Assembly (NCBI RefSeq): GCF_024172085.1 | Contig: NZ_JAMZDZ010000001.1 | Location: forward strand, 8,308,001 to 8,372,000 | DNA length: 64,000 bases | Direction of reading: 5' to 3' | Source of the DNA: Hamadaea flava | Lineage (GTDB): Bacteria; Actinomycetota; Actinomycetes; Mycobacteriales; Micromonosporaceae | Shown here: piece after piece, positions 1-64,000 of the stretch | How positions within the stretch are numbered: the stretch's first letter is position 1 | How the letters are laid out: every line of letters begins with the position of its first letter | The notes under the pieces: model-generated | The model's input: only the letters and a program-made list of their open reading frames with translations | Told to the model about the DNA's origin: nothing | Databases searched by the model: none | Translations under genes and position numbers: made by a program

Positions 1-317
1 CCCTGCCGGATACCGTGCAGGATCACGAAGGCGCCGACGCCGTAGCCGCGATTCGGTTCGCAGCGTTCGGCGAAGACCTCGGCCAGCAGGTCCTGGTCGA
101 TCGACTGCTTCTCGAGCAGTAGCCAGTAGACCGAGCAGGCCATCTCGGTGTCGTCGGTCCACTCCCAGACCGGCGGCGGAACAATTCCGCTCAGTAGATC
201 GTCGACCCGGCGGCCGACCATGAAGTATTGCGCTCCCAGCGCGTCACCGACCGACAGGCCGGCCAGACTGTCCGCGGCGTAACCCAGCCGCGTGCTCTCC
301 TGTAGGACAACTCTCAT
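1..317 (-). CDS. ADP-ribosylglycohydrolase family protein (3' part outside window)
   Basis: The minus strand opens with ATG at 317 and reads 105 codons without a stop to the window edge, so only the N-terminal part is visible. It contains the family's metal-binding signatures: GLSVGDALG near residue 21 and WTDDTEMA near residue 52. Enzymes of this DraG/ARH-like family use two divalent metals to remove ADP-ribose from modified proteins or small molecules. The target cannot be read from this fragment. It is divergent from the alkylsulfatase gene. Confidence 0.8.
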   Translation of the reverse strand, partial: MRVVLQESTRLGYAADSLAGLSVGDALGAQYFMVGRRVDDLLSGIVPPPVWEWTDDTEMACSVYWLLLEKQSIDQDLLAEVFAERCEPNRGYGVGAFVILHGIRQ

Positions 318-403
318 GCTGCGGACAATCTTGGCCCGGCGAGCGCGGCCGGGCAAAGCTGAGCCGATTCCGGAATACCCTCACACCGGACAAACGCCGC
401 GAA

Positions 404-415
404 TACCCTTGGGCA
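404..415 (+). promoter_or_regulatory. -10 box TACCCT, leaderless start of the alkylsulfatase gene
   Basis: TACCCT at 404-409 matches the actinobacterial TANNNT -10 pattern and lies 6 nt before the ATG at 416, so transcription probably begins at the start codon. No Shine-Dalgarno is visible. A second GAATACCCT copy lies at 373-381, 28 nt upstream of the first (401-409). Confidence 0.5.
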
Positions 416-2263
416 ATGACGACGGGTGAGATGATCTTCGCGTACGCCGACCGCCGGGACTTCGACGACGCCGACAGGGGCCTGATCGCCGCCCTCGATC
501 CGGCGATCGTGCGGAACGACCGTGGCGAGGTCGTGTGGGACAACGACGCGTACACGTCGTTTCTGACCGGGGACGCGGCCGAGACCGTCCATCCGAGCCT
601 GTGGCGGCAGTCGACGTTGGTCGCCAAGCAGGGCCTGTTCGAGGTCACCGAGGGCATTTACCAGGTACGCGGCCTGGACCTGTCGAACATCTCGTTCGTC
701 GAGGGCGAGACCGGCGTCATCGTGATCGACCCGCTGATCTCCGTGGAGACGGCCGCGGCGGCGCTGGCGTTGTACCGGGCCAACCGGGGCGAGCGGCCGG
801 TCACCGGAGTCATCTACACGCACAGTCACGTCGACCACTTCGGCGGCGTCAAGGGCGTCGTGACCGAGGAGGACGTGGCGTCCGGGCGGGTGCCGATCAT
901 CGCGCCGGAGGGCTTCCTCGAGCATGCGATCTCCGAGAATGTGTACGCGGGCACGGCGATGGCTCGCCGGGCGGGCTACATGTACGGGGCGGCGCTCCCG
1001 CGTGGCCCGCAGGGTCAGGTCGGCGCAGGACTGGGTCAGACGACCTCGACCGGGCTGGTCACCCTGATCAAGCCGACGGTCGACATCACCGAGACCGGCC
1101 AGGCGTTGACCGTCGACGGGGTGCGGATGGTGTTCCAGCTGGCTCCGGGCACCGAGGCGCCGGCGGAGATGCACTTCCTGTTCCCGGACCGGCGGGCGTT
1201 GTGCATGGCGGAGAACGCGACGCACACGCTGCACAACCTGCTCACCTTGCGCGGCGCGGTGGTACGCGATCCGCACGCCTGGGCCCGGTATCTCACCGAG
1301 GCGATCGAGTTGTTCGCCGGGCAGGTCGACGTGGTGTTCGCCTCGCACCACTGGCCGACCTGGGGCGCGGACAACGTCGTGGAGTTCCTCAGTCTTCAGC
1401 GCGACCTGTACGCGTACCTGCACGACCAGACCGTCCGGATGATCAACAAGGGGTTGACCGGGATCGAGATCGCCGAGCTGATGCAGGCGCAGATGCCCCC
1501 GGAGCTGCAGAAGGCGTGGCACACCCACGGTTACTACGGGTCGGTCAGCCACAACGTCAAGGCGATCTATCAGCGCTACATGGGCTGGTACGACGGCAAC
1601 CCGGCCCGGCTGTGGCAGCATCCGCCGCAGGAGGCCGCCAGCCGGTACGTCGACTTCATGGGCGGCGCGGACGTGGTCGTCGAGAAGGCCAGCGCCTCGG
1701 CCGACAGCGGCGACCTGCGCTGGGCGGCGCAGGTGCTCGATCACGTCGTGTTCGCCGAGCCGGACCACAAGCCCGCGCGTACGCTGCTGGCAGACGTCCT
1801 GGAGCGGCTCGGCTTCGGCGTCGAGAACGGCACCTGGCGCAACGTCTACCTGTCCGGCGCCTATGAGCTGCGGCAGGGCAACTTCGGTACGCCGACCGAG
1901 ACCAACGCCCCCGATGTGCTGGCCGAACTGCCGCCGGAGATGTTCTTCGACGCCCTCGCGGTACAGGTCGACGGCCCGAAGGCGTGGGATCTCGACTTGG
2001 CCGTGGGCTGGCGGTTCCCCGACCACGGCAAGTCGTTCCGCACCACGCTTCGCAACGGTGTCTTCTCCTATGTGCAGGACGGTCAGGGCGACGTCGGCCT
2101 CACCGCGACCGTTCCCCGGTCCGCGCTGCCGTACCTCGCGCTCGGCGACCTTGCGAAGGCCAAGGCGAACGGGCTGGCGCTCGACGGCGACACCGCGGTT
2201 CTGCAGCAGCTGATGGGCGTGCTGGACCCGGGCGATCCGAACTTCAACATCATCGAGCCGTGA
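416..2263 (+). CDS. Alkylsulfatase, metallo-beta-lactamase superfamily (SdsA/BDS1-like)
   Basis: The 615-residue product has the zinc-binding motif THSHVDHFGG near residue 139, an alkylsulfatase dimerisation region in the middle and a C-terminal SCP2-like domain. Length and domain order match bacterial SDS-hydrolysing alkylsulfatases, which cleave alkyl sulfate esters to alcohol and sulfate. No signal peptide is visible, whereas some family members are exported, so this one is probably cytoplasmic. Its stop overlaps the GTG of the SulP gene by 4 nt, suggesting coupled handling of the released sulfate. The start follows a -10 box with no RBS. Confidence 0.88.
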   Translation: MTTGEMIFAYADRRDFDDADRGLIAALDPAIVRNDRGEVVWDNDAYTSFLTGDAAETVHPSLWRQSTLVAKQGLFEVTEGIYQVRGLDLSNISFVEGETGVIVIDPLISVETAAAALALYRANRGERPVTGVIYTHSHVDHFGGVKGVVTEEDVASGRVPIIAPEGFLEHAISENVYAGTAMARRAGYMYGAALPRGPQGQVGAGLGQTTSTGLVTLIKPTVDITETGQALTVDGVRMVFQLAPGTEAPAEMHFLFPDRRALCMAENATHTLHNLLTLRGAVVRDPHAWARYLTEAIELFAGQVDVVFASHHWPTWGADNVVEFLSLQRDLYAYLHDQTVRMINKGLTGIEIAELMQAQMPPELQKAWHTHGYYGSVSHNVKAIYQRYMGWYDGNPARLWQHPPQEAASRYVDFMGGADVVVEKASASADSGDLRWAAQVLDHVVFAEPDHKPARTLLADVLERLGFGVENGTWRNVYLSGAYELRQGNFGTPTETNAPDVLAELPPEMFFDALAVQVDGPKAWDLDLAVGWRFPDHGKSFRTTLRNGVFSYVQDGQGDVGLTATVPRSALPYLALGDLAKAKANGLALDGDTAVLQQLMGVLDPGDPNFNIIEP

Positions 2264-3921
2264 ACCTGCGCCTGGGCCGGCCACGCTGGGCGGACGCGGC
2301 CGCGGGACTGGTGACCGGGCTGTTCAGCATCCCCGAGGGCATGGCCTACGCGTCCATCGCGGGCTTCAACCCCATCGCCGGGCTGTTCGCCGGAGTGGTG
2401 CCGGCGATCGTCGGCTCGCTGACGGCGCGCACGGTCCTCATGGTGACCACGCTGACCAGTGCGGTCGCGCTGACCGCCAACAGCGTGTTCACGAACGCGA
2501 AGCTCGACTTCACCACCGGCAACATCGCCGCGTTGGCCGTGCTGACCGGCGTGGTGATGCTGCTGCTGGGCGTACTGCGACTGGGTGTGGTTCTCAACTT
2601 CGTCTCGCACGCGGTGATGACCGGCTTCTCCATCGGCATCGCGGTGCAGATCATCGTCGGCGTCCTGAAGGACGCCACCGGCTACCAGCCCCAGGGCGGC
2701 AACAAGCTGGTCCAGTTGGGGAATTCACTCGCGCACATCGGTTCCTGGCAGGGCGCGGCCGTCGCGGTCAGCGCCGGCACCGTCGTGGTCTGGGCCGTGG
2801 CTCATGCGGTACGCCGTCTGCGGACCGTTGCCCTCCTCGCCGCGATGGTGGTGGTGAGTGCGGTGGTGGCGATTCTCGGCACCCATGTCGAGCTGGTGTC
2901 CGACATCGCGGACATCCCGTCGGCGTTGCCGAAGCTCACGCTGCCGGACTGGGGCAGCATGCCCGCGTTGGCCGGGGGATCGGTCGCGATCGCCCTGGTC
3001 GCGTTGGCTCAGGCGGCCAGCATCGGGCCGACCGTGCCGAACCCCGACCGGTCGCGTACCGACACCAACAGCGACTTCATCAGTCAGGGCCTGGCCAATG
3101 TCGCGGGTGGACTGTTCCAGTCGCTGCCGGTCGGCGGTTCGCTGTCCCGGACCGGGGTGTCGGTCTCGGCCGGTGCGCAGACCCGCTGGTCCGGGATCTT
3201 CTCCGGGGTGTGGCTGGCGTTGATCGTGCTCGCCTTCGCACCGTTGGCGGAGCACATCCCGATGCCCGTCATAGGCGGGCTCATCATGGTCGTCGGCGCG
3301 GAGATCATCTACGGCCGCCGGCGCGACGTGGCGCTGGTGTGGCGTACGTCGAAGCTGTCCACCGCCGCGATGGCCGTCACCTTCCTCGCGACCACCGGCC
3401 TGCCGTTGCAGCAGGCCATCATCCTCGGCGCGGTGCTGTCCCTGCTGCTGTACTGCGTGCAGGCCGCCCGCCAGGCCCGGCTGGTGGCCCTGGTCCGGCA
3501 GCCCGACGGGAAGTGGCAGACCGCCGAGGTGCCCGCACAGCTGCCCAGTCACGAGGTCACCGTGCTGCACTACGGCGGCGTCAGCCTCTTCGCCGAACTG
3601 CCCCGGATCGACCAGCAGTGGCCGGACGTCGCCTCCGCGCGATCCCCGGTGCTGGTCCTGTCCATGCGGGAGGTCGCGGACATCCCGTCGGCCACGATGA
3701 TGACGGTGCTCGACCGGCATGCCAAGGACCTGCGCGAGGTCGGCGGACGGCTCCTGCTCGCCGGGGTCAGCCCGGTCCTGGCGCGTACGCTGCGGGAGAC
3801 GCGGTTCGCCGAGACCCTCGGCCCTGACAGCATCTTCGCCGCCGACAACACCGTCTTCCACGCGCTGGAGGAAGCTGTGGACGCCGGCACCCGATGGCTG
3901 GCCACCACCCGATCGGGGTAG
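2260..3921 (+). CDS. SulP-family inorganic anion transporter with STAS domain
   Basis: The 553-residue membrane protein begins VNLRLGRPRW at GTG 2260, inside the GTGA overlap with the alkylsulfatase stop. The SulP signature region IPEGMAYASIAGFNPI lies near residue 27. About 10-12 hydrophobic helices follow, then a cytoplasmic STAS domain over roughly the last 120 residues. SulP proteins move sulfate, bicarbonate or related anions. Overlap with a sulfate-releasing enzyme favours sulfate, which is inference. The frame stays open upstream, but the overlapping GTG and family alignment decide the start. Confidence 0.87.
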   Translation: MNLRLGRPRWADAAAGLVTGLFSIPEGMAYASIAGFNPIAGLFAGVVPAIVGSLTARTVLMVTTLTSAVALTANSVFTNAKLDFTTGNIAALAVLTGVVMLLLGVLRLGVVLNFVSHAVMTGFSIGIAVQIIVGVLKDATGYQPQGGNKLVQLGNSLAHIGSWQGAAVAVSAGTVVVWAVAHAVRRLRTVALLAAMVVVSAVVAILGTHVELVSDIADIPSALPKLTLPDWGSMPALAGGSVAIALVALAQAASIGPTVPNPDRSRTDTNSDFISQGLANVAGGLFQSLPVGGSLSRTGVSVSAGAQTRWSGIFSGVWLALIVLAFAPLAEHIPMPVIGGLIMVVGAEIIYGRRRDVALVWRTSKLSTAAMAVTFLATTGLPLQQAIILGAVLSLLLYCVQAARQARLVALVRQPDGKWQTAEVPAQLPSHEVTVLHYGGVSLFAELPRIDQQWPDVASARSPVLVLSMREVADIPSATMMTVLDRHAKDLREVGGRLLLAGVSPVLARTLRETRFAETLGPDSIFAADNTVFHALEEAVDAGTRWLATTRSG

Positions 3922-4000
3922 ATCGGGCAAGAGGTATTCAAATGCGCGTACCGTGCGGTTTACGCTCGACCCACCGATCCGGTGAGGGAAGGCGGCCGTG

Positions 4001-4528
4001 ATGGCGCGTATCGCCCGGCTAGTGAGTGCGCTGGTGCTGACGACGGCGGTCGTGGCCGCCCCGTCCGCCGCCCAGGCCGATGACCTGATCGTCTGCACCG
4101 GATCCGTGACCGTCCACTACTCGCCACCGCTCGGGCCGCTGCCCCAGCAGACCACGCAACAGGTGGCCGAGCGGCTCGGCAGCACCGGCGGCGGCGCGTG
4201 CACCGGTCCGTTCACCGGGGGCGCGGCCGACACCACCTTCGTCCAGCAGGTCGGCTGCCTGGCCCAGGGGCTCGGCGACACCCTGGTCGAGAACGTCGTG
4301 ACGTATCACTGGAACGGCGGCGGCACCAGCACGATCACCTATCCGGTCACCACGGTGGTGCACGCCGCCAACCAGCTCATCGTCACCTCGACCGGCACCG
4401 TCACCGACGGGTACGCCGAAGGCGCGCTGTCGGAGCGGGTCGCGGCCTATCCCGATCTGGACGTGCTGAGCTGCCTCGGTTCCAGCGTCGCGCAGCAGAC
4501 CGGCACGCTGACGGTGACCATCACCTGA
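4001..4528 (+). CDS. Secreted Cys-containing protein, paralogue of the next gene
   Basis: This 175-residue protein has a clear Sec signal peptide (ARLVSALVLTTAVVAAPSAAQA) and a beta-rich mature part with four cysteines. It also carries a WNGGGTSTITY motif and a TGTVTDGYAEG motif. A good RBS (GAGGGAAGG, 3984-3992) precedes both a GTG at 3998 and this ATG. I do not recognise a named function. It is clearly related to the convergent gene at 4542-5081, with the same cysteine spacing, tryptophan motif and TGxVxxG segment. An envelope or extracellular role is inferred. Confidence 0.72.
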   Translation: MARIARLVSALVLTTAVVAAPSAAQADDLIVCTGSVTVHYSPPLGPLPQQTTQQVAERLGSTGGGACTGPFTGGAADTTFVQQVGCLAQGLGDTLVENVVTYHWNGGGTSTITYPVTTVVHAANQLIVTSTGTVTDGYAEGALSERVAAYPDLDVLSCLGSSVAQQTGTLTVTIT

Positions 4529-4541
4529 CCGCGTACGCGTC

Positions 4542-5081
4542 CTAGAGTGAGGTGATCTCCAGCGTCCCGAGGGTGCTGATCGAGCTCACCGAGCCCAGGC
4601 CGAGGGTGCACAGGGTGATGTCGGTGGCTGGTCCGGTGAAGTTGGTGACCACCGTGTCCCCGGCGAACAGGCCGGACGTCACGACTCCAGTGGCCGCGAC
4701 CGTGTAGACGGCGCCGGCCACGACCCGGGTGAAGGTGCTGCTGATAGTCGTGGTCTGTCCGGTGTTCCAGGTGATCGTGTAGGTGATGGAGCCGGGTCCG
4801 AGCAGGTCGGCGCAGCTGCTGGTGGTGGCGACCGAGGCGGTACGCGTCCCGGACGTGATCGACGGATGAGACGCCGAGACGCATGGGCCGTAGAGCGCCG
4901 TGGTGGACACGGTCACGCTCTGCGGGGTCAGCGTGAGCGGCGGGTCGTACTGGTTGAGGTTGCTCGAGGGCGGCGTGCAGGTGACGTCGAGGACGCCGGC
5001 GCTGGCCGGTGCGGCCAGGAAGAAGACCGCCGCGGTGCCGGCGAGCAAGGTGGCGACAGCGGTTCTCAGTAGACGTTTCAT
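4542..5081 (-). CDS. Secreted Cys-containing protein, paralogue of the preceding gene
   Basis: The 179-residue product starts MKRLLRTAVATLL and has a signal peptide ending near AAPASA. Its mature part shows the same layout as the gene at 4001-4528: an early VTC, a GPC, a CADLLGPGS, a WNTGQTTTIS segment, a TGVVTSGLFAG segment and a late C. An AAAGGG-type RBS lies upstream. The frame stays open to 5285, but the signal peptide fixes the start at 5081. The two paralogues are tail to tail, 13 nt apart. Function is unknown. Confidence 0.72.
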   Translation of the reverse strand: MKRLLRTAVATLLAGTAAVFFLAAPASAGVLDVTCTPPSSNLNQYDPPLTLTPQSVTVSTTALYGPCVSASHPSITSGTRTASVATTSSCADLLGPGSITYTITWNTGQTTTISSTFTRVVAGAVYTVAATGVVTSGLFAGDTVVTNFTGPATDITLCTLGLGSVSSISTLGTLEITSL

Positions 5082-5205
5082 GAGCCAAGGCCCTTTCGTC
5101 GATGTCTTCGACACTAATCTCCGTCGATGCCGACGGGTCAAGGCGTCGACGGTGGCAGGCTGTATGCCGAAATCCGGAAAGTTGCGGTCCGAATCCGTGT
5201 CGCTA

Positions 5206-5227
5206 CCGACAGTAGCTGAAATGTCGG
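5206..5227. promoter_or_regulatory. Inverted repeat CCGACA-N10-TGTCGG upstream of the surface-protein gene
   Basis: CCGACA (5206-5211) and TGTCGG (5222-5227) form a perfect 6-bp inverted repeat between two divergent genes for exported proteins. It may be an operator shared by both. No regulator lies next to it, so this is only a positional suggestion. Confidence 0.25.
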
Positions 5228-5266
5228 CAATGATCCTCAAAGGTGTATTAGGAGTATTCGGGGCAC

Positions 5267-8200
5267 ATGGGGGTTTCCGTGGCACGAGTGTCCACTGGGC
5301 TCGGTCGAGCGGCGGCGGCGTTCGCCGCGCTGACGCTGGCGATCGGCGGCGTCGTCGTCCCCGCGGCCCCGGCCTTCGCGGCGGTCATCGGGATCGACAA
5401 GTCGGCGACCGGAGTGCCCACGGACGGCGTCGAACCGGGCGGCACGTTCAATTACGTCATCCGCGTCGACTGCACATCGCTCGCGGAGGACTGCGAGAAC
5501 GTCACGGTCACCGACACGCTGCCGGAACAGTTCACGGCGAACATCGTGCCCGGCACGTACAGGTGGTCGGGTGGGCCGGACACCGATCCGGCGGGCGGCA
5601 CGGTGTTCCCCGGGGTTCCGCAGTACACCTACACCTACGACGCCACGACCCGCGAACTGACCGTCACCATCCCGTCCATCCCCGCGGGCAACTCGTCCTC
5701 GGTCCAGATCGGCATGACCTTGCCTGCGGACACCGAGGTTCCAGACGGGACAGTGGTACCGAACATCGCGACGGTCACCGCGGACAACGCCCCGACGGCC
5801 AGCGACGACGCCGACGTGAAGGTGCACGTGCCGGTGAACGTGGACGTGAAGGCGACCAAGGATTGGGCCGACGGATCGGCGCTGGCCCAGTCCGGCGAGG
5901 AAAGCACCGTCACCCTCGGCATCACGAACAGCTCGACCGGTGCCGCCGACGTGACCAGCATGACGCTGACCGACCAGACGAACGAGGACCCGGCCACCGA
6001 CCCCTGGAACTACTTCGACCTGACCGGCTTCGGCGCGGTGACCTATCCCGACGGCGCCGACCAGGTCCAGATCCGCTACTGCACCCTCCCGTACGCCCAA
6101 GCCTGCGGCGCGTGGACCGACGGCGCCGTGCAGACCGGTTCACCCATCCAGGCCGACCCGGGCGTGGATCTGTCCACGGTGACCGGAGTCCAGTTCGTGT
6201 TCTCCAGTTCGACCGGCGACCCGATCCCGAACGTCGCCTCGGGCAGCGTCGCGTTCACCCTGAAGCTGCGCGACAACGAGCGAGTCGACGGCAGCACGAT
6301 CGAGCCCACCCAGACGCAGACGATCACCGACTCGGCCACCCCGTCGGTCACCAACGCCGACGGCACCACGAACGGCGACCCGGCGAGCGACACCTACCAG
6401 ATCGTGCCGAACATCGCCAAGGTCGACGTGTCCAAGAGCTGGTTCGCCGACCAGGACGGCGACTACGTGGCCGACAACCCGCCGAGCGCGCCCGCACAGC
6501 GGCGCTGGCCGGTGTCGGCGGTCGTCACCGCGACGAACACCTCGCCGTTCCCGGTCGAGACGATGACCGTCCGCGAGCCGTCCGTCTCCGACCCGCAGAG
6601 CGGGTTGAGCGTCACCAACCTGACGCAGATCCGGCTGCGGTTCCCGGACGGCGCCGTGACGGCGCACGTGACGATCACCTGCGCCGACGGGTCGACTGTC
6701 ACCAAGGACCTGACCAACCCGCCCGCGACGGTCGAGCTGAACCGCCCGGCCGACTTCACCTGCCCGGCCGGCGGTCCCGACGACCCGGACATGAAGGTCT
6801 CCTCGATCGAGGCCGTGTACGCGAGCCCGCCGGGGGCCGCCGCGATCGATCCGAACGCGACCGCGGGCCTGGATTTCCACGGCACGCTCGACGACAACGC
6901 CGTGCCGGCCGACTCGCCGTTCACCAACTGTGCCGACGCCAACGCGGTCAACACCGGCAACGGGTCGACCTCGGCGACCGGGACCGCCTGCGGCGACTTG
7001 ACGGTGACGACCGGCGGGCGGCCGTCCGGGCCGGGCACCAAGTCCGTGAGCCAGCAGGAGCTGCCGGAAGACACGCCGATCGACTACACGATCAACTTCC
7101 ACAACGACGGCAACGACCTCAACGACTTCGTCCTGGTCGACCCGGTGGACGTCGAGAACCTCACCAACGACAGCCAGCCGTTCTCGGTGGCGAAGATCAA
7201 TTCGATCACCGGGTCCTGCCCGACCGACCCGGCCGACATCGTGTTGTTGATTCCCAACGCCCCGAATTCTCCCACTCAGGTGCCCTACGCCACGGCCACT
7301 CCTGAACAGCTCGACGCGGCGCGCGGGTTCTTCGTCCGGGCCGATCCATTGCCGGCCGGAGCGGACTGCAACCTCACCATCGAGGTCGAACGCCGCGACG
7401 GCGTCGCCGACGGCGTCACCGTCAGCCAGTGCTACCTGGTGCTGGCCGGCGGCGGCCCGGCGATCAACGGCAGCGTCGAGGACTCGAGCGCCTGCGCGCC
7501 GAACGTCGTCACCTCGCCGCCGAACAGCGCGGCCAGCCTGCAGAAGTTCATCGAGCCGGGCGACCTGCCCCGGCCGACACCTGGCCTGGATCCACAGCTG
7601 GCCACGGTGAAACTGCGTATTGCCGACACCGGCAACACGCACCTGAAGTCGTTGACCATCACCGACTTCGACGACGACGGCGCCGGCTCGGACTTCTTCC
7701 GCTCGTTCGACTTCGTCGCCATGCAGGGCGTGTCGTTCCCGCCCGGGGCTGATCGCGTCCAGTTCGACGTGTGCACGACCGGCTGTGCCGACGGAACCTG
7801 GATCACCGGTACGCCCACCGCGGCGAACCCGCCCCCCTTGCCGGGCGGAGTGGCGGCCGGGGACGTCCAGGGCATCCGGGTGACCTTCACGTCCTCCGAT
7901 CCGGCGCACGATGGCTTCAACCTGTTGCCCGGCACGAACTTCCCGTCGAGCGGGCCGTGCGTACAGGCGTCGGTGTGCTTCACCGTCACGCCTCGGGCGA
8001 CCGATCGCGAGACCGGCGATCCGGTGCTCGGCACCTACACCGACACCGCCGACGGCAGCGGTGAGGCGCGGACCAGCCTCGGCGGACCGTTCGACATCCC
8101 GCCGGTGACCGCCGACCTGGCCGTGACCGAGGGCCGCCCGGCGATCGACGTGGACAAGGCGGTCGTCGGGTCGGCCAGCCTGGCCCCCGGTCAGACCGGT

Positions 8201-9958
8201 TTCCTCGATCTGACCGTCAAGAGCACCGGCACCGCCGCGCTGCCCGACCTCGAAGTGTCCGACCCCATCCCGGCCTGGCTGGAGTTCGACGACGCCGGGG
8301 TCAACGGCCAGCCGTACGCCATCCAGCAGTTCGACGTCCCCGACGGCACCCAACCGCCCGGGCCGGAGGAGTTCACCGCCGAGACCGACGACACCGGCCG
8401 GGTCACGCGCCTGGTGTGGAAGTTCCCCGGCCTGTTCGCCCCGTCGAGCGTCCTGGTCATCCGGATCGGCGTACGCATGGCGGCGGGCGCCTCCGCCGAT
8501 GAGTCGGTGACCAACACGATGGGCGCCGGTTCGTCCAGCACCGACGAGTTCGATTGCAGCGACAGCCCGCCCGACGGGCAGGTCACCGGCGACCCGTTCC
8601 TGGCCGGTTCCAACTGCACCGCCAGCGCCGACCTGACGACGACGGCGGGATCCTCGTTCCGCGCCGTCAAGTGGGTCGCGGGCAACCCCGATCTCGGGCT
8701 GTACGACACCAGCACCAAGGAGTACGTCGCCCTGGACGATCCACAGTGCCCGCACCTGCTCCGGGAGGGCGTCCAGTTCACCCGCTACCCGTGCGTCGCG
8801 TTGACCTACCCGGGCGAGAACCACAACTACCTGGCCCGGCTGATCAACAACGGCACTTTTCCGGCCCGGGACTCTCGCGTGGTGGACGTGCTGCCGAAGC
8901 CGGGCGACACCGGCGTCATCGACCCCGCCGACCGCGGCACGATGTGGGACGTGGCCCCGCAGCTGGTCGCCGCGCCGAGCGTCGTCCCGGTCGGCGACGG
9001 AGACCCGATCCCCGCCACGCTCACCTACACCACGGACGACCCGGTGTGCACCGACGACCTGCACCCGCCCGCCACCTGCGCCGCCGGTGACTGGACGCCG
9101 GACTTCACGGCCGACGCGACCGGCTTCCAGATGTACGCCGAGTTCGACGATCCCGGTCTCGCTCCGGGCAAGTCGTTCGACGTCGTCTGGACGATGACCT
9201 CGCCGCCCGACCTCGCCGATCGGGTCAGCCCGTCGATCGCGTGGAACTCGTTCGGCCACACCGAACTGATCAACATCCCGGGCGGGACGCAGCAGGCCGC
9301 CCGGACGACCCAGCGTCAGAAGGCCCAGCATCAGAAGGCTCAGCATCAGAAGGCAGGCAAGCACAAGCTCGCTCGCGCCGGCGTGCGGCAGCGGGCGGGG
9401 GACAGCAACGATCAGCAGCTCGGCGCGGTCGAGCCACAGAAGGTCGGCGTCGGCCTGGTCTTCGGCAATGTGGAGATCACGAAGAAGACCGTCGTCGAAC
9501 CGGGCGCGACCGGCTCGCCGGGCCCGTTCGAGCTCACCTACACCTGCACCGTCACGCCGGAGACCGGCGACCCGATCGTGATCCGGGAGGGGACGGCCGA
9601 GTTCGACACGGGCGATCCGTTCGAGCTGAAAGACGTCTCCGCCAACGCCACCTGCGTCATCTACGAGAGCGACAGCAAGGGCGCCCTGTCCGATCACGGG
9701 CAGGACAAGCCGATCACCGTCGTCGTGCCGTGGGACGCCACCGCGAATCCGATCACCGACACCGTGACGAACACGTTCCCCGCGCCGACGCCGCCGACGC
9801 CCAGCCCGAGTGACGGCACCGGCGGCGGCGGAGACGGGGGCGGCCTGGCCCAGACCGGTACGCCGTTGCTGCCGATCACGTTCGCCGGCCTGACGGCGAT
9901 CCTGCTCGGACTCGTGCTGACGATCGGCGCCACCATCCGGCGACGTGCCGGTCAGTAG
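5267..9958 (+). CDS. Large cell-wall-anchored surface protein with LAQTG sorting signal and DUF5979-type domain
   Basis: The 1563-residue protein has a signal peptide ending near PAAPAFA (residue 38) and a long series of beta-sandwich repeats of the DUF11/CnaB type. Recurrent phrases include VTDTLPEQF and ITDFDDDGAGSDFF. A Gln/Lys-rich triplet repeat (residues 1349-1363) follows, then a DUF5979-like domain (about 1400-1500), a Pro/Gly spacer, LAQTG (1527-1531), a membrane helix and RRRAGQ. LAXTG is the signal preferred by class E sortases. No sortase gene is in the window. A GGAG lies 12 nt before the ATG. An adhesin or stalk role is inferred. Confidence 0.85.
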   Translation: MGVSVARVSTGLGRAAAAFAALTLAIGGVVVPAAPAFAAVIGIDKSATGVPTDGVEPGGTFNYVIRVDCTSLAEDCENVTVTDTLPEQFTANIVPGTYRWSGGPDTDPAGGTVFPGVPQYTYTYDATTRELTVTIPSIPAGNSSSVQIGMTLPADTEVPDGTVVPNIATVTADNAPTASDDADVKVHVPVNVDVKATKDWADGSALAQSGEESTVTLGITNSSTGAADVTSMTLTDQTNEDPATDPWNYFDLTGFGAVTYPDGADQVQIRYCTLPYAQACGAWTDGAVQTGSPIQADPGVDLSTVTGVQFVFSSSTGDPIPNVASGSVAFTLKLRDNERVDGSTIEPTQTQTITDSATPSVTNADGTTNGDPASDTYQIVPNIAKVDVSKSWFADQDGDYVADNPPSAPAQRRWPVSAVVTATNTSPFPVETMTVREPSVSDPQSGLSVTNLTQIRLRFPDGAVTAHVTITCADGSTVTKDLTNPPATVELNRPADFTCPAGGPDDPDMKVSSIEAVYASPPGAAAIDPNATAGLDFHGTLDDNAVPADSPFTNCADANAVNTGNGSTSATGTACGDLTVTTGGRPSGPGTKSVSQQELPEDTPIDYTINFHNDGNDLNDFVLVDPVDVENLTNDSQPFSVAKINSITGSCPTDPADIVLLIPNAPNSPTQVPYATATPEQLDAARGFFVRADPLPAGADCNLTIEVERRDGVADGVTVSQCYLVLAGGGPAINGSVEDSSACAPNVVTSPPNSAASLQKFIEPGDLPRPTPGLDPQLATVKLRIADTGNTHLKSLTITDFDDDGAGSDFFRSFDFVAMQGVSFPPGADRVQFDVCTTGCADGTWITGTPTAANPPPLPGGVAAGDVQGIRVTFTSSDPAHDGFNLLPGTNFPSSGPCVQASVCFTVTPRATDRETGDPVLGTYTDTADGSGEARTSLGGPFDIPPVTADLAVTEGRPAIDVDKAVVGSASLAPGQTGFLDLTVKSTGTAALPDLEVSDPIPAWLEFDDAGVNGQPYAIQQFDVPDGTQPPGPEEFTAETDDTGRVTRLVWKFPGLFAPSSVLVIRIGVRMAAGASADESVTNTMGAGSSSTDEFDCSDSPPDGQVTGDPFLAGSNCTASADLTTTAGSSFRAVKWVAGNPDLGLYDTSTKEYVALDDPQCPHLLREGVQFTRYPCVALTYPGENHNYLARLINNGTFPARDSRVVDVLPKPGDTGVIDPADRGTMWDVAPQLVAAPSVVPVGDGDPIPATLTYTTDDPVCTDDLHPPATCAAGDWTPDFTADATGFQMYAEFDDPGLAPGKSFDVVWTMTSPPDLADRVSPSIAWNSFGHTELINIPGGTQQAARTTQRQKAQHQKAQHQKAGKHKLARAGVRQRAGDSNDQQLGAVEPQKVGVGLVFGNVEITKKTVVEPGATGSPGPFELTYTCTVTPETGDPIVIREGTAEFDTGDPFELKDVSANATCVIYESDSKGALSDHGQDKPITVVVPWDATANPITDTVTNTFPAPTPPTPSPSDGTGGGGDGGGLAQTGTPLLPITFAGLTAILLGLVLTIGATIRRRAGQ
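9311..9355 (+). repeat. Three tandem 15-bp units encoding QxQKA repeats
   Basis: Three consecutive 15-bp units, each a variant of CAGCATCAGAAGGCN, encode QRQKA, QHQKA and QHQKA. The units differ at only a few bases, so this is a recent in-frame tandem duplication in the linker before the last domain of the surface protein. Copy number may vary between strains. Confidence 0.85.
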
Positions 9959-11106
9959 TCTTTGAGCGTGACGGAGGTCGCCGCCTCGTGGATGGTGTCG
10001 GCGACCCGGCCGATGATCGCCCGATGGCCGGGCAGGTGCGGCAGCACCTTCATCATCCGGGTCTGCGCCCAGACGCCGAACGCCGATCCCACGACCATGC
10101 CCCGGAGGTTCCCGGCGGCCAGCGCCTGATTCTTGACGACGAAGTCGCGCAGCTGCGCCTCATAGGCCGCGAAACCGCCGGCCGGATTCGCGGCCAGTTC
10201 ACCGGCCAGGGCGTACGCCCCGACGAGGGCGAGGCTGGTGCCCTGGCCGGAGGCGGGCGATGGGCAGAAGGCCGCGTCGCCGACGAGCGCGATCCGGCCC
10301 TTCGACCACGAATCCAGCCGGACCTGCGCGAGGGTGTCGAGATAGAAGTCGGGCGCATCGGCGGCGTACCCGATCAGGCGGGGCACCTCCCAGCCCATCC
10401 CCGCCACCGAGTCGGCCAGGAACGTCCTGGGGTCGGCGTCGGATTCCGGGGCGGCGAAGAGGAACAGCGCTTTGGCCGACGGTCCGCCGGTGCTGTAGAC
10501 GTTGACCGTGCGGCCGGGAGCCAGGTGCACCGCCTCCTGCCGGTCCAGGCCGAGGTGATTCGGCACGGTGTAGATGGCGATGTGATGGCCGAGGCTGTGC
10601 GGGACGGTGTCCCCGAAACACAGTCGCCGAGCGCCGGAGTGCACGCCGTCCGCGCCGACCACGAAGTCGAAAGCCCGCTCCTCGCCGGACGCGAAAGCCA
10701 CGCGGACCTGGGCGTCGTCCTGTTCGGCGGCCACGACGTGGGTGCCGAACACGTGCTCCAGCCGATGCCGGGTCTGCTCGTACAGCAGCTGCGTCAGGTC
10801 GCCGCGCATGATCTCCAGGTCGCCCGAGTGCCGCCCGCCGAACAGCTCCGCGTCGAGCACCGCGACGGCTCGGCCACGTTCGTCATATTGCGTCGCGGTT
10901 CGAATCGCGGTGGCCCGGTCGCGAATCGCGTCCCGGAGTCCCATGCGCTCGACGACGTCCACGGCGGTCCCGCGGATATCGACCTTGTAGCCGCCGTCCC
11001 GGAGTGCCGGAGCCCGCTCGACGACCGTCGGCTCCCACCCGTGTCGGTGCAACCAGTACGCCGTGGCCAGACCGGCGATCCCCGCTCCACAGATCAACAC
11101 CTTCAT
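9952..11106 (-). CDS. FAD-dependent aromatic-hydroxylase-like monooxygenase
   Basis: The 384-residue protein starts MKVLICGAGIAGLATAYW, a GxGxxG Rossmann motif for FAD. It carries the DFVVGADGVHS motif near residue 160 and the FAD-ribityl motif ALVGDAAFCPSPASGQG near residue 285, the three fingerprints of PHBH-type single-component flavin monooxygenases. These hydroxylate small molecules with NAD(P)H and oxygen. The substrate is unknown. The stop codon overlaps the convergent surface-protein stop by 7 nt. Open frame continues upstream to 12096, but that part lies over the divergent regulator and is not coding. Confidence 0.85.
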   Translation of the reverse strand: MKVLICGAGIAGLATAYWLHRHGWEPTVVERAPALRDGGYKVDIRGTAVDVVERMGLRDAIRDRATAIRTATQYDERGRAVAVLDAELFGGRHSGDLEIMRGDLTQLLYEQTRHRLEHVFGTHVVAAEQDDAQVRVAFASGEERAFDFVVGADGVHSGARRLCFGDTVPHSLGHHIAIYTVPNHLGLDRQEAVHLAPGRTVNVYSTGGPSAKALFLFAAPESDADPRTFLADSVAGMGWEVPRLIGYAADAPDFYLDTLAQVRLDSWSKGRIALVGDAAFCPSPASGQGTSLALVGAYALAGELAANPAGGFAAYEAQLRDFVVKNQALAAGNLRGMVVGSAFGVWAQTRMMKVLPHLPGHRAIIGRVADTIHEAATSVTLKDY

Positions 11107-11201
11107 GGCGGTAACTCTGGCCGCGTGAGCGGCTTCGACGCCAGGCTTCGGCGCTTCAGCAAGCTGCATCGGCCGGGGAACTAGCTGCAGGCTGCAGGCG
11201 G

Positions 11202-11214
11202 TAGATTCTGGCGG
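11202..11214 (+). promoter_or_regulatory. -10 box TAGATT, leaderless GTG start
   Basis: TAGATT at 11202-11207 is 7 nt before GTG 11215, the spacing expected for a leaderless transcript. Just upstream, CTGCAGGCTGCAGG (11185-11198) is a short tandem repeat in the gap between the divergent monooxygenase and regulator genes, and could be a binding site. Confidence 0.45.
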
Positions 11215-12132
11215 GTGAGCATGCGCGGACTGGGCGTCGCCGCCGACGACGAGCTGGCCTATCGCACTCTGCTCCGTGATCCGGCCGCCGATCTGCCCCC
11301 CGAATCGGTACGCCGTCTTACGGTGCTGGGCCTGGTCACCGTGACCGCCGACGGCATACCCGCAGCGGCCGATCCGCGTACGGCGATCGAGCGGCTGATC
11401 GGTCGGCGGCTCGGCGAACTGGACGAGGAGATCGCTCAGATCCACGGCGCGCGGACGTCGGTGTCGTCCCTGCTCGCCGAGCTTCCCACGGCCGACGAGA
11501 GCGACCTGGCCGAGCAGATCGAGCGGATCGACGGCCGGCAGGCGGCCCAGCAACGCATCTGGCAGACCACTCAGGACGCCGATGAGATCCTCGCCATGCA
11601 CCGGGATCGGCCCAACCTCGCCACCGGTATCCGCGAACGCACCTTGCAGGGCCTCGAACGCGGGACCGCGTACCGCACGATCGTCCATCGCGACATGATG
11701 GCCGTCCCGGAGATCGCCGAGTATCTGCTGACCATCCACCGGGCCGGCGACCGGCACCGGATCACCGGCGAGGAACTGCACCCGCTGATCGTCGTCGACC
11801 GGGCGGTGGCGTTCGTGCCGATCACGCCCGGCGAAGCGGAATCGGGTGCGCTGATGGTGCGTCAGGCAGGCATGGTCGCCATCCTCGTCGACCTGTTCGA
11901 GCACACCTGGCGCCGATCCGCCGAGCTGGAACCCGAACCGGCCGGTCCGACCGAATCCGAGCTGGCGGTGCTGCAACAGCTCGCGGTGTACGCCAAGGAC
12001 GAGGCGGCCGCGCGGGCGCTGGGGATCTCGGTACGCACCTTCCGCGCCCGGGTCGCGGCGGTCATGGGCCGGCTGGGGGCGGCGAACCGCTTCCAAGCCG
12101 GTGTACGCGCGAAGCAGCGCGGCTGGATCTGA
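11215..12132 (+). CDS. Helix-turn-helix regulator with coiled-coil sensory part
   Basis: The 305-residue protein has an N-terminal winged-helix-like segment, a helical region rich in Glu and Arg (about 60-130), a central alpha/beta region, and a C-terminal LuxR-like HTH. That last part includes an ARALGISVRTFRARVAAVMGR segment in which AAARALGIS is the likely turn and recognition helix. It resembles actinobacterial TrmB/LuxR-type hybrid regulators. It is divergent from the FAD monooxygenase and may control it, by position only. The start is GTG 11215 after a -10 box, with an in-frame ATG two codons later. Confidence 0.7.
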   Translation: MSMRGLGVAADDELAYRTLLRDPAADLPPESVRRLTVLGLVTVTADGIPAAADPRTAIERLIGRRLGELDEEIAQIHGARTSVSSLLAELPTADESDLAEQIERIDGRQAAQQRIWQTTQDADEILAMHRDRPNLATGIRERTLQGLERGTAYRTIVHRDMMAVPEIAEYLLTIHRAGDRHRITGEELHPLIVVDRAVAFVPITPGEAESGALMVRQAGMVAILVDLFEHTWRRSAELEPEPAGPTESELAVLQQLAVYAKDEAAARALGISVRTFRARVAAVMGRLGAANRFQAGVRAKQRGWI

Positions 12133-12189
12133 GCAGACTCCGACCGCGACGTTGCTCGACGTCGGGGACGCGATGCTCGCGGTCGGCCG

Positions 12190-12549
12190 TCAGGTGTTCA
12201 GCTGCCGGATCGTGTAGTTCAGTGCAGCCGCGAAGGTGACCCACGCCAGGTAGGGGACGAGAAGGAGCCCGGCGTTGCGGCGTACGCGCAGGAAGGCGAC
12301 GGTCGTGACGACCAGCCAGCCCGCGATCGCGATGAGCGCGTACAGCAACGTCCATACCGGACCGAACAGCCACGACGGCGGAGCCCACGACGGCTGGTCG
12401 AGGGTGGCGTACTCGTCGGCGGTGCCGGAGACACCGAGGACTCCGACGGCCGCGGTGAGCGTCACAGCGGCGAGGAACGCGGCCAAAGCCCACCACCGGC
12501 GGGGTCCGTGGCTCCGGTCGGTGGCCGGGAGGGCCGGAGTAGGGGTCAT
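12190..12549 (-). CDS. TspO/MBR-family protein with internal in-frame deletion
   Basis: The 119-residue product has TspO helix 1 (residues 18-40), the WAPPSWLFGPVWTLLYAL signature of helix 2 (55-72) and the final signature LVPYLAWVTFAAALN (97-111). TspO proteins are usually about 150-170 residues with five helices and bind porphyrins or cholesterol-like ligands. Here the sequence passes from the end of helix 2 (GWLV, residue 80) almost directly to VAFLRV at the end of helix 4, so about 45 residues (helix 3 and most of helix 4) are missing without loss of frame. It is probably non-functional or altered. Alternative upstream starts do not restore the gap. Confidence 0.75.
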   Translation of the reverse strand: MTPTPALPATDRSHGPRRWWALAAFLAAVTLTAAVGVLGVSGTADEYATLDQPSWAPPSWLFGPVWTLLYALIAIAGWLVVTTVAFLRVRRNAGLLLVPYLAWVTFAAALNYTIRQLNT

Positions 12550-12676
12550 GGCCGCGTCAGTGCCCGAAACCACGGCGTCGAAACGAAAAATCGCCTGAAA
12601 TGTGGCATCTGGCGGCACTGTGCATGCCGATTCCATCGGTTGGGTATCGGCATTGTGGACCGGACCTGCCGACCGC

Positions 12677-12692
12677 AAAGGAGGTGAAGGCG
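12677..12692 (+). promoter_or_regulatory. Near-perfect Shine-Dalgarno deciding a TTG start
   Basis: AAAGGAGGTGA at 12677-12687 is almost fully complementary to the 16S rRNA tail. It places the start at TTG 12693, 8 nt after AGGAGG, rather than at the farther upstream ATG 12600 or at the GTG 12684 inside the site. Strong SD plus weak TTG start suggests set-point control. Confidence 0.7.
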
Positions 12693-13088
12693 TTGAGTGA
12701 ATTGACCGCGAGATTCGACCTGCCGCTGGGCCTGCGCGCACCGGCGGCGGCCCGCACGTTGGTGCGAGACATGCTGATGGCCTGGGACCTTCCGGACATC
12801 GGCTGGCTCGACGACGCCGAACTGCTGGTCAGTGAGATCGTCAGCAACGCCGTCTGCCACGGCGGCGGTTGCATCGAGCTGAGTGTGCAGTCGCATGAGC
12901 AAGGTGTCACGATCAAGGCGGCTGACGGATCATCGGTGGTGCCCCGGCGACGGGCGGCCGGCGAGAGCGGCGGCTTCGGCCTGCAGATCATCGAAGCCGT
13001 CTCGGAAGGGTGGGGCGTGGAAGAGTACCAAGGCGGCAAGCGGGTCTGGGTGCGGCTGCGCCCCTGCCCGGCGGTCGCGGCGTTCTGA
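12693..13088 (+). CDS. Anti-sigma factor serine kinase, HATPase_c_2 (RsbW/SpoIIAB-like)
   Basis: The 131-residue product contains the GHKL N-box ELLVSEIVSNAVCHG (about 50-64) and a G-rich lid GESGGFGLQII (about 94-104), as expected for small ATP-binding anti-sigma kinases of partner-switching systems. Such proteins bind a sigma factor and phosphorylate a STAS antagonist. The STAS gene starts 14 nt after its stop, so the pair is probably co-translated. No sigma factor or SpoIIE phosphatase gene is nearby, so the partner must lie elsewhere. Confidence 0.83.
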   Translation: MSELTARFDLPLGLRAPAAARTLVRDMLMAWDLPDIGWLDDAELLVSEIVSNAVCHGGGCIELSVQSHEQGVTIKAADGSSVVPRRRAAGESGGFGLQIIEAVSEGWGVEEYQGGKRVWVRLRPCPAVAAF

Positions 13089-13102
13089 GAGCGAGGGTGT
13101 TG

Positions 13103-13429
13103 ATGCTGACGATCACCGATCGATGGGAGGGCCCGGTCGCGTATCTCGTGCTGGCGGGCGAACTCGATCTGCTGACCGGCGTCGACCTGCTCGCGGCAAC
13201 CGAGAAGGTCAGTGAGGCGACCGAGATCATCGTCGACTGTCACGAGCTGCGGTTCTGTGACTCCTCCGGGATCGGCACCCTGCTCCAGGCGCGGGAGTCG
13301 GCCCGAGCCGCAGGCGCCGACCTGCGGCTGACCGGAGTCACCGGCCTGGTGCACCGGGTCCTCCTGGTCACCGGCGTGCTGACCGAGTTGACCGGCGAGG
13401 GGCCGATCAGCGATCAGCCGCCGCGCTGA
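13103..13429 (+). CDS. STAS-domain anti-anti-sigma factor (SpoIIAA/RsbV-like)
   Basis: The 108-residue single STAS domain has the phosphorylation motif CDSSGIGTLLQA (Ser54/Ser55), where the partner kinase would act. GELDLLTGVDLL near residue 19 is typical. It sits directly downstream of the anti-sigma kinase gene. Two further potential starts (GTG 13097, TTG 13100) lie in frame just upstream. Its 3' end overlaps the convergent merR-type gene by 23 nt. Confidence 0.83.
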   Translation: MLTITDRWEGPVAYLVLAGELDLLTGVDLLAATEKVSEATEIIVDCHELRFCDSSGIGTLLQARESARAAGADLRLTGVTGLVHRVLLVTGVLTELTGEGPISDQPPR

Positions 13430-13766
13430 TCACGTCGTCGAGGACCGCCCGGGAGTTGCGCAGCTCCACGATCAGCCGGTCGATCCGGTCGCGTTCGGCG
13501 GTCAGGTCGCCGACCAGCTGGGTGTCGGCGATCTCGGACGGCCCGCCGTCGGCGTCCCGCATACACGGCAGGAGCTGGGCGATCTTCCGGCTGTGCAGGC
13601 CGGCGGCGAACAACTCCTGGATGCGGATCACCCGGTCGACCGCGCGCTCCGGATAGTCCCGCTGGCCGCCGGGCGTACGCTCGGCGGCCAGCAGGCCCTG
13701 CTGCTCGTAGTAGCGCAGCGAGCGCTCGCTCACCCCGGTACGCCGCGCCAGCTCACCGATGCGCAT
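13407..13766 (-). CDS. MerR-family transcriptional regulator
   Basis: The 119-residue product begins MRIGELARRTGVSERSLRYY, the canonical MerR winged HTH. It continues with QGLLAAERTPGGQRDY and a C-terminal antiparallel coiled coil (about 75-115). There is no cysteine cluster of the metal-sensing MerR type, only one cysteine (LPCMRD), so an organic or redox signal is likelier. It is divergent from the polysaccharide deacetylase-like gene. The shared 60-bp gap carries a strong dyad typical of MerR control. Open frame upstream belongs to the shadow of the deacetylase. Confidence 0.85.
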   Translation of the reverse strand: MRIGELARRTGVSERSLRYYEQQGLLAAERTPGGQRDYPERAVDRVIRIQELFAAGLHSRKIAQLLPCMRDADGGPSEIADTQLVGDLTAERDRIDRLIVELRNSRAVLDDVISAAADR

Positions 13767-13783
13767 GCCGAACCTCCACGAGG

Positions 13784-13820
13784 AAGACTTGAACTTGACA
13801 CTGATGTCAAGTCTTACCGT
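13784..13820. promoter_or_regulatory. MerR-type operator in an extended promoter spacer
   Basis: CTTGACA (13794-13800) and TGTCAAG (13805-13811) form a perfect 7-bp inverted repeat with a 4-nt centre. They are nested in AAGACTTGA (13784-13792) and TCAAGTCTT (13807-13815), a perfect 9-bp repeat. TTGAAC (13789-13794) and TACCGT (13815-13820) give -35 and -10 boxes 20 bp apart, the long spacer MerR proteins correct by DNA distortion. TACCGT is 6 nt before ATG 13827, so the target mRNA looks leaderless. Confidence 0.6.
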
Positions 13821-13826
13821 CTTCGC

Positions 13827-14717
13827 ATGGCAAACACAAACCTCTTCGACTACAGCCCGATCACCGAGCGTGCGCCGATCGCGTGGCCGGACGGCAAGAA
13901 GGTAGCCTTCTACGTCGGGCTCAACATCGAGCACTTCCTCATCGACCGGCCGTCGACCAGCATCTGGCCCGGCACGGCCGACCTCGTGCCGGACGCGCTG
14001 AACTACGGCTGGCGCGACTACGGCGTACGCGTCGGGGTGTGGCGCACGATCGAAAGCCTGGACCGGCACGGCATCAAAGCCAGTGCGCTGCTCAACTCCG
14101 ACGTCGCCCGGCACTACCCGCAGATCGTCGAGGCCGGCAGGCAGCGCGACTGGGCCTGGCTCGCCCATGGGCGTACCAACTCGATCCTGCACACCGGGAT
14201 GGACCCGGACGAGGAGAAGGCGTTCCTGACCGACGTGGTGGACACCATCGAGGCGGCGACCGGGCGCCGGCCGCGGGGATGGATGGGGCCGGGGCTCACC
14301 GAGACCTTCGAGACGCCCCGGCTGCTCGCGGAACTGGGCTTGGACTATGTCCTGGACTGGACCAACGACGACCAGCCGTACCAGCTCAACGTGCCCGGTC
14401 TGATCAGCGTCCCGTACTCGGTCGAGCTGAACGACCTCGGCCTGTTCGGCAAGGGCACCAGCGGCCCCGAGTTCGTCCGCATCGTGCGGGACCAGTACGA
14501 GCAGCTGCTGGCCGACTCCCAGGACAGCGGCCGGGTGATGGCGCTGGCACTGCACCCGTTCGTGACCGGGCAGCCGTTCCGGGCCAAGTACGTCGACGAG
14601 GCGCTGGCCTTCCTGGCCGCGCAGCCAGACGTGTGGCTGACGACCAGTGACGAGATCGCCACGCACTACACGACGCACTCCACAGAGGTCGGTTCCGAGC
14701 TGCGTGGACGAGGCTGA
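13827..14717 (+). CDS. Polysaccharide deacetylase-family hydrolase (PuuE/allantoinase-like branch)
   Basis: The 296-residue NodB-like protein includes GKKVAFYVGLNIEHF (about 22-36), NSDVARHYPQI, a metal-site-like region WLAHGRTNS, and MALALHPFVTGQPFR near residue 240. It lacks a signal peptide, and the sequence style resembles the cytoplasmic PuuE/allantoinase-like branch that hydrolyses C-N bonds in small molecules, rather than cell-wall deacetylases. It is divergent from merR and probably induced by it. Substrate unknown. Confidence 0.75.
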   Translation: MANTNLFDYSPITERAPIAWPDGKKVAFYVGLNIEHFLIDRPSTSIWPGTADLVPDALNYGWRDYGVRVGVWRTIESLDRHGIKASALLNSDVARHYPQIVEAGRQRDWAWLAHGRTNSILHTGMDPDEEKAFLTDVVDTIEAATGRRPRGWMGPGLTETFETPRLLAELGLDYVLDWTNDDQPYQLNVPGLISVPYSVELNDLGLFGKGTSGPEFVRIVRDQYEQLLADSQDSGRVMALALHPFVTGQPFRAKYVDEALAFLAAQPDVWLTTSDEIATHYTTHSTEVGSELRGRG

Positions 14718-14736
14718 CGGCACCGGATCCCGGCGG

Positions 14737-15576
14737 TCACGGGCGGGGTCGCCGGGCTCCGATGACCAGCGCGAGCACCCCGCCGACCGCGAGCACGATC
14801 ACGGCGTACTTGAGTTCGGCGGCGTCGGTGAACAGCGCCTCACCCGCAGCGCTGTCCCTCGTCGCCGACAGGACGGTACCGCCCAGGTGTCCCAGGCCCT
14901 CAGTGGCGAGCAGGTAGACGCCGGACAACGCGCCCGCCACCGGAAACCACAACAATGCCGGGTTCTCCGAGCGCAGCCAGCGGACCGAGTGCATCGCGGC
15001 GAGCAGACCGGCGACCGCCGGTTGGAGCAGCAGGAACCGGCTCTCTCCGGTCGCGCCGCCGCCCAGCATCGTCAGCAGGTTCGGCTTGAGCACCGACAGG
15101 ATCAGGCCGGCGAACAGCACCCAGGTCATCGCCCACAGGCTCGCGTCGAGCACCGCGCCGGGCAGCATCGCGAACGCGCCCCCGAGTACGCACGCCGCCC
15201 CCACGGTGACGCTGAGCATCATGACCGACGTGCTGTCGCCATACGCCAGGCGTACGCCGAACGCTGTCACGACACCGAAACCGGCCCCGGTGGCGAGCCC
15301 GACGAGCAGCCGCCGGACGGCGCTCGCATGACGGGACCCGGCGGCGGCCGCGATCGTCGCCGCCGTGACGAGGGCCGAGCTGATGACGTCCGGCATCGCG
15401 TCGACGGCCGCGCTGATCGGCCCGGGCGCGCCGGGCACTCCATGCAGTGACGCGTACGCCGTGAAGACCGTGATGGCCAGCCACAACAGCCCCAGGTAGA
15501 CCTCGGTCCTGATCGCGCTGTCGTCGCCGGCTTCGTCAGCGGGGGCGTCGAGTTCGGTGAGTGCGTCGTCGGCCAC
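14737..15576 (-). CDS. Conserved membrane protein of unknown function
   Basis: The 279-residue product has an acidic N-terminus (about 20 residues) and seven or eight hydrophobic segments, including LGLLWLAITVFTAYASL, VISSALVTAATIAAAAG and YAVIVLAVGGVLALVIGA at the end. No catalytic motif is recognised. The start is GTG 15576. A TATAGT -10 box (15587-15582 on the minus strand) ends 5 nt before it, so the gene appears leaderless. It converges on the deacetylase gene and nothing links it to a pathway. Confidence 0.65.
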   Translation of the reverse strand: MADDALTELDAPADEAGDDSAIRTEVYLGLLWLAITVFTAYASLHGVPGAPGPISAAVDAMPDVISSALVTAATIAAAAGSRHASAVRRLLVGLATGAGFGVVTAFGVRLAYGDSTSVMMLSVTVGAACVLGGAFAMLPGAVLDASLWAMTWVLFAGLILSVLKPNLLTMLGGGATGESRFLLLQPAVAGLLAAMHSVRWLRSENPALLWFPVAGALSGVYLLATEGLGHLGGTVLSATRDSAAGEALFTDAAELKYAVIVLAVGGVLALVIGARRPRP

Positions 15577-15616
15577 GGCGCACTATAACGCGGTCGTTTG
15601 TGGACCGTTCTCAGGG

Positions 15617-16828
15617 TTAGACCTCGCTCAACGGCACCTCGTCGTCGGCGAGCATGCCCAGGCCAACCGGTTTGCGCGTACGGATCAGCCGCTGGATGTC
15701 GTCGCTGACGTCCCACACGTTGACGTTCATCCCGGCCAGCACGCGCCCGTCGCGGGTCCAGAACGCGACGAACTCTCGGCCGGCCCGGTCGCCGCGGAAC
15801 ACCAGGCGGTCGGCGTCGCCGGGCGCGGCGAATCCGGCGTACTCGGCGCCGAGGTCGTATTGGTCGGTGAAGAAGAACGGCAGTCGGTCGGGCGGCACGG
15901 GCAGGCCGAGCATCGCGCGGGCGGCCTCGGGTCCGCCGTCGAGCGCGTTGGCCCAATGCTCGGTGCGGATGTGCCGGCGGAACGTCGGGTGGAAGGCGCA
16001 AGCGACGTCCCCGGCGGCGAAGATGTCCGGGTCGGAGGTGCGGTGCTGGGAGTCCACGACGACGCCGTTGCCGACGTCGAGCCCGGCCCGGACCGCGAGG
16101 TCGTCGTTCGGCCGCGCGCCCACCCCGACGATCACGACGTCCGCGGGCAGATCGATGCCGTCCGCGAGGCTGACCGTGCGTACCGCGGTGTCGCCGTCGA
16201 ATCGGCTGAGCTGCGCGCCGAACCGGAACGACACGCCGTGGTCGCGATGCAGGTCCGCGAAGACCTGCGCGAGATCCGGGCCCAGCACGCCCAGCAGCGG
16301 CAGGCTCGCGGTCTCCACGACCGTCACGTGGGCTCCGCGCGTGCGGGCCGCCGCGGCGATCTCCAGGCCGATCCAGCCCGCCCCCACGATCACGACGTGT
16401 ACGCCGTCCCGCAGCGCGCCGGAGACGCGATCGGAGTCGGCGAGCGTACGCAGGTAGAGCACACCGTCCAGGTCGGCTCCGGGCACGGCCAGCCGCCGTG
16501 GCGAAGATCCCGTCGCCAGCAGCAGTTTGTCATAGGGGAGCACGTCGCCTGCGTCGGTCGTGATCCGGTGCGCGGTGCGGTCGATGTCGACGACCGTCGT
16601 CGCCGTGCGGATCTCGACGCTGCTCTCGGCGTACCAGTCGGGCTGGTGAACGTAGACCTGGTCCCGCGGAGTCGCGCCGAGCAGCAGGCCCTTGGACAGC
16701 GGCGGCCGTTCGTAGGGCAGTTCGGGCTCCGCGCCGATCAGCGTGATGTCGCCGTCGAAGCCTTCGTCGCGCAGGGTCTGCGCGGCCTTGGCACCCGCGA
16801 GCCCGGCGCCGATGATGACGTGTCGCAT
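15617..16828 (-). CDS. NAD(P)/FAD-dependent oxidoreductase, ferredoxin-reductase type
   Basis: The 403-residue product starts MRHVIIGAGLAGAKAAQTL (FAD Rossmann motif) and has PYERPPLSKGLLLG near residue 40. A second Rossmann motif VIVGAGWIGLEIA lies near residue 150, DIFAAGDVA near 270, and a reductase-type C-terminal domain follows. Relatives reduce ferredoxins of Rieske oxygenases or P450s. An AGGAG sits just upstream of the ATG. The gene follows folE by 12 nt, so the two are probably one operon under the SufR-like regulator. The electron acceptor is not encoded nearby. Confidence 0.85.
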   Translation of the reverse strand: MRHVIIGAGLAGAKAAQTLRDEGFDGDITLIGAEPELPYERPPLSKGLLLGATPRDQVYVHQPDWYAESSVEIRTATTVVDIDRTAHRITTDAGDVLPYDKLLLATGSSPRRLAVPGADLDGVLYLRTLADSDRVSGALRDGVHVVIVGAGWIGLEIAAAARTRGAHVTVVETASLPLLGVLGPDLAQVFADLHRDHGVSFRFGAQLSRFDGDTAVRTVSLADGIDLPADVVIVGVGARPNDDLAVRAGLDVGNGVVVDSQHRTSDPDIFAAGDVACAFHPTFRRHIRTEHWANALDGGPEAARAMLGLPVPPDRLPFFFTDQYDLGAEYAGFAAPGDADRLVFRGDRAGREFVAFWTRDGRVLAGMNVNVWDVSDDIQRLIRTRKPVGLGMLADDEVPLSEV

Positions 16829-16840
16829 GTGGACTCCTGG

Positions 16841-17425
16841 TCAGCGGGGCTGGGTGAGGGCGAGGAACTCGGCGCGCGAGCGGGCGTCCTCACGCAGCGC
16901 GCCGAGCAGCGTGGAGGTGACGGTGCTGGCGCCGGTGGCCTGTACGCCGCGCAGCGTCATGCACAGGTGCTCGGCCTGGATGACGACGCCGACACCCTTG
17001 GGCGACAACTGATCCGACAGCCAATCGGCGATCTGCTTGGTGAGCCGCTCCTGCACCTGCGGGCCGTGCGCGAACAGTTCGACGACGCGGGCCAGTTTGG
17101 ACAGTCCCAGGATCCGCTCGCCGGGCAGGTAGCCGACGTGCGCGACGCCGACGAACGGCAGCAGATGGTGTTCGCACACCGACCGGATCGGGATGTCGCG
17201 GGCCAGTACCAGCTCGTCGTAGCCCTCGTCGTTCGGGAACGTGGTCGGCCGGAACGGGCGGGGACTGAGCAGGTCGGCGTAGGCGCGGACCATGCGGGCC
17301 GGAGTCTCCCGCATGCTCTCCGAGCCGACGTCCAGTCCCAGCGCCGTCAGCAGGGCGGCGGCGGCCTGCTCGGCGGCGACCAGGTCACGCTCGGGCACTC
17401 GGGGCCGTACGGCGGTCAGCTGCAT
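16841..17425 (-). CDS. folE: GTP cyclohydrolase I
   Basis: The 194-residue product carries the zinc-site motif SVCEHHLLPF (Cys84, His87), the HLCMTLRG motif (Cys155) and the GERILGLSKLARVV segment. These are diagnostic of the type I enzyme that turns GTP into dihydroneopterin triphosphate for folate or tetrahydropterin synthesis. ATG 17425 is chosen because GGGAG lies 5 nt upstream; ATG 17437 is an in-frame alternative. The gene heads a two-gene operon with an FAD reductase and is divergent from an Fe-S-type regulator. It may be a conditional second copy rather than the housekeeping folE, which is inference. Confidence 0.9.
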   Translation of the reverse strand: MQLTAVRPRVPERDLVAAEQAAAALLTALGLDVGSESMRETPARMVRAYADLLSPRPFRPTTFPNDEGYDELVLARDIPIRSVCEHHLLPFVGVAHVGYLPGERILGLSKLARVVELFAHGPQVQERLTKQIADWLSDQLSPKGVGVVIQAEHLCMTLRGVQATGASTVTSTLLGALREDARSRAEFLALTQPR

Positions 17426-17444
17426 GATCACTCCCATGTTTTCG

Positions 17445-17458
17445 CCAACTGAAGTTGG
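17445..17458. promoter_or_regulatory. Operator-like palindrome CCAACT-GA-AGTTGG upstream of folE
   Basis: A perfect 6-bp inverted repeat with a 2-nt centre lies just upstream of folE. It resembles a second palindrome, CCAATGTTGG at 17501-17510, in the same divergent gap. Both have CCAA/TTGG arms, as expected if the adjacent regulator binds both. SufR of cyanobacteria recognises CAAC/GTTG arms, which fits loosely. Confidence 0.5.
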
Positions 17459-17500
17459 TCTTATTCGCATCCTCCATCCGGGGCGGCGTTATTTCAATAG

Positions 17501-17520
17501 CCAATGTTGGTGATATTCTG
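17501..17520 (+). promoter_or_regulatory. Palindrome CCAATGTTGG plus -10 box TATTCT of a leaderless gene
   Basis: CCAATGTTGG (17501-17510) lies just upstream of TATTCT (17514-17519), which is 6 nt before GTG 17526. A repressor bound here would block RNA polymerase, suggesting autoregulation of the SufR-like gene. Confidence 0.5.
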
Positions 17521-17525
17521 GAGCC

Positions 17526-18185
17526 GTGGCGGAACACGTGTGGCAGTCGGTGTCGGCGCTGGCCGATCCGGTCCGCCGTGCCCTGTTCGACCACGTACGC
17601 CGCCAGCACCGGCCGGTCACCCGCGAGGAGGCCGCCGACGCGTGCGGCGTATCCCGTAACCTCGCCGCGTTCCACCTCGACAAACTCGCCGAGACCGGGT
17701 TGCTGCGTACGGCGTACGAGGCGCCCGCGGATCGGCCCCGAGGGCGGGGGCGGACGCCGAAGGTCTACTCGGCCGGCGACGATCTCGAAGTCGCGATCCC
17801 GCCCCGGCGCTACGAACTGATCGCCAGCGTGCTCGCGGCGGCCGTCGCCCGGGAACCCGCCCATGCCGGCGACGCCGCCCGGGAAGAGGCGTACGCCCGG
17901 GGCCGGGCGCACAGCACCCCGGTGCACGGCTTGGCCGAAGCGGTGCGGCTACTAGACGAGCTCGGCTTCGAACCGGCGATCGAGCCCGGCTCGCCTGGCG
18001 ATTCCGACGTGCTCGTCTTGCGAAACTGCCCGTTCCACGCCCTCGTCGCCGAGCAGACCGAACTCGTCTGCGGGCTGAATCACGCGTACGTCGAAGGGGT
18101 GCTCTCCGGCGACCCGGCGCTCGCGGCCCGGCTGGCGCCCCGGCCCGACGCGTGCTGCGTCGAGGTCTGCCAGCGTCGGGACTAG
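17526..18185 (+). CDS. SufR-like (COG2345) HTH regulator with Cys cluster
   Basis: The 219-residue product has an N-terminal ArsR-like winged helix (ALADPVRRALFDHV, then ACGVSRNLAAFHLDKL) and a C-terminal sensory part with NCPFHALV. Cysteines fall at 168, 182, 210, 211 and 215. The C168-x13-C182-x27-C210 spacing is close to that of SufR proteins, which hold an Fe-S cluster, so iron-sulfur or redox sensing is likely but inferred. It is divergent from folE and the FAD reductase. Palindromes in the gap are candidate operators. Its stop overlaps the convergent EamA gene by 4 nt. Confidence 0.78.
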   Translation: MAEHVWQSVSALADPVRRALFDHVRRQHRPVTREEAADACGVSRNLAAFHLDKLAETGLLRTAYEAPADRPRGRGRTPKVYSAGDDLEVAIPPRRYELIASVLAAAVAREPAHAGDAAREEAYARGRAHSTPVHGLAEAVRLLDELGFEPAIEPGSPGDSDVLVLRNCPFHALVAEQTELVCGLNHAYVEGVLSGDPALAARLAPRPDACCVEVCQRRD

Positions 18186-19072
18186 TTCTTCGGCCGGGCG
18201 CCGAGGGTTGCGCCAGCCGAGGCGATCACCACGCACAACACCGCGAGCCACTGCGACCACAGCAGCGCCTCCTGGAGCACGACGAGGCCGATCACGGCCG
18301 CCACCGCGGGTTCCAGGCTCATCAGGATGCCGAACACGTTCGGCGGGATGCGGCGCAGCGCCTCCAGGTCGAGGGTGTACGGGATCACCGACGACAGCAG
18401 CGCCACGCCGAGTCCGGCGATCAGGATGCCGGGGTGGAGCAGCGCCGTCCCGCTGTCGGCGACGCCGACCGGCACCGCGATGCAGGCGGCGATCGCCATG
18501 CCCAGCGCCAGCCCGTTGCCTTCGGTGGTATGCCGGCCGAGCGCCGCGCCGACCAGGATGTACAGGCCCCAGAGTGCTCCGGCGGCCACGGCGAACAGCA
18601 GACCAGCGAGGTCGAGCTCGCCGCCGCCCTCCATCAGCAGGAACACCCCGCTGCCCGCGAGCGCGACCCAGACGACGTCCAGCCATCGTCTCGACCCGGC
18701 CAGCGCCACCGCCAGTGGACCGAGGAACTCGACGGTCACCGCGATTCCGAGCGGAATGCGGGCCAGCGCCAGATAGAAGCAGAGGTTCATCAGACCGAGG
18801 ACGACGCCGTAGCCGAGCACGACCGTCCAGGCGCGGCGGCTCAGGCGTACCGATGGCCGCCACACCAGCAGGAGCACCGCGGCCGCGAAGAACAGCCGCA
18901 GCGCGACCGTGCCGAAGCTGCCCACGACGGGGAACAGATGTTTGGCCACGGCCGAGCCGAGCTGGACGCTGACGATGCCGAGCAGGACCAGCACCGTCGG
19001 GGGGACCGAGCTGAAGACGCGGGCGTTCAGCGACGGGCCGTGCTCGGGCGGGACGGTGCTCACTTCTGCCAC
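18182..19072 (-). CDS. EamA/DMT-family transporter (10 TM)
   Basis: The 296-residue product has ten hydrophobic helices in two homologous halves, with the typical CFYLALARIPLGIAVTVEFL (about 92-111) and a matching VFGILMSLEPAVAAVIG in the second half. These drug/metabolite exporters move amino acids, purines or small toxins; the substrate is not predictable. GTG 19072 is chosen by family length; GTG 19063 is possible. No RBS is obvious. Open frame upstream of 19072 is the shadow of the next gene. Confidence 0.82.
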   Translation of the reverse strand: MAEVSTVPPEHGPSLNARVFSSVPPTVLVLLGIVSVQLGSAVAKHLFPVVGSFGTVALRLFFAAAVLLLVWRPSVRLSRRAWTVVLGYGVVLGLMNLCFYLALARIPLGIAVTVEFLGPLAVALAGSRRWLDVVWVALAGSGVFLLMEGGGELDLAGLLFAVAAGALWGLYILVGAALGRHTTEGNGLALGMAIAACIAVPVGVADSGTALLHPGILIAGLGVALLSSVIPYTLDLEALRRIPPNVFGILMSLEPAVAAVIGLVVLQEALLWSQWLAVLCVVIASAGATLGARPKN

Positions 19073-19167
19073 GGTTTCATGATCGACGGCCGGGCGCACG
19101 CGGTCACCTGCATTTCCGCGCGGAGCGGCGGCGGGCGCTGCGACGCCCGTGGCAGCGCCGGCCGCCG

Positions 19168-20340
19168 TCAGGCGACGACGGTCCACCCCGGTGCGGCTGC
19201 GGTGAGGTGCGCTGAAGCGCCCTGGAACGCCCCGGCCTTCGTGACCGCCGCACCGCCGAAGCTGATCGCCTGGGGGTGGGCGATCTCCACCGCCACCGAG
19301 GCGTGCACCAGCTTCGTCCCGGCTGGCGCACCGTATGGGCCGAAGCCGAACTTGGGCGCGGTGACCAGGTGTTCGGTGCCACCGGTGATCGAAATGAGTC
19401 CATTGTCGACACCCGTACGCCCGGTGGCGGCCGGGTTGGTCATCCCGCCGTAGAACCAGCACCGGTCGAGGTGGACGCCCTGCCCGCCCGCGATGATGAT
19501 CTGCGCGCCCTGGCAGTTGTCCGTCCCCGTACGTCCGGTGCAGTCGAACTTGGTGCCCAGCAGTTGCAGGTCGCCGTAGGAACCGTCGATGCGCATGCCG
19601 GTGGCGGTCTCGGTGGTGATGTACAGCTCGCCGAACCGCGATTCGCTCATGTGCGTGAAATACCAGTAGTACGCGTTCGCGGGCAGACTGGGGGAGCTGA
19701 GGTAGGAGTTGCCCTCCAGGAAGTAGTACGAGTCCGAGCCGCCGATCTTGAACTGCGTGCCGGTGCCGTTGTTGCAGTACATGCGCTCGATCGAGCACCG
19801 CAGGTGACGGGCGTGCATGACGGAGCGGAAGGACTTGAAGCCGATCTCCCGATACCGGGCGTCCTGGGTCAGCGGCCCGGCGGCGAAGTCGGTGACCTGC
19901 TGCTGGAAGTCGTTGGCGCCGGTGCCCTGGAAACAGATGCCGCGGATCGCGACGTCTCGCACTGCGGTCGCCCGCAACAGGTACGCCCCGGTCACCTTCA
20001 CCAGGCAGGACTCGCCGAACTCCGTCTCGCTCCCGCCGAGCGGGCCGGACCAGCGCATGCCCGGGAAGAAGGCGTAGTCGGCGGCGAAGGTGTACGCGCG
20101 AGCGCCGAAGACCAGCGTCGGGGCGTACGTCTGCGCGGCCGCGTACGCCATCGCGGCGGCGAGCTTCTCGTCGTCGGTCGTCCCGGCGAAGCTGTCGACT
20201 TCGGCGTACCCGTTGGCGGTGCTGGCCGCGGCCGGAGCGGCGACGGCGAACGCGCCAGCGGTGGCGCCGGCCGCCGAGACACCGAGCAACTTCAGCGCGG
20301 AGCGGCGGGCGGCGCGGGATTCCTCAGGGGAAGAAGGCAT
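19168..20340 (-). CDS. Tat-exported right-handed beta-helix (pectate-lyase-fold) protein
   Basis: The 390-residue product starts MPSSPEESRAARRSALKLLG, a twin-arginine signal (RRSALK), followed by a hydrophobic stretch and AAPAAAS. The mature part has the short repeated strand-turn pattern of a parallel beta-helix: RDVAIRGICFQGTGAN, LRCSIERMYCNNGTG, GVHLDRCWFYGG. Such folds occur in polysaccharide lyases and phage tail spikes. No catalytic residues can be assigned. An in-frame ATG at 20376 is a less likely start because it lengthens the signal. The gene stands alone between EamA and MarR genes. Confidence 0.72.
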   Translation of the reverse strand: MPSSPEESRAARRSALKLLGVSAAGATAGAFAVAAPAAASTANGYAEVDSFAGTTDDEKLAAAMAYAAAQTYAPTLVFGARAYTFAADYAFFPGMRWSGPLGGSETEFGESCLVKVTGAYLLRATAVRDVAIRGICFQGTGANDFQQQVTDFAAGPLTQDARYREIGFKSFRSVMHARHLRCSIERMYCNNGTGTQFKIGGSDSYYFLEGNSYLSSPSLPANAYYWYFTHMSESRFGELYITTETATGMRIDGSYGDLQLLGTKFDCTGRTGTDNCQGAQIIIAGGQGVHLDRCWFYGGMTNPAATGRTGVDNGLISITGGTEHLVTAPKFGFGPYGAPAGTKLVHASVAVEIAHPQAISFGGAAVTKAGAFQGASAHLTAAAPGWTVVA

Positions 20341-20392
20341 GGCCGCCACGATCGCGCGGTGGACGACGGCCGTCAATCCATCCAGCGTCGTA

Positions 20393-20436
20393 GATCAAGG
20401 CAAACTTTCGCCGTACTCGACCGTGTTTACTTGATC
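20393..20436. repeat. Inverted repeat GATCAAG-N30-CTTGATC
   Basis: GATCAAG (20393-20399) and CTTGATC (20430-20436), with a near-matching inner CAAAC/GTTTAC, lie between the beta-helix gene and the marR-type gene. It could form a hairpin or belong to the TTGATC-type intergenic repeats seen elsewhere in the window. Confidence 0.35.
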
Positions 20437-20461
20437 CATGACGGGAACCCGATAGCGCTGG

Positions 20462-20962
20462 TCAGCCGCGCGTACGCAGGTCGTCGCGGTGTTCGCGCAT
20501 CGAGCCGACGATGGCGGTCAGGAACCGGTGCACCCGCTGGAGGTCCTCGTCGCTGAACTCCGCCATGACGTTCTGCGTACGCCCGGCGAGCGGGCGGAAG
20601 AAGTCGCGCGCGACGGCCGCGCCGTGGTCGGCGTACCGCAGGAAGATCTTGCGCCGGTCGGCGGTGTCGCGGTCCCGGTAGACGTGACCCGCGGCCTCGA
20701 GCCGGTCGATGACCCCGGTGACCGCGCCGGACGAGAAGTTGAGTTCCTCGCGGAGTGTGCCCGGCGTGATCGGCCGCCCGGCCAGCTCCGCCTCCATGAT
20801 CAGGAGCAGGGCATGCAGGTCGGCGTGGCCGAGCTGATTGTGGGCGGCGAACGCGGCACCGATGTGCTGTGAGTGCGTCGAGTAGAGGTGGAGATCGCTG
20901 ATGATCTCGCCGATCAGCCTGGCCCGGGGGTCGTCGGCGCGCTGGAACACGCTGTCCGTCAC
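20462..20962 (-). CDS. MarR-family transcriptional regulator
   Basis: The 166-residue product has a MarR winged helix: ITPGTLREELNFSSGAVTGVIDRLEAAGHVYR for the turn and recognition helix, then RDTADRRKIFLRY for the wing. Dimerisation helices lie at both ends. GTG 20962 is chosen because TATAGT (20975-20970, minus strand) is 7 nt upstream, giving a leaderless mRNA; GTG 20971 would overlap that box. It is divergent from an MMPL transporter and probably represses it. Confidence 0.83.
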   Translation of the reverse strand: MTDSVFQRADDPRARLIGEIISDLHLYSTHSQHIGAAFAAHNQLGHADLHALLLIMEAELAGRPITPGTLREELNFSSGAVTGVIDRLEAAGHVYRDRDTADRRKIFLRYADHGAAVARDFFRPLAGRTQNVMAEFSDEDLQRVHRFLTAIVGSMREHRDDLRTRG

Positions 20963-20990
20963 GGAAGGCACTATAACCTCGCGGGGTGGG

Positions 20991-21009
20991 TATCTCTGAT
21001 GCCGAGATA
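20991..21009. promoter_or_regulatory. MarR-box candidate TATCTC-N7-GAGATA
   Basis: A perfect 6-bp inverted repeat (20991-20996 and 21004-21009) lies in the 97-bp gap between the divergent marR-type and MMPL genes, just upstream of the marR -10 box. Size and place fit a MarR dimer site. Confidence 0.45.
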
Positions 21010-21059
21010 GTCGTCTGCAATGATGTTCGGGCGACGAGAAAACCCCGAGGAGTGGAACG

Positions 21060-23159
21060 ATGCTGCGTGTGCTGACCGGGCGGCTGACCGCCTGGCTTGT
21101 CCTGGCGGTGGCGATACTGGCGGCCGGGGCCCTCATGGGGGTCGGCGGCGAGGCCACGACGACCAACGACGCCACCGCGGGGCTGCCCGATTCGGCCGAG
21201 TCGGTGCGGGTGGCGCAGCTGCAGAAGCAGTTCCCGAGCGGCCAGGTCAACCCGGCGCTGGTCGTGTACGCCCGCGACGGCGGCCCGCTGACCGGGGCGG
21301 ACGAGCGGAAGATCGCGGCCGACTCCGCGGCGTACGCGAAGTTCGCCGTCGGGGGACAGGTCGCCCCGCCGGTCAAGGCGGAGAAGGAGGGCGCCGTCCT
21401 GGTGGCCGTGCCGCTGCCGGCCGACCAGCAGATCGAGGACCTGTCGGAGACGATCCGGCAGCTGCGCGCTATCGCGGCCGACGGACGCCCGGACGGGTTG
21501 ACCGCCCAGGTCACCGGTGGGGCCGGCTTCACCGCCGACATCGCGGCCTCGTTCGACGGCGCGAACACGACCCTGTTGCTGGTGACCGTCGTGGTGGTCG
21601 CGGTGCTGCTGCTGATCACCTATCGCAGCCCCTGGTTGTGGCTGATCCCGCTGGCGGTGGTCGGCTCGGCCGACATGGTGACCAACGCGTTGCTGGCATT
21701 GCTGAACCGGACGTCCGGCCTGCTGCTCGACCCCTCGACGACCGGCATCGTGGACGTCATCGTGTTCGGCGCGGGCACCGACTACGCCCTGTTGCTCATC
21801 GCCCGTTATCGCGAGGAGCTGCGCCGCACCGGCGATCGCCGGGAGGCCATGCGCCGCAGCGTACGCTCGGCGGGCCCGGCGATCGCGGCCAGCGCGGTCA
21901 CGGTGATCCTCGGCCTGCTCACGTTGCTCGCCGCCCCGTTGACGTTCAACCGGGCGCTGGGGGTGGCCGGGGCGATCGGCGTCGCCGTCGCGGCCCTGTT
22001 CGGACTGCTGGTGCTGCCCGCCGCGCTGGTGGTCTGCGGCCGCGGACTGTTCTGGCCCTTCGTTCCCCGCGCTGACCAGCCGGACGACACGACAGGCCGC
22101 GGGCTGTGGGCGCGCGCGGGTGCACTGGTCGCCCGGCGTCCCCGAATGATCGTCGCGCTGTCGCTGGTCTTCCTCGCCCTGCTGTCGGCCGGGCTGTCGG
22201 ATCTGCGGGTCGGCCTGAGCCGGACCGAGCAGTTCCGCGTACAGGCGGAGTCGATCGACGCGCTGACGACTCTCGGTAAGCACTTCCCGTCCGGCGCGGC
22301 CGATCCGGTGATCGTGCTGGCCAAGGAAGGCCGTCAGGACGCGGTGTCGGCCGCCGTCGACGCCACAGACGGGGTGGCGAGCGTACGCCCGGCGGAGAAG
22401 GCGAACGGCTGGGTGTCGTTCGACGTCGTCCTCGACGCCGAACCCGACTCGACGGCCAGCTACGACACGGTACGCGCACTGCGTACGGCGGTGCACGGCG
22501 TCGCCGACGCGGACGCGGTGGTCGGCGGCACGGTGGCGACCAACCTGGACGAACGGGAGGCGTCGTTCACCGCGCTGAAGCGCGTGGTGCCGCTGGTGCT
22601 GGCGGTCGTCTTCGTGATCCTCCTGCTGTTGCTGCGATCCCTGGTCGCGCCGGTCGTGCTGGTGCTGACCGTGGTGGCGACCTACTTCGCGGCCCTGGGC
22701 GCGGCGAATCTGCTGTTCGTCCACGTGCTCGACTACGCCGCGCTGGACAACGAGGTGCCGTTGCTGTCGTTCCTGTTCCTTGTGGCGCTGGGCGTGGACT
22801 ACAACATCTTCCTCGCCACCCGGGCGCGGGAGGAGGCCGTGCACCACGGAACCCGCGTCGGGATGCTCACCTCGCTCAGCGTCACCGGCGGCGTGATCAC
22901 CAGTGCGGGCATCTTGCTCGCCGCGGTCTTCGCCGTGCTCGGCGTACTGCCGCTGGTGACGCTGACCGAACTCGGAATCATCGTCGGCATCGGCGTCCTG
23001 CTGGACACGCTGCTGGTCCGGACGCTGCTCGTCCCGGCGCTCGCGATGCTGTTCGGCGAACGGTTCTGGTGGCCCGGCCGCCCGTACCGGGGCGGGCCGC
23101 CGGTCGCCGAGCCGGGGGAGCGGTCCGAGTTGACGCCTGAGCCGTCGGCCGGGCGCTGA
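21060..23159 (+). CDS. MMPL/RND-family membrane transporter
   Basis: The 699-residue protein has an N-terminal helix, a large extracytoplasmic loop (about 35-180), six helices, a second loop (about 370-500) and a second set of helices. This is the MmpL duplication. VFGAGTDYALLLIARYREEL (about 238-257) and VALGVDYNIFLATRAREE (about 576-593) are the conserved GxxxDY motifs of proton relay helices. Family members export lipids, siderophores or drugs. AGGAG lies 9 nt upstream of ATG. The divergent MarR suggests inducible efflux. Confidence 0.87.
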   Translation: MLRVLTGRLTAWLVLAVAILAAGALMGVGGEATTTNDATAGLPDSAESVRVAQLQKQFPSGQVNPALVVYARDGGPLTGADERKIAADSAAYAKFAVGGQVAPPVKAEKEGAVLVAVPLPADQQIEDLSETIRQLRAIAADGRPDGLTAQVTGGAGFTADIAASFDGANTTLLLVTVVVVAVLLLITYRSPWLWLIPLAVVGSADMVTNALLALLNRTSGLLLDPSTTGIVDVIVFGAGTDYALLLIARYREELRRTGDRREAMRRSVRSAGPAIAASAVTVILGLLTLLAAPLTFNRALGVAGAIGVAVAALFGLLVLPAALVVCGRGLFWPFVPRADQPDDTTGRGLWARAGALVARRPRMIVALSLVFLALLSAGLSDLRVGLSRTEQFRVQAESIDALTTLGKHFPSGAADPVIVLAKEGRQDAVSAAVDATDGVASVRPAEKANGWVSFDVVLDAEPDSTASYDTVRALRTAVHGVADADAVVGGTVATNLDEREASFTALKRVVPLVLAVVFVILLLLLRSLVAPVVLVLTVVATYFAALGAANLLFVHVLDYAALDNEVPLLSFLFLVALGVDYNIFLATRAREEAVHHGTRVGMLTSLSVTGGVITSAGILLAAVFAVLGVLPLVTLTELGIIVGIGVLLDTLLVRTLLVPALAMLFGERFWWPGRPYRGGPPVAEPGERSELTPEPSAGR

Positions 23160-23216
23160 CCGGGCGGTGGCCACGAGGGCACAGGGTTCACGCTATCTTG
23201 TATTCAGCGGGTTATG

Positions 23217-23229
23217 TACTATCGCTGGT
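23217..23229 (+). promoter_or_regulatory. -10 box TACTAT, leaderless start of the CmtR-like gene
   Basis: TACTAT (23217-23222) is 7 nt before GTG 23230. TTGTAT (23198-23203) is nearby but too close for a normal -35. The AT-rich stretch 23194-23222 could hold an ArsR-type operator. Confidence 0.45.
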
Positions 23230-23580
23230 GTGAAGACCCTGGACGACGCCATCCCCGTGGCCACCCGAGGACAGGTGCTGGCCCGCTTCGGCCACGCCCT
23301 GTCCGACCCGACCCGGGCCCGGCTCCTGCTGGCGCTGCGTGACGGGCCGGCGTACCCGTCGGATCTGGCCGACGAGCTCGGAGTGTCGCGGCAGAGCCTG
23401 TCCAACCACCTCGCCTGCCTGCGCGGCTGCGGCCTCGTGGTCGCCGTCGCCGAGGGCCGCCGCTCGCGCTACGAGCTGTCCGACCAGCGGCTCGCCCACG
23501 CGCTGGGCGACCTGCTCGGCCTGGTGCTCGCGGTCGACCCGACCGTCTGCCCGCAAGCCGAGCGCGACGACTGCTGCTGA
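23230..23580 (+). CDS. ArsR/SmtB-family metal sensor, CmtR-like
   Basis: The 116-residue winged helix contains DPTRARLLLAL, GVSRQSLSNHLACLRGCGLVV and a C-terminal VDPTVC. Cys63, Cys67 and Cys107 match in spacing the Cys57/Cys61/Cys102 ligands of mycobacterial CmtR, a cadmium/lead sensor. The protein also ends in Asp-Asp-Cys-Cys. It therefore probably derepresses its operon when soft metals bind. Its TGA shares one base with the ATG of the CDF transporter, so the two are translationally coupled. The GTG start follows a -10 box without leader. Confidence 0.85.
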   Translation: MKTLDDAIPVATRGQVLARFGHALSDPTRARLLLALRDGPAYPSDLADELGVSRQSLSNHLACLRGCGLVVAVAEGRRSRYELSDQRLAHALGDLLGLVLAVDPTVCPQAERDDCC

Positions 23581-24272
23581 TGACGTCGCTGCCCGCCGCC
23601 GATCCCAGTCCGGCCGCGCGGCGCGCGACGCTGGTGCGCCGCGTCCGAATCCTGGTCGCCGCGACGATCGGCTACAACGTCATCGAGGCGATCGTGGCGG
23701 TCACCGCCGGGACGGTCGCCTCGTCGAGCGCCCTGATCGGGTTCGGCCTCGACTCGGTGATCGAGGTGTCGTCGGCCGCCGCGGTCGCCTGGCAGTTCTC
23801 GGCCGCGGACCACGAGCGCCGCGAGAAGGTCACCCTGCGGATCATCGCGGTCTCGTTCTTCGTCCTGGCCGCGTACGTGACGGCGGAGTCGCTGGTATCG
23901 CTCGTGGGCGGCGAACGCGCCGATCACTCCATGATCGGGATCGTCCTGGCGGCGGTGTCGCTCGCGGTCATGCCCGTGCTGTCGTACGCACAACGCAGCG
24001 CCGGTCGTGCGCTCGGTTCGGCGACCGCAGTGGCCGATTCGAAACAGACCCTGCTCTGCACCTATCTGTCGGCAGTGCTGCTGGTCGGCTTGGCAGCCAA
24101 CGCCGTGCTCGGCTGGTGGTGGGCCGATCCGGCCGCCGCGCTGGCGATCGCGGCGATCGCGGTCCGGGAAGGCGTGCAGACCTGGCGCGGCGACACCTGC
24201 TGCCCGCCGCCGGGAGCGTTGCTGGAGTCGTCGCCGCCGCGCTGCGCGGACGGTTGCTGCGATTCGCGATGA
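23580..24272 (+). CDS. CDF-like cation transporter with Cys-rich tail
   Basis: The 230-residue protein has about six hydrophobic helices. SSALIGFGLDSVIEVSSAAAV is the helix-2 metal site (D-x-x-x-E variant) and ALGSATAVADSKQTLLCTYLS is helix 5. The cytoplasmic beta domain of classical CDF proteins is absent. Instead the tail is TCCPPP ... CADGCCDSR, a likely soft-metal-binding segment. Expression with a CmtR-like sensor points to cadmium/lead-type efflux, which is inference. It is coupled to the regulator and converges on a second CDF gene. Confidence 0.8.
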   Translation: MTSLPAADPSPAARRATLVRRVRILVAATIGYNVIEAIVAVTAGTVASSSALIGFGLDSVIEVSSAAAVAWQFSAADHERREKVTLRIIAVSFFVLAAYVTAESLVSLVGGERADHSMIGIVLAAVSLAVMPVLSYAQRSAGRALGSATAVADSKQTLLCTYLSAVLLVGLAANAVLGWWWADPAAALAIAAIAVREGVQTWRGDTCCPPPGALLESSPPRCADGCCDSR

Positions 24273-24291
24273 CACCGCGCGGTCCGGCGCA

Positions 24292-25308
24292 TCAGTGAGA
24301 GTGATCCTCGGCGCTGTGCACGGGTCCGTGCGCGTCGTCGCAGTGCGGGGCGGTCGCCTGCTGCCCGATGGTCAGCAGGTCGTCGCCGACGTGATCCACC
24401 TGCAACGTGGTGTGGCTGATCTGGTGCCCGCGCAACAACGTCTCCAGCTGACCGCGTACGGCGTGACAGTCGCGGCCGGGATCGACCAGGACGTGCGCCG
24501 ACAAGGCAGGCTGACCGGAGGTGATCGTCCAGACGTGCAGGTCGTGCACCTCCACGACACCCGGTACGCCGGCCAGCTGATCGCCGATGGTGTCGGGGTG
24601 CAGGTCGGCGGGCGCGGCTTCGAGCAGGACGCGGCCGGAATCGCGCAGCAGGCCGATGCCGGCCTTGAGCATCAGGGCCACCACGATGAGCGTCGCGATG
24701 CCGTCGGCGCGGTCGAACCCGGTGAACACCATGACTAGGCCGGCGATCGCCGTCGCGATGAACGCGTACAAGTCGTTGAGGATGTGCTGGAACGCACCCT
24801 GGACGTTCAGGCTGGTCCGGTTGGCCTTGCTGATCGCCCAGGCGGCCGCGATGTTGATCGCGACGCCCGTGAGCGCGGTGGCCACGACGAGCCAGCCGTG
24901 GACCTCGGGCGGGTCGATCAGTCGGCGCACCGACTCGTAGCCGAGCCACCCCGCGAGGATGACCAGCGACAGGCCGTTGGCCTGCGCGGACAGGATCTCG
25001 GCGCGCTTGAGGCCGTAGGTGTAGCGGCCTTGCGCGGGGCGCGCGGCGAGGCGGATCGCGATCAACGCCAGCACGATCGACGCGGCGTCGGTCAGCATGT
25101 GCGCGGCGTCCGAGATCAACGCCAGCGATCGGGCGATCAGACCGATGACGACTTCGACGGCCATGAAGCCGCCGATCAGCGCCAAGGCCAGGGACAGCCA
25201 GCGGCGGTCGGCGTCGGCCGAGACTCCGTGGCTGTGGTCACCATGGCCGGTCTCGCCGTGGCTGTGGTCGTTGTGGCCGTGGCCGTGCTCATCCTTGGGG
25301 GTCGACAC
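24292..25308 (-). CDS. CDF cation transporter, CzcD/ZnT-like, His-rich N-terminus
   Basis: The 338-residue protein starts VSTPKDEHGHGHNDHSH, a histidine-rich metal-collecting segment. Helix-2 and helix-5 metal sites follow (SDAAHMLTDAASI and HILNDLYAF), then the cytoplasmic ferredoxin-like domain (VPGVVEVHDLHVWTI), and finally a His-rich tail. It should export Zn(II), Co(II) or Cd(II). A TACCAT -10 box on the minus strand (25322-25317) lies 8 nt before GTG 25308, giving another leaderless gene. Its tail faces the other CDF gene, 19 nt away. Confidence 0.88.
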   Translation of the reverse strand: MSTPKDEHGHGHNDHSHGETGHGDHSHGVSADADRRWLSLALALIGGFMAVEVVIGLIARSLALISDAAHMLTDAASIVLALIAIRLAARPAQGRYTYGLKRAEILSAQANGLSLVILAGWLGYESVRRLIDPPEVHGWLVVATALTGVAINIAAAWAISKANRTSLNVQGAFQHILNDLYAFIATAIAGLVMVFTGFDRADGIATLIVVALMLKAGIGLLRDSGRVLLEAAPADLHPDTIGDQLAGVPGVVEVHDLHVWTITSGQPALSAHVLVDPGRDCHAVRGQLETLLRGHQISHTTLQVDHVGDDLLTIGQQATAPHCDDAHGPVHSAEDHSH

Positions 25309-25481
25309 GGTGCCGAATGGTACACGCGATCGTGAATTCAGCCAATCTTGAACATGAATGTCGTCTTCCTTCCCTGATTGGCCTGGATCACGCCGCGCCG
25401 GGTGAACCGTCCGGTGCTCCAGGTACGCCCGGTAAGCTGCCTCCGCCCTCGACCTGATCTCGATTGCGAAAGGTGCCGGGT

Positions 25482-28106
25482 ATGCGCGAACGCCTCGTCA
25501 GCCGGTTCGGCCGGTCCCTGCTGCGGATGATGTTCGTGGTGGTGGCCGCGGCGGGACTGGTGTGGCCGGCGTCGGCGGCCCAGGCGCACGAAGTGGCCGG
25601 GGCCGGTGCCACGAACTTCCGGACCACGTTGTCGGCCCTGGCTCCGGCGGTTCCAGGCGTGAGCCTGTCGGTCGTGGAGAACGGGTCGCGGCTGGAGGCG
25701 ATCAACACCACCGACCAGGACCTGATCGTCCAGGGCTACACCGGTGAGCCGTTCGCGAAGATCGGCCCCGGCGGGGTGTTCGTCAACGACAACTCGCCGG
25801 CCACCTACCTCAACACCGACCGGTACGCGACCACGGTGGTGCCCGCCGGGGTGGACGGCAAGGGCGAACCCCGCTGGCGCAAGGTCTCCGGCGAGCACGT
25901 GTACCGGTGGCACGACCATCGCATCCACTGGATGCTCAAGACGCTGCCCGCCCCGGTGGCGGCCGATCCGGGTGCCGAACACCGGGTCAGCGACTGGAAG
26001 GTCGTCCTCGACCACGGCGGCCGCACCCTGACCGCGACCGGTGCGCTGGACTGGATTCCCGGCCCCTCGCCGACTCCCTGGCTGCTGCTGGCGATCGCGA
26101 TCGCCGTCGTGATCGCGGTCGGCGGACTCTTCCCGCGCCTGGGGTTCCGGCTGCTCGCTGCCGGAGCGGGGCTCATGCTGGCCGCCGACCTGCTGCACTC
26201 GGCCGGTGTCGCCGCCGTCGAGACGGGCAGCCTCGCCCAGCGCCTCGGCGCCCTGCTCGGCGCGGACGCCACCGCGCTCGTCGTCTGGCCCTTCGGCATC
26301 CTGGCCGCGTGGCGGCTGGCGTACCGGTCCCGGTTCGCCGCCGTGATCGCCGCCTGCGTCGGCGCGCTGCTCGGCTTCTCCATGGCCCTCGACGACGCCC
26401 CGGTGTGGTGGCGCTCCTCCGCGCCGACCGGCCTGAGCATGACCCTTGACCGGGCGACCGTCTCGACGGTGATCGGCGCGGCGGCCGGGCTGGTGGTCGC
26501 CGTGGCCCTGATGAGCCTGCGCTCGGTCCGGCAGCGGATCGACGCCGCCGCAGCAAGCGCCGCCGTCGGCGCGGGCTCGGCCGCAGGCGACGAGTCGGCT
26601 GTGGGCGACGGGTCGGCTGCGGGCTCGGCGCCGGCCGGTCTGGCCACTGTGGATGGTTCGAAGGACGACTCGTCGAGTCCGGTGGCGGCCCTTCCGGCGG
26701 CCCGGGCCGGCGAGGCCGCTGTCCTCGCCGCCGCCGACAGCGCGGCGACTGCCGACCGCGCTGAGGTGAGCGAGCGTGCCGATGATGCGGGCCGCGGCGA
26801 TGCGCCCCACGGCGGTAGTGCCGTCGCGTCCGATGGTGGCGGTGCTGACGGGGACGGCGTGGGAGCGGGCGCGTCTGGGGTGCCCCGTCGCAGCGTCGCG
26901 GGCTACCTGGCCGTCGGCGGGGTCGGAGTCGTCGCCGGCACGGGGATCGGCATCGGCCTGCGCTCGGCCGACACCCCGGTGGTGGCGTCGGCCGCCGGTC
27001 CCGCGCTGTCCGACGTCGGCGCGGGCCGGGTGGCGTACTTCGGTTCGCGGCAGTCCGGCATCGCGGTCCCGACTCAGCCGCAGGCGCACAGCTGGGTCGC
27101 CGCGTTCGACCTGCTCGACGGCGTCGACGCCAAGGCGTTGCAGGGCTTGCTGCGGCAGTGGTCGGCGGCGGCCGCGCGAATGGCCGAGGGGCAGGGCACA
27201 GGCCAGCCCGACGACCATGTGGTGATCGGATCCGGGCCGTGCGCGCTGACCGTCACCTTCGGGTTCGGGCCGAGTCTGTTCGGCAAGGCGGGCATCCCGG
27301 CGGACGCCCGCCCGGCGGCCTTGGCCCCGCTGCCCGCGTTCACCGGGGATCGCCTCGATCCCGCCGCCAGCCACGGCGATCTCGGGGTGATCGTCGCCGC
27401 CGACGACCCGCTCGTGGTGTTCCACGCGGCCCGGGTGCTGCGGCGTATCGCCGGCCCGGTCGCGCGGCTGCGCTGGGGGCAGACCGGGTTCGCGGCGACT
27501 CCGGGTGCGACCGCTCCGGGCAGCACCGGCCGTAACCTGATGGGGCAGGTCGACGGCACGAACAATCCCAAGCCGGCCGACCCCGACTTCGCCACGAAGG
27601 TGTTCGTCTCCGGCCACGATCAGCCGGCCTGGCTCCGCAACGGCTCCTACCTCGTGGTACGCCGCATCCGGATGATCCTCGACGACTGGGACGGGTTGAC
27701 CCTCGACGCGCAGCAGAAGGTCATCGGCCGCCGGAAGGACACCGGTGCACCGTTGTCCGGCGGGCAGGAGACCACCCCTGCCAACTACGGCACCACTCAG
27801 CCCGACGGCTCGCCGGCGATCCCGGTCACCGCGCACATCCGGCTGGCCGCACCGGCGTTCAACAACGGGGCGGCGATGCTGCGGCGGGGCTGGTCCTACT
27901 CCGACGGCGACGAGGCCGGGCTGCTTTTCCTGGCGTACCAGGCTGATCCGCGGCGTGGCTTCATCCCGGTCCAGCAGCGGCTGGCCGGTAACGACGCCCT
28001 GTCGAAGTTCATCCGCCATGAAGCCAGCGCGTTGTTCGCGATACCGGGCGGCGTACCGGACGGCGGATACGTCGGGCAGGACCTGTTCGCCGGGAACGCG
28101 TCATGA
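25482..28106 (+). CDS. Membrane-anchored DyP-type heme peroxidase fusion with internal Tat motif
   Basis: The 874-residue protein is built of several parts. A Sec signal peptide (1-35) precedes an extracytoplasmic domain (36-190) with the motif HDHRIHWM. Five membrane helices (about 200-346) and an Ala/Gly/Asp-rich linker (347-465) follow. Then come a twin arginine (469-470, PRRSVAGYLAVGG), a sixth hydrophobic segment (475-497), and an EfeB-like DyP domain (505-874). DyP residues are visible: GQVDGTNNP with Asp691, proximal TAHIRLA with His785, and distal RRGWSY with Arg801. Basic residues follow helices 1, 3 and 5, placing the linker and RR inside. The ATG has an AAAGG RBS and overlaps the cupredoxin gene by ATGA. 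Confidence 0.8.
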   Translation: MRERLVSRFGRSLLRMMFVVVAAAGLVWPASAAQAHEVAGAGATNFRTTLSALAPAVPGVSLSVVENGSRLEAINTTDQDLIVQGYTGEPFAKIGPGGVFVNDNSPATYLNTDRYATTVVPAGVDGKGEPRWRKVSGEHVYRWHDHRIHWMLKTLPAPVAADPGAEHRVSDWKVVLDHGGRTLTATGALDWIPGPSPTPWLLLAIAIAVVIAVGGLFPRLGFRLLAAGAGLMLAADLLHSAGVAAVETGSLAQRLGALLGADATALVVWPFGILAAWRLAYRSRFAAVIAACVGALLGFSMALDDAPVWWRSSAPTGLSMTLDRATVSTVIGAAAGLVVAVALMSLRSVRQRIDAAAASAAVGAGSAAGDESAVGDGSAAGSAPAGLATVDGSKDDSSSPVAALPAARAGEAAVLAAADSAATADRAEVSERADDAGRGDAPHGGSAVASDGGGADGDGVGAGASGVPRRSVAGYLAVGGVGVVAGTGIGIGLRSADTPVVASAAGPALSDVGAGRVAYFGSRQSGIAVPTQPQAHSWVAAFDLLDGVDAKALQGLLRQWSAAAARMAEGQGTGQPDDHVVIGSGPCALTVTFGFGPSLFGKAGIPADARPAALAPLPAFTGDRLDPAASHGDLGVIVAADDPLVVFHAARVLRRIAGPVARLRWGQTGFAATPGATAPGSTGRNLMGQVDGTNNPKPADPDFATKVFVSGHDQPAWLRNGSYLVVRRIRMILDDWDGLTLDAQQKVIGRRKDTGAPLSGGQETTPANYGTTQPDGSPAIPVTAHIRLAAPAFNNGAAMLRRGWSYSDGDEAGLLFLAYQADPRRGFIPVQQRLAGNDALSKFIRHEASALFAIPGGVPDGGYVGQDLFAGNAS

Positions 28107-28555
28107 GCCGCCGGCCGATCGGCGTACTCGTCGCCGTCCTCACCCTGGCGAGCGCGGCCGGGTGCGCGGTGTGGGGGACCGAGGGCGGTCCCGGCGGCGC
28201 GGGCGCGGCACTGCCGACCGCCACCGCCTCGGTCGCACCGTCGCCTGCCGTCGCTGTCAAGGGTTCCGACGGCGTACAGCGCATCGAGGTCGCCATCGGT
28301 GACGACCTGCGACTGCATCCCGATGTCGTGCGGGCCACCACCGGCACGATCGAGATCACCTTCCGCAACACGGGTGTCACCCCGCACGACATCAGCGTGG
28401 ACACCGTTCCCGGGGTCGACGGCGGCAACGTCAACGGCGGGCAGACCAAGACCGTCACTGTCACGGTGACGCAGCCCGGGACCTATCCGATGCCCTGCGC
28501 ATACCATGTGACGTCAGGAATGCAAGGCACCTTGGAAGTCGCCACGCCGAGCTGA
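28103..28555 (+). CDS. Cupredoxin lipoprotein (EfeO-like copper-binding domain)
   Basis: The 150-residue product has a lipoprotein signal with Cys21 in SAAGC, a Pro/Ala-rich spacer and a single cupredoxin domain. Type 1 copper ligands are complete: His95 (TPHD), Cys132 (MPC), His135 (AYH) and Met140 (SGM). It would sit on the outer face of the membrane and transfer electrons. The 4-nt overlap with the DyP fusion suggests the two act together, as the cupredoxin domain of EfeO does with EfeB peroxidase in ferrous iron uptake. No EfeU permease is present, so the pair may serve peroxide or copper chemistry instead. Confidence 0.85.
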   Translation: MSRRPIGVLVAVLTLASAAGCAVWGTEGGPGGAGAALPTATASVAPSPAVAVKGSDGVQRIEVAIGDDLRLHPDVVRATTGTIEITFRNTGVTPHDISVDTVPGVDGGNVNGGQTKTVTVTVTQPGTYPMPCAYHVTSGMQGTLEVATPS

Positions 28556-28639
28556 TCCTTGTGCCGGGGCCGTAAGGTGGCTACGGTTCGGGTTGATCGC
28601 CCGTATCACGTCGAACCATCCTTATCGGAGGGATACCGG

Positions 28640-29311
28640 GTGCAATACCGGCCGCAGCGCCTTGACGACCGTGACGCCTACCGTGGCCGCCGTCGCGCGC
28701 CTGCACCGCCGCGCCGCCGCTACGTGGCGGTCTCGCTCACCGCTCTCGCCGGTGCGGCGATCGCCGCCACGGCCGTCGGCACCTTGTTGCCCGACAACAA
28801 AGACGATCACCTCGGCGCCGAAGGCCCGGCCTGGCCCACTCAGGCCGACCATGAGCGTACGCAGGCAGCCGAGCTGACCAGCCGGCAGAGCCGTTCCAGC
28901 GGATCGGTGACGGTCGCCGACACGGCGTCGTGGGTGCTGCCGATGCGCGACTACGAACTCGGCTCCGCCGCCGGCAATGGGGCCGATCTCGTCATCGGTG
29001 AGGGGACCCCGTTTGCGGCGGTCCACGCGGGCACCGTGCTGGTCGCGGAGTGGCGTGGCAGCTACGGAAACATGATCATGATCGATCACGGTGACGGCGT
29101 CGTCGTCCTCTACGGGCACGCCTCGCACCTGCTGGTCAAGCCGGGCGACAAGGTCGCCGCCGGTCAGACCATCGGGCTGGTCGGCAACACCGGCCGCTCC
29201 GCCGGACCACACCTGCACCTGGAGGTCCACGTCGACGGCCGCCCCGTCGGGGCGTCGGACTGGTTCAAGGATCGTGGCGTCAACCTTCAGCTGCAGATCC
29301 AGGGCCTCTGA
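28640..29311 (+). CDS. M23-like (LytM) envelope protein with missing zinc ligand
   Basis: The 223-residue product has a basic cytoplasmic start, one membrane helix (about 32-52), a linker and a LytM domain. The later ligands are present: YGHAS and PHLHLEVHVDG. In the first motif, normally HxGxD, the sequence is GNGAD (112-116) with Gly at the His place, so the peptidase is probably inactive. Such degenerate LytM proteins activate amidases elsewhere. GTG 28640 is chosen because GGAGGGA lies 6-7 nt upstream. The stop directly abuts the stop of the convergent SHOCT gene. Confidence 0.8.
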   Translation: MQYRPQRLDDRDAYRGRRRAPAPPRRRYVAVSLTALAGAAIAATAVGTLLPDNKDDHLGAEGPAWPTQADHERTQAAELTSRQSRSSGSVTVADTASWVLPMRDYELGSAAGNGADLVIGEGTPFAAVHAGTVLVAEWRGSYGNMIMIDHGDGVVVLYGHASHLLVKPGDKVAAGQTIGLVGNTGRSAGPHLHLEVHVDGRPVGASDWFKDRGVNLQLQIQGL

Positions 29312-29545
29312 TCAGCTGACCGGACGGCTGTGGTCGGTCAGCCGGGCCCGAGCGTTCGCGTACGCGACCTCGTCGATGTCGCCGTGGGCGTAGCGGCGGT
29401 CGAGGATCTCCAGCGGGGTGTCGCGGCGGGCCGTGTTCTGCGGGAGCAGCCGGACGACCGCCCAGACCGCGAGCGCGATCAACCCGGTCCACAGCAGTGG
29501 CATCAGCATCATCCACCAGCCGCCGAATCCGTATCCGTACATCAT
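29312..29545 (-). CDS. Small membrane protein with SHOCT domain
   Basis: The 77-residue product begins MMYGYGFGGWWMM, has one membrane helix (about 14-36) and ends with a SHOCT motif, EILDRRYAHGDIDEVAYANA. GGGAGG 6 nt before ATG 29545 is a strong RBS. Small SHOCT membrane proteins often lie in copper or other metal loci, consistent with this neighbourhood, but their action is not established. Confidence 0.8.
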   Translation of the reverse strand: MMYGYGFGGWWMMLMPLLWTGLIALAVWAVVRLLPQNTARRDTPLEILDRRYAHGDIDEVAYANARARLTDHSRPVS

Positions 29546-29679
29546 GACGGGCCTCCCAGCCTGCACTTCCACCTTCAGCGTCCGCCGGGTCGCCGACCGG
29601 CGTCAGGGGCGAAAGGCCCGGCGCACGGGACCGGTCGGCCCCAGATGCGGCGGTTCGACGGTGTGCGTATCCTGTCGCG

Positions 29680-30069
29680 GTGCACCGGATGATCGAGAAG
29701 GCGCGGACGGCTCTGCCGTTGCGGCTGCTGCTGATCATCCTTCTGCTGGTCGGGCTCGCGTACGCGACGGGTCGGCATTGCGCCGACGACGGTGTCGTCG
29801 CCGATTCGACGGCGACCGTGGCCGGGCACGATCATCTGGCCGTCACGCTCGGGCAGGATCTGCACGACGACCCGCTCACCCCCGGTACGCCGGGTGAGCT
29901 GCTCGGTCTGTGCATCACGATGCTGGCCGCCCTCGCCGTGGCGATGGTCCTGCTGACCGGACCTGGCCGGCGATGGGCCGGGGTGTCGCTGCCCCGAGTG
30001 CTGCCGGCCGCCGTCGCGTCGTTCGGCCGTCCGCCGGTCCTGTCGCAGCTGGGCGTTTCGCGTACGTAG
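29680..30069 (+). CDS. DUF6153-like membrane protein
   Basis: The 129-residue product has an N-terminal helix (RLLLIILLLVGLAYATG), a His/Asp-containing outside segment (GRHCADD, AGHDH, DLHDD), a second helix (LGLCITMLAALAVAMVLL) and a tail ending RPPVLSQLGVSRT. The layout fits DUF6153 proteins of actinobacteria. TATCCT (29668-29673) is 6 nt before GTG 29680, so it looks leaderless. Metal binding by the His/Asp segment is speculation supported by neighbours. Confidence 0.65.
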   Translation: MHRMIEKARTALPLRLLLIILLLVGLAYATGRHCADDGVVADSTATVAGHDHLAVTLGQDLHDDPLTPGTPGELLGLCITMLAALAVAMVLLTGPGRRWAGVSLPRVLPAAVASFGRPPVLSQLGVSRT

Positions 30070-30115
30070 GAGAACCACACCCGTCACCGGTTGTCGTTTC
30101 TCCGAAAGGCCCTTC

Positions 30116-30640
30116 GTGCATACCCGTACGCCGGCCGGGCTGCTGCTCGGCGTCCTGTTCCTGCTGTCCGCGTGCGCGCCCGCGACCGGCGACGCACCGC
30201 CGTCCGCTCCGGAACCGAAGTCGGCCGATGCCGCTTTCGTCCGGGCCATGGTCGCGTACCACGACCACAACCTGGCCGTCCTGGCCCTGGCCGACGCCCG
30301 GGTGTCTGATGTCGAGGTCAAGACGATCGCGGCGCAGACCGCCGATCTGCAACGCCTGCAACGGACGACGATGGTGACGCTGCTGGCCGGGTGGGCGCAG
30401 CCCACCGAGGTCCCCGCCACCGCCGACAGCCATCCGGCCGAACTCGCCGATCTGCGGGCGGCCGCGTTCGACCGTGCGCTGGTCGCCGCTCTCGTCACTC
30501 ACAACGACACCGCCGTCCGGTACGCCCGCAGTGCGCTGGCGCAGGACTTGTCGGACAAGATCCGCGGCGTCGCCGTCTCGGTCGACCGTGGGCTGTCGGC
30601 CGAGAACGCTGCGCTGCGCGCGCTCCTGACCCGCCTCTGA
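30116..30640 (+). CDS. DUF305-like lipoprotein
   Basis: The 174-residue lipoprotein has Cys20 in LLSACAP and a helical domain with AAFVRAMVAYHDHNLAVLAL, the DUF305 signature with a His pair, repeated weakly in VAALVTHNDTAVRYA. DUF305 proteins are ferritin-like-fold candidates common beside copper resistance genes. GTG 30116 has GAAAGG 6 nt upstream. The gene follows the DUF6153-like gene by 46 nt. Confidence 0.75.
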   Translation: MHTRTPAGLLLGVLFLLSACAPATGDAPPSAPEPKSADAAFVRAMVAYHDHNLAVLALADARVSDVEVKTIAAQTADLQRLQRTTMVTLLAGWAQPTEVPATADSHPAELADLRAAAFDRALVAALVTHNDTAVRYARSALAQDLSDKIRGVAVSVDRGLSAENAALRALLTRL

Positions 30641-30690
30641 CCTCTGCTCGATCGGACCCAGTGTCCTCGCGTAAGGAGACCACCCTCGAA

Positions 30691-31665
30691 ATGCACCGCT
30701 TTCTGCGTACCCTTGCCGCCTTCGTGGCTGTCGTCGGGCTGAGCGTCGGCGTGTCCGGGACGGCCGTCGCCGCACCGAGCGTCGCCGAGCTCGAACGGCA
30801 GATCGACGCCGCCTGGAACAAGCTCGAGCCGATCATCGAGCAGTACAACATGGTTCACGGCCAGCTGGCCGTGAACAAAACCAAGGTCGCCGCGCTGAAC
30901 AAGCGCCTGGGGCCGCTGGAATTGCAGATCCGGTTGTCGAGCGCGCAACTGAACGACGCCGCGGCCGCGATGTACATGGGCGGTCAGGTGTCCCGCCTCA
31001 ACGCGTTGCTGTCGGCGCCGACGCCCGTCGACTTCGCCGACAAGATGACCATGCTGGAGTTCCTCGCCAAGACCGAGCAGGAGCAGATCGCCGGGGTGGT
31101 CGTGCTGCGCGACAAGTACGCCGCCGACAAGGCGAAGCTGGACGCGCTCGTCACCGAACTGGCCAGTCAGGACGCGGCGTTGTCGGCGCAGAAGAAGTCC
31201 ATCGAGAAGCAGATCACCGCGTTGCAGAAGCTGCGCCAGCAGGCGTACGGATCGTCGGGGGCGAGCGGCAAACTGAAGCCGGTGGCGTGCCCGGTCGACT
31301 ACCTCGGCGGGCCGGGCGGCACCGCGGCGAAGAAGGCGTGCAGCCTCATCGGCAAGCCCTACATCTGGGGCGCGGCCGGGCCGAGCGGTTATGACTGCTC
31401 CGGCCTGACGCTGACTGCCTGGAAGGCGGCCGGTGTCACGCTGCGCCACTACACGAAGTGGCAGTGGGAGGACAACAAGCCCGTCTCGCGGGCCGACCTA
31501 CGCCCCGGCGATCTGGTGTTCTTCTTCTCCGACCTGCACCACATGGGCATCTACGTCGGCGGCGGCTGGATGGTGCACGCGCCCACGACCGGTGACTTCG
31601 TGCGCATGGCCAAGATCGACAGCGCGTACCTGCCGATCGCGGGCTACCGCCGCGTCCCCACGTGA
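30691..31665 (+). CDS. NlpC/P60 cell-wall endopeptidase with coiled coil
   Basis: The 324-residue product has a signal peptide (1-28), a long coiled coil (30-185) like RipA/PcsB-type hydrolases, and an NlpC/P60 domain. The catalytic Cys236 (YDCSGLT), His284 (HHMGIYVG) and His296 (VHAP) are all present. It should cleave D-Glu/mDAP bonds in peptidoglycan stems. The coiled coil probably restrains activity. AAGGAG lies 12 nt before the ATG. Together with the degenerate M23 protein it suggests envelope remodelling in this island. Confidence 0.87.
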   Translation: MHRFLRTLAAFVAVVGLSVGVSGTAVAAPSVAELERQIDAAWNKLEPIIEQYNMVHGQLAVNKTKVAALNKRLGPLELQIRLSSAQLNDAAAAMYMGGQVSRLNALLSAPTPVDFADKMTMLEFLAKTEQEQIAGVVVLRDKYAADKAKLDALVTELASQDAALSAQKKSIEKQITALQKLRQQAYGSSGASGKLKPVACPVDYLGGPGGTAAKKACSLIGKPYIWGAAGPSGYDCSGLTLTAWKAAGVTLRHYTKWQWEDNKPVSRADLRPGDLVFFFSDLHHMGIYVGGGWMVHAPTTGDFVRMAKIDSAYLPIAGYRRVPT

Positions 31666-31681
31666 TCCGCGTCAAGCTGAC

Positions 31682-31717
31682 TTGAACGTGTTCAACTCTG
31701 CGTTCTAGTCTCGGTCC
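31682..31717 (+). promoter_or_regulatory. Promoter TTGAAC-N18-TAGTCT with palindrome over -35
   Basis: TTGAAC (31682-31687) and TAGTCT (31706-31711) are 18 bp apart, and the ATG follows 6 nt after the -10 box, giving a leaderless transcript. TTGAACGTGTTCAA (31682-31695) is a 6-2-6 palindrome covering the -35 box, a likely operator. Confidence 0.55.
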
Positions 31718-32506
31718 ATGACCGTTCTGGTGAACGTCGTCGTGGCTCTCGGCGTACTCGCTGTGTTGCCTTTGGGCTTTGGGCTGATCGAGGCGCCGGG
31801 TCTGGCTGTCGTACGCCGCTTCTGGGCGGTGGGTGCGGTGCCGGGCGTCGTGGCGGTCTGGCTGCCGAGGGGCGGCATCGCCGTATGCCTGGCCGTGGCC
31901 TACCTCGCGATGACCAGCGTGCTCGCGCTGACTGCGGGACGTCGCCTCGCTCGCGATCGGCGGCTCGCTCCGTTGGACGTCGCCGCGCTGACCGCGCTCG
32001 TGACGCCCTTCGCCGGAGCGGTGGCGCTGGTCGCCGAGCGGGGTGGCGTCGAGCTGTTCGGTTTCAGCCTGGCCATACTCGCGCTCACCGTGCCGCACCT
32101 GCACTTCGCCGGGTTCGCCGCGGCTCTGGTCGCCGGGTTGACCAGTCGCGCCGCCGGTGTGACGTGGCTGTCGACGACAGCGGCGCTGGCGGTCCCGGTC
32201 GGCACGCTGCTCGTCTTGGCCGGGTATTTCGTCGGCGACGCCGCCGAGTTGGTCGGCGCTCTCGTGCTCACCGTCGGCCTGTGGGCCACCGGCTGGTTGC
32301 TGTGGCGAACCGGGGTTGCCCGGATCGCGGCCGTCACCCTGGCGGCGACCATGCTGCTCGCGCTCGATTGGGCGGCAGGTGAGGCCGCCGATCTGCCTCA
32401 CCTGCCGATCCAGTGGATGGCCGCGACGCACGGGCTGGCCAACAGCATCGGGTTCGCGCTCTGCGCGGTGCTCGCCTACCGGCTGCGAAAGGTGCGTCCA
32501 CTGTGA
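31718..32506 (+). CDS. YndJ-like membrane protein
   Basis: The 262-residue protein has about seven hydrophobic helices, a TVPHLHFAGFAAALVAG motif and a THGLANSIGFALCAVLAY motif near the end. His-containing helices of this kind mark the YndJ family. It overlaps the next gene by GTGA, and YndJ/DUF1990 pairing is seen in other bacteria. Function is unknown. The promoter immediately upstream gives a leaderless start. Confidence 0.72.
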   Translation: MTVLVNVVVALGVLAVLPLGFGLIEAPGLAVVRRFWAVGAVPGVVAVWLPRGGIAVCLAVAYLAMTSVLALTAGRRLARDRRLAPLDVAALTALVTPFAGAVALVAERGGVELFGFSLAILALTVPHLHFAGFAAALVAGLTSRAAGVTWLSTTAALAVPVGTLLVLAGYFVGDAAELVGALVLTVGLWATGWLLWRTGVARIAAVTLAATMLLALDWAAGEAADLPHLPIQWMAATHGLANSIGFALCAVLAYRLRKVRPL

Positions 32507-32988
32507 AGCTCACCTACCCGGAGGTGGGCGGATCGCTCCACCGCGACCTGCCCGCCGGCTATCACCATCTTCGCGTCCGCGTGCCGGTCGGCCCGCCGCA
32601 GGCGTTCACCGCAGCGGTGGAGGCGGTGCTGACCTGGCGGATGCATCGCCGGGCCGGGTTGTACGTGGATGCCGGACCAGCCCGGCCCGGACTGCGGATC
32701 ACCGGCCGGTTGGGACATCCGCGATTCGGGATGCCGGTGGTCTGCGAGGTCGTCGCGGTCGTCGACGAGCCCGAGCGCGCCGGATTCGCGTACGGGACGG
32801 TGACCGGGCATCCCGAACGCGGCGAGGAGGCGTTCCTCGTGGTCGTCGAGGACGGGCGGACGTGGCTGGAAGTCACGGCGTTCAGCCGTCCGGCCGCCTG
32901 GTACGCCCGCGCCGTCACCGCGATCGTGCCGCTGATCCAGCGGGCGTACGCCCGCCGTCTGGGCCGGATGCTGCGCCGCCTGGTGTGA
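32503..32988 (+). CDS. DUF1990 family protein
   Basis: The 161-residue soluble protein has the DUF1990 pattern: Y/PEVG near the start, YHHLRVRVPVG, WRMHRRAGL, FAYGTVTGHPERGEEAF, and FSRPAAWYARAVTAIVPLIQ. The fold is expected to resemble START/SRPBCC-type ligand binders. GTG 32503 overlaps the YndJ stop by 4 nt, so the two proteins are probably made together. Confidence 0.8.
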   Translation: MKLTYPEVGGSLHRDLPAGYHHLRVRVPVGPPQAFTAAVEAVLTWRMHRRAGLYVDAGPARPGLRITGRLGHPRFGMPVVCEVVAVVDEPERAGFAYGTVTGHPERGEEAFLVVVEDGRTWLEVTAFSRPAAWYARAVTAIVPLIQRAYARRLGRMLRRLV

Positions 32989-33066
32989 GCGACGACAGGG
33001 GTCTTCGCTATACAGCGTAGGGAAAGCCCCGATTCCTTGGTGCGTCCCGAAACCTAGCGTCGAAGC

Positions 33067-33333
33067 GTGACCCGCCTTCTGTTCGCGCTCGAACGCTACG
33101 ACACGTCCAGCGGCCTGGCTTCGCCGGTGCTGACGGATCTGCCGGTCGGCGTGGACGTCCGGCTGGTCGCGGCGGTTCACCTGCCGGCTGACGATGTGCT
33201 GCTCGCCCTGGTGGAGGGGCCGGACGCGGACACCGTCGCCGGGGTGGCCGCCGCGGCCGGGTGGCGGGTGGATCGGTTCTGCCCAGCCGTCTGGGCGAAG
33301 GCCCCGACGCTCCCGGAAGGTTCAGACGAATGA
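33067..33333 (+). CDS. Small DUF4242-like alpha/beta protein
   Basis: The 88-residue product reads RLLFALERYDTSSG, then VRLVAAVHLPADDVLLALVEGPDADTVAGVAAAAG. This resembles the small ferredoxin-like DUF4242 fold (strand, helix, CLFEAPD-like strand). Its start is GTG 33067, 6 nt after a TAGCGT box (33055-33060). It begins a tightly packed four-gene set with two lipoproteins and a probable lipoprotein, overlapping the next start by 4 nt. Role unknown. Confidence 0.6.
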   Translation: MTRLLFALERYDTSSGLASPVLTDLPVGVDVRLVAAVHLPADDVLLALVEGPDADTVAGVAAAAGWRVDRFCPAVWAKAPTLPEGSDE

Positions 33334-33824
33334 GGATCGGACGTGTCCTGACACCCGTGCTGCTGGCGGCTTTGCTCGCGTTGTCGGCCTGTGGCGGCGG
33401 GTCGAGCGGCGGTGTCGATGACGGCACCGAGCTGAGTGACCTGAGCAAGGCCAATACGACGACGCCGAGTTGCCCGTTCACCGCCCAGCAGGTCAGTGAC
33501 ATCATCGGTCAGCCGATGACGGACGAGGGCACCTGCCTGTTCGGCGACGGCAAGGGCGTCGCCAGCCTGACCGTCACCACCGCTTCGGAGCTTGCGGGCG
33601 GTGCGACGTTCGACTACCAGAAGGAGCAGGCGGGCAAGACCTACGCCAAGGTCGTCGACCTCGACCAGGGCGACCGAGGGTATCTGGCGGTCAAGGACAT
33701 CCAGGCCGAGGCGGTGGTGGTCAGCTCGAAGGGGAGCTACACGCTCATCATGAGCAGCTTCTCCTTCGACGAGGCGAAGTACGACAGCGTGCTGCGCAAG
33801 CTGCTCGGCGTGGTGTTCGGCTGA
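33330..33824 (+). CDS. Lipoprotein of unknown function (DUF3558-like)
   Basis: The 164-residue product has a lipobox LALSACGGG and then a domain with two cysteines (PSCPFTAQQVSDIIGQPM and GTCLFGDG), alternating strands and a C-terminal helix, resembling DUF3558-type lipoproteins. GGAAGG lies 9 nt before the ATG. Its stop overlaps the next ATG by one base. It shares the Cys-helix-Cys pattern with the following lipoprotein, so the two are likely paralogues. Confidence 0.75.
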   Translation: MRIGRVLTPVLLAALLALSACGGGSSGGVDDGTELSDLSKANTTTPSCPFTAQQVSDIIGQPMTDEGTCLFGDGKGVASLTVTTASELAGGATFDYQKEQAGKTYAKVVDLDQGDRGYLAVKDIQAEAVVVSSKGSYTLIMSSFSFDEAKYDSVLRKLLGVVFG

Positions 33825-34327
33825 TGCGACGGCTGCTGTTCGTGCCGCTGCTGCTGGGCTTGGCCCTCGCGGGATGCGGCGGTGAGGATCCCGCCGAGCC
33901 GGGGCCGAGCGTGGCGGCGGCCAGTTCCGCGGTCAGCCCGTCGGCCGGCCCGGTGGTCGGTCCCGCGGCGGATCCGTGCAAGCTGTTGCCGAAGGCCGAC
34001 GCGGAGAAGCTGGCGCGTACGCCGTTGGACGAGCCCGTGGCCAGCGAGGGTTCGTGCACGTACACGGGGCCGGTCACCGGTCCCACCGCCCAGGTCGAGG
34101 TCTACGTCGGCGACGGGGCCAAGAAGATGCTCGACATCGACCGGGATCTGCAGCACTCGTTCACCCCGGTGACCGGGGCCGGGGACGAGGGGTTCCTGGA
34201 GGACGGGGCGGTGTTCTTCCGCAAGGGCGAGACCTGGGTCGCGATCCGGCTGGTGCTGCTCAACGATCCGGCGGCCAATCGCGTACCGCTGGAGACGGCT
34301 GCCCGAGCCGCGGCCGGGCGGCTGTGA
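33824..34327 (+). CDS. Lipoprotein of unknown function, paralogue of the preceding one
   Basis: The 167-residue product has a lipobox LALAGCGGE and a low-complexity Ala/Ser/Pro spacer. The domain that follows includes DPCKLLPKADAEKLA and GSCTYTGPV (the same two-cysteine pattern as the preceding protein), then GDEGFLEDGAVFFRKGETWVAI. The predicted fold is alpha/beta and lies outside the membrane. Its start shares a base with the preceding stop. Confidence 0.75.
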   Translation: MRRLLFVPLLLGLALAGCGGEDPAEPGPSVAAASSAVSPSAGPVVGPAADPCKLLPKADAEKLARTPLDEPVASEGSCTYTGPVTGPTAQVEVYVGDGAKKMLDIDRDLQHSFTPVTGAGDEGFLEDGAVFFRKGETWVAIRLVLLNDPAANRVPLETAARAAAGRL

Positions 34328-34328
34328 G

Positions 34329-35750
34329 ATGCGCCGGGCCTTGGCCGCGTGGACGGCGGTCGTCGCACTCGCGACCGGCGCCTGCGGATCCACATCAGAC
34401 GAAGATGCGCCCGGCGACGCGCGGCTGAGGTTCGGGCAGGCGGTCGCCGAGCAGCCGGCGGTGCGACTGCAGCCGGACGTCGTGGTCGTCGGCGGGGGAG
34501 GCGACGCGATCCGGTCGGTGACTGCCGACGGGCTGACCTGGCGGATCGACGGCCGCGCCCGGCATGCGCATGATCTCGCGCCGGGTAAGGTCATGTTCGT
34601 CACCGACCGGGCCGTCGGCCGGGTGCTCGACCTCGTCGAGGAGGGGGCCGACCTGCTCGTCACGGTCGGCCCGGTCGACCTCACGGAGGTCGTCCGGGAC
34701 GGCACGTTCGACAAGGCGGGCATCACCCTCGGCGATCCGCTGATCTACCTGGCCGGGCAGCCGTTGTGGGCCCAGGAGACCGGTACGCCACCCGGCGGCG
34801 CGGGCAAGAGTGTGCGACTGCGTCGCCAGGACGACCGTCCGGCCCAACCCGCACCCGTACGCGGTGGCGCGGCGACGACGAAGGCACTCGGGTACACGGT
34901 GTACACCAGTTGCTGCACCGACGGCGTCGGAGCGCATTTCACCTACGACGACGGCGGCGTACGCCTGGCCGGAACCGTGACGCTCACCTTCCGCAAACCG
35001 GACGCGAGCTTCCAGCTGGCCATCGGCGCGGGCAAGGTGACCCGGGCGGAACTCGCGGTCAGCGGCGGCTTCGGGATCAAGGTGGACTTCGAGGGCGGCA
35101 TCCGGGACGGCCGCAACCATCGCAAGCAGTTCCCGATCGACGCCGACCTGTCCTTTCCGATCGGGCAGATCGCCGGGATCCCGCTGTCGTTCACGGTCAG
35201 CCAGACGCTGACCGTCGAGACCGCGTTCGGCGCGAAAGCGGGCACGATCAAGGGTTCGGGCGAGTTCGGCCTCGCCGGTTCGATCGGGTTCGGCTATCGC
35301 GACGGCTCGTTCGGGCCGCGGGTCACCGACCAGTTCCAGCGCAAGTCCAGCCTGCTCAACTCGCTCACCGGCATCCCGGTCGGCGTCATGGGACTGGTGA
35401 TCCGGCACGGCGTACGGTTCACCGTCGGCATCAGCGCCCTGGTGTTCAAAGCCGGCGTCTACGCCGAACTGACCACGTCCTACGGCACCACCTTGGGATC
35501 GGCGCTCGGTGCGGCGTTCGCACAATGCCGTGGGGTGGCGATCGGCGTGCAGGCGGTGTTCGGCATCGGTTATTCGATCCTGGAACCCGTCGTGAAGGTG
35601 ATCAACAAGTTCCTGAGCCTGCTGACCCCGATCACCGGGAAACCGATACCGCCGATCCCGTCGGGCAGCGGACTGCGCTGGCCGCACACGGTGTACCAGA
35701 AGGAGGAGGTCATCCCGGACGCCGAGGTCTGCGGCCGCCCGCCCCGGTGA
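34329..35750 (+). CDS. Probable lipoprotein with beta-rich C-terminal domain
   Basis: The 473-residue product has a possible lipobox ATGACGST near residue 19 and an N-terminal region (about 40-150) rich in strands. A Pro/Arg linker separates it from a second beta-rich half with long Gly/Phe stretches such as FGLAGSIGFGYRDGSFG and FTVGISALVFKAGVYAEL. The alternating pattern suggests a beta-barrel or lipid-binding sandwich. I recognise no family. It begins one base after the preceding stop and ends the operon. Confidence 0.6.
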   Translation: MRRALAAWTAVVALATGACGSTSDEDAPGDARLRFGQAVAEQPAVRLQPDVVVVGGGGDAIRSVTADGLTWRIDGRARHAHDLAPGKVMFVTDRAVGRVLDLVEEGADLLVTVGPVDLTEVVRDGTFDKAGITLGDPLIYLAGQPLWAQETGTPPGGAGKSVRLRRQDDRPAQPAPVRGGAATTKALGYTVYTSCCTDGVGAHFTYDDGGVRLAGTVTLTFRKPDASFQLAIGAGKVTRAELAVSGGFGIKVDFEGGIRDGRNHRKQFPIDADLSFPIGQIAGIPLSFTVSQTLTVETAFGAKAGTIKGSGEFGLAGSIGFGYRDGSFGPRVTDQFQRKSSLLNSLTGIPVGVMGLVIRHGVRFTVGISALVFKAGVYAELTTSYGTTLGSALGAAFAQCRGVAIGVQAVFGIGYSILEPVVKVINKFLSLLTPITGKPIPPIPSGSGLRWPHTVYQKEEVIPDAEVCGRPPR

Positions 35751-35768
35751 CGGTGGCGCCGTCGTGCC

Positions 35769-38477
35769 ATGATCCAGCGCATGGAACCGGTCGTCGGGCG
35801 CGACAGCGTGCTGGCTCAGGCCTGGGACGTCCTGTCCGGGGGCGGCGTCGTGCAGATGCAGGGACCGGCCGGGATCGGCAAGACGGCGGTGTGGCGGGCG
35901 CTCGTCGAGCGCGCCCGCGAGGAGAACTGGCTCGTCCTGGCGTGCGCGCCGACCGAGAACGAGGCGGGTCTGCCGTTCGCCGCGCTCGCCGATCTGCTCG
36001 CGCCGTTGGCTGAGCACGTCGCCGCTTTGCCGCCGCCGCAACGGATCGCGGCCCAGGCGGTGCTGCTGTCGGCGACGCCGGACGAACCGGTGGACGAACG
36101 CGCGATCGGTGCGGCCACCCGTGCGCTGATCGCCGCGGCCGACGGGCCGGTCCTGCTCGCGATCGACGACGCGCCGTGGCTCGACCCGCCCAGCGAGCGG
36201 GCCGTGCGCTACGCGGTGCGCCGCCTGGCCCCGGGGCCCAGCACGCTGATCAGCGTCCGCAGTTCCGGGGTCGCGGAAACGCCGCTCGGGCTCGATGAGC
36301 TGCCGTCGCCGGTCACGCGGATCGGGCTGGATCCGCTCGGTGTCGGCCCCTTGCATCACATCTTGTACGCACACCTCGGGCGATCGCTCAGCCGCCCGTT
36401 GCTGGCCCGCATCGCCCGGGACGCCGCCGGGAATCCGCTGCTGGCGATCGAACTTGCCCGCGCGGTGCTCCGGTTGCCGCAGTTGCCCCGGCCTGGTGAC
36501 GATCTGCCGGTCGCCGCGTCGATGCACGATCTCGTCGCGGCGACCCTGCGGGATCTGCCTGCCGAGACCCGGGAAGCGGTACGCCTGGCGGCGCTGCTCG
36601 CCGCGCCGAACCTGCGCGACCTGGCGGCGGCGGGCGTACCGGCGACGGCGCTCGACGCCGCCGAGGAGGTCGGTCTGCTCACTGTGGACACCCGTGGCGT
36701 CCACTTCGCCCATCCCGTCTACGCGTCCGCCGTGCGGGCCGCCACGCCGGACGGCGTACGACTGCGAACTCATGCTCTGCTCGCCGCGACCGTCGCCGAT
36801 CCGGACGAGCGCGCCCGTCAGCTGGCTCGCTCGGTGGTGGAGCCGGACGCGCAGGTCGCCGCAGATCTGGAGCAGGCGGCTACCCGGCAGCGTGCGCGCG
36901 GCGCCCCGGCGACCGCGGCGGACCTGTATGACCGCTCCGCGGATCTGACACCGGCGGCGCACGCCGACGATCGGGGACGGCGCGTCCTGGCCGCGATCCG
37001 ATGCCGGTTCGACAGCGGTGATTACGCCGCGGCAGCGACCGCCGCGGACGGCGCGATCGCGCAGCTGGCAGGGGATCAGCTGGCCGAGGCGCGGCTGTTG
37101 CGCGCGACGGTGGCCTGGGCCGCTGACGACCTGGCCACCGCGGTGGCCTCCGGCGAACAGGCGTTGGCCGCCGCGTCGTCCGGCAGCCGGCTCGCGGGGC
37201 GGATTCATGCGCACATCTGCTTGTTCCAGGACTCGCCCACGCCCGCCCGTGACCACGCGGAGGCGGCGCTCGCCCTGCTGGACGGCAGTGTGGAGGATCG
37301 CGCGCTGCTCGCCGGGACGCTGCTGAACCTGTTCTTCCACGAGGTACGCGCGGGGCTGCCCGCACGTGACGAGCTGGTGGATCGGGCGCTGGACCTCGAA
37401 TCGGGCCGGCCGACGTGGCTCGGCGGCACCGTGCCGGCGATCTGGTGGAAGGGGGTCGACGACCACGAGCGCGCGCGGACACGGTTGCACAGCATGCTGC
37501 GGTACGCCACGACCGGCGGCGACGACGCCTGGCAGCACGAGATCCTGACTCACCTGGGCGAGACGGAGCTGCTCGCCGGTCGCTTCGCCGACGCGGAGCA
37601 GAGCATCACCGCCGCCCTGGACCTGGGCCGCCAGCTCGGCACCGGGTTGATCGGCGAGACGTGGCTGGCGGCCACGCTCGACGCGTACCGGGGACGGCTG
37701 GAGCAGGCGGGCGCGGTCGCCGAGGCCGGGCTGCGGCACGACGACGCCTGGGCACGCCGCATCCATCTGCAGCTCGCGGGGTTCGTCGCGCTGTCCGCCG
37801 GGCGGATGCGGGCGGCGGCCGACGCGTACGCGGAACTGGCGGACATCCTCGACGCGTCCGGTGTGGTCGAGCCGATCGCGTTGCGCTTCGAACCCGACTG
37901 GATCGAGGCATGCATCGGCGCGGGCGACCTCGACGCCGCGCGTGCGGTCCTGGAGCGCCTGCGGCAACGGCATACGCGGCTGGCCCGCCCGTGGACGACG
38001 CTGGGCCTGGCCCGCAGCGACGTCCTGCTGGCCAGCGCCACCGGCGAGGCGACCGACGCCCCGTTGGCCCACCTGATCGCCATACGCGACGCGACGCCGC
38101 CCGACGTGGTTCCGCTCGACCGCACGCGGTGTCTGCTGGTGGCGGGCATCGTGCATCGGCGCGCCCGGCGCAAACGCGAGTCCCGGGCCGCGCTGAGCAC
38201 GGCGGTCGCCGAGTTCACCGCGCTCGGCGCAGCCGCGTTCGCCGCCAAAGCCGAGGCCGACCTTTCGCGTACGGGTGGCCGGGTCGAGGCTGCGGACGAG
38301 TTGACCCCCACCGAACTGCGCGTGGCCCGCTTGGCATCGCAGGGGCGGACGAATCAGCAGATCGCCGACGAGCTGTTCATCAGCCCGAAGACGGTCGAGG
38401 CGAACCTCGCGCGGGCGTACCGGAAGCTGGGCATCGGCCGCCGGGCCGAACTGGCCAGGGTGATCCCGGCGGACTGA
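35769..38477 (+). CDS. LAL-type LuxR regulator (AAA/STAND ATPase plus LuxR HTH)
   Basis: The 902-residue protein has a Walker A motif GPAGIGKT (32-39), a Walker B-like LLAIDDAPWLD near residue 136, a long helical TPR-like region, and a C-terminal LuxR HTH (ELTPTELRVARLASQGRTNQ, then SPKTVEANLARAYRKLGI). Large ATP-binding LuxR proteins often act as pathway activators. It follows the lipoprotein operon by 18 nt and might regulate it, but it may be independent. ATG 35781 (MEPVVGRDSV) is an alternative start. Confidence 0.88.
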   Translation: MIQRMEPVVGRDSVLAQAWDVLSGGGVVQMQGPAGIGKTAVWRALVERAREENWLVLACAPTENEAGLPFAALADLLAPLAEHVAALPPPQRIAAQAVLLSATPDEPVDERAIGAATRALIAAADGPVLLAIDDAPWLDPPSERAVRYAVRRLAPGPSTLISVRSSGVAETPLGLDELPSPVTRIGLDPLGVGPLHHILYAHLGRSLSRPLLARIARDAAGNPLLAIELARAVLRLPQLPRPGDDLPVAASMHDLVAATLRDLPAETREAVRLAALLAAPNLRDLAAAGVPATALDAAEEVGLLTVDTRGVHFAHPVYASAVRAATPDGVRLRTHALLAATVADPDERARQLARSVVEPDAQVAADLEQAATRQRARGAPATAADLYDRSADLTPAAHADDRGRRVLAAIRCRFDSGDYAAAATAADGAIAQLAGDQLAEARLLRATVAWAADDLATAVASGEQALAAASSGSRLAGRIHAHICLFQDSPTPARDHAEAALALLDGSVEDRALLAGTLLNLFFHEVRAGLPARDELVDRALDLESGRPTWLGGTVPAIWWKGVDDHERARTRLHSMLRYATTGGDDAWQHEILTHLGETELLAGRFADAEQSITAALDLGRQLGTGLIGETWLAATLDAYRGRLEQAGAVAEAGLRHDDAWARRIHLQLAGFVALSAGRMRAAADAYAELADILDASGVVEPIALRFEPDWIEACIGAGDLDAARAVLERLRQRHTRLARPWTTLGLARSDVLLASATGEATDAPLAHLIAIRDATPPDVVPLDRTRCLLVAGIVHRRARRKRESRAALSTAVAEFTALGAAAFAAKAEADLSRTGGRVEAADELTPTELRVARLASQGRTNQQIADELFISPKTVEANLARAYRKLGIGRRAELARVIPAD

Positions 38478-38496
38478 ACAATACTGAAGCATCCAC

Positions 38497-38533
38497 TTGA
38501 CTATTGGCACGGACCGCGCGAATACTTAAGCGC
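38497..38533 (+). promoter_or_regulatory. Promoter and repeat region of the ArsR/SRPBCC/DHFR-like operon
   Basis: TTGACT (38497-38502) and AATACT (38521-38526) are 18 bp apart, and ATG follows 7 nt later, so the message may be leaderless. CTTGACTAT occurs at 38496-38504 and again at 38537-38545, 41 bp apart. GCGCAT/ATGCGC (38530-38535/38544-38549) straddles the start codon. Either could be the ArsR site. Confidence 0.4.
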
Positions 38534-38899
38534 ATGCTTGACTATGCGCCGGACCTGGACCGGGTGTTCCAGGCGCTGGCCGACCCCGGCCGGCGCGCCA
38601 TGGTCGAACGGCTCAGCCGCGGCCCGGCCTCGGTGAGCGAACTCGGCAAGCCGATGGAGATGTCGCTGGCCGCCGTCCTGCAACACGTCCGGGTGCTGGA
38701 AGCGTGCGGCCTGGTCCACTCCAGCAAGGTCGGCCGTACGCGCACCTGCAGCATCAACTCGGCGGCCCTGCGTTCCGCGGAGGACTGGCTCGCCGACCGG
38801 CGCGCCATGGTCGAGCGGAACCTCGATCGGCTCGGCGTGTTCCTGGCGGCCACCGCCGATGATCCTGACCCGGCGAGCGACGCACAGGAGCGGCGATGA
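38534..38899 (+). CDS. ArsR-family winged-helix regulator (SRPBCC-associated type)
   Basis: The 121-residue product has DRVFQALADPGRRAMVERL, PASVSELGKPMEMSLAAVLQHVRVLEACGLV and a basic wing GRTRTC. It lacks the metal-binding cysteines of classical ArsR. Regulators of this type usually precede an AHSA1/SRPBCC gene, as here, with ATGA overlap. They are autoregulatory repressors. The signal is not known. Confidence 0.85.
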   Translation: MLDYAPDLDRVFQALADPGRRAMVERLSRGPASVSELGKPMEMSLAAVLQHVRVLEACGLVHSSKVGRTRTCSINSAALRSAEDWLADRRAMVERNLDRLGVFLAATADDPDPASDAQERR

Positions 38900-39399
38900 A
38901 CGACCGATCCGTCATCCACGACACGTTCACTCTCGAACGGATCTACCCGGCGGCCCGCGCGCGGGTGTTCGCCGCGTTCGCCTCGGTGGAGTCCAAAGAG
39001 GCCTGGGGTGCGACCAGCGAGGTCGAGCCGGGGGAGCGCGCCACGAGCATCGACGAGTTCGACTTCCGGATCGGCGGCCGGGAGCGGTTCACCGTCCGGC
39101 GGCGCGGCACGAGCTACCGCAACGACGCGCTGTACTACGACATCGTGCCCGACCGGCGAATCGTCTACAGCTACGAGATCTACGCCGACGGCACCCGGAT
39201 CTCGGTGTCCGTCGCCACCATCGAGTTCACCGACAGCCGAGCCGGCACGACCGTGACCTGGACCGAGCAGGGCGTCTACCTGGACGGCATCGACGGCGCG
39301 CAAGCGCCCGTCCTGCGGGTGGGCGGCACCACCGAGCTGCTCGACAGCCTGACCCGGCACCTGCGGGATTCCCCACGACACGACACCATGGAGGTCTGA
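38896..39399 (+). CDS. SRPBCC (AHSA1-like) domain protein
   Basis: The 167-residue product starts with HDTFTLERIYPAARARVFAAF and contains FDFRIGGRERFTVRR and TVTWTEQGVYLDG, the typical activator-of-Hsp90-like START fold with a hydrophobic cavity. It is the middle gene of an ArsR/SRPBCC/DHFR-like operon. The ligand is not predictable. Confidence 0.85.
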   Translation: MNDRSVIHDTFTLERIYPAARARVFAAFASVESKEAWGATSEVEPGERATSIDEFDFRIGGRERFTVRRRGTSYRNDALYYDIVPDRRIVYSYEIYADGTRISVSVATIEFTDSRAGTTVTWTEQGVYLDGIDGAQAPVLRVGGTTELLDSLTRHLRDSPRHDTMEV

Positions 39400-39400
39400 C

Positions 39401-39979
39401 ATGCGTACGACGAAAGCGCTGGTGTTCAACTACTCGCTCAACGGACTGCTCGCCGACCCCGACACCGACTTCTGGGACTTCGTCTTCGGCCAGCTCGACG
39501 AGGCCGGCGGCCCGGATCACGACGACGAGACCCTGGCCCTGCTCCGCAACGCGTCCGCGCACGTCATGGGCCGGTCGGCGTACGAGGGCATGGCCCAGAA
39601 CCTGCCCACGAACACCGAGCACCCGTGGTCGGCCATCATGAACGCCGGCAACAAGGTGGTCTTCTCCCGGACGATGACGACGGCCGCCTGGGAGAACACC
39701 ACGATCGTCTCGGGTGACACGGCAGAGGAGATGGACCGGCTGCGCCAGGGCGACGGCCACATCCTGCTCTGGGGCGGCGTGAGCCTGTGGCGCTCGCTCA
39801 TGCAGCTCGACCTGATCGACGAGTTCTACGTGAGCCTGTACCCGTACCTCACTGGTCAGGGCACGCTGATGTTCGACGACATCCCGAAGGGCTACCGGCT
39901 CGACCTGATCTCCAGCCTGGCCAAGAGCAACGGAGTCCTCGAACTGCACTACGGGCGGCACCGTCCACTCCATCGCTGA
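39401..39979 (+). CDS. Dihydrofolate reductase-like (RibD C-terminal) family protein
   Basis: The 192-residue product has LVFNYSLNGLLADPD near the start, VMGRSAYEGMAQ (about 58-69), VVFSRTM, and GGVSLWRSLMQLDLIDEFYVSLYPYLTGQG (about 128-157). This is the standard pattern of actinobacterial DHFR-fold proteins of unknown substrate that bind NADPH. It begins one base after the SRPBCC stop. True folate reduction is unlikely because such proteins lack the DHFR catalytic layout. Confidence 0.83.
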   Translation: MRTTKALVFNYSLNGLLADPDTDFWDFVFGQLDEAGGPDHDDETLALLRNASAHVMGRSAYEGMAQNLPTNTEHPWSAIMNAGNKVVFSRTMTTAAWENTTIVSGDTAEEMDRLRQGDGHILLWGGVSLWRSLMQLDLIDEFYVSLYPYLTGQGTLMFDDIPKGYRLDLISSLAKSNGVLELHYGRHRPLHR

Positions 39980-40143
39980 TCGGATCGCCTGGCCGCCACC
40001 CATCACGACTCCCCGGGCGTGAAGGTCGGCCTCGGGCACACCGAAAGCGAGCCTGAGCTTCCTGCCACGCGGAGGCGTACCCGATCCCCGATCACCACCG
40101 TCGCGTTGGGAGTCCCCTGGACCGCGCGGAGCCTGTCGGCCCC

Positions 40144-40560
40144 TTACGTCGCCGGGTCCGGCTCGGCGGTGTAGTCGCCATGGGTGATCCGCAGATAGTA
40201 GCCGTCGGGGTCGGTGAGCCGGAAGTCGGCCAGACCCCACGGCCGTTGCCGCAGCGGCTCGGTGATCGTCCACCGGTCACGACAGCGGTGGTAGAACTCG
40301 GTGAGCTGATCGGTGTCATCGAGCTCGAGGACGATCTCCACGCCGCCGCCCTTGCCCGCCGCGAGCCGGGTCTGCGTCAAGCCCTCGCCGGGGCCGCCAG
40401 CGGGCGGGCCGCCGACGAGTCCGAGGCCGAGGATCACCGTGCCGTTGCGGAGACTCGCGTAGCCGCCTTCGCGCCGCATCATGCGGAACCCGAGGATGTG
40501 CGTGTAGAAGGCGATGCTGGCGTCGAGATCATCGACGAACAATTCCATGCGTAGTCGCAT
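40144..40560 (-). CDS. VOC-superfamily (glyoxalase/bleomycin-resistance-like) protein
   Basis: The 138-residue product has two beta-alpha-beta-beta-beta units: RMELFVDDLDASIAFYTHIL, ASLRNGTVILGLG, and GGVEIVLELDDTDQLTEFYHRCR, then DFRLTDPDGYYLRIT. Metal-ligand positions (His/Glu) are only partly present, so it could be a lyase, dioxygenase or binding protein. A GAGGAGA RBS precedes the ATG. It follows the FMN reductase gene by 24 nt and may share its transcript. Confidence 0.82.
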   Translation of the reverse strand: MRLRMELFVDDLDASIAFYTHILGFRMMRREGGYASLRNGTVILGLGLVGGPPAGGPGEGLTQTRLAAGKGGGVEIVLELDDTDQLTEFYHRCRDRWTITEPLRQRPWGLADFRLTDPDGYYLRITHGDYTAEPDPAT

Positions 40561-40584
40561 GCGCGTCTCCTCACAGGCTCGATC

Positions 40585-41148
40585 TCAAGATCGCAGTGTG
40601 GCCAGTGCCGGGGTGATCCGCAGGAGTTCGTCGAGGGTGTTCTTGGCTGCGTTCTGCATGGATTGGCTGGGTGCCAGCCGGCCGTCGGCGTCGAGCGCCT
40701 GGCGAAGATGAATGGTCACCGTTTCCGCCACCGGCACCATCTTCAGAGCCGACACGACCGGTTTGAGCATGTGCGCGGCGCGCAGCCCGCCCGACGACAT
40801 GCCATAGGTGACGAACGCGACTGGCTTGTCGTTCCACTCGTAGTACAGGTAGTCCAGGGCGTTCTTCAGCGCTGCCGGGTAACCCTGGTTGTATTCGGGT
40901 GTGACGATCGTGTACGCGTCGGCAGCGGCACTGATCGCGCTCCAGCGGCGGGTGTGTTCGTGGCGGTAGGGCTTGCCGTCGATGGCAGCGTCGGGTTCGT
41001 CGAGGAATGGCAGGGCGAGGTCGGCGAGATCGATCAGGTGGGCGTCGAATCCGCCGTGTTCAGTCGCGGCCCGCATGAACCAGTGCGCGACGGAGCCGCC
41101 CGCTCGGTTGGGTCGCGTGCTGGCGAGGATGACGTTGAGGCGAGGCAT
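40585..41148 (-). CDS. NADPH-dependent FMN reductase (flavodoxin-like)
   Basis: The 187-residue product has the FMN phosphate loop ASTRPNRAG (9-17) and TPEYNQGYPAALKNALDYLY (about 83-102), signatures of NAD(P)H-dependent FMN or quinone reductases such as ChrR/YieF. An AAAGGAAA RBS lies upstream. The start lies 89 nt inside the end of the preceding YczE-type gene on the same strand, in another frame. It is probably controlled by the divergent MarR. Confidence 0.87.
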   Translation of the reverse strand: MPRLNVILASTRPNRAGGSVAHWFMRAATEHGGFDAHLIDLADLALPFLDEPDAAIDGKPYRHEHTRRWSAISAAADAYTIVTPEYNQGYPAALKNALDYLYYEWNDKPVAFVTYGMSSGGLRAAHMLKPVVSALKMVPVAETVTIHLRQALDADGRLAPSQSMQNAAKNTLDELLRITPALATLRS

Positions 41149-41731
41149 GGTCGTTTCCTTTGCTGAGGGTGAACAGAGGGATCAGTCGATGGACGAGTGG
41201 TCCAATGGTCAGGGCGTAGAGCAGGGTGCCGAGGCCCACCGTGCCGCCCAGGAGCCACCCGGCGGTCAGCACGGTCAGCTCGATCAGCGTGCGGACGCGG
41301 CGGATCGAGTAGCCGCGAGCGGCCAGTCCGGTCATCAAGCCGTCGCGGGGACCCGGCCCGAGCCCGGCTCCGATGTAGAGGCCGGTGGCGACGGCGTTGA
41401 CGGCGATGGCGGTAGCCAGCGCACCCCAGCGCGTCGGTAGCAGGTCCAGCTGGGGGATCACCTTCAGCGCGCCTTCGGCTGCGATACCCACGAGGGCGAC
41501 GTTGGCGATGGTTCCGTAGCCGGGCCGCTGACGCAGGACGACCCAGGCCAGCAGCACGAGGACGCCCACCCCGTTGATCACCCAACCCAGCGGCAACCCG
41601 GTGTGCCGAGCCAGTCCCTGGTGTAGCACGTCCCAGGAGTCCATGCCGAGGTTCGCGCGAACCATCAGGGCGATACTCACGCCGTACAGAGCGAGGCCGG
41701 CATGGAGCTGGGCCAGACTTCTTAGTGACAT
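41060..41731 (-). CDS. YczE/YitT-type membrane protein with extended C-terminus
   Basis: The 223-residue product has five or six helices and the family phrases GVSIALMVRANLGMDSWDVLHQGL (helix 1) and YIGAGLGPGPRDGLMTGL (central). Family proteins normally end soon after the segment here read as GPLVHRLIPLFTL. This one runs about 30 residues further, the tail being the shifted-frame reading of the FMN reductase start (GNDHASPQRHP ...). The ATG lies inside a palindromic operator and has no RBS, so the gene is leaderless. Confidence 0.8.
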   Translation of the reverse strand: MSLRSLAQLHAGLALYGVSIALMVRANLGMDSWDVLHQGLARHTGLPLGWVINGVGVLVLLAWVVLRQRPGYGTIANVALVGIAAEGALKVIPQLDLLPTRWGALATAIAVNAVATGLYIGAGLGPGPRDGLMTGLAARGYSIRRVRTLIELTVLTAGWLLGGTVGLGTLLYALTIGPLVHRLIPLFTLSKGNDHASPQRHPRQHATQPSGRLRRALVHAGRD

Positions 41732-41781
41732 GTCACCAATCTAGAGACGTCCTTGGTGACATGTCAACTAGATGATAGGGT
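41725..41781. promoter_or_regulatory. MarR divergon: two TGACATGTCA operators over two leaderless promoters
   Basis: GTGACATGTCAC (41725-41736, perfect palindrome) and GTGACATGTCAA (41756-41767) have centres 31 bp apart, three helical turns. On the minus strand TTGACA (41767-41762), 18 bp, TAGATT (41743-41738), 6 nt, then ATG 41731. On the plus strand TTGGTG (41753-41758), 17 bp, TAGGGT (41776-41781), 6 nt, then ATG 41788. The distal operator overlaps both -35 regions and the proximal one covers the minus-strand start site. Confidence 0.75.
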
Positions 41782-41787
41782 CGGCGT

Positions 41788-42258
41788 ATGCCCGAACCGC
41801 GATGGCTCGATCAGGAGGAGATGCGCGCCTGGATGGGCTATCGGCGCATGCGTCTACTCCTTGACTTACAGGTCAACCGTGAGCTGATGGCCCAGCATGG
41901 ACTGTCCGAACCCGACTACGACGTGCTGTCCAACCTGTCGGAAGCCGGCGACGACGGCATGCGTCTGAGTGAGCTCGCGGCGTACATGCGCTGGTCGAAG
42001 AGCCGTCTGTCACACCACATCACGCGGATGCAGGAGCGTGGCCTGGTGGAACGCCGCGAATGCGCCGATGACGGCCGTGGTTCGCTGCTCCATCTCACCA
42101 CCCACGGCGCCAAGATGATCCGCAACGCCGCGCCGGACCACGTCGACTCGGTCCGCCGGCATTTCATCGACCTACTGACACGAGAGGATATCGAGGTCTT
42201 CGGCAAGATTAGCCGCCGAGTCCTCGACCACCTCCGTGAGATCGAGCTGAATCACTGA
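41788..42258 (+). CDS. MarR-family transcriptional regulator
   Basis: The 156-residue product has a MarR core: SEPDYDVLSNLSEAGDDGMRL, ELAAYMRWSKSRLSHHITRMQERGLV (recognition helix) and the wing RRECADDGRGSLLHL. It is divergent from YczE/FMN reductase and likely represses both itself and them through two identical palindromes. Phenolic or redox-active ligands are usual for this family and fit the FMN reductase. ATG follows a -10 box by 6 nt. Confidence 0.87.
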   Translation: MPEPRWLDQEEMRAWMGYRRMRLLLDLQVNRELMAQHGLSEPDYDVLSNLSEAGDDGMRLSELAAYMRWSKSRLSHHITRMQERGLVERRECADDGRGSLLHLTTHGAKMIRNAAPDHVDSVRRHFIDLLTREDIEVFGKISRRVLDHLREIELNH

Positions 42259-42320
42259 TCTGGTCGCCGCACCAGGCGCGTTGCCCGATGCTGGTCATGC
42301 ATCCTCGGTAGAACGGGAGA

Positions 42321-42347
42321 GCGGGGCTCGCCCTGGGCGAGCCCCGC
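42321..42347. terminator. Bidirectional hairpin terminator
   Basis: GCGGGGCTCGCC (42321-42332) pairs perfectly with GGCGAGCCCCGC (42336-42347) around a 3-nt loop, between convergent marR-type and doxX-type genes. There is no U-tract, as usual in high-GC actinobacteria. Confidence 0.8.
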
Positions 42348-42362
42348 GCGGTTGTGGATCCG

Positions 42363-42959
42363 CTAGATGAGCCAGCGGTGGCGCTGCACGAACGGCAGCC
42401 GGGCCCACCAGCGCCCCAGGCCCCAGGTCTGGCCCGCGTAGGTCAGCGCCAGCACGACGGTCGTGATGCCGTAGATGACGTGATAGTCGGTGATCGGGTT
42501 GGTCGAACCGCTGGGCGTGCCGTCGGCGGCGGTGCGGTCGAGCGGGAACTCGGCCAGCCACATCATCGACATCATCGCCACGGCCGCGCCGGCGGCGATG
42601 CGCATGCCGATGCCGAGGATAAGGGCGGTGCCGATGCCGGCCAGGCCGGCCATGAACAGCGAGTCCGCCCACCAGGCGCCGGCGATGTTGTGGAAGAACG
42701 TCTGCAGGAAGGACGGCCCAAGGTCGACGTTCGCCAGGAAGCCCTTGGTCGGCGATCCGCCGTTGATCCAGGCCCGAGTATCCGGGGTGGCGTAGCCGAG
42801 GCCGAAGGCTTTGTCCAGGAACGCCCACAGGAAGACGGCGCCGGTAGCGATCCGCAGCACGGCCAGCGCCCGCGCGGCGGTGTGAGTGAGCATCGATCCG
42901 GGCGCTTCCGCGCGTTCGCGATGAGCCAGGACCGGAGCCTTGTGCGGTGTTGCGGTCAT
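42363..42959 (-). CDS. DoxX-family membrane protein
   Basis: The 198-residue product has four helices: ALAVLRIATGAVFLWAFLDK, WWADSLFMAGLAGIGTAL, AAGAAVAMMSMMWLAEF and ITTVVLALTYAG. A large outside loop (FGLGYATPDTRAWINGG ...) follows helix 1. This is the DoxX/TQO small-subunit-like pattern, often linked with thiosulfate or redox chemistry, although most members are uncharacterised. A GGAGAGA RBS is present. The gene is monocistronic. Confidence 0.78.
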   Translation of the reverse strand: MTATPHKAPVLAHRERAEAPGSMLTHTAARALAVLRIATGAVFLWAFLDKAFGLGYATPDTRAWINGGSPTKGFLANVDLGPSFLQTFFHNIAGAWWADSLFMAGLAGIGTALILGIGMRIAAGAAVAMMSMMWLAEFPLDRTAADGTPSGSTNPITDYHVIYGITTVVLALTYAGQTWGLGRWWARLPFVQRHRWLI

Positions 42960-43187
42960 GACGTCTCTCCTGTCAGGCTTGCCCCTTCGCTGTCAAGTTC
43001 ACTCTCCCGCGTTCCCGCGTGGGGCACCTGAGGCGAATCGCCTGACCACCACGGGACCAAGGACTCCTGAATACCGGACTCTCGCCGGTCGACGGCCGCA
43101 TACTGGCAAGTGGCGTACCCGCCTCGGCGGCTAATCCCAGCGCGACCGCTCGCGGCAGTCGCGTACGGGGTGCCGGGCTGGACGCGA

Positions 43188-43198
43188 TACCGTTTCGC
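43188..43198 (+). promoter_or_regulatory. -10 box TACCGT, leaderless start
   Basis: TACCGT (43188-43193) is 5 nt before ATG 43199, and there is no RBS. The rest of the 239-nt gap upstream (42960-43198) shows no other gene or clear element. Confidence 0.4.
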
Positions 43199-44287
43199 AT
43201 GATCACCCAGGGACAATCCGCCGTCCACCTCGGAGCCCTCCTCCCAGTGAGCCGGCCCGGCTGGGTCGAAGCCGGCCAGCACCTGCTCGCCGGGATGGAG
43301 CTGGCCGTCCAGGAAGTCAACGACGCCGGCGGGATCGCCGGCAGCCCGCTGGAACTGGTGGTACGCGACACCGCAGCCGATCCGCAGCGAGCCGTGGCAG
43401 CGGTCGACGAGCTGGCCGCGCTCGGCGTCGCAGCCGTGGTGGGGGAGTATCACAGCGTCGTGGCCCGCGCGGCCGCCACTCGCGCCGACGCTGTCGGCCT
43501 GCCGTTCCTGTGCACGTCGGCGGTGCTCGACGGGCTCACCGAACAGCCGACGGAGTGGGTGGCACGGCTCGCCCCTGCGCAGTCGCGCGGCTGGCAGCTG
43601 TACGCCGGTTTCCTGCTCGACGCGGGTCACCGCCGTATCGCAGTCGCCGCCCAGGCGAGCGTCTACTGGGCGGCCGGTATTCGCATCCTGCGGGAGTATC
43701 TCGCTCCCCGGGGCGGCACGGTCATCGACCTCGACGCCACGACGCTCGACCCGGCCGCGTTGTGCGACGAACTGGTGAGCAGTAGCGCGACCGCCTTGCT
43801 GCTGCTGGTCGGCCAGCCGGAACCCGCGGTGCCGATCGTCCAGGCGGTACGCCGCGACGAGCGCCTCGCCGGGGTCATGATCGGGGCTCCGGCGGGGCAG
43901 CCGGAGTTCGCCGAATGGGCGGAGCTGCTCGGTGACGACGGCGTGGCCGTCCCGTTCCTGCGTTACCTGCCGGAACACTTCACTCCGCTCGGCGTACGCG
44001 TCGAGAAAGCATTGCGGGAGTCGCTCGGTGCAGCGCCCTCGTTCGTCGCCTTCGAGGGTTACGACGGGATCGCCGTGCTCGCCGAAGTCCTGCGGACGCA
44101 GGGCGCCGACCGGGCGCGGATCGCCGAAGGCTGGGCGTCCGTGGCCGTCGAGGGCACCCGGGGCCGCATCCAGTTCAGCCGCGTACCCGGGATCACGGTG
44201 TGGCAGTGGGCGTGGCCGCCGATCCAGATCGCCGACCGGGACCCGGGCTGGCCTGGCCTGTTCCGCGTCCGTGATAGCGCCCGGTGA
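43199..44287 (+). CDS. Orphan type I periplasmic-binding-fold protein without signal peptide
   Basis: The 362-residue product resembles amino-acid/amide ABC receptors (LivJ/AmiC/UrtA): VHLGALLPVSRPGWVEAGQH, GMELAVQEVNDAGGI, and FVAFEGYDGIAVLAEVL near the end. No signal peptide or lipobox precedes it and the start is leaderless, so it is probably cytoplasmic, like AmiC-type ligand sensors. No permease or ATPase lies nearby. A sensory role is inferred. Alternatively the real start is upstream, but no suitable leader sequence is seen. Confidence 0.75.
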   Translation: MITQGQSAVHLGALLPVSRPGWVEAGQHLLAGMELAVQEVNDAGGIAGSPLELVVRDTAADPQRAVAAVDELAALGVAAVVGEYHSVVARAAATRADAVGLPFLCTSAVLDGLTEQPTEWVARLAPAQSRGWQLYAGFLLDAGHRRIAVAAQASVYWAAGIRILREYLAPRGGTVIDLDATTLDPAALCDELVSSSATALLLLVGQPEPAVPIVQAVRRDERLAGVMIGAPAGQPEFAEWAELLGDDGVAVPFLRYLPEHFTPLGVRVEKALRESLGAAPSFVAFEGYDGIAVLAEVLRTQGADRARIAEGWASVAVEGTRGRIQFSRVPGITVWQWAWPPIQIADRDPGWPGLFRVRDSAR

Positions 44288-44331
44288 CGGCCGCAGACGG
44301 AAACAAGGTGGCTGCCGCGATCATCACCGGC

Positions 44332-44343
44332 TAAAGTGGCGGC
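44332..44343 (+). promoter_or_regulatory. -10 box TAAAGT before a candidate leader peptide
   Basis: TAAAGT (44332-44337) is 6 nt before GTG 44344, which opens an eight-codon frame. The arrangement equals that of other leaderless genes in this window and suggests that the ABC-F transcript begins at the leader peptide's start codon. Confidence 0.5.
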
Positions 44344-44367
44344 GTGGCATACCAGTTCTACCTGTGA
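44344..44367 (+). CDS. Putative leaderless 7-residue leader peptide of the ABC-F gene
   Basis: GTG GCA TAC CAG TTC TAC CTG then TGA would encode MAYQFYL, rich in aromatic residues. It lies 169 nt before the ABC-F start and 6 nt after a -10 box, and is followed 8 nt later by a hairpin region with a U-rich end. Antibiotic-resistance ABC-F genes in several bacteria are controlled by ribosome stalling on short leader peptides, so this is a plausible sensor. It is too short for homology and remains a prediction. Confidence 0.45.
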   Translation: MAYQFYL

Positions 44368-44375
44368 GATTCCCC

Positions 44376-44440
44376 AGGCCGACGGTGTTGAGCGCGTGGT
44401 GAGCGCGGCTCCGCCCCGGCCTAGCTGACGTCTTCTTTTC
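44376..44440 (+). terminator. Candidate attenuator in the ABC-F leader
   Basis: AGGCCG (44376-44381) can pair with CGGCCT (44417-44422), enclosing a hairpin GAGC-GCG/CGC-GCTC (44390-44411, loop 44397-44403). TCTTCTTTTC (44431-44440) follows 8 nt later and is notably U-rich for this genome. A ribosome stalled on the leader peptide would cover the 5' arm and open the structure. Downstream GC-rich dyads (44470-44515) could form alternative stems. Confidence 0.4.
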
Positions 44441-44535
44441 TCGTCATCGGCTGCGACGGCCATCACATCCGCGCGGCGGCTGCCTGCCGCCCGCCGGGCG
44501 TACGCCGGGGCGCGCCGGGAATCCTCGAGGTGAAC

Positions 44536-46158
44536 ATGCTTACCGCCCTAGATCATCAATTGTCCCTGCATTCCGTCACCGTCCGGTTCGGCGAGCACGT
44601 CGTGCTCGGCGACGTCACCCTGGCCGTGCGGCCGGGTGAGTCCGTGGGCGTCATCGGCGACAACGGCAGTGGGAAGTCCACATTGCTGCGACTGATGGCC
44701 GGTGTCCTCCAGCCCGACGACGGTCGCGTCATCGTGGCCGCCCCGGGTGGCCTCGGCTACCTGACGCAGACACTCGGCCTGCCCGGCAGCGCCACCGTCG
44801 CCGACGCGATCGAGCACGGACTCCGCGATCTCCGCGACCTCGAACGCCGAATGCGTTTCCTGGAACGGAATTGGGACGCCGACGGAGCGGCCGAGGAGTA
44901 CGCCGAGCTGACCGAGCTGTTCGAGATCCGGGGCGGCTACGACGCCGAGGCCCGGGTGGAGATCGCCCTGCACGGTCTCGGCCGGCCTGGGCTGGACCGT
45001 GCTCGGCGGCTGGACACATTGCCCGGTGGCGACGTGGCCCGGCTCGGTCTCGCCGCCGTGCTGGCGAGCCGGCCGCAACTGCTGCTACTCGACGAGCCGA
45101 CGAACGACCTTGACGACGAGGCGCTCGGCTGGCTGGAGGAGCATCTGCGGGCGTACCGGGGGACGCTGGTCGCGGTCACCCATGACCGGGTGTTCCTCGA
45201 ACAGCTCACCAGCACCGTGCTGGAAGTGGACGGTGACGCGAAGGCGGTACGCCGGCACGGCAACGGCTACGACGGCTACCTCGCGGCCAAGGCCGCCGAG
45301 CGGGCGAACCAGATCCAGCGCTACGAGCAGTGGAAGGCCGAGTACGCCCGGCAGGCGGCGCTGCTGTCGTCGCAGGCCGAACGGCTGTCCGCCATTCCCC
45401 GCAAGATGGACAAGGCAGGATTCGGCGGCGGCCCGTTCCGGGCGCGATCGCGTACGCACGGCGCGATGGGCCGCATCCGCAACGCGAAGGAGGAACTGCG
45501 CCGGCTGACCGCCGATCCGGTGCCGCCGCCGCCGGAGCCGCTGCGGCTCATGGCTCGCTTCGACGGCGAGTCCGGCGGCGATCCCGTCGTGCGCTGCGTG
45601 GACGTGGTCGTCCGCGGCCGGCTGCACCTGCCGGAACTCAGCCTCGATCCCGGCGACCGGCTGCTGGTCACCGGACCGAACGGTGCGGGCAAGAGCACGC
45701 TGCTCAAGGTGGTCGCGGGCGAACTCGCGCCGGACAGTGGGACGGCGTGGAGTTCCGACCGCCTCGGCTACCTGCGACAGCACGACACCGTCGCCGACGG
45801 CACCGTGCTCAGCGCGTTCGCCGACGGGCTACCCGGTACGCCGGACGAGCACGCCGATCTGCTGCTCAGCCTCGGGCTGTTCCGGCCCGAAGACCTGCGC
45901 CGGTCTACGCGTACGCTGTCGATCGGCCAGCGTCGCCGCATCGAGCTAGCCCGATTGATGCGGCATCCGTCCGAGGTGATCCTGCTCGACGAGCCCACCA
46001 ATCATCTGGCTCCTGACCTGGTGGAGCAGCTGGAATCCGCGCTCGCCGAGTATGCCGGTGCGGTCATCATGGTGACGCACGATCGCCGCATCCGCCGTAC
46101 CTTCACCGGTCGCCGGCTCCACCTCGACCGAGGTGATGTCGTCGCGGCCAACGGATGA
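44536..46158 (+). CDS. ABC-F family ATPase (ribosome-associated, antibiotic-resistance type)
   Basis: The 540-residue protein has two ABC domains and no membrane helices. Walker A motifs are GDNGSGKST and GPNGAGKST. Degenerate and normal signatures read LPGGDVARLGLA and LSIGQRRRIELA, and the Walker B motifs are LLLDEPTNDLDD and ILLDEPTNHLAPD. A basic linker lies about 240-310. ABC-F proteins enter the ribosomal E site and can dislodge antibiotics. GAGG 5 nt before ATG 44536 sets the start; GTG 44530 is an alternative. The long leader suggests drug-induced control. Confidence 0.87.
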   Translation: MLTALDHQLSLHSVTVRFGEHVVLGDVTLAVRPGESVGVIGDNGSGKSTLLRLMAGVLQPDDGRVIVAAPGGLGYLTQTLGLPGSATVADAIEHGLRDLRDLERRMRFLERNWDADGAAEEYAELTELFEIRGGYDAEARVEIALHGLGRPGLDRARRLDTLPGGDVARLGLAAVLASRPQLLLLDEPTNDLDDEALGWLEEHLRAYRGTLVAVTHDRVFLEQLTSTVLEVDGDAKAVRRHGNGYDGYLAAKAAERANQIQRYEQWKAEYARQAALLSSQAERLSAIPRKMDKAGFGGGPFRARSRTHGAMGRIRNAKEELRRLTADPVPPPPEPLRLMARFDGESGGDPVVRCVDVVVRGRLHLPELSLDPGDRLLVTGPNGAGKSTLLKVVAGELAPDSGTAWSSDRLGYLRQHDTVADGTVLSAFADGLPGTPDEHADLLLSLGLFRPEDLRRSTRTLSIGQRRRIELARLMRHPSEVILLDEPTNHLAPDLVEQLESALAEYAGAVIMVTHDRRIRRTFTGRRLHLDRGDVVAANG

Positions 46159-46175
46159 ATGCGGCAAATCACGGA

Positions 46176-46278
46176 GTTGATCAGGGACTCAAGGGGTTGA
46201 TCAGGCCGCTCCGGACACGACACCACCGCCCACCCACCCACACGATTTCAGCTTGATCATGACCGAAGGTTCATGATC
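46176..46278. repeat. TTGATCA-type intergenic repeats and hairpin
   Basis: GTTGATCAGG occurs at 46176-46185 and 46196-46205, 20 bp apart. GATCATGA (46255-46262) and TCATGATC (46271-46278) form a perfect 8-bp hairpin with 8-nt loop that covers the stop codon of the kinase gene. The same core appears at 54723-54786. The elements lie between convergent genes and may help termination. Confidence 0.6.
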
Positions 46279-47275
46279 GACCGGAAGGGGCGGTGGGGGG
46301 AGCGGATGGCGAGGTGGCGGTGAAGGCGGTAGCCAGGAGGGATGCGGCGGCGGTGGGGGTGGGGAGGCCGTCGGTGTCGCCGGGGGTAGCGACGATCGCC
46401 GCCGCGAATTGGCCGGCGAGCCAGGCCGCGCCCGCCGGTGTCGTGCCGCGTGCTCGGCCGGCCAGGTAGGCGCCCGCGAAAGCGTCTCCCGCGCCGACCG
46501 GGTCCACCACGGTGGTCGCGGCGCTGGGCAGGTGGGCTGCCGTGTCGCCGTCGGCGTACCAGCAGCCGTCGGGTCCGGCTTTGAGGACGGTTTCGGCCAC
46601 GCCCGCCGCCCGCGCCGCGCGGAACACGGCGTGCGGCTCGGTGGTGCCGAACAGTGGCTCGGCCTCGTCGGTGCCGATCAGCAGCACGGACACGTGCGGG
46701 AGTAGGCTGCGCGCTTCGGCGATCTGCGCGGCCAGGCCGCCCAGCGCCGGGCGGAAGTTCGGATCATAAGCGACTCGTACGCCGAAAGCACTGGCCTGCG
46801 TCAGCAGGGTGCGTACGGCATCCCGGGCGGTCTCGCTCAACGCGGAGGTGATGCCCGAGACGGCCACCAGGCGCGGCCGGCTCGCCAGCGTCCGGTGAGC
46901 GTCCTGATCGGACAGAGCGGAGGCGGCCGAACCGCGCCGGTAGTAGTGCACGCGGCGTACGCCGTCGGGGCGGACGTCCTTGAGGAACAGCCCGGTCGGG
47001 CGCCTGTCGTCGACGGTCACCAGGTCGGTGGCGATCCCGAAGGAGGCCGCGTGGTCGCGGATACGTTCGCCGAGCGGGTCGGCCCCGACCCGGCTGCAGT
47101 ACGCCGTCCGCAGCCCGGCTCGGGCGGCGGCAGCGCACAGGTTGAGTTCGGCCCCGGCGACGTGGACGGAGGTGTGCTCGGCCGTACGCAGGGCGCCCTC
47201 CGGCTGGAAGAGCACCATGGCCTCGCCGAAGCCGATCAGGTCGTAGCCGGGTCCGGCCGGGTCGAGGTCGTTCAC
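46271..47275 (-). CDS. kdgK: PfkB-family sugar kinase, probable 2-keto-3-deoxygluconate kinase
   Basis: The 334-residue product has the PfkB N-terminal GGxGxN-like region (VAGAELNLCAAAARAG), YYRRGSAASALS, and the second signature DPVGAGDAFAGAYLAGRA with the catalytic Asp. LIGFGEAMVLFQPEG near the start is typical of KDG kinases, which make KDPG from KDG. The gene overlaps the SDR stop by GTGA (start 47275; GTG 47281 is possible). KDPG aldolase is encoded in the divergent operon, which supports the assignment. Confidence 0.8.
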   Translation of the reverse strand: MNDLDPAGPGYDLIGFGEAMVLFQPEGALRTAEHTSVHVAGAELNLCAAAARAGLRTAYCSRVGADPLGERIRDHAASFGIATDLVTVDDRRPTGLFLKDVRPDGVRRVHYYRRGSAASALSDQDAHRTLASRPRLVAVSGITSALSETARDAVRTLLTQASAFGVRVAYDPNFRPALGGLAAQIAEARSLLPHVSVLLIGTDEAEPLFGTTEPHAVFRAARAAGVAETVLKAGPDGCWYADGDTAAHLPSAATTVVDPVGAGDAFAGAYLAGRARGTTPAGAAWLAGQFAAAIVATPGDTDGLPTPTAAASLLATAFTATSPSAPPTAPSGRS

Positions 47276-47979
47276 AGCCACCGTGCCTTGAGGTCGTCGC
47301 GCAGGAACGCCGCCGGTGACGCGATCGACAGCCCGCCGTCGACCGGCAGCACTGCTCCGGTGACGAAACCGGCAGCGGCCAGGAAGTGTACGGCGTCGGC
47401 GACTTCAGCCGGTCGTCCGGTCCGGCCGAGCGGATAGCCCGCGGCCTTCGCCGGGTCGCCGCCGTCGTCGATCAGCCCCGGCGCGACCGCGTTCACGCGT
47501 ACGCCGCGCGGGCCGAAGTCGAGGGCGAGCTGCCGGACCAGTCCTTCGAGGCCCGCCTTCGCCGCCGCGTACGCCGGAAGCCCCGGCGCGGCGAGAGTGG
47601 CGTTGACCGAGCTGACCGCGACGACGGCCCCGCCAGGGGACAGGATCGGCAACGCCGCTCGGCATACGGCGAACGCGGTGCCGAGGATGGCGTCGAAGGC
47701 GGCCTGCCATTGGGCGTCGGTGGTGGCGGTGATCGGCGCGACCGGCATGACCGCGGCGGCCAGCACGACGACGTCGAGCGAGCCCGCCCGGTCGGCGACG
47801 GCCTGGACCGCCGTCGCGGCGCCGGACGCGGTCGAGCAGTCCAGCACGAGGTCGGCGGGTTCGGTGAGCGCGACGCCGACGACGGTGTCTTCGTGGAACC
47901 GGGCCTGGATCGCCTGCCCGATCGGGGAACTGGACCCCACCACGAGCACGCCCCGCCCCTGACCCTCGTGCCCGGTCAT
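47272..47979 (-). CDS. Short-chain dehydrogenase/reductase
   Basis: The 235-residue product has a cofactor loop VGSSSPIGQAI (14-24), an ASSVN-like VSSVNA, catalytic YAAAK and the C-terminal GAVLPVDGGLSI. The cofactor loop has Ser/Pro in place of the usual TGxxxGIG, a variation seen in some SDR branches. In this operon it may oxidise a sugar (aldose 1-dehydrogenase) or a keto-deoxy acid. Position is the only evidence for that. Confidence 0.83.
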   Translation of the reverse strand: MTGHEGQGRGVLVVGSSSPIGQAIQARFHEDTVVGVALTEPADLVLDCSTASGAATAVQAVADRAGSLDVVVLAAAVMPVAPITATTDAQWQAAFDAILGTAFAVCRAALPILSPGGAVVAVSSVNATLAAPGLPAYAAAKAGLEGLVRQLALDFGPRGVRVNAVAPGLIDDGGDPAKAAGYPLGRTGRPAEVADAVHFLAAAGFVTGAVLPVDGGLSIASPAAFLRDDLKARWL

Positions 47980-47985
47980 GCGATC

Positions 47986-48054
47986 ACCGACCTGCGGCCG
48001 GCGCTCGCACGACTGAGTCTGTGCCGGCCGATGACCGACCTGCGGCCGGTCATC
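47986..48054. repeat. 16-bp direct repeat and hairpin between SDR and DapA-like genes
   Basis: ACCGACCTGCGGCCGG occurs at 47986-48001 and 48034-48049, exactly 48 bp apart. The second copy lies in a hairpin with arms GATGACCG (48030-48037) and CGGTCATC (48047-48054) covering the stop codon of the DapA-like gene. It may be a processing or partial termination site within the operon. Confidence 0.55.
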
Positions 48055-48949
48055 GCAGCAGGCCCAGGTCGCGGAGGATGTCGTCGAGCCACGCCAGAGT
48101 CGCGGCGTCGGCGTCGACGGCCGGTGGACGGACTGCCGACGACGTGATCAGCTCTCGGCGTACCAGCACATGCTTGTGGATGGACCAGGCGATGCCCGGC
48201 TGCAGCCCGAAGCGGATGAGCGGCAGGAGCCGGGCGAAGGACCCGCGAGCCGCCGCCGTCTCGCCGGCCTGCCACTGGCGCAGCACCGGCGCGAGCAGGT
48301 CGGGGAACTCGCAGGCGGGCATGGTGCCCTCGGCCCCGCGGGCGTATTCCTCCAGCACGAACAGGGCGTTCTGCCCGCCGAGCACGACGAAGTCGGGGGC
48401 GGTCGCCGCGCGGATCGCGCCCACCTTCGGCGTGGTCGGCTGCGGCTCGATCTTGACCGAGTCGACACCGTCGAGCTTGGACAGTTCGGTGATCAGCGGC
48501 ACGGGCATGGTGACACCGGTGGAGCCGGGGGCGTCCTGGATCATGACGGGCAGACCGCCTTCGGCGGCTACCCGGCCGTAGAAGTCGACGAGCTGCGCCG
48601 GGCTGGGCTTGACCATGAACGGCGGCACGACCATCACCACGCTGGCGCCGTGTTCGGCAGCCGCCCGGACCTGGTCGATCGCGTCCTGGGTGCCGGTGGC
48701 GGCGACCCCGGCGACGATCGGCAGCGACGGTCCGGCGGCAGCGGTGACGGTACGCAGGATCTCCTTGCGGTCGGCGGCGGTGAGCGAGAATCCCTCGCTG
48801 GCGAAGCCGAACACGGCGACCCCGTCCACGCCGGCGGTGATCTGGAACTCGACCAGCCGGTTCAGCGACGCGGCGTCGAGGTCGCCGGTGGCGGTGAACG
48901 GCGTGGCCAGCACCGGGATCAAGCCGCGGACGTCGGACGAGCGGGTCAT
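48050..48949 (-). CDS. Dihydrodipicolinate synthase (DapA)-family lyase
   Basis: The 299-residue TIM barrel starts with GLIPVLATPFTATGDLD and contains VDGVAVFGFASEGFSLT, GVAATGTQDAIDQVR and DSVKIEPQPTTPKV, whose Lys is in the Schiff-base position. GFASEGFSLT replaces the GTTGE of true DapA, so this is more likely a keto-deoxy sugar-acid aldolase or dehydratase. AGGAGG precedes ATG, which overlaps the dehydratase gene by 4 nt. It could give an aldolase route alternative to KDG kinase. Confidence 0.83.
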   Translation of the reverse strand: MTRSSDVRGLIPVLATPFTATGDLDAASLNRLVEFQITAGVDGVAVFGFASEGFSLTAADRKEILRTVTAAAGPSLPIVAGVAATGTQDAIDQVRAAAEHGASVVMVVPPFMVKPSPAQLVDFYGRVAAEGGLPVMIQDAPGSTGVTMPVPLITELSKLDGVDSVKIEPQPTTPKVGAIRAATAPDFVVLGGQNALFVLEEYARGAEGTMPACEFPDLLAPVLRQWQAGETAAARGSFARLLPLIRFGLQPGIAWSIHKHVLVRRELITSSAVRPPAVDADAATLAWLDDILRDLGLLR

Positions 48950-50094
48950 TCTTCCTCCTGAAGGGTGGCGGGGTCGACCTCGACGCCGAGGCCGGGGCTC
49001 TGGGGCAGGGCGAAGCCGACCGGTCCGCCGATCAGCGGGCTGGTCAGGACGCGGTTGGCGACGGTCATGGTGGTGGGCTGGAACTCGAACGCCGGCATCG
49101 CCTCGATCGCGGCGCTGACGTGCAGACCGGCCGCGACGGCGACACCGAGGCCGACGGAGTGGTGCGGGGCGACGGGAATGTGGTGCGCGGCGGACAGTTC
49201 GGCGATCGCCATCGCCTCGGTGATCCCGGTACGCCCGACGTCGGGCTGGCACAGGTCGACCGCGCGGGCTTCGAGCCAGGCGCGGAACTCGAACCGGTGC
49301 CGCAGCGCCTCGCCGATCGCGACCGGGGTACGCAGTGCGGCCGCGAGTTCCCGGTGCGCCACGATGTCCTCCGGGACCAGGGGCGCTTCGAGGAACCACG
49401 CGCCCCGATCATCCAGACCGTGACCGAGCCGCAGCGCGTCGGACAGGTCGTACGCCCAGTGCGCGTCGACGGCCACCCTCACGTCGGGATGCGCCGCCCG
49501 CACGGCGTCGAAGGTCGCGAGATCCGTGTCGACCCCGTGGCCGAGGTGCAGTTTGATCGCGCGTACGCCCTTCGACACCCACTCGCGGGCCAGCTCGGCC
49601 CGTTCGCCGTCGGTCGGCCGGGGCAGCCCGGAGACGTAGGTGGGGATCTCGTCGCGGTACGCCCCGCCGAGCAGCGCGTGCACCGGTACGCCGTACGCCT
49701 TGCCCGCGAGGTCCCAGAGCGCGATGTCGACGGCGGCCAGGGCGTCGGCCTGGTGCCCGCCGAGGTGGCCGCGTTCCCGCATCAGCCCCGTGAGGGTGCC
49801 CCACAGTGGGCGTACGCGTCGCGGGTCGCGTCCGATCAGGACGGGTGCGACGAGCCGGTCGACGACCGCCTGGGCGATCTCCGGCGCCACCGGGGCCAGC
49901 GCCTCGCCCCAGCCGATGGTGCCGTCGTCGCAGGTCACCCGCACGATCAGGGTCTCGAAGCGGTCGGCGTAGAGGCTGCGCCACGGCGGCCGGACGTAGT
50001 ACTCGTCTGCTTTCGCCGACGTGGGCCGGGCACCGAGATACGCCTCCGGCGGGCGGAGCTTGACGACATAGGACTCTATGGCCACTACTTTCAC
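48946..50094 (-). CDS. Enolase-superfamily sugar-acid dehydratase (mandelate racemase type)
   Basis: The 382-residue product has the MR-family barrel: AIKLHLGHG (Lys base), VAVDAHWAYD (metal Asp), FLEAPLVPED (metal Glu), AIGEALRHR (metal Glu), and the Asp/His dyad in CQPDVGRTG and PHHSVGLG. This pattern matches acid-sugar dehydratases that give 2-keto-3-deoxy acids. GTG 50094 has GGGAG nearby and starts VKVVAIESYVV; open frame beyond is not family-like. It is the first gene of the minus-strand operon, divergent from iclR. Confidence 0.83.
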   Translation of the reverse strand: MKVVAIESYVVKLRPPEAYLGARPTSAKADEYYVRPPWRSLYADRFETLIVRVTCDDGTIGWGEALAPVAPEIAQAVVDRLVAPVLIGRDPRRVRPLWGTLTGLMRERGHLGGHQADALAAVDIALWDLAGKAYGVPVHALLGGAYRDEIPTYVSGLPRPTDGERAELAREWVSKGVRAIKLHLGHGVDTDLATFDAVRAAHPDVRVAVDAHWAYDLSDALRLGHGLDDRGAWFLEAPLVPEDIVAHRELAAALRTPVAIGEALRHRFEFRAWLEARAVDLCQPDVGRTGITEAMAIAELSAAHHIPVAPHHSVGLGVAVAAGLHVSAAIEAMPAFEFQPTTMTVANRVLTSPLIGGPVGFALPQSPGLGVEVDPATLQEEE

Positions 50095-50120
50095 AAGCTT
50101 CTCCCGTTCACTGGTTGACC

Positions 50121-50159
50121 GCTTGCAACATGCGGGATATCTTGCCGTATCACGCAAGC
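50121..50159. promoter_or_regulatory. IclR operator candidate in the divergent gap
   Basis: TGCGGGATA (50131-50139) and TATCACGCA (50148-50156) form a 9-bp inverted repeat with one mismatch and an 8-nt spacer. GCTTGC (50121-50126) and GCAAGC (50154-50159) form an outer perfect repeat. TATCTT (50138-50143) could be the iclR -10 box, so binding would be autoregulatory and also reach the divergent operon. Confidence 0.5.
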
Positions 50160-50183
50160 GAAATCCAGAGAGGGTGGAACCCG

Positions 50184-50987
50184 ATGGCTTCGGAAACCGG
50201 CACCCAGAGCGTCGAACGAGCGCTCGGCGTGCTGCGCGTCTTCACCGCCGGCCGGCCGGAGCTGCGGGTCTCCGACGTCGCCAGCGCGGTGGGGCTGTCG
50301 CTGTCGACCGCGAGCCGACAGCTGCAGACCCTGGAGGCGGCCGGCTTCGTCGACCGCGACCCGGTCAGCGGCCTCTACCGGCTCGGGCTGGACATGGTGT
50401 CGTTCGGCGGCGCGGTCCTCAACAGCCACCCCGTGCACCGGGAAGCCCGGCAGGTCGCCCAGAACCTCGCCGCCGAGCTGGGCCTGGGCGCCAACGTCGC
50501 GGTACGCCGCGGCGACGAGCTGTTCTACCTGCTCAACTTCGAGGGGCGGCTCGCACCGCGCCCGTTCGTGCTGGCCGGGCAGCGTAATCCGTTGCACGCC
50601 ACCGGCTTGGGCAAGGCGCTGCTGTCCGGGCTCAGCTCGACCGAACGGCGCGTGCTGCTGGAGGACCTTCCGGCGTACACGCCCCGGACGATCGTCACCC
50701 ACGACAACCTCGACCAGGCCATCAGCACCACCTCGGCGCGCGGGTACGCCACCGAGGTCGAGGAACTCGCGCTCGGCCGGGCCTGCGTCGCCGCGCCGAT
50801 CCGCGACGGCTCCGGCGCGGTGGTCGCGGGACTGTCCGTCTCCGGCCCCCTGTCGGCGATCGACCTGCCCAACCGGGAAGCCGGCCTCGCCAGCGCCGTC
50901 ATCGAGGCGGCCGACTCGATCAGCATCGGGCTCGGCTATCACGGGCCGGCCCGCGTACCGCTGCAATCGGTGGTGGTGGAGTCGTGA
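50184..50987 (+). CDS. IclR-family transcriptional regulator
   Basis: The 267-residue product has an N-terminal winged helix (QSVERALGVLRVF, then LRVSDVASAVGLSLSTASRQLQTLEAAGFV) and a C-terminal GAF-like effector domain (PLHATGLGKALLSGLS, ATEVEELALGRACVAAPI). It stands between two operons of sugar-acid genes and probably senses a pathway intermediate. An AGAGGG RBS lies before ATG 50184. The stop overlaps the permease GTG by 4 nt. Confidence 0.88.
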   Translation: MASETGTQSVERALGVLRVFTAGRPELRVSDVASAVGLSLSTASRQLQTLEAAGFVDRDPVSGLYRLGLDMVSFGGAVLNSHPVHREARQVAQNLAAELGLGANVAVRRGDELFYLLNFEGRLAPRPFVLAGQRNPLHATGLGKALLSGLSSTERRVLLEDLPAYTPRTIVTHDNLDQAISTTSARGYATEVEELALGRACVAAPIRDGSGAVVAGLSVSGPLSAIDLPNREAGLASAVIEAADSISIGLGYHGPARVPLQSVVVES

Positions 50988-51916
50988 CGCTCATTTCGTC
51001 GCCGCCGGAAGTCCGCGACGTCGCGAAGTCCCCGCGTCAGGGGCGGCACCTGTCGGACAAGACCTTCGGGTTCCTGCTGACGCTGCCCGCGGTGGTGCTC
51101 TTCAGCGCGATCGTGCTCTACCCGCTGATCGGATCGCTGACCACGAGCCTGTTCCAGCAGAGCCTGGTCATCCCCGGGCGCAGCTTCGTCGGCCTGGACA
51201 ACTTCCGGCAGGTGCTCGACGACCAGTTCTGGCCGGTGCTGCGCAACACGCTGGTCTTCACCGTCTTCAGCACGGCCTGCCCGTTCATCCTCGGCTTCGC
51301 CCTGGCGCTGGCGTTGAACACGCGGCTGCCCGGCCGCGCTGTACTGCGGGGCGTGTTCCTGTTCCCGTGGGTGATCCCGGGCGTCGTCGTCTCGTTCGCC
51401 TGGCTCTGGATCTTCAACGCGAACTACGGGCTGCTCAACGGCGTACTGGTGCAGCTGGGGCTGATCGACGCGCCGGTCAGCTGGCTCGGCGACCCGACCA
51501 CCGCGATGGCCGCGATCATCGTCGCCAAGACCTGGGCCAGCTTTCCCTGGATCATGGTGATGCTGCTGGCCGGGCTGCAGACCGTCCCGGCCACGCTGCA
51601 CGAGGCCGCCGCGATGGACGGCGCGGGCACGCTGCGCCGCTTCTGGCACATCACCCTGCCGCACCTGCGCGGCATCATCGGCATCGTCGTGCTGCTCGAA
51701 GTCATCTGGAACTTCCAGCACTTCGACATGATCTACGTGCTCACCGGCGGCGGTCCCGCCGGCGCCACCACCACGTTCGCCGTGGCCGTCTATGAGACCG
51801 CGTTCAAGGGCTTCGACCTCGGCCGGGCCGGCGCGCTCGGCGCGTTGTGGCTGCTGCTGTTGCTCGTGCTGGTCGTCGGCTACGTACGCCTCGCCGAGCG
51901 GGAGGAGAAGCGATGA
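50984..51916 (+). CDS. ABC sugar transporter permease (MalF-type)
   Basis: The 310-residue product has six helices and the EAA loop HEAAAMDGAGTLRRFWHITLP (about 206-226), which docks the ATPase. Entry TLPAVVLFSAIVLYPLIGS is typical of CUT1 MalF proteins. It overlaps iclR and the next permease. As often in actinobacteria no ATPase gene is in the operon, so a shared MsiK-like ATPase is probable. Confidence 0.9.
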   Translation: MTLISSPPEVRDVAKSPRQGRHLSDKTFGFLLTLPAVVLFSAIVLYPLIGSLTTSLFQQSLVIPGRSFVGLDNFRQVLDDQFWPVLRNTLVFTVFSTACPFILGFALALALNTRLPGRAVLRGVFLFPWVIPGVVVSFAWLWIFNANYGLLNGVLVQLGLIDAPVSWLGDPTTAMAAIIVAKTWASFPWIMVMLLAGLQTVPATLHEAAAMDGAGTLRRFWHITLPHLRGIIGIVVLLEVIWNFQHFDMIYVLTGGGPAGATTTFAVAVYETAFKGFDLGRAGALGALWLLLLLVLVVGYVRLAEREEKR

Positions 51917-52770
51917 CGACGCTCACGGTGGCAGCGCCCCGGAAACGACGCAAACCTCGGCCGTGGCTGGCGATGGCGGCTGTCCTCGTCATCGGCGTGT
52001 TCGCGTTCGGGCCGGTCTACTGGCTGATCGTCACCGCGTTGACGCCCAGCGGCGACGCCTTCCGATTCCCGCCCCGGCTGTGGCCGCGTACGGTCACGCT
52101 GGAACACTTCGCCAACCTGGCCGACAACCCGGTCCTCGGCCGGTACCTGGTCAACTCCCTGATCGTGTCGTCGCTGACCGCCGTGCTGACGGTGCTCGTC
52201 TCGGCGTACACCGCCTACTCGTTCAGCAAGTTCCGTTATCGAGGCCGCCGATCATTGATGTCACTGATCCTGGCCTCGCAGATGTTCCCGCAAGCGCTCC
52301 TGCTCATCACGCTCTACCTGCTGTTCAGCGCCTTCGGACTGCTCAACTCCTACCTGGCGCTGGTGCTGTCGTTCACCACGTTCACCCTGCCGCTGTGCGT
52401 CTGGATGCTCAAGGGGTTCTTCGACACGATCCCCGACGAGCTGCTGGAGGCGGCCAAGGTCGACGGGGCGGGCCAGGGCAGCGTCATCCACCGCATCCTG
52501 TTGCCGGTCAGCCTGCCCGGCCTCGTCGCCACCGGCCTGTTCGCCTTCATCCGAGGCTGGAACGACTTCATCTTCGCCCTCACCCTCGCCGGCCCGGACA
52601 AGCAGACCCTGCCGCCTGGCCTGGTCAACACCTATCTCGGGGAGTTCCAGGCCGCCTGGCCCGACCTGATGGCCGCCTCGCTGGTGGTCTCACTCCCGGT
52701 CGTCGGCGGATTCGTCATCCTGCAGCGCTACCTCGTCGCCGGGCTCGTCAGCGGCGCGGTCAAGGGCTGA
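51913..52770 (+). CDS. ABC sugar transporter permease (MalG-type)
   Basis: The 285-residue product has six helices with PVYWLIVTALTPSGDAF after helix 1 and the EAA motif LLEAAKVDGAGQGSVIHRILLP. ATG 51913 overlaps the MalF-type stop by 4 nt; open frame further upstream is not MalG-like. It forms the channel with the preceding protein. Confidence 0.9.
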   Translation: MTTLTVAAPRKRRKPRPWLAMAAVLVIGVFAFGPVYWLIVTALTPSGDAFRFPPRLWPRTVTLEHFANLADNPVLGRYLVNSLIVSSLTAVLTVLVSAYTAYSFSKFRYRGRRSLMSLILASQMFPQALLLITLYLLFSAFGLLNSYLALVLSFTTFTLPLCVWMLKGFFDTIPDELLEAAKVDGAGQGSVIHRILLPVSLPGLVATGLFAFIRGWNDFIFALTLAGPDKQTLPPGLVNTYLGEFQAAWPDLMAASLVVSLPVVGGFVILQRYLVAGLVSGAVKG

Positions 52771-52796
52771 ACCCTCCACACCCTCAGGAGTACGCG

Positions 52797-54092
52797 ATGT
52801 CCCACACGTATTCTCGCCGCAGCGTCGGCAAACTGTTCGGCCTGGCCGCCGGAGCCGCCGTCCTCAGCGCGTGCGCCCCCGGCACCAGCGGCCCGTCCAC
52901 CTCGTCCGGTGATCCGTTCGCCGACAACGGCGTCAAGGACTTCAGCTTCACCGCCTGGTCGCTGAACGAGGCGTCCACCAAGGACGTCCTGACGACCATG
53001 GTCAACGCGTACGCCGGCAGCGCCGGCGCAAAGGTGACCACCGCGTCGTATCCGTACAACGACTACCTCAACCAGCTGCTGCTCCAGGTACGCGGCGGCA
53101 CGCTCACCGGCGTGATCCAGACCGATGTCGCCTGGCTGGCCACCCTCGCCGCCACCGGCAAGCTCGTCGACCTGGGGCCGATCGCGGCCAAGGGCGGCTA
53201 CACCGACGCCGCGCTCGGTATCGCCAAGGCCAACGGCAAGCAGTACGGCCTGCCGTGGACCACCGCGGGCATCGGTCTGATCGGCAACAAGGAGCTGCTG
53301 GACCGGGCCGGGATCACCCAGGCGCCCACGACGATCGCCGACTTCGAGAACGCCCTGCGTGCCCTCAAGGGGCTGGGCGGCGGAGTCGTACCGTGGGCCG
53401 CGATGACCAAGGTGGACCAGCTCAAGGACTTCATCCCGTGGATGTGGGTCTTCGGCTCCCCGGTCGTGGACAACGGCAAGATCGCCGTCGGCGACGACGC
53501 CAGTGTCGAGGCGCTGACCTGGTACAAGAAGCTGTACGACGAGAAGCTCATCGCGCCGGACGTCAACCGGTTCGACGCGCGGGCGCTGTTCGCCCAGGGC
53601 AAGGTCGGCTTCTACGAGGACGCCATCGGCGGGCGCGGCGCGGTCACCAAGGCGTCGACCGACAAGACGCTCGGCGACAAGCTGCTGCCGATCTCCTGCC
53701 CGGTCAAGGCCTCCGGCGATCAGTCGCGCCACCTCGCCTGGGGACACGCGCTGGCGGTCCTGCAGGGCGACGGCTCCGCGGCAGCGGCTAAGTTCGTCAC
53801 CGCGATGACCAGCGACCCGACCTACACGAACCAGTGGTACAAGGGCGCCGGACTGCCGCCGACCACGACCGCCGGGCTGGCCAGCGCCGACGTCAAGGCC
53901 GACGCGTTCGTCTCGGCGTTCACCAGCGCCATCGGCGCGCACTCCACCCCGGATCCGTTCTGGATCTACCCCAAGTTCGCGCAGATCGAGACCGCGCTGG
54001 CCAACGCGGTCCAGTCCGCGCTCATCGGCAAGGCCAGCCCGAAGGACGCGCTGGCCACCGCGAAATCCCAAATGGAGGCACTCACCTCATGA
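52797..54092 (+). CDS. ABC transporter solute-binding lipoprotein (Tat/lipobox signal)
   Basis: The 431-residue product starts MSHTYSRRSVGKLFGLAAGA and reaches LSACAPG. It has both a twin-arginine-like motif and a lipobox, so it is exported and anchored by Cys. The rest is a family 1 extracellular sugar-binding fold (FTAWSLNEASTKDVL, GLPWTTAGIGLIGNKELLD, GKVGFYEDAIGG). CAGGAG lies 6 nt before ATG 52797. Its stop overlaps the aldolase by ATGA, coupling uptake to catabolism. Confidence 0.88.
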   Translation: MSHTYSRRSVGKLFGLAAGAAVLSACAPGTSGPSTSSGDPFADNGVKDFSFTAWSLNEASTKDVLTTMVNAYAGSAGAKVTTASYPYNDYLNQLLLQVRGGTLTGVIQTDVAWLATLAATGKLVDLGPIAAKGGYTDAALGIAKANGKQYGLPWTTAGIGLIGNKELLDRAGITQAPTTIADFENALRALKGLGGGVVPWAAMTKVDQLKDFIPWMWVFGSPVVDNGKIAVGDDASVEALTWYKKLYDEKLIAPDVNRFDARALFAQGKVGFYEDAIGGRGAVTKASTDKTLGDKLLPISCPVKASGDQSRHLAWGHALAVLQGDGSAAAAKFVTAMTSDPTYTNQWYKGAGLPPTTTAGLASADVKADAFVSAFTSAIGAHSTPDPFWIYPKFAQIETALANAVQSALIGKASPKDALATAKSQMEALTS

Positions 54093-54712
54093 CGGCAAAT
54101 GGCGGCTTGGGCCGTGTGATCGCCATTATCCGGCTCCCGTCCGCCGAGGGTGCGGTCCGGGTCGGCGAAATCCTGGCCGGCGCGGGCCTGTCCGCCGTCG
54201 AGATCACGCTCACCACACCCGGCGCGCTGTCCGCGATCAGCGAATTGCGCGCCGCGGTGGCGGGCTCGTGTCTCGTCGGAGCAGGAAGCGTACGCACACC
54301 GGAGCAGGCGATGTCGGCTCGTGAGGCCGGGGCGGAGTTCCTCGTCACGCCCACGGTCCGGCCCGCCGTCCTGGCAGCGACCGAGCTGCCGGTGGTGTGC
54401 GGAGCACTGACTCCGACCGAGATCGAGACGGCCGCCGATTGCGGGGCGGCGCTGGTGAAGGTCTTCCCGGCCAGCGCCTTCGGGCCAGGCTACCTGCGCG
54501 AGCTGTTGGCTCCGATGCCGGAGCTGCGCCTCGCGCCGACCGGTGGAGTGACGCCGGAATCGGTCGCCGAGTATGCGGCAGCCGGGGCGGTGGCGGTCGG
54601 GGTCGGCAGTGCGCTCGTCGACGCCCGCCTCGTCGCCGCCGGGGCGTGGGACGTCCTCCGCGATCGCGCCGCCCGCTTCATGTCCGCCGCCGCCTCCGCC
54701 TGGCCCACGTAA
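54089..54712 (+). CDS. eda: KDPG/KHG aldolase
   Basis: The 207-residue class I aldolase has GRVIAIIRLPSAEGAV near the start, AVEITLTTPGAL (catalytic Glu), GSVRTPEQA, LVTPTVRPAV and ALVKVFPASAFGPGYL (Schiff-base Lys). It cleaves KDPG to pyruvate and glyceraldehyde-3-phosphate. Placement with an ABC importer, IclR and KDG kinase makes a semi-phosphorylative Entner-Doudoroff route. ATG 54089 overlaps the binding-protein stop. Confidence 0.9.
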   Translation: MTANGGLGRVIAIIRLPSAEGAVRVGEILAGAGLSAVEITLTTPGALSAISELRAAVAGSCLVGAGSVRTPEQAMSAREAGAEFLVTPTVRPAVLAATELPVVCGALTPTEIETAADCGAALVKVFPASAFGPGYLRELLAPMPELRLAPTGGVTPESVAEYAAAGAVAVGVGSALVDARLVAAGAWDVLRDRAARFMSAAASAWPT

Positions 54713-54722
54713 CCCCCCTTCC

Positions 54723-54786
54723 CGTTGATCATGAACTTAACTGCCTGGTCGACGGCGTGTCGCACCCCCTAACTCCATGATCAACG
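54723..54786. repeat. 11-bp inverted repeat CGTTGATCATG-N42-CATGATCAACG
   Basis: Arms at 54723-54733 and 54776-54786 match perfectly. It lies just after the aldolase gene and may terminate that operon. Core TTGATCATG is shared with the element at 46253-46278. Confidence 0.65.
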
Positions 54787-54826
54787 CGGCCCCTTGTGCG
54801 GTCTGGACCACCTTTGTGAGGAATCT

Positions 54827-55669
54827 GTGCGACTGATGCGCGTTGGGCCGCCGGGTCGGGAACGTCCCGCCGTCGCCGATGCCGACGGCGTGGTCTACGA
54901 CCTGTCGTCATTGACGGCCGACATCGACGGGAGCTTCCTCGGCGGCGGCGGTGTGGCGACGGTCGCGCAGGCGCTCGCCGACGGGACGCTGCCGCGCTGG
55001 GACGTCACCGGGATGCGCATCGGTGCGCCGGTCGCCCAGCCGGGCAAGGTGATCTGCGTCGGCCCGAACTATCGCAAGCCGCCACCATTCGAGCCGCCGG
55101 CCGAACCGGCGCTGTTCCTGAAGGCCCCGGACACCGTCGTCGGCGCGTACGACCAGGTCCTCATTCCTCGGGGCGGCACCGCCGTGGACTGGGAGATCGA
55201 GCTGGCCGTGGTCATCGGCGCGACCGCCCGCTATCTGGACTCGCCCGCGGACGCCCAGGCCGCGATCGCCGGGTACGCGATCTCCCATGACGTGTCCGAA
55301 CGCGTCTTCCAGCACGACCGCGGCGGCACCCTCGACAAGGGCAAGTGCTGCGAGACCTTCAACCCGCTCGGCCCCTGGCTCGTCCCGCCGGTCGACCTCG
55401 GCGACCCGTCGGATCTGCGGCTGCGGCTGTGGGTCGACGGCGAGACGCGCCAGGACGCGTCCACTCGCGACATGATCTTCGATCCCGCGCACCTGGTCTG
55501 GTACGCCAGCCAGTTCATGGTCCTGCGCCCCGGCGACATCCTCAACACGGGCACCCCGCCCGGCTGCGCGATCGGCCGGCCCGGCCGTCCCTACCTCCGG
55601 GCGGGCCAGATCGTGGAGCTGGAGGTCGCCGGACTGGGCCGTCAGCGCCAGGTCATCGGCACGGCATAG
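54827..55669 (+). CDS. Fumarylacetoacetate hydrolase-family protein
   Basis: The 280-residue product has KVICVGPNYRKP (near 76), PALFLKAPDTVVG, the metal site WEIELAVVIG (two Glu), YAISHDVSERVFQ and GDILNTGTPPG. This is the FAH C-terminal fold. Members hydrolyse or decarboxylate diketo and keto-deoxy sugar acids. GTG 54827 has GAGGA 4 nt upstream; ATG 54836 is an alternative. It lies after the repeat and so may have its own promoter. Confidence 0.85.
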   Translation: MRLMRVGPPGRERPAVADADGVVYDLSSLTADIDGSFLGGGGVATVAQALADGTLPRWDVTGMRIGAPVAQPGKVICVGPNYRKPPPFEPPAEPALFLKAPDTVVGAYDQVLIPRGGTAVDWEIELAVVIGATARYLDSPADAQAAIAGYAISHDVSERVFQHDRGGTLDKGKCCETFNPLGPWLVPPVDLGDPSDLRLRLWVDGETRQDASTRDMIFDPAHLVWYASQFMVLRPGDILNTGTPPGCAIGRPGRPYLRAGQIVELEVAGLGRQRQVIGTA

Positions 55670-55696
55670 CACTCCTTCCATCCACAAAGGAGAGAC

Positions 55697-55837
55697 ATGC
55701 GCAGATCCCTCGACCACGCCGGGAACTGGACCCGCCTGCCCGCGCTCAACGGCACCACGCAGCCCGAATTCACCGACGACATCGGCCACCACCAGCCCTC
55801 GATGGCGAACCTGCGGCTCTATTACGGGAGGAACTGA
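55697..55837 (+). CDS. Small 46-residue protein coupled to the GH16 gene
   Basis: AAAGGAGAG (55686-55694) lies 2-3 nt before ATG 55697, and the frame of 46 codons (MRRSLDHAGNWTRLPALN ... LRLYYGRN) ends in TGATG with the GH16 start. It has no signal peptide or known motif. It could be a real small protein, a translational-coupling leader, or the remnant of a larger enzyme. The strong RBS argues for translation. Confidence 0.5.
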   Translation: MRRSLDHAGNWTRLPALNGTTQPEFTDDIGHHQPSMANLRLYYGRN

Positions 55838-57003
55838 TGCGTGCTCATCGTGCTCTCTGGCTGGCGATCCCGGCGGTGCTGCTGGGGGCGTCCCTGTCCG
55901 CCGGTCCGGCGCACGCCGACCCGATCGGCGGCACCGGCTGGACCCTCGCCTTCAGCGACGAGTTCTCCGGCACAGCGGTCGACACCGCGAAATGGAACTA
56001 CCGCACGGATGTGAAGGCGTACAGCGCCCAGCGGCCCGAGAACGTGTCGGTGGCGGACGGCCTGCTGAACATCAACCTCAAGCAGGAGACGTACGCCGGG
56101 AAGAGCTTCACCGGCGGCGGCCTGGTCAGCAAGCAGTCGCTGCGGTACGGCTACTACGAGACCCGGGCGAAGATCAACGACGGGGTCGGCTGGCACAGCG
56201 CCTTCTGGCTGATGTCCGGCGACGGCAGCACGACGTTGTCGCCGACCGCGCGTACCGAGATCGACGGGTTCGAGATCGACTCGACGTCGTCCCCGGCCGC
56301 CCTGGCCACCAACCACTCCGGCGTGCACACCTGGAAGGGCAACGGGTCGGCCGCGTCCTACAACCCCGGGTCGACCTACAACACCGGCCTCGACCTGCGT
56401 CAGTGGCACGTCTACGGCATCGACTGGGCGGAGACCTCGGTCAAGTTCTACGTGGACGGCGTGCTCAAGTACACCGCGCCCTACACACCGAGCCAGTGGA
56501 CCCACGACTACCTCAACATCTGGCTGACCACCATCGGCTACGGCACCTCGCCGAACCCGGCCTTCCTGCCCTCGGCGGTGCAGTTCGACTACATCCGCTA
56601 CTGGCAGAAGGACTACTACGTCGACAACGACGGGCCCGCCGCGTACGGCTACAGCGAGACGGGCACGTGGTACGACTCCACGCTGACCGGCTGGACCTAC
56701 GCCTCGCCCACCCGCTACGCGGCCTGCGGCTCGGCAGGCAACACCGCCACGTGGCGGCCGAACCTGCGCTCCGCCGGGACCTACCAGGTCTACGTCTACA
56801 CCCTCGTGTACGCCAACAGCGACGCCAACGCCCGGTACGACATCGCGGGCAGCACCACATACGTCAACGGCACGACCGGCAGTTCGGGCTGGGTGTCACT
56901 GGGCAGCTTCACCCTGCCGGCCGGCACCTCGACCGCCGTGAAGCTCACCTCCAGCGGCACGGGCTGCGCCCGGGCCGACGCGGTGAAGTTCGTCCAGGTC
57001 TGA
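55837..57003 (+). CDS. Secreted GH16 glucanase with golvesin-like C-terminal domain
   Basis: The 388-residue product has a signal peptide ending AGPAHA, then a GH16 catalytic domain (residues 30-265) with EIDGFEID (nucleophile Glu141, acid/base Glu146), SAFWLMSGDG and WHVYGIDWAETSVKFYVDG. A C-terminal beta domain (about 270-388) resembles golvesin-type modules (YVDNDGPAAYGYSETGTWYD). It should cut beta-glucans such as laminarin outside the cell. Its ATG overlaps the small gene's stop. Confidence 0.85.
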   Translation: MRAHRALWLAIPAVLLGASLSAGPAHADPIGGTGWTLAFSDEFSGTAVDTAKWNYRTDVKAYSAQRPENVSVADGLLNINLKQETYAGKSFTGGGLVSKQSLRYGYYETRAKINDGVGWHSAFWLMSGDGSTTLSPTARTEIDGFEIDSTSSPAALATNHSGVHTWKGNGSAASYNPGSTYNTGLDLRQWHVYGIDWAETSVKFYVDGVLKYTAPYTPSQWTHDYLNIWLTTIGYGTSPNPAFLPSAVQFDYIRYWQKDYYVDNDGPAAYGYSETGTWYDSTLTGWTYASPTRYAACGSAGNTATWRPNLRSAGTYQVYVYTLVYANSDANARYDIAGSTTYVNGTTGSSGWVSLGSFTLPAGTSTAVKLTSSGTGCARADAVKFVQV

Positions 57004-57004
57004 C

Positions 57005-57874
57005 GTGCTGCTGGCCGGGTGCTACACACCGCCCCGAGGGGAGGGCGCGGGCGTCGTCCGCGTCCTCCCCGACCGTCGCGTACGCCTGCTCGCCGGGGTG
57101 CCGTCGCCGTCGTTCCTGGCGCAGCATCCGGCGCTGCCGATCGTGTACGCGACCGACCCCGACTCGTGCCACCTGGCCGTCGTCGGCGGCCACCTGATCA
57201 CCGCGCAGTACGCCGCCGGAACGGTCCGGGTGCATCCGCTGCACGCCGACGGCACGGCCGGGCCGCCGTCGCAGGTGCTCGACGGGTTCGTCCACCCGCA
57301 CATGATCTCCGCGTACGCGGGGGAGGTGCTGATCAGCGACCTCGGCGGCGACGTCGTCCGGCGTACGCGGCTGGACGGCGGCCGGCTGACGCCGGTGGGG
57401 GAGCACGCCGTCCCCGGCGGTCCCCGCCACTTCGTCCGCCTAGGCGACCACTGGACGGTCACCTGCGAACGCGACGGCGCGGTGGCCACCTTCGACCCGG
57501 ACTGGCGGCCGATCGCCCGGTACGCCGGCCTTACGCAACCGTCCGAACTGGCCGGCCACCGCAACCGCTTCGTCTACGTGGCCGACCGAGGTCCCGACGT
57601 CGTCGCCGTCCTCACCCCAGGGGACCTGCGACTGGTGGCGGAGTTCCCCAGCGGCGGCATGTGGCCCCGGCACCTTGCCGTCGACGGATCCCTGCTGCAC
57701 GTGGCCCATCAGCGCTCCGGCGACGTCACGACGTTTCGGCTCGACCCGCAGACCGGGCTGCCCCGGCGACTCCGGGCGGCCTCGGTGCCCGCCGCCTCCT
57801 GCGTTCTGCCGCTCGTGGGCGTACGCCGAGCGACTCAGCTCCGGATCATCACCCCCGACACGACGGGAGTCTGA
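57005..57874 (+). CDS. Lactonase-family beta-propeller (6-phosphogluconolactonase-like), shortened
   Basis: The 289-residue product begins LLAGCYTPPRGEGAGVV and has SPSFLAQHP, HPHMIS, GGPRHFVRLGD, SGGMWPRHLAVDG and HQRSGDVTTFRLD. These are repeated blades of the YkgB/PGL-type seven-bladed propeller. Family members are usually about 340-390 residues. Here the part between the first two blades is condensed, so a blade may be incomplete. It would open sugar lactones before the dehydratase step. GTG starts one base after the GH16 stop. Confidence 0.75.
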   Translation: MLLAGCYTPPRGEGAGVVRVLPDRRVRLLAGVPSPSFLAQHPALPIVYATDPDSCHLAVVGGHLITAQYAAGTVRVHPLHADGTAGPPSQVLDGFVHPHMISAYAGEVLISDLGGDVVRRTRLDGGRLTPVGEHAVPGGPRHFVRLGDHWTVTCERDGAVATFDPDWRPIARYAGLTQPSELAGHRNRFVYVADRGPDVVAVLTPGDLRLVAEFPSGGMWPRHLAVDGSLLHVAHQRSGDVTTFRLDPQTGLPRRLRAASVPAASCVLPLVGVRRATQLRIITPDTTGV

Positions 57875-57888
57875 CAGCCTGTTATACA

Positions 57889-57939
57889 GGCTCATCCCAA
57901 TCGAGGGTGTAGGTGGGGTCTGAAGCCGCCGGTCTCGAG
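57889..57939 (-). mobile_element. ISL3-type IS end, relic copy
   Basis: These 51 bp match 58729-58779 at 45 positions, starting GGCTCATCCCA. Read on the minus strand they encode the tail ETGGFRPHLHPRLG-stop of an ISL3 transposase. Only the extreme 3' end survives, joined to an unrelated gene fragment. Confidence 0.7.
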
Positions 57940-58050
57940 CACGTCGTCGTAGGCCGCGCGCCAGCCCCGCAGCCGGGCCGCCGGCACCCCCGGGGGGAGG
58001 CTGAGCAGCTGGTGGTGGATCCGACGTACGTCGGCCGCGATCCGCTCGAT
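57940..58050 (-). pseudogene. Fragment of a conserved actinobacterial protein fused in frame to an ISL3 tail
   Basis: On the minus strand, [19 protein letters not shown] and AARLRGWRAAYDDVL resemble the C-terminal part of a small conserved actinobacterial protein. An in-frame stop lies just upstream, so no start remains. The frame runs directly into the ISL3 tail. Identity of the parent gene is uncertain. Confidence 0.45.
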
Positions 58051-58061
58051 CGGAGGGCCGG

Positions 58062-58300
58062 CTGGTCACCCCACCCTTCGCGGCCCTCGCGGCGAGTCGC
58101 CTCCGTCCGGGGGGCGAGTGGCGGCTGGCCACCGACTGGGCCGACTACGCCGAGCAGATGGTGCGGGTGCTCGATGCCGAGCCGGGCCTTCGAGGGTGGC
58201 GTGGTCGATCGCTGGGCCGAGCGGCCGGTGACGAGGTTCGAGCGCAAGGGGACTGCCGCCGGCCGCGGCATCGCCGACCGGGCGCAGCGCGGATCGGGTA
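58062..58300 (+). pseudogene. trmB: tRNA (guanine-N7)-methyltransferase fragment with frameshift
   Basis: [20 protein letters not shown] then [20 protein letters not shown] (frame from 58062) and, after a frame change near 58190, [20 protein letters not shown] correspond to the C-terminal third of TrmB. The N-terminal two-thirds, including the SAM site, are absent. A functional copy must lie elsewhere. Confidence 0.6.
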
Positions 58301-58302
58301 GG

Positions 58303-58713
58303 TCAGCCGCCCGCGGCGATGTTGACCAGCCACGAGGTCCCGAACCGGTCGACGCACATCCCGAACTCGTCGCCCCACGGCTGGGTGGCCAGCTCGACCG
58401 TCACGGTCCCTCCGTCCGACAGCGCCTGCCAGTAGCCGCGCAGTTCCTCGGTGTCGTCCCCGCCGAGGCTGACCGCGAGGTTGTTCCCGGGCCGCAACGT
58501 CTCGCCCGGCAGCATGTCGGCGGCCATCAGCGTGAGGCCAGACGCTGTTTCCAGCTGGCCGTGCATGACCTGGTCGCCCATGCCGTGGTCGTCGGTGCCG
58601 AAGTCGCCGAAGTGGTTGATCGTGAGATCGCCGCCGAACACGTCCTGGTAGAACGCCAGGGCGGCCGAGGCATCACCCGCGAAGCTGAGGTAGGGGTTCA
58701 GTCGAGTGGTCAT
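58303..58713 (-). CDS. VOC-family protein, PhnB-like
   Basis: The 136-residue product has RLNPYLSFAGDASAALAFYQ, FGGDLTINHFGDF, HGQLETASGLTLMAAD and DRFGTSWLVNI, the PhnB/3-demethylubiquinone-like VOC pattern. The frame is intact although flanked by relics on one side and an IS end on the other. It may have been carried or isolated by the IS rearrangements. Substrate unknown. Confidence 0.83.
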   Translation of the reverse strand: MTTRLNPYLSFAGDASAALAFYQDVFGGDLTINHFGDFGTDDHGMGDQVMHGQLETASGLTLMAADMLPGETLRPGNNLAVSLGGDDTEELRGYWQALSDGGTVTVELATQPWGDEFGMCVDRFGTSWLVNIAAGG

Positions 58714-58731
58714 GGACCGACGATAGAGGGC

Positions 58732-59448
58732 TCATCCCACTCGAGGGTGTAGTTGCGGCCTGAACCCGCCGGACTCGAGGAGTGATCTGGCGATGTAGTT
58801 CGTCAGGTTGCGGAACCCGAGGGCGGAGCCGCGGAGGTGCTCGAGCCGGCCGTTGATCGCCTCGGTCGGGCCGTTGGAGGTGCCGGGCCGGTCGAAGTAG
58901 GCCAGTACGTCGGCTCCTCGCTTCTTCAATGTGCGGCCCAGGGTGATGATCTCGGTGAGGGCCTTCGGCACGCCAGCGCTGACAGACCCGATGAGCTTGA
59001 CCATCAACTCTCGTCCCTTCGCCCGGTCGGGCTCGCGGTAGGCGGCGATCATCCGCTGATAGATGCCCCAGGTGGCTTCGACCTCGACATGGTGGTCGTC
59101 GGCGAACAGCGCGGAGAGGCGGTCCTTCTCGAACACCTGCTGACTCACCTCGGACCGCCAGCGCAAACCCGTACTCTGCAGCGTGGCCTGTCCGGCCGAG
59201 TCCACCGCCCACACCCGGCCCGCCGCCGCCGACCGCTTCCACCCATTGAAGCTGTTGATCAGATCAAACGCAGTCCACGGCACCCGCACCGAACCATCCG
59301 CGGTCTTGGCCTTGGTATCGAGGGCGTCTTTCACCATCGCCAGACACTGGTTGAACGCAAACCGCGCCGCACCCGCATGCCGCCCCAACACCACCATCTG
59401 CCCCGCCCGGGCATCGACAGTGAACCGGAACGCCGTGAACCTACTCAC
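58732..59448 (-). pseudogene. Chimeric transposase: TnpB N-terminus fused in frame to ISL3 C-terminus
   Basis: Residues 1-107 (FTAFRFTVDARAGQMVVLGR, HAGAARFAFNQCLAMVKD, GLRWRSEVSQQVFE) are the N-terminal part of an IS200/IS605/IS607 TnpB. From residue 108 (KDRLSALFADDHHVEVEATW) to the end (AYFDRPGTSNGPTEAINGRL, FRPQLHPRVG) it is the C-terminal part of an ISL3 DDE transposase. The joint is near 59127. TnpB lacks its RuvC residues and ISL3 lacks its two Asp residues, so neither activity can remain. The open frame of 238 codons is nevertheless intact. Confidence 0.8.
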
Positions 59449-59460
59449 CGGACCAGTCTC

Positions 59461-60699
59461 TCAACCACCTACGACAACAACCTCAACGCGAGTCTGAGCC
59501 GCGGCCCCACCGGTCCGCAGGAACTCCGCGATCGGCAGCGCCGCCGCCCCGACGATCGCGGCGTCGACGCCGAGCTTGGCCAGGTGAATGGTCGCGTCGT
59601 TGAAGGGCACCCGCAACGCGTTCTCCCGCGTGATCTCGCGGACGGCGGGCAGGATCCGATCTCCGAGCAGCAGACCCGCCCAGCCACCGATGATGATCCG
59701 CTCGGGGTTGATGAGATTGATCAGGTTGGCCACGCCGGTGCCGAGGTAGAGGGCCGTCTCGTCGATGACCCGCTGCGCATCCGGGTCGTCCGGCGCGGCG
59801 GCGACGATGTCGGCCAGGACGGCCTGGTCGTCGGCGTACGGGTCGGTCCGGCGGCCGGTCAGTTGCCGGTAGCGGTCGATGATCGCCTCCGCGCCGATGT
59901 ACGCCTCCAGGCAGCCCCGGGCACCGCAGCCGCATCGCCGGCCGCCGACCTCGACGGTCATGTGCCCCCATTCGCCGGCGCTGCTGCTGGCGCCCTGGTA
60001 GACGCTGCCGTGCGTGACGATCGCCGCGCCGACGCCCGAGCTGAGCAGGGCGATGACCGCTTCTTGCGCGCCGCGTCCGGCGCCGAACCACAGCTCGGCC
60101 TGCCCCATGTTCTTCGCGCCGTTGTCGACGAACAGGGGAATTCCACGTCCGTGCTGCAGCAGCCGGGCCAGCGGCACCGCGTTCCAGCCCATCGTCTCGG
60201 CACTGACGAGAATCTCGTCACCGTGCTCCACCACCCCGGATACGCCGACGCCGAGGCCGAGGACCTGCGCCCGGTCGACCCCGGCGGTCCGGATCACCTC
60301 GTCGGTCACGGCTTCGATCCGGCGAGCCGCCTGCTCGGGATCGCGCGCCTCGGGCGGCAGCGGCTGGTCGATTCGGCTGAGTTCGGTCATGGCCAGGTCG
60401 AACACGCCCGCCTGGATGTGCCGGGGGCCGATGCTGACGCCGATGGCGTACCCCCGGGTGGGATTGACCCGCAGCAGGATGCGCGGGCGTCCGCCGCTGG
60501 AGTCCAGCGCTCCGGCCTCGACGACCGCGCCGGCCTCGATCAGATCGTTGATCACGTTGCTGACCGTGCCGGCGCTGAGCCCGGTGGCGGCGCTCAGCTC
60601 GGGCCGGGTCAGCGGGCCGTCGACGTAGAGCGCGGACAACAGCTCAGCGCGATGGTTGCGCCGCAGGTCGTGGACCGTCGTGAACCTGCGGGTCGGCAT
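59461..60699 (-). CDS. ROK-family transcriptional regulator (NagC/XylR-type)
   Basis: The 412-residue product has an N-terminal winged helix (LTRPELSAATGLSAGTVSNV) and a ROK sugar-kinase fold with zinc-site residues GEWGHMTVE and CGCGARGCLEAYIG. AGGAGGG precedes ATG 60699. The last residues (TRVEVVVVGG) run to within 12 nt of the transposase chimera and are unusual, so the C-terminus may have been altered by IS insertion. It is divergent from a sugar ABC operon and probably represses it. Confidence 0.85.
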   Translation of the reverse strand: MPTRRFTTVHDLRRNHRAELLSALYVDGPLTRPELSAATGLSAGTVSNVINDLIEAGAVVEAGALDSSGGRPRILLRVNPTRGYAIGVSIGPRHIQAGVFDLAMTELSRIDQPLPPEARDPEQAARRIEAVTDEVIRTAGVDRAQVLGLGVGVSGVVEHGDEILVSAETMGWNAVPLARLLQHGRGIPLFVDNGAKNMGQAELWFGAGRGAQEAVIALLSSGVGAAIVTHGSVYQGASSSAGEWGHMTVEVGGRRCGCGARGCLEAYIGAEAIIDRYRQLTGRRTDPYADDQAVLADIVAAAPDDPDAQRVIDETALYLGTGVANLINLINPERIIIGGWAGLLLGDRILPAVREITRENALRVPFNDATIHLAKLGVDAAIVGAAALPIAEFLRTGGAAAQTRVEVVVVGG

Positions 60700-61057
60700 G
60701 GAGCCCTCCTGGATGATCTTTGTTAACGCCTTGAAGTAAATGCGACTATACGACACCTCTCCGTCGCGTGTCGCCCGGGCGTCGACGATTCCTCCGCCGG
60801 GCGGCCGCCGGTCGCCGGCGAGTCGGGGGCTCCGGCGGTTCACCGACTGACGAGGGTGGTTCATCACGAGATGGCAGGGCGAATCCGCAGGTCGCCGTCC
60901 TGGGCGCACGCCTGCTCCGCAGCCGCAGAGCTTGCGGGGTCTGGGACGGGCCGTGGCACGCTCCTCGTTCCCGCTCTATAAAGAGAATCTTGACAGGCCG
61001 ATGCCGTCCGAGTTAAATCACGGCGTAAATTAAACGACGGCGAAGGGTGCGATCCAG
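60700..61057. promoter_or_regulatory. 358-bp divergent control region of ROK regulator and sugar ABC operon
   Basis: No gene is seen. On the plus strand TTGACA (60990-60995), 17 bp, TTAAAT (61013-61018) is the best promoter in the window. GTTAAAT (61012-61018) and ATTAAAC (61029-61035) form a 7-bp inverted repeat with one mismatch over its -10. On the minus strand TATAGT (60750-60745) is followed by GTTAAC/TAAA elements (60722-60740) before rok. Both sites share GTTAA and TAAA, suggesting ROK operators. The GC-rich middle part shows nothing clear. Confidence 0.55.
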
Positions 61058-62293
61058 GTGAGGAGACGTTCCATAGCAGTTCTGGCCGGGTTGGCCGTCG
61101 CTGCGAGCGCGCTGGCCGGGTGCGGCGGCGGTGACGGGGGCGCGGGCGACGCGCAGTCCATCGAGATCTGGACGATGGGCGACAAGGCCAAGCAGATGAC
61201 CGAGATCGCGGCGGCGTTCACCGCCGACACCAAGATAGAGATCAAGGTTCAGTCCATTCCGTGGAAGAACGCGCGCGACAAGATGTCCGCCGCGATCGCC
61301 TCCGGCAACGGTCCGGACATCGTGCAGGTCGGCCACTCGTTCCTGGCCGAGTTCGCCGACGCGGGCGCCCTGCTCGACCTGTCGGGCAAGCTGTCGGCCT
61401 ACCCCGAGCTGGACGGCGCGAAATTCTTCCCGGCCTCGGCCGAGACGATGAAGGTCGGCGGCGCCACGGTGAGCGTTCCCTGGATCGCCGATACGCGGGT
61501 GCTGTTCTACCGCACCGACGTGCTGCAGCAGGCGGGCGTCAGCAAGGCCCCGGCCACCTGGGACGAGCTGACCGCCGCGGCGACGACGCTGGCCGCCCGC
61601 GGCGGCGGCAACTTCGGCATCGGGCTCAACACCGACGACCAGTTCCTCCCGCTCATCCTGACGTGGAGTGCAGGTGGCGACGTCGTCAACGGCGACCAGG
61701 TCTCCTTCGACACCGAGCAGTTCAAAAGCGCCGTCGCGTACGAGCAGAGCTTCTTCTCCGCCGGGCTGACCCCGAAGAAGGCGCAGCCCGACGCGGACAT
61801 GGTGCAGGGCTTCAAGACGGGCAAGATCCCGATGTTCGTCAGCGGCCCGTACATGGCGACGTTGCTGAACAACCAGGCCCCGGAGCTGGCCGGCAAGTGG
61901 GCCGTCGCGGCGATCCCGGCGAAGTCGTCGGCGACGTCGGTGATGGCCGGATCCAATCTCGCGATCTTCAGCAAGTCGAAGAAGGTCGACCAGTCGCTGA
62001 AGTTCATGTCCTACCTGGCTCAGAAGCAGACCCAGGAGAGCTGGTTCAAGGCGACCAACGATCTGCCCGCCCGGCAGGACGCCCTGCAGGGGCTGGTCGC
62101 CGGTGGGGACGCGAACCTGGCCGTCTATTACGAGCAGATGCGCAACGCCAAGATCGTTCCCCAGCTGAAGGCGTGGGGCGCCATCGCGCCGGAGATGGTG
62201 CGGGCGCTGCAAAAGGTCTGCGTCAGCGGCGCGAGCGTCGACACGACGGTGCCCGCGTTCGCAGCCAAGGCGCGCGAGCTTTCCGCCAAGTAG
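61058..62293 (+). CDS. ABC transporter sugar-binding lipoprotein
   Basis: The 411-residue product has a lipobox ALAGCGGG (Cys22) and a family 1 extracellular binding fold: IEIWTMGDKAKQM, IPWKNARDKMSAAIASGNGP, VSVPWIADTRVLFYRTDVLQ and GKIPMFVSGPYMA. It should bind an oligosaccharide for the two permeases that follow. GTG 61058 has GAAGGG 11 nt upstream. The adjacent ROK protein probably controls it. Confidence 0.9.
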   Translation: MRRRSIAVLAGLAVAASALAGCGGGDGGAGDAQSIEIWTMGDKAKQMTEIAAAFTADTKIEIKVQSIPWKNARDKMSAAIASGNGPDIVQVGHSFLAEFADAGALLDLSGKLSAYPELDGAKFFPASAETMKVGGATVSVPWIADTRVLFYRTDVLQQAGVSKAPATWDELTAAATTLAARGGGNFGIGLNTDDQFLPLILTWSAGGDVVNGDQVSFDTEQFKSAVAYEQSFFSAGLTPKKAQPDADMVQGFKTGKIPMFVSGPYMATLLNNQAPELAGKWAVAAIPAKSSATSVMAGSNLAIFSKSKKVDQSLKFMSYLAQKQTQESWFKATNDLPARQDALQGLVAGGDANLAVYYEQMRNAKIVPQLKAWGAIAPEMVRALQKVCVSGASVDTTVPAFAAKARELSAK

Positions 62294-62300
62294 TGGCCGT

Positions 62301-62331
62301 CGCCCCGCCGGCCCTCGTGGAGGGCGGGGCG
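62301..62331 (+). terminator. Strong intercistronic hairpin between binding protein and permease
   Basis: CGCCCCGCC (62301-62309) pairs with GGCGGGGCG (62323-62331). It lies in the 59-nt gap after the binding-protein gene. Such stems stabilise or partly terminate the message so that binding protein is made in excess over permeases. Confidence 0.65.
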
Positions 62332-62352
62332 TGGCCGTTCTCAGGGAGAACC

Positions 62353-63240
62353 ATGCGCAAGCTGTCCCGGCACCGCGGTGCCCTCATCTTCGTCGGCCCG
62401 TCCGTGCTCCTGCTGTTGGTGTTCATGGTCGTGCCGATCCTGGTCGCGGCCGGCGCCAGCCTCACCGACCTGGATCTGCGCGGGCTGGCCGATCCGTCGT
62501 CCGTCGAGTTCATCGGGCTGGAGAACTACCGCAGGTTGCTCTCGGACGAGCTGTTCGGCAAGGCCGCAGTGAACACGCTGTTGTATGTGGTGATCGGCGT
62601 ACCGCTGATCGTGGTGTGCTCGCTCGCGGTCGCGCTGCTGCTCAACATGGGCAGCAGCCGGTTGTTCCGGGGGCTGCGGGCGTTCTACTTCCTGCCCGCG
62701 ATCACCAACATCGTCGCGGTCGCGGTCATCTGGGGCTACCTCTACAACACCGACAGCGGGCTGCTCAACTACCTGCTCTCGCTCGGCGGCGTGGAGCCGG
62801 TGCCGTGGCTGGACCAGCCGTTCGTCGCCAAGCTCAGCCTGATCCTGGTCGGGGTCTGGAAAGGCGCCGGCTTCAACATGATCATCTTCTTGGCGGCGCT
62901 CCAGGGCATTCCCCGCGAGTACTACGAAGCGGCCGCCATCGACGGCGTCACGCCCTGGCAACGGCTGACCCGCATCACGATCCCGTTGCTGCGGTACGCC
63001 ACCTTCTTCGTCACCGTGACCACCACGATCGCGTGGATCCAGTTCTTCGAGGAGCCCTTCGTCATGACCGACGGCGGCCCGCTGGACGGCACCATGTCGG
63101 TGGCGCTGTTCATCTACCAGAACGGCTTCAACCTGTCCGACTTCGGGTACGCCTCGGCCGCGTCGGTGCTGCTGTTCCTGGCCATCATGATCGTCACGGC
63201 GGTCCAGTTCCGGCTGCGGAGAAGCGATGTCGAGTACTAG
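62353..63240 (+). CDS. ABC sugar transporter permease (MalF/UgpA-type)
   Basis: The 295-residue product has six helices, an entry segment GALIFVGPSVLLLLVFMVVP and the EAA motif YEAAAIDGVTPWQRLTRITIP. CAGGGAGA precedes ATG 62353. It pairs with the following permease, whose start overlaps this gene by 14 nt. Open frame upstream is a shadow of the binding-protein gene. Confidence 0.9.
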   Translation: MRKLSRHRGALIFVGPSVLLLLVFMVVPILVAAGASLTDLDLRGLADPSSVEFIGLENYRRLLSDELFGKAAVNTLLYVVIGVPLIVVCSLAVALLLNMGSSRLFRGLRAFYFLPAITNIVAVAVIWGYLYNTDSGLLNYLLSLGGVEPVPWLDQPFVAKLSLILVGVWKGAGFNMIIFLAALQGIPREYYEAAAIDGVTPWQRLTRITIPLLRYATFFVTVTTTIAWIQFFEEPFVMTDGGPLDGTMSVALFIYQNGFNLSDFGYASAASVLLFLAIMIVTAVQFRLRRSDVEY

Positions 63241-64000
63241 ATCCCGCTGGCTGCGCGCCGCGGTCGCGGCGCTGCTCATGGTCGGCGCGGTGGTCGTGTC
63301 GATTCCGTTCCTGTGGATGCTGTCCGGCTCGGTGAAGCCGGAGAGCGAGGTGCTCGACATCCCGCCGACGCTGTGGCCGCAGGAGTTCACCTGGTCGAAC
63401 TACACGGAGCTGTTCACCAGCCTCGACTTCGGCGTCTACCTGAAGAACACCCTCATCGTGGTGGTGTTGTCGTTCATCGGGCTGTTGCTGCGCGCCATGG
63501 CCGGCTACGGCTTCGCGAAGTTCGACTTCCCGGGCAAGAACGCAGTCTACGTCATCGTGCTGGCCACCATGATGATCCCGGACCAGGTCACCATGATCCC
63601 CACCTACCTGATCCTCAACGCCATGGGCCTGACCAACACCCTCACCGGCGTGGTGCTGCCGGGACTCGTCTCGGCCTTCAACATCTTCCTGTTCCGCCAG
63701 TTCTTCACCACCATCCCCAACGAGCTGCTGGAGGCCGCACGGCTGGACGGCGCCGGCGAGATCCGCACGTTCGTGCGGGTCGTGCTGCCGGTGTCCGGGC
63801 CGATCCTGGCCATCCAGGCGATCCTGACCTTCATCGCCTCCTGGAACAGCTTCCTCTGGCCGCTGATCGTCGCCACCGATCAGGAGAAGTACACCCTGTC
63901 GGTCGGCCTCGCCCTCCTGGAAGGCCAGTACTCCAGCAACTACGGGGTGCTGATGGCCGGCGCGGCCGTGATGGTGCTCCCAGTGCTGGTGGTCTTCGTC
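63227..64000 (+). CDS. ABC sugar transporter permease (MalG/UgpE-type), truncated by window end
   Basis: ATG 63227 (GGAGA just upstream) opens 258 codons that run to the window edge without a stop. The product has IPFLWMLSGSVKPESEVL after helix 1 and the EAA motif LLEAARLDGAGEIRTFVRVVLP, typical of CUT1 MalG proteins. Few residues should be missing, judging from the usual length of about 270-280. No ATPase gene is visible. Confidence 0.88.
   Translation, partial: MSSTRSRWLRAAVAALLMVGAVVVSIPFLWMLSGSVKPESEVLDIPPTLWPQEFTWSNYTELFTSLDFGVYLKNTLIVVVLSFIGLLLRAMAGYGFAKFDFPGKNAVYVIVLATMMIPDQVTMIPTYLILNAMGLTNTLTGVVLPGLVSAFNIFLFRQFFTTIPNELLEAARLDGAGEIRTFVRVVLPVSGPILAIQAILTFIASWNSFLWPLIVATDQEKYTLSVGLALLEGQYSSNYGVLMAGAAVMVLPVLVVFV

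Follow-up and report, generated by a model that had tools for sequence, protein, structure and literature searches.

A DtpA-type heme peroxidase fused to a five-helix membrane protein with a predicted internal Tat signal

The window analysed here, a 64,000-nucleotide stretch at positions 8308001-8372000 of a genome that consists of a single contig of 8.86 Mb, encodes what is, with a probability of roughly 0.8 as judged from sequence, a membrane protein that relies on both Sec and Tat and arose when a Sec-inserted protein was fused to a DtpA-type DyP peroxidase that kept its Tat signal. The gene (25482..28106, + strand, to which all coordinates below refer) is a single open frame of 874 amino acids plus stop beginning with ATG at 25482, and its product comprises, in order, a signal peptide, an ectodomain, five helices, a linker, a twin arginine (RR), a sixth helix and a DtpA-type DyP domain. 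Recomputing the reading frame returned the open reading frame, coordinates and residues, Arg469-Arg470 included, that a preliminary description of this DNA had given. The nearest named relatives by fusion protein are Hamadaea MAGs (79 and 76% identity over the best segment).

In the mechanism we propose, Sec would export the ectodomain and insert helices 1-5, while the C-terminal part would remain cytoplasmic, its DyP domain folding and taking up heme b inside the cell. Tat would then recognise Arg469-Arg470 in the tethered chain, insert helix 6 and move the folded peroxidase outside, where it would stay anchored beside the ectodomain and the cupredoxin lipoprotein encoded by an overlapping gene. 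The export routes, the heme loading, the uncleaved anchor and a copper function are what we infer for the fusion, in keeping with the handover from Sec to Tat described for Rieske proteins and Sco3746 (PMC5449189).

The type of peroxidase is given by the C-terminal domain. Pfam matches Dyp_perox_N at residues 524-670 and Dyp_perox_C at 683-858 (together 27051..28055), the domain ends at about residue 869, and at E ≤ 0.1 a Pfam scan of the fusion protein found no other family. Asp691 (27552-27554), His785 (27834-27836) and Arg801 (27882-27884), presumably the GxxDG aspartate, the proximal histidine and the distal arginine, are invariant in all 35 aligned sequences (8 fusions and 27 stand-alone DyPs); the domain is intact, with heme binding and peroxidase activity predicted. 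Its best solved relative is SCO3963 (4gt2; 380 bits over residues 452-871, RR aligned on RR), which we take to be the S. coelicolor counterpart of DtpA (SLI_4211), followed by S. lividans DtpA (372 bits) and a Frankia DyP (283 bits), while SCO2276 and chains named deferrochelatase score at most 254 bits. The top Foldseek match is DtpA 6gzw at 52% identity, and in the DyP tree the fusions stand beside 25 stand-alone DtpA-type DyPs, most of them from Streptomyces or Kitasatospora, and away from the 20 further DyPs found in the window's family. By these comparisons the fused domain is of DtpA type. What had been described as a complete EfeB-like domain is thus complete but not EfeB: it shares superfamily, fold and Tat signal with EfeB/deferrochelatase (TIGR01412), yet its TIGR01412 score of 375.4 bits lies under the curated cut-off of 428, and the SCO3963 alignment, the tree and Foldseek further counter that identity. 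The window genome encodes a further DyP elsewhere (L002/L186), 44-46% identical.

The part ahead of the linker (N-half below) is the presumed Sec-inserted portion. It begins with a signal peptide (residues 1-35, ending SAAQA; 25482..25586), read from the sequence with cleavage predicted by eye, and continues with the ectodomain (residues 36-196; 25587..26069) and helices 1-5 (about residues 198-346; 26073..26519). Between ectodomain and linker, hydropathy gives five hydrophobic segments in 13 of 14 homologues, the exception being L089, in which the peak picker merged segments 3 and 4. A weak additional hydropathy peak lies within the ectodomain in 7 of the 14. AlphaFold2 places helices at 198-216, 221-246, 251-281 (broken), 284-312, 320-367 and 471-489 in a full-length model with mean pLDDT 68.6 and pTM 0.48, in which only 8 of 35 alignment rows cover the N-half; combined by hand with hydropathy, the limits become about 198-216, 221-246, 257-281, 284-304 and 326-346, with helix 6 at 473-494.

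Charge distribution agrees with an outside ectodomain. With loop borders drawn by hand, the K/R averages over the 14 homologues are 2.07, 1.93 and 2.86 in the predicted inner loops, which contain no D/E, against 1.07 and 2.00 K/R with 1.07 and 0.86 D/E in the outer loops, of which the second, though longer, is similar in K/R to inner loop 2. Position-dependent insertion energies, which supplement the fixed-scale hydropathy and come from a script checked only on Ala/Leu/Arg test strings, are negative for helices 1, 3 and 5 in 14/14 and positive, though marginal, for helix 2 in 13/14 and helix 4 in 10/14. An outside ectodomain followed by five helices puts the linker inside, so that by loop charges and the odd helix count the linker and RR are predicted to be cytoplasmic. 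The five helices and basic inner loops of the preliminary description stand, as does, by prediction, its cytoplasmic twin arginine, and an even helix number before the RR, looked for as a counter-indication, did not appear. That the leading signal is of Sec type we infer from its hydrophobicity (mean insertion energy -0.28 across homologues) and from the polytopic domain that it precedes; since it contains RR in 10 of the 14 homologues (no RR being present there in the window copy, L006, L088 and L089), Sec is the presumed route of the first part.

Behind helix 5 lies a low-complexity linker of 122 residues (347-468; 26520..26885), followed by the twin arginine Arg469-Arg470 (26886..26891) in the stretch PRRSVAGYLAVGG and by helix 6 (26898..26963), the weakly hydrophobic h-region of the predicted Tat signal, closed by Arg494. 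The assignment draws on conservation and on alignment with the SCO3963 signal. Because about 4% of shuffled window-protein linkers show RR within their last 10 residues, RR in one protein alone would be weak evidence; the internal RR is, however, retained in 14/14 homologues, always as V-x-R-R preceding a Gly/Ala-rich helix and always with an uncharged stretch of 14 residues or more, separated from the RR by 1-3 residues, beside linkers that range from 16 to 136 residues. Among stand-alone DyP loci an RR signal occurs in 59 of 60 (L017 is cut by its contig end), a count that omits 13 of 73 loci in which the pattern missed the start of the DyP domain. The window genome has one TatC gene.

Stop counts and codon positions speak for a linker that is one frame under protein selection. 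Its codons contain 0 stops in 1158, compared with 13.3 expected from base-shuffled linkers, in sequences that are related and from loci that were open frames by definition when classed as fusions, and changes are most frequent at third codon positions in 19/19 close pairs (linker plus flanking codons). Of 69 gaps in the linker alignments, 46 have a length divisible by three, to which we give little weight because the gaps are not securely placed and the alignments extend into the flanks. This bears on a competing reading, in which the one frame yields two products, the N-half and a free Tat-exported DtpA, through an internal start or linker proteolysis, the dual chain being minor or transient. 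In its favour, the halves are known as separate proteins elsewhere, most of the linker is modelled by AlphaFold2 at pLDDT under 50, and an in-frame GTG lies two codons before the RR in 10 of 14 homologues, in the window copy at 26880-26882 with 4/5 matches to GGAGG upstream. As a conserved start this GTG was rejected, the codon being GTA in L005 and GTC in L006 and the start absent in L088 and L089, though the GTG of the window copy may still serve as one; besides, valine also precedes the twin arginine in the SCO3963 signal (V-S-R-R), so the Val codon may have another reason than an internal start. With the reading frame kept throughout the linker and merely 16 residues from helix 5 to RR in L098, we consider the production of two separate proteins unlikely.

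The other question raised by the single dual-targeted chain is whether helix 6 could be an ordinary last Sec helix, in which case the DyP domain would cross unfolded and gain heme outside, the RR being a relic. Helix 6, the sixth hydrophobic segment of the preliminary description, is a hydropathy peak in 14/14 homologues, and only one K/R lies within 25 residues after it in 11 of 14 (3-5 in L011, L097 and L098), a sparseness that suits Sec, since PMC5449189 names positive charge behind the Tat helix as a second Sec-release feature. Its insertion energy, however, is positive in 14/14 (+0.82 to +1.96) and the least favourable of the six helices in 11/14; the same script puts the S. lividans DtpA signal at +0.89. 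As calculated, helix 6 thus resembles the Tat-dependent third transmembrane segment of actinobacterial Rieske proteins (+0.25 to +1.29 by a public server; PMC5449189, Table 3). The conservation of RR in 14/14 beside an otherwise hypervariable linker and the experiment in which the related S. lividans DtpA signal exported agarase only when tatC was intact (PMC4736821) also argue against Sec alone, which we regard as very unlikely. That the DyP domain stays and works in the cytoplasm, the RR helix being re-entrant or non-inserted, would fit the low hydrophobicity of helix 6 and is highly improbable given the RR conservation, the DtpA kinship and an overlapping partner gene whose product, a cupredoxin bearing a lipobox, belongs outside the cell.

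The fusion is confined in our searches to a limited set of relatives. The homologue search for the same domain order, proposed in the preliminary description, finds it in 14 genomes, spread over 4 genera, among 300 from the window's family: 3 of the 4 genomes listed in the window's genus, 8 in g17, 1 in g28 and 2 in g40, family and genus names of numbered genomes being taken from the named loci whose sequences they share (L005-L011). Because 14 genomes encode the identical order, the fusion is no assembly accident. The N-half is present in 252 of the 300, and DyP at E ≤ 1e-88, a limit chosen after the best unfused DyP was seen at 1e-84, in 14 of the 300, all 14 of which have both halves in one open frame. 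A genome-collection scan gave 182 relatives, of which 80 were kept and 7 (L005-L011: two Hamadaea, four Catellatospora and one Micromonosporaceae MAG) have both halves. Across 193 loci, repeats counted, the halves are fused in frame in 37; 50 of 87 N-half loci are without DyP in the DNA examined (the flank often only 1.5 kb), and the halves were never found as separate neighbouring genes among these 87 loci, many with short flanks, a configuration that would have spoken against a single chain. In a class-wide sample of 394 genomes an N-half match occurs in 27, three of them of the window's family, and no DyP match was found in 29 class-wide N-half loci, the window gene aside, 7 of 37 listed matches having yielded no locus. 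Among plasmid records, 0 of 87 matching ones cover 80% of the fusion protein.

Both halves point to a common origin of the fusions. Fused DyP domains form one clade (support 99/97) in a tree that carries a long-branch warning (F_L097, F_L098), and the N-halves of the fusions likewise make up a single clade (100/98) in a tree with 32 stand-alone rows. Since each half is monophyletic among fusions, all 14 probably stem from a single old fusion event and have been inherited since. Stand-alone versions of both halves occur elsewhere, which fits a fusion origin rather than refuting the fusion.

The gene that follows gives the peroxidase a context. A cupredoxin lipoprotein gene (28103..28555; lipobox by eye) starts within the fusion stop (ATGA), and a related cupredoxin lies 3' of the fusion in 13/13 fusion genomes with downstream DNA examined (G087 is outside the count). 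The ATGA junction recurs in 8 of 11 examined (window, L005-L010 and L115); it is GTGA in L011, and for L117 and L118 the cupredoxin gene begins with an ATG inside the end of the fusion gene. In G396 (L159), from another family of the class, a stand-alone N-half overlaps a homologous cupredoxin gene (TGATG). As this pair has no peroxidase, the DyP domain and its Tat signal look, on the basis of that one locus, like a module placed between N-half and cupredoxin. The overlap with the cupredoxin gene points to copper/peroxide chemistry.

The ectodomain itself belongs to no family that we could name. The preliminary description had noted an unexplained domain with HDHRIHWM. It matched neither CopC nor any other named copper domain, with no Pfam match at E ≤ 0.1 and no PDB fold at E ≤ 0.001 by Foldseek. 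Folded alone it is beta-rich with pLDDT 85.8 (AlphaFold2, 8 sequences). Its W-H-D-H-R-I-H-W-M motif (residues 143-151; 25908..25934) has W143, H144, D145, R147 and W150 invariant in 9/9 aligned rows, and His36, the first residue after the predicted cleavage, forms an Ala-His junction in 14/14 fusions. A histidine right after the cleavage site together with W-H-D-H-R-x-H-W is reminiscent of histidine-rich copper sites. The motif histidines and His36 are possible metal ligands, copper binding itself being a guess because a paralogue in the same genome has K and R in place of the second and third His of the motif.

Stand-alone N-half proteins, for which no family name was found, share the signal peptide, the His after the predicted cleavage site, the W-H-D motif and the five helices with the fusion, and differ in terminating after helix 5. 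The one in the window genome, 38-40% identical to the fusion N-half, has as neighbours an AhpC/TSA peroxiredoxin, a DsbA-like protein, MauE and CopC-CopD, and near it lie also a sigma-70-type factor and a zinc-finger (zf-HC2) protein. These proteins flag a common actinobacterial membrane family with an N-half that lacks a Pfam domain and an ectodomain that lacks a known fold; in the loci examined, its genes are linked by position with copper and peroxide genes. From kinship and gene position, the most likely job of the fusion is peroxide-dependent oxidation of copper or cupredoxin at the cell surface. More tentatively, and with real doubt on our part, ectodomain and five helices could be an undescribed copper or redox module that acts in physical contact with peroxidases, a DtpA-type DyP having been inserted in this clade between the module and its cupredoxin partner; a metal-binding head exported by Sec, a membrane core and a heme enzyme exported by Tat would then be united in one chain as a surface electron or copper relay.

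Among known systems, DtpA of Streptomyces is the closest DyP by sequence, structure and tree, and shares a long n-region ahead of V-x-R-R and copper-related surroundings, its operon in S. lividans containing copper genes (PMC4736821). The same paper reports a weak cleavage site in S. lividans DtpA, and its authors suggest possible membrane anchoring. In contrast to the fusion, where DyP is the C-terminus of a five-helix protein, DtpA is a free protein with an N-terminal Tat signal. No match to Sco or PCuAC was found by Pfam among 9 window proteins scanned, and the window genome gave no match to PF09118, the domain of GlxA-type oxidases (in S. lividans, GlxA is the partner of DtpA). GlxA was rejected as a general target of the fusions: PF09118 occurs in 4 of 20 genomes searched and in 2 of the 10 fusion genomes among them, so the GlxA link of DtpA does not generally carry over.

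The closest parallels in export are the polytopic proteins that use Sec and carry a Tat signal further inside the chain. In PMC5449189, actinobacterial Rieske proteins, Sco3746 and the MLMS-1 polyferredoxin were described as such in 2017, YkuE-like proteins were proposed as a further case, some members naturally join in one chain partners that occur separately in other cases, and about 8 residues is the minimum reported between the last Sec helix and the tethered RR, a distance that the fusion linkers of 16-136 residues exceed. Because proteins of this kind were described then, calling the fusion 'a new kind of dual-targeted polytopic enzyme' was too strong. No DyP was found among the reported dual-targeted proteins in the matches listed, the web candidate lists of PMC5449189, which may include one, lying outside that scope, and the word 'peroxidase' is absent from the main texts of PMC5449189, PMC7317946 and PMC13186574. 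If the proposed route is right, a heme peroxidase family joins the few proteins that depend first on Sec and then on Tat, Tat can act on a chain that an exported domain and five helices already hold in place, and the natural linkers form a ready series for the recognition of tethered signals. With the described proteins the fusion shares, by prediction, Sec-type helices, a cytoplasmic loop, an RR, a last helix of low hydrophobicity and a folded cofactor domain outside; it differs from them in the nature of its other helices and of its cofactor domain, here a heme peroxidase, and in leading with a signal peptide and an ectodomain, which puts five helices (six with the signal) before the Tat helix. 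It looks like a further family within the known dual Sec-Tat kind, set apart by its heme peroxidase and by the exported ectodomain at its front.

The fusion protein's second helix, encoded at window positions 26142-26219, carries an Asp-x-x-His motif that is present in all 14 fusions found among 300 genomes of the family and that could serve as a redox or proton site. The same motif occurs in some stand-alone proteins from outside the family (L131, L133 and L137) and is absent from the stand-alone N-terminal-half paralogue encoded in the Hamadaea flava genome itself (L126:7807-8856; G000:C1, about 5.765 Mb). This paralogue lies in a cluster with genes for a peroxiredoxin, a DsbA-like protein, MauE, a sigma factor, a zinc-finger protein and CopC-CopD. 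By eye, DsbA-like and MauE-like genes also adjoin the N-terminal half at three other loci (L119, L122 and L124), with CopCD nearby in L119 and L122.

Twin arginines ahead of the hydrophobic stretch were additionally identified in the leading signal peptide of 10 of the 14 fusions (L005, L007-L011, L090, L091, L097 and L098); across this comparison, the window copy, L006, L088 and L089 lack the pair.

The region upstream of the fusion (window 23167-25308) encodes an ArsR-type regulator, a small protein of the cation-efflux type and another cation-diffusion protein on the opposite strand. Downstream (28559-30640) are those for an M23 peptidase, a small SHOCT-like protein, encoded on the minus strand and with match scores below the cut-off, and a DUF305 protein that weakly matches CopM.

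In three distant relatives (L148, L150 and L151), the ectodomain was matched twice, in tandem, and L148 seems, by eye, to carry a single C-terminal helix. Outside the family, an N-terminal half without the DyP domain (L159:1046-2535) overlaps a cupredoxin lipoprotein gene through TGATG, and this cupredoxin is homologous to the one linked to the fusion.
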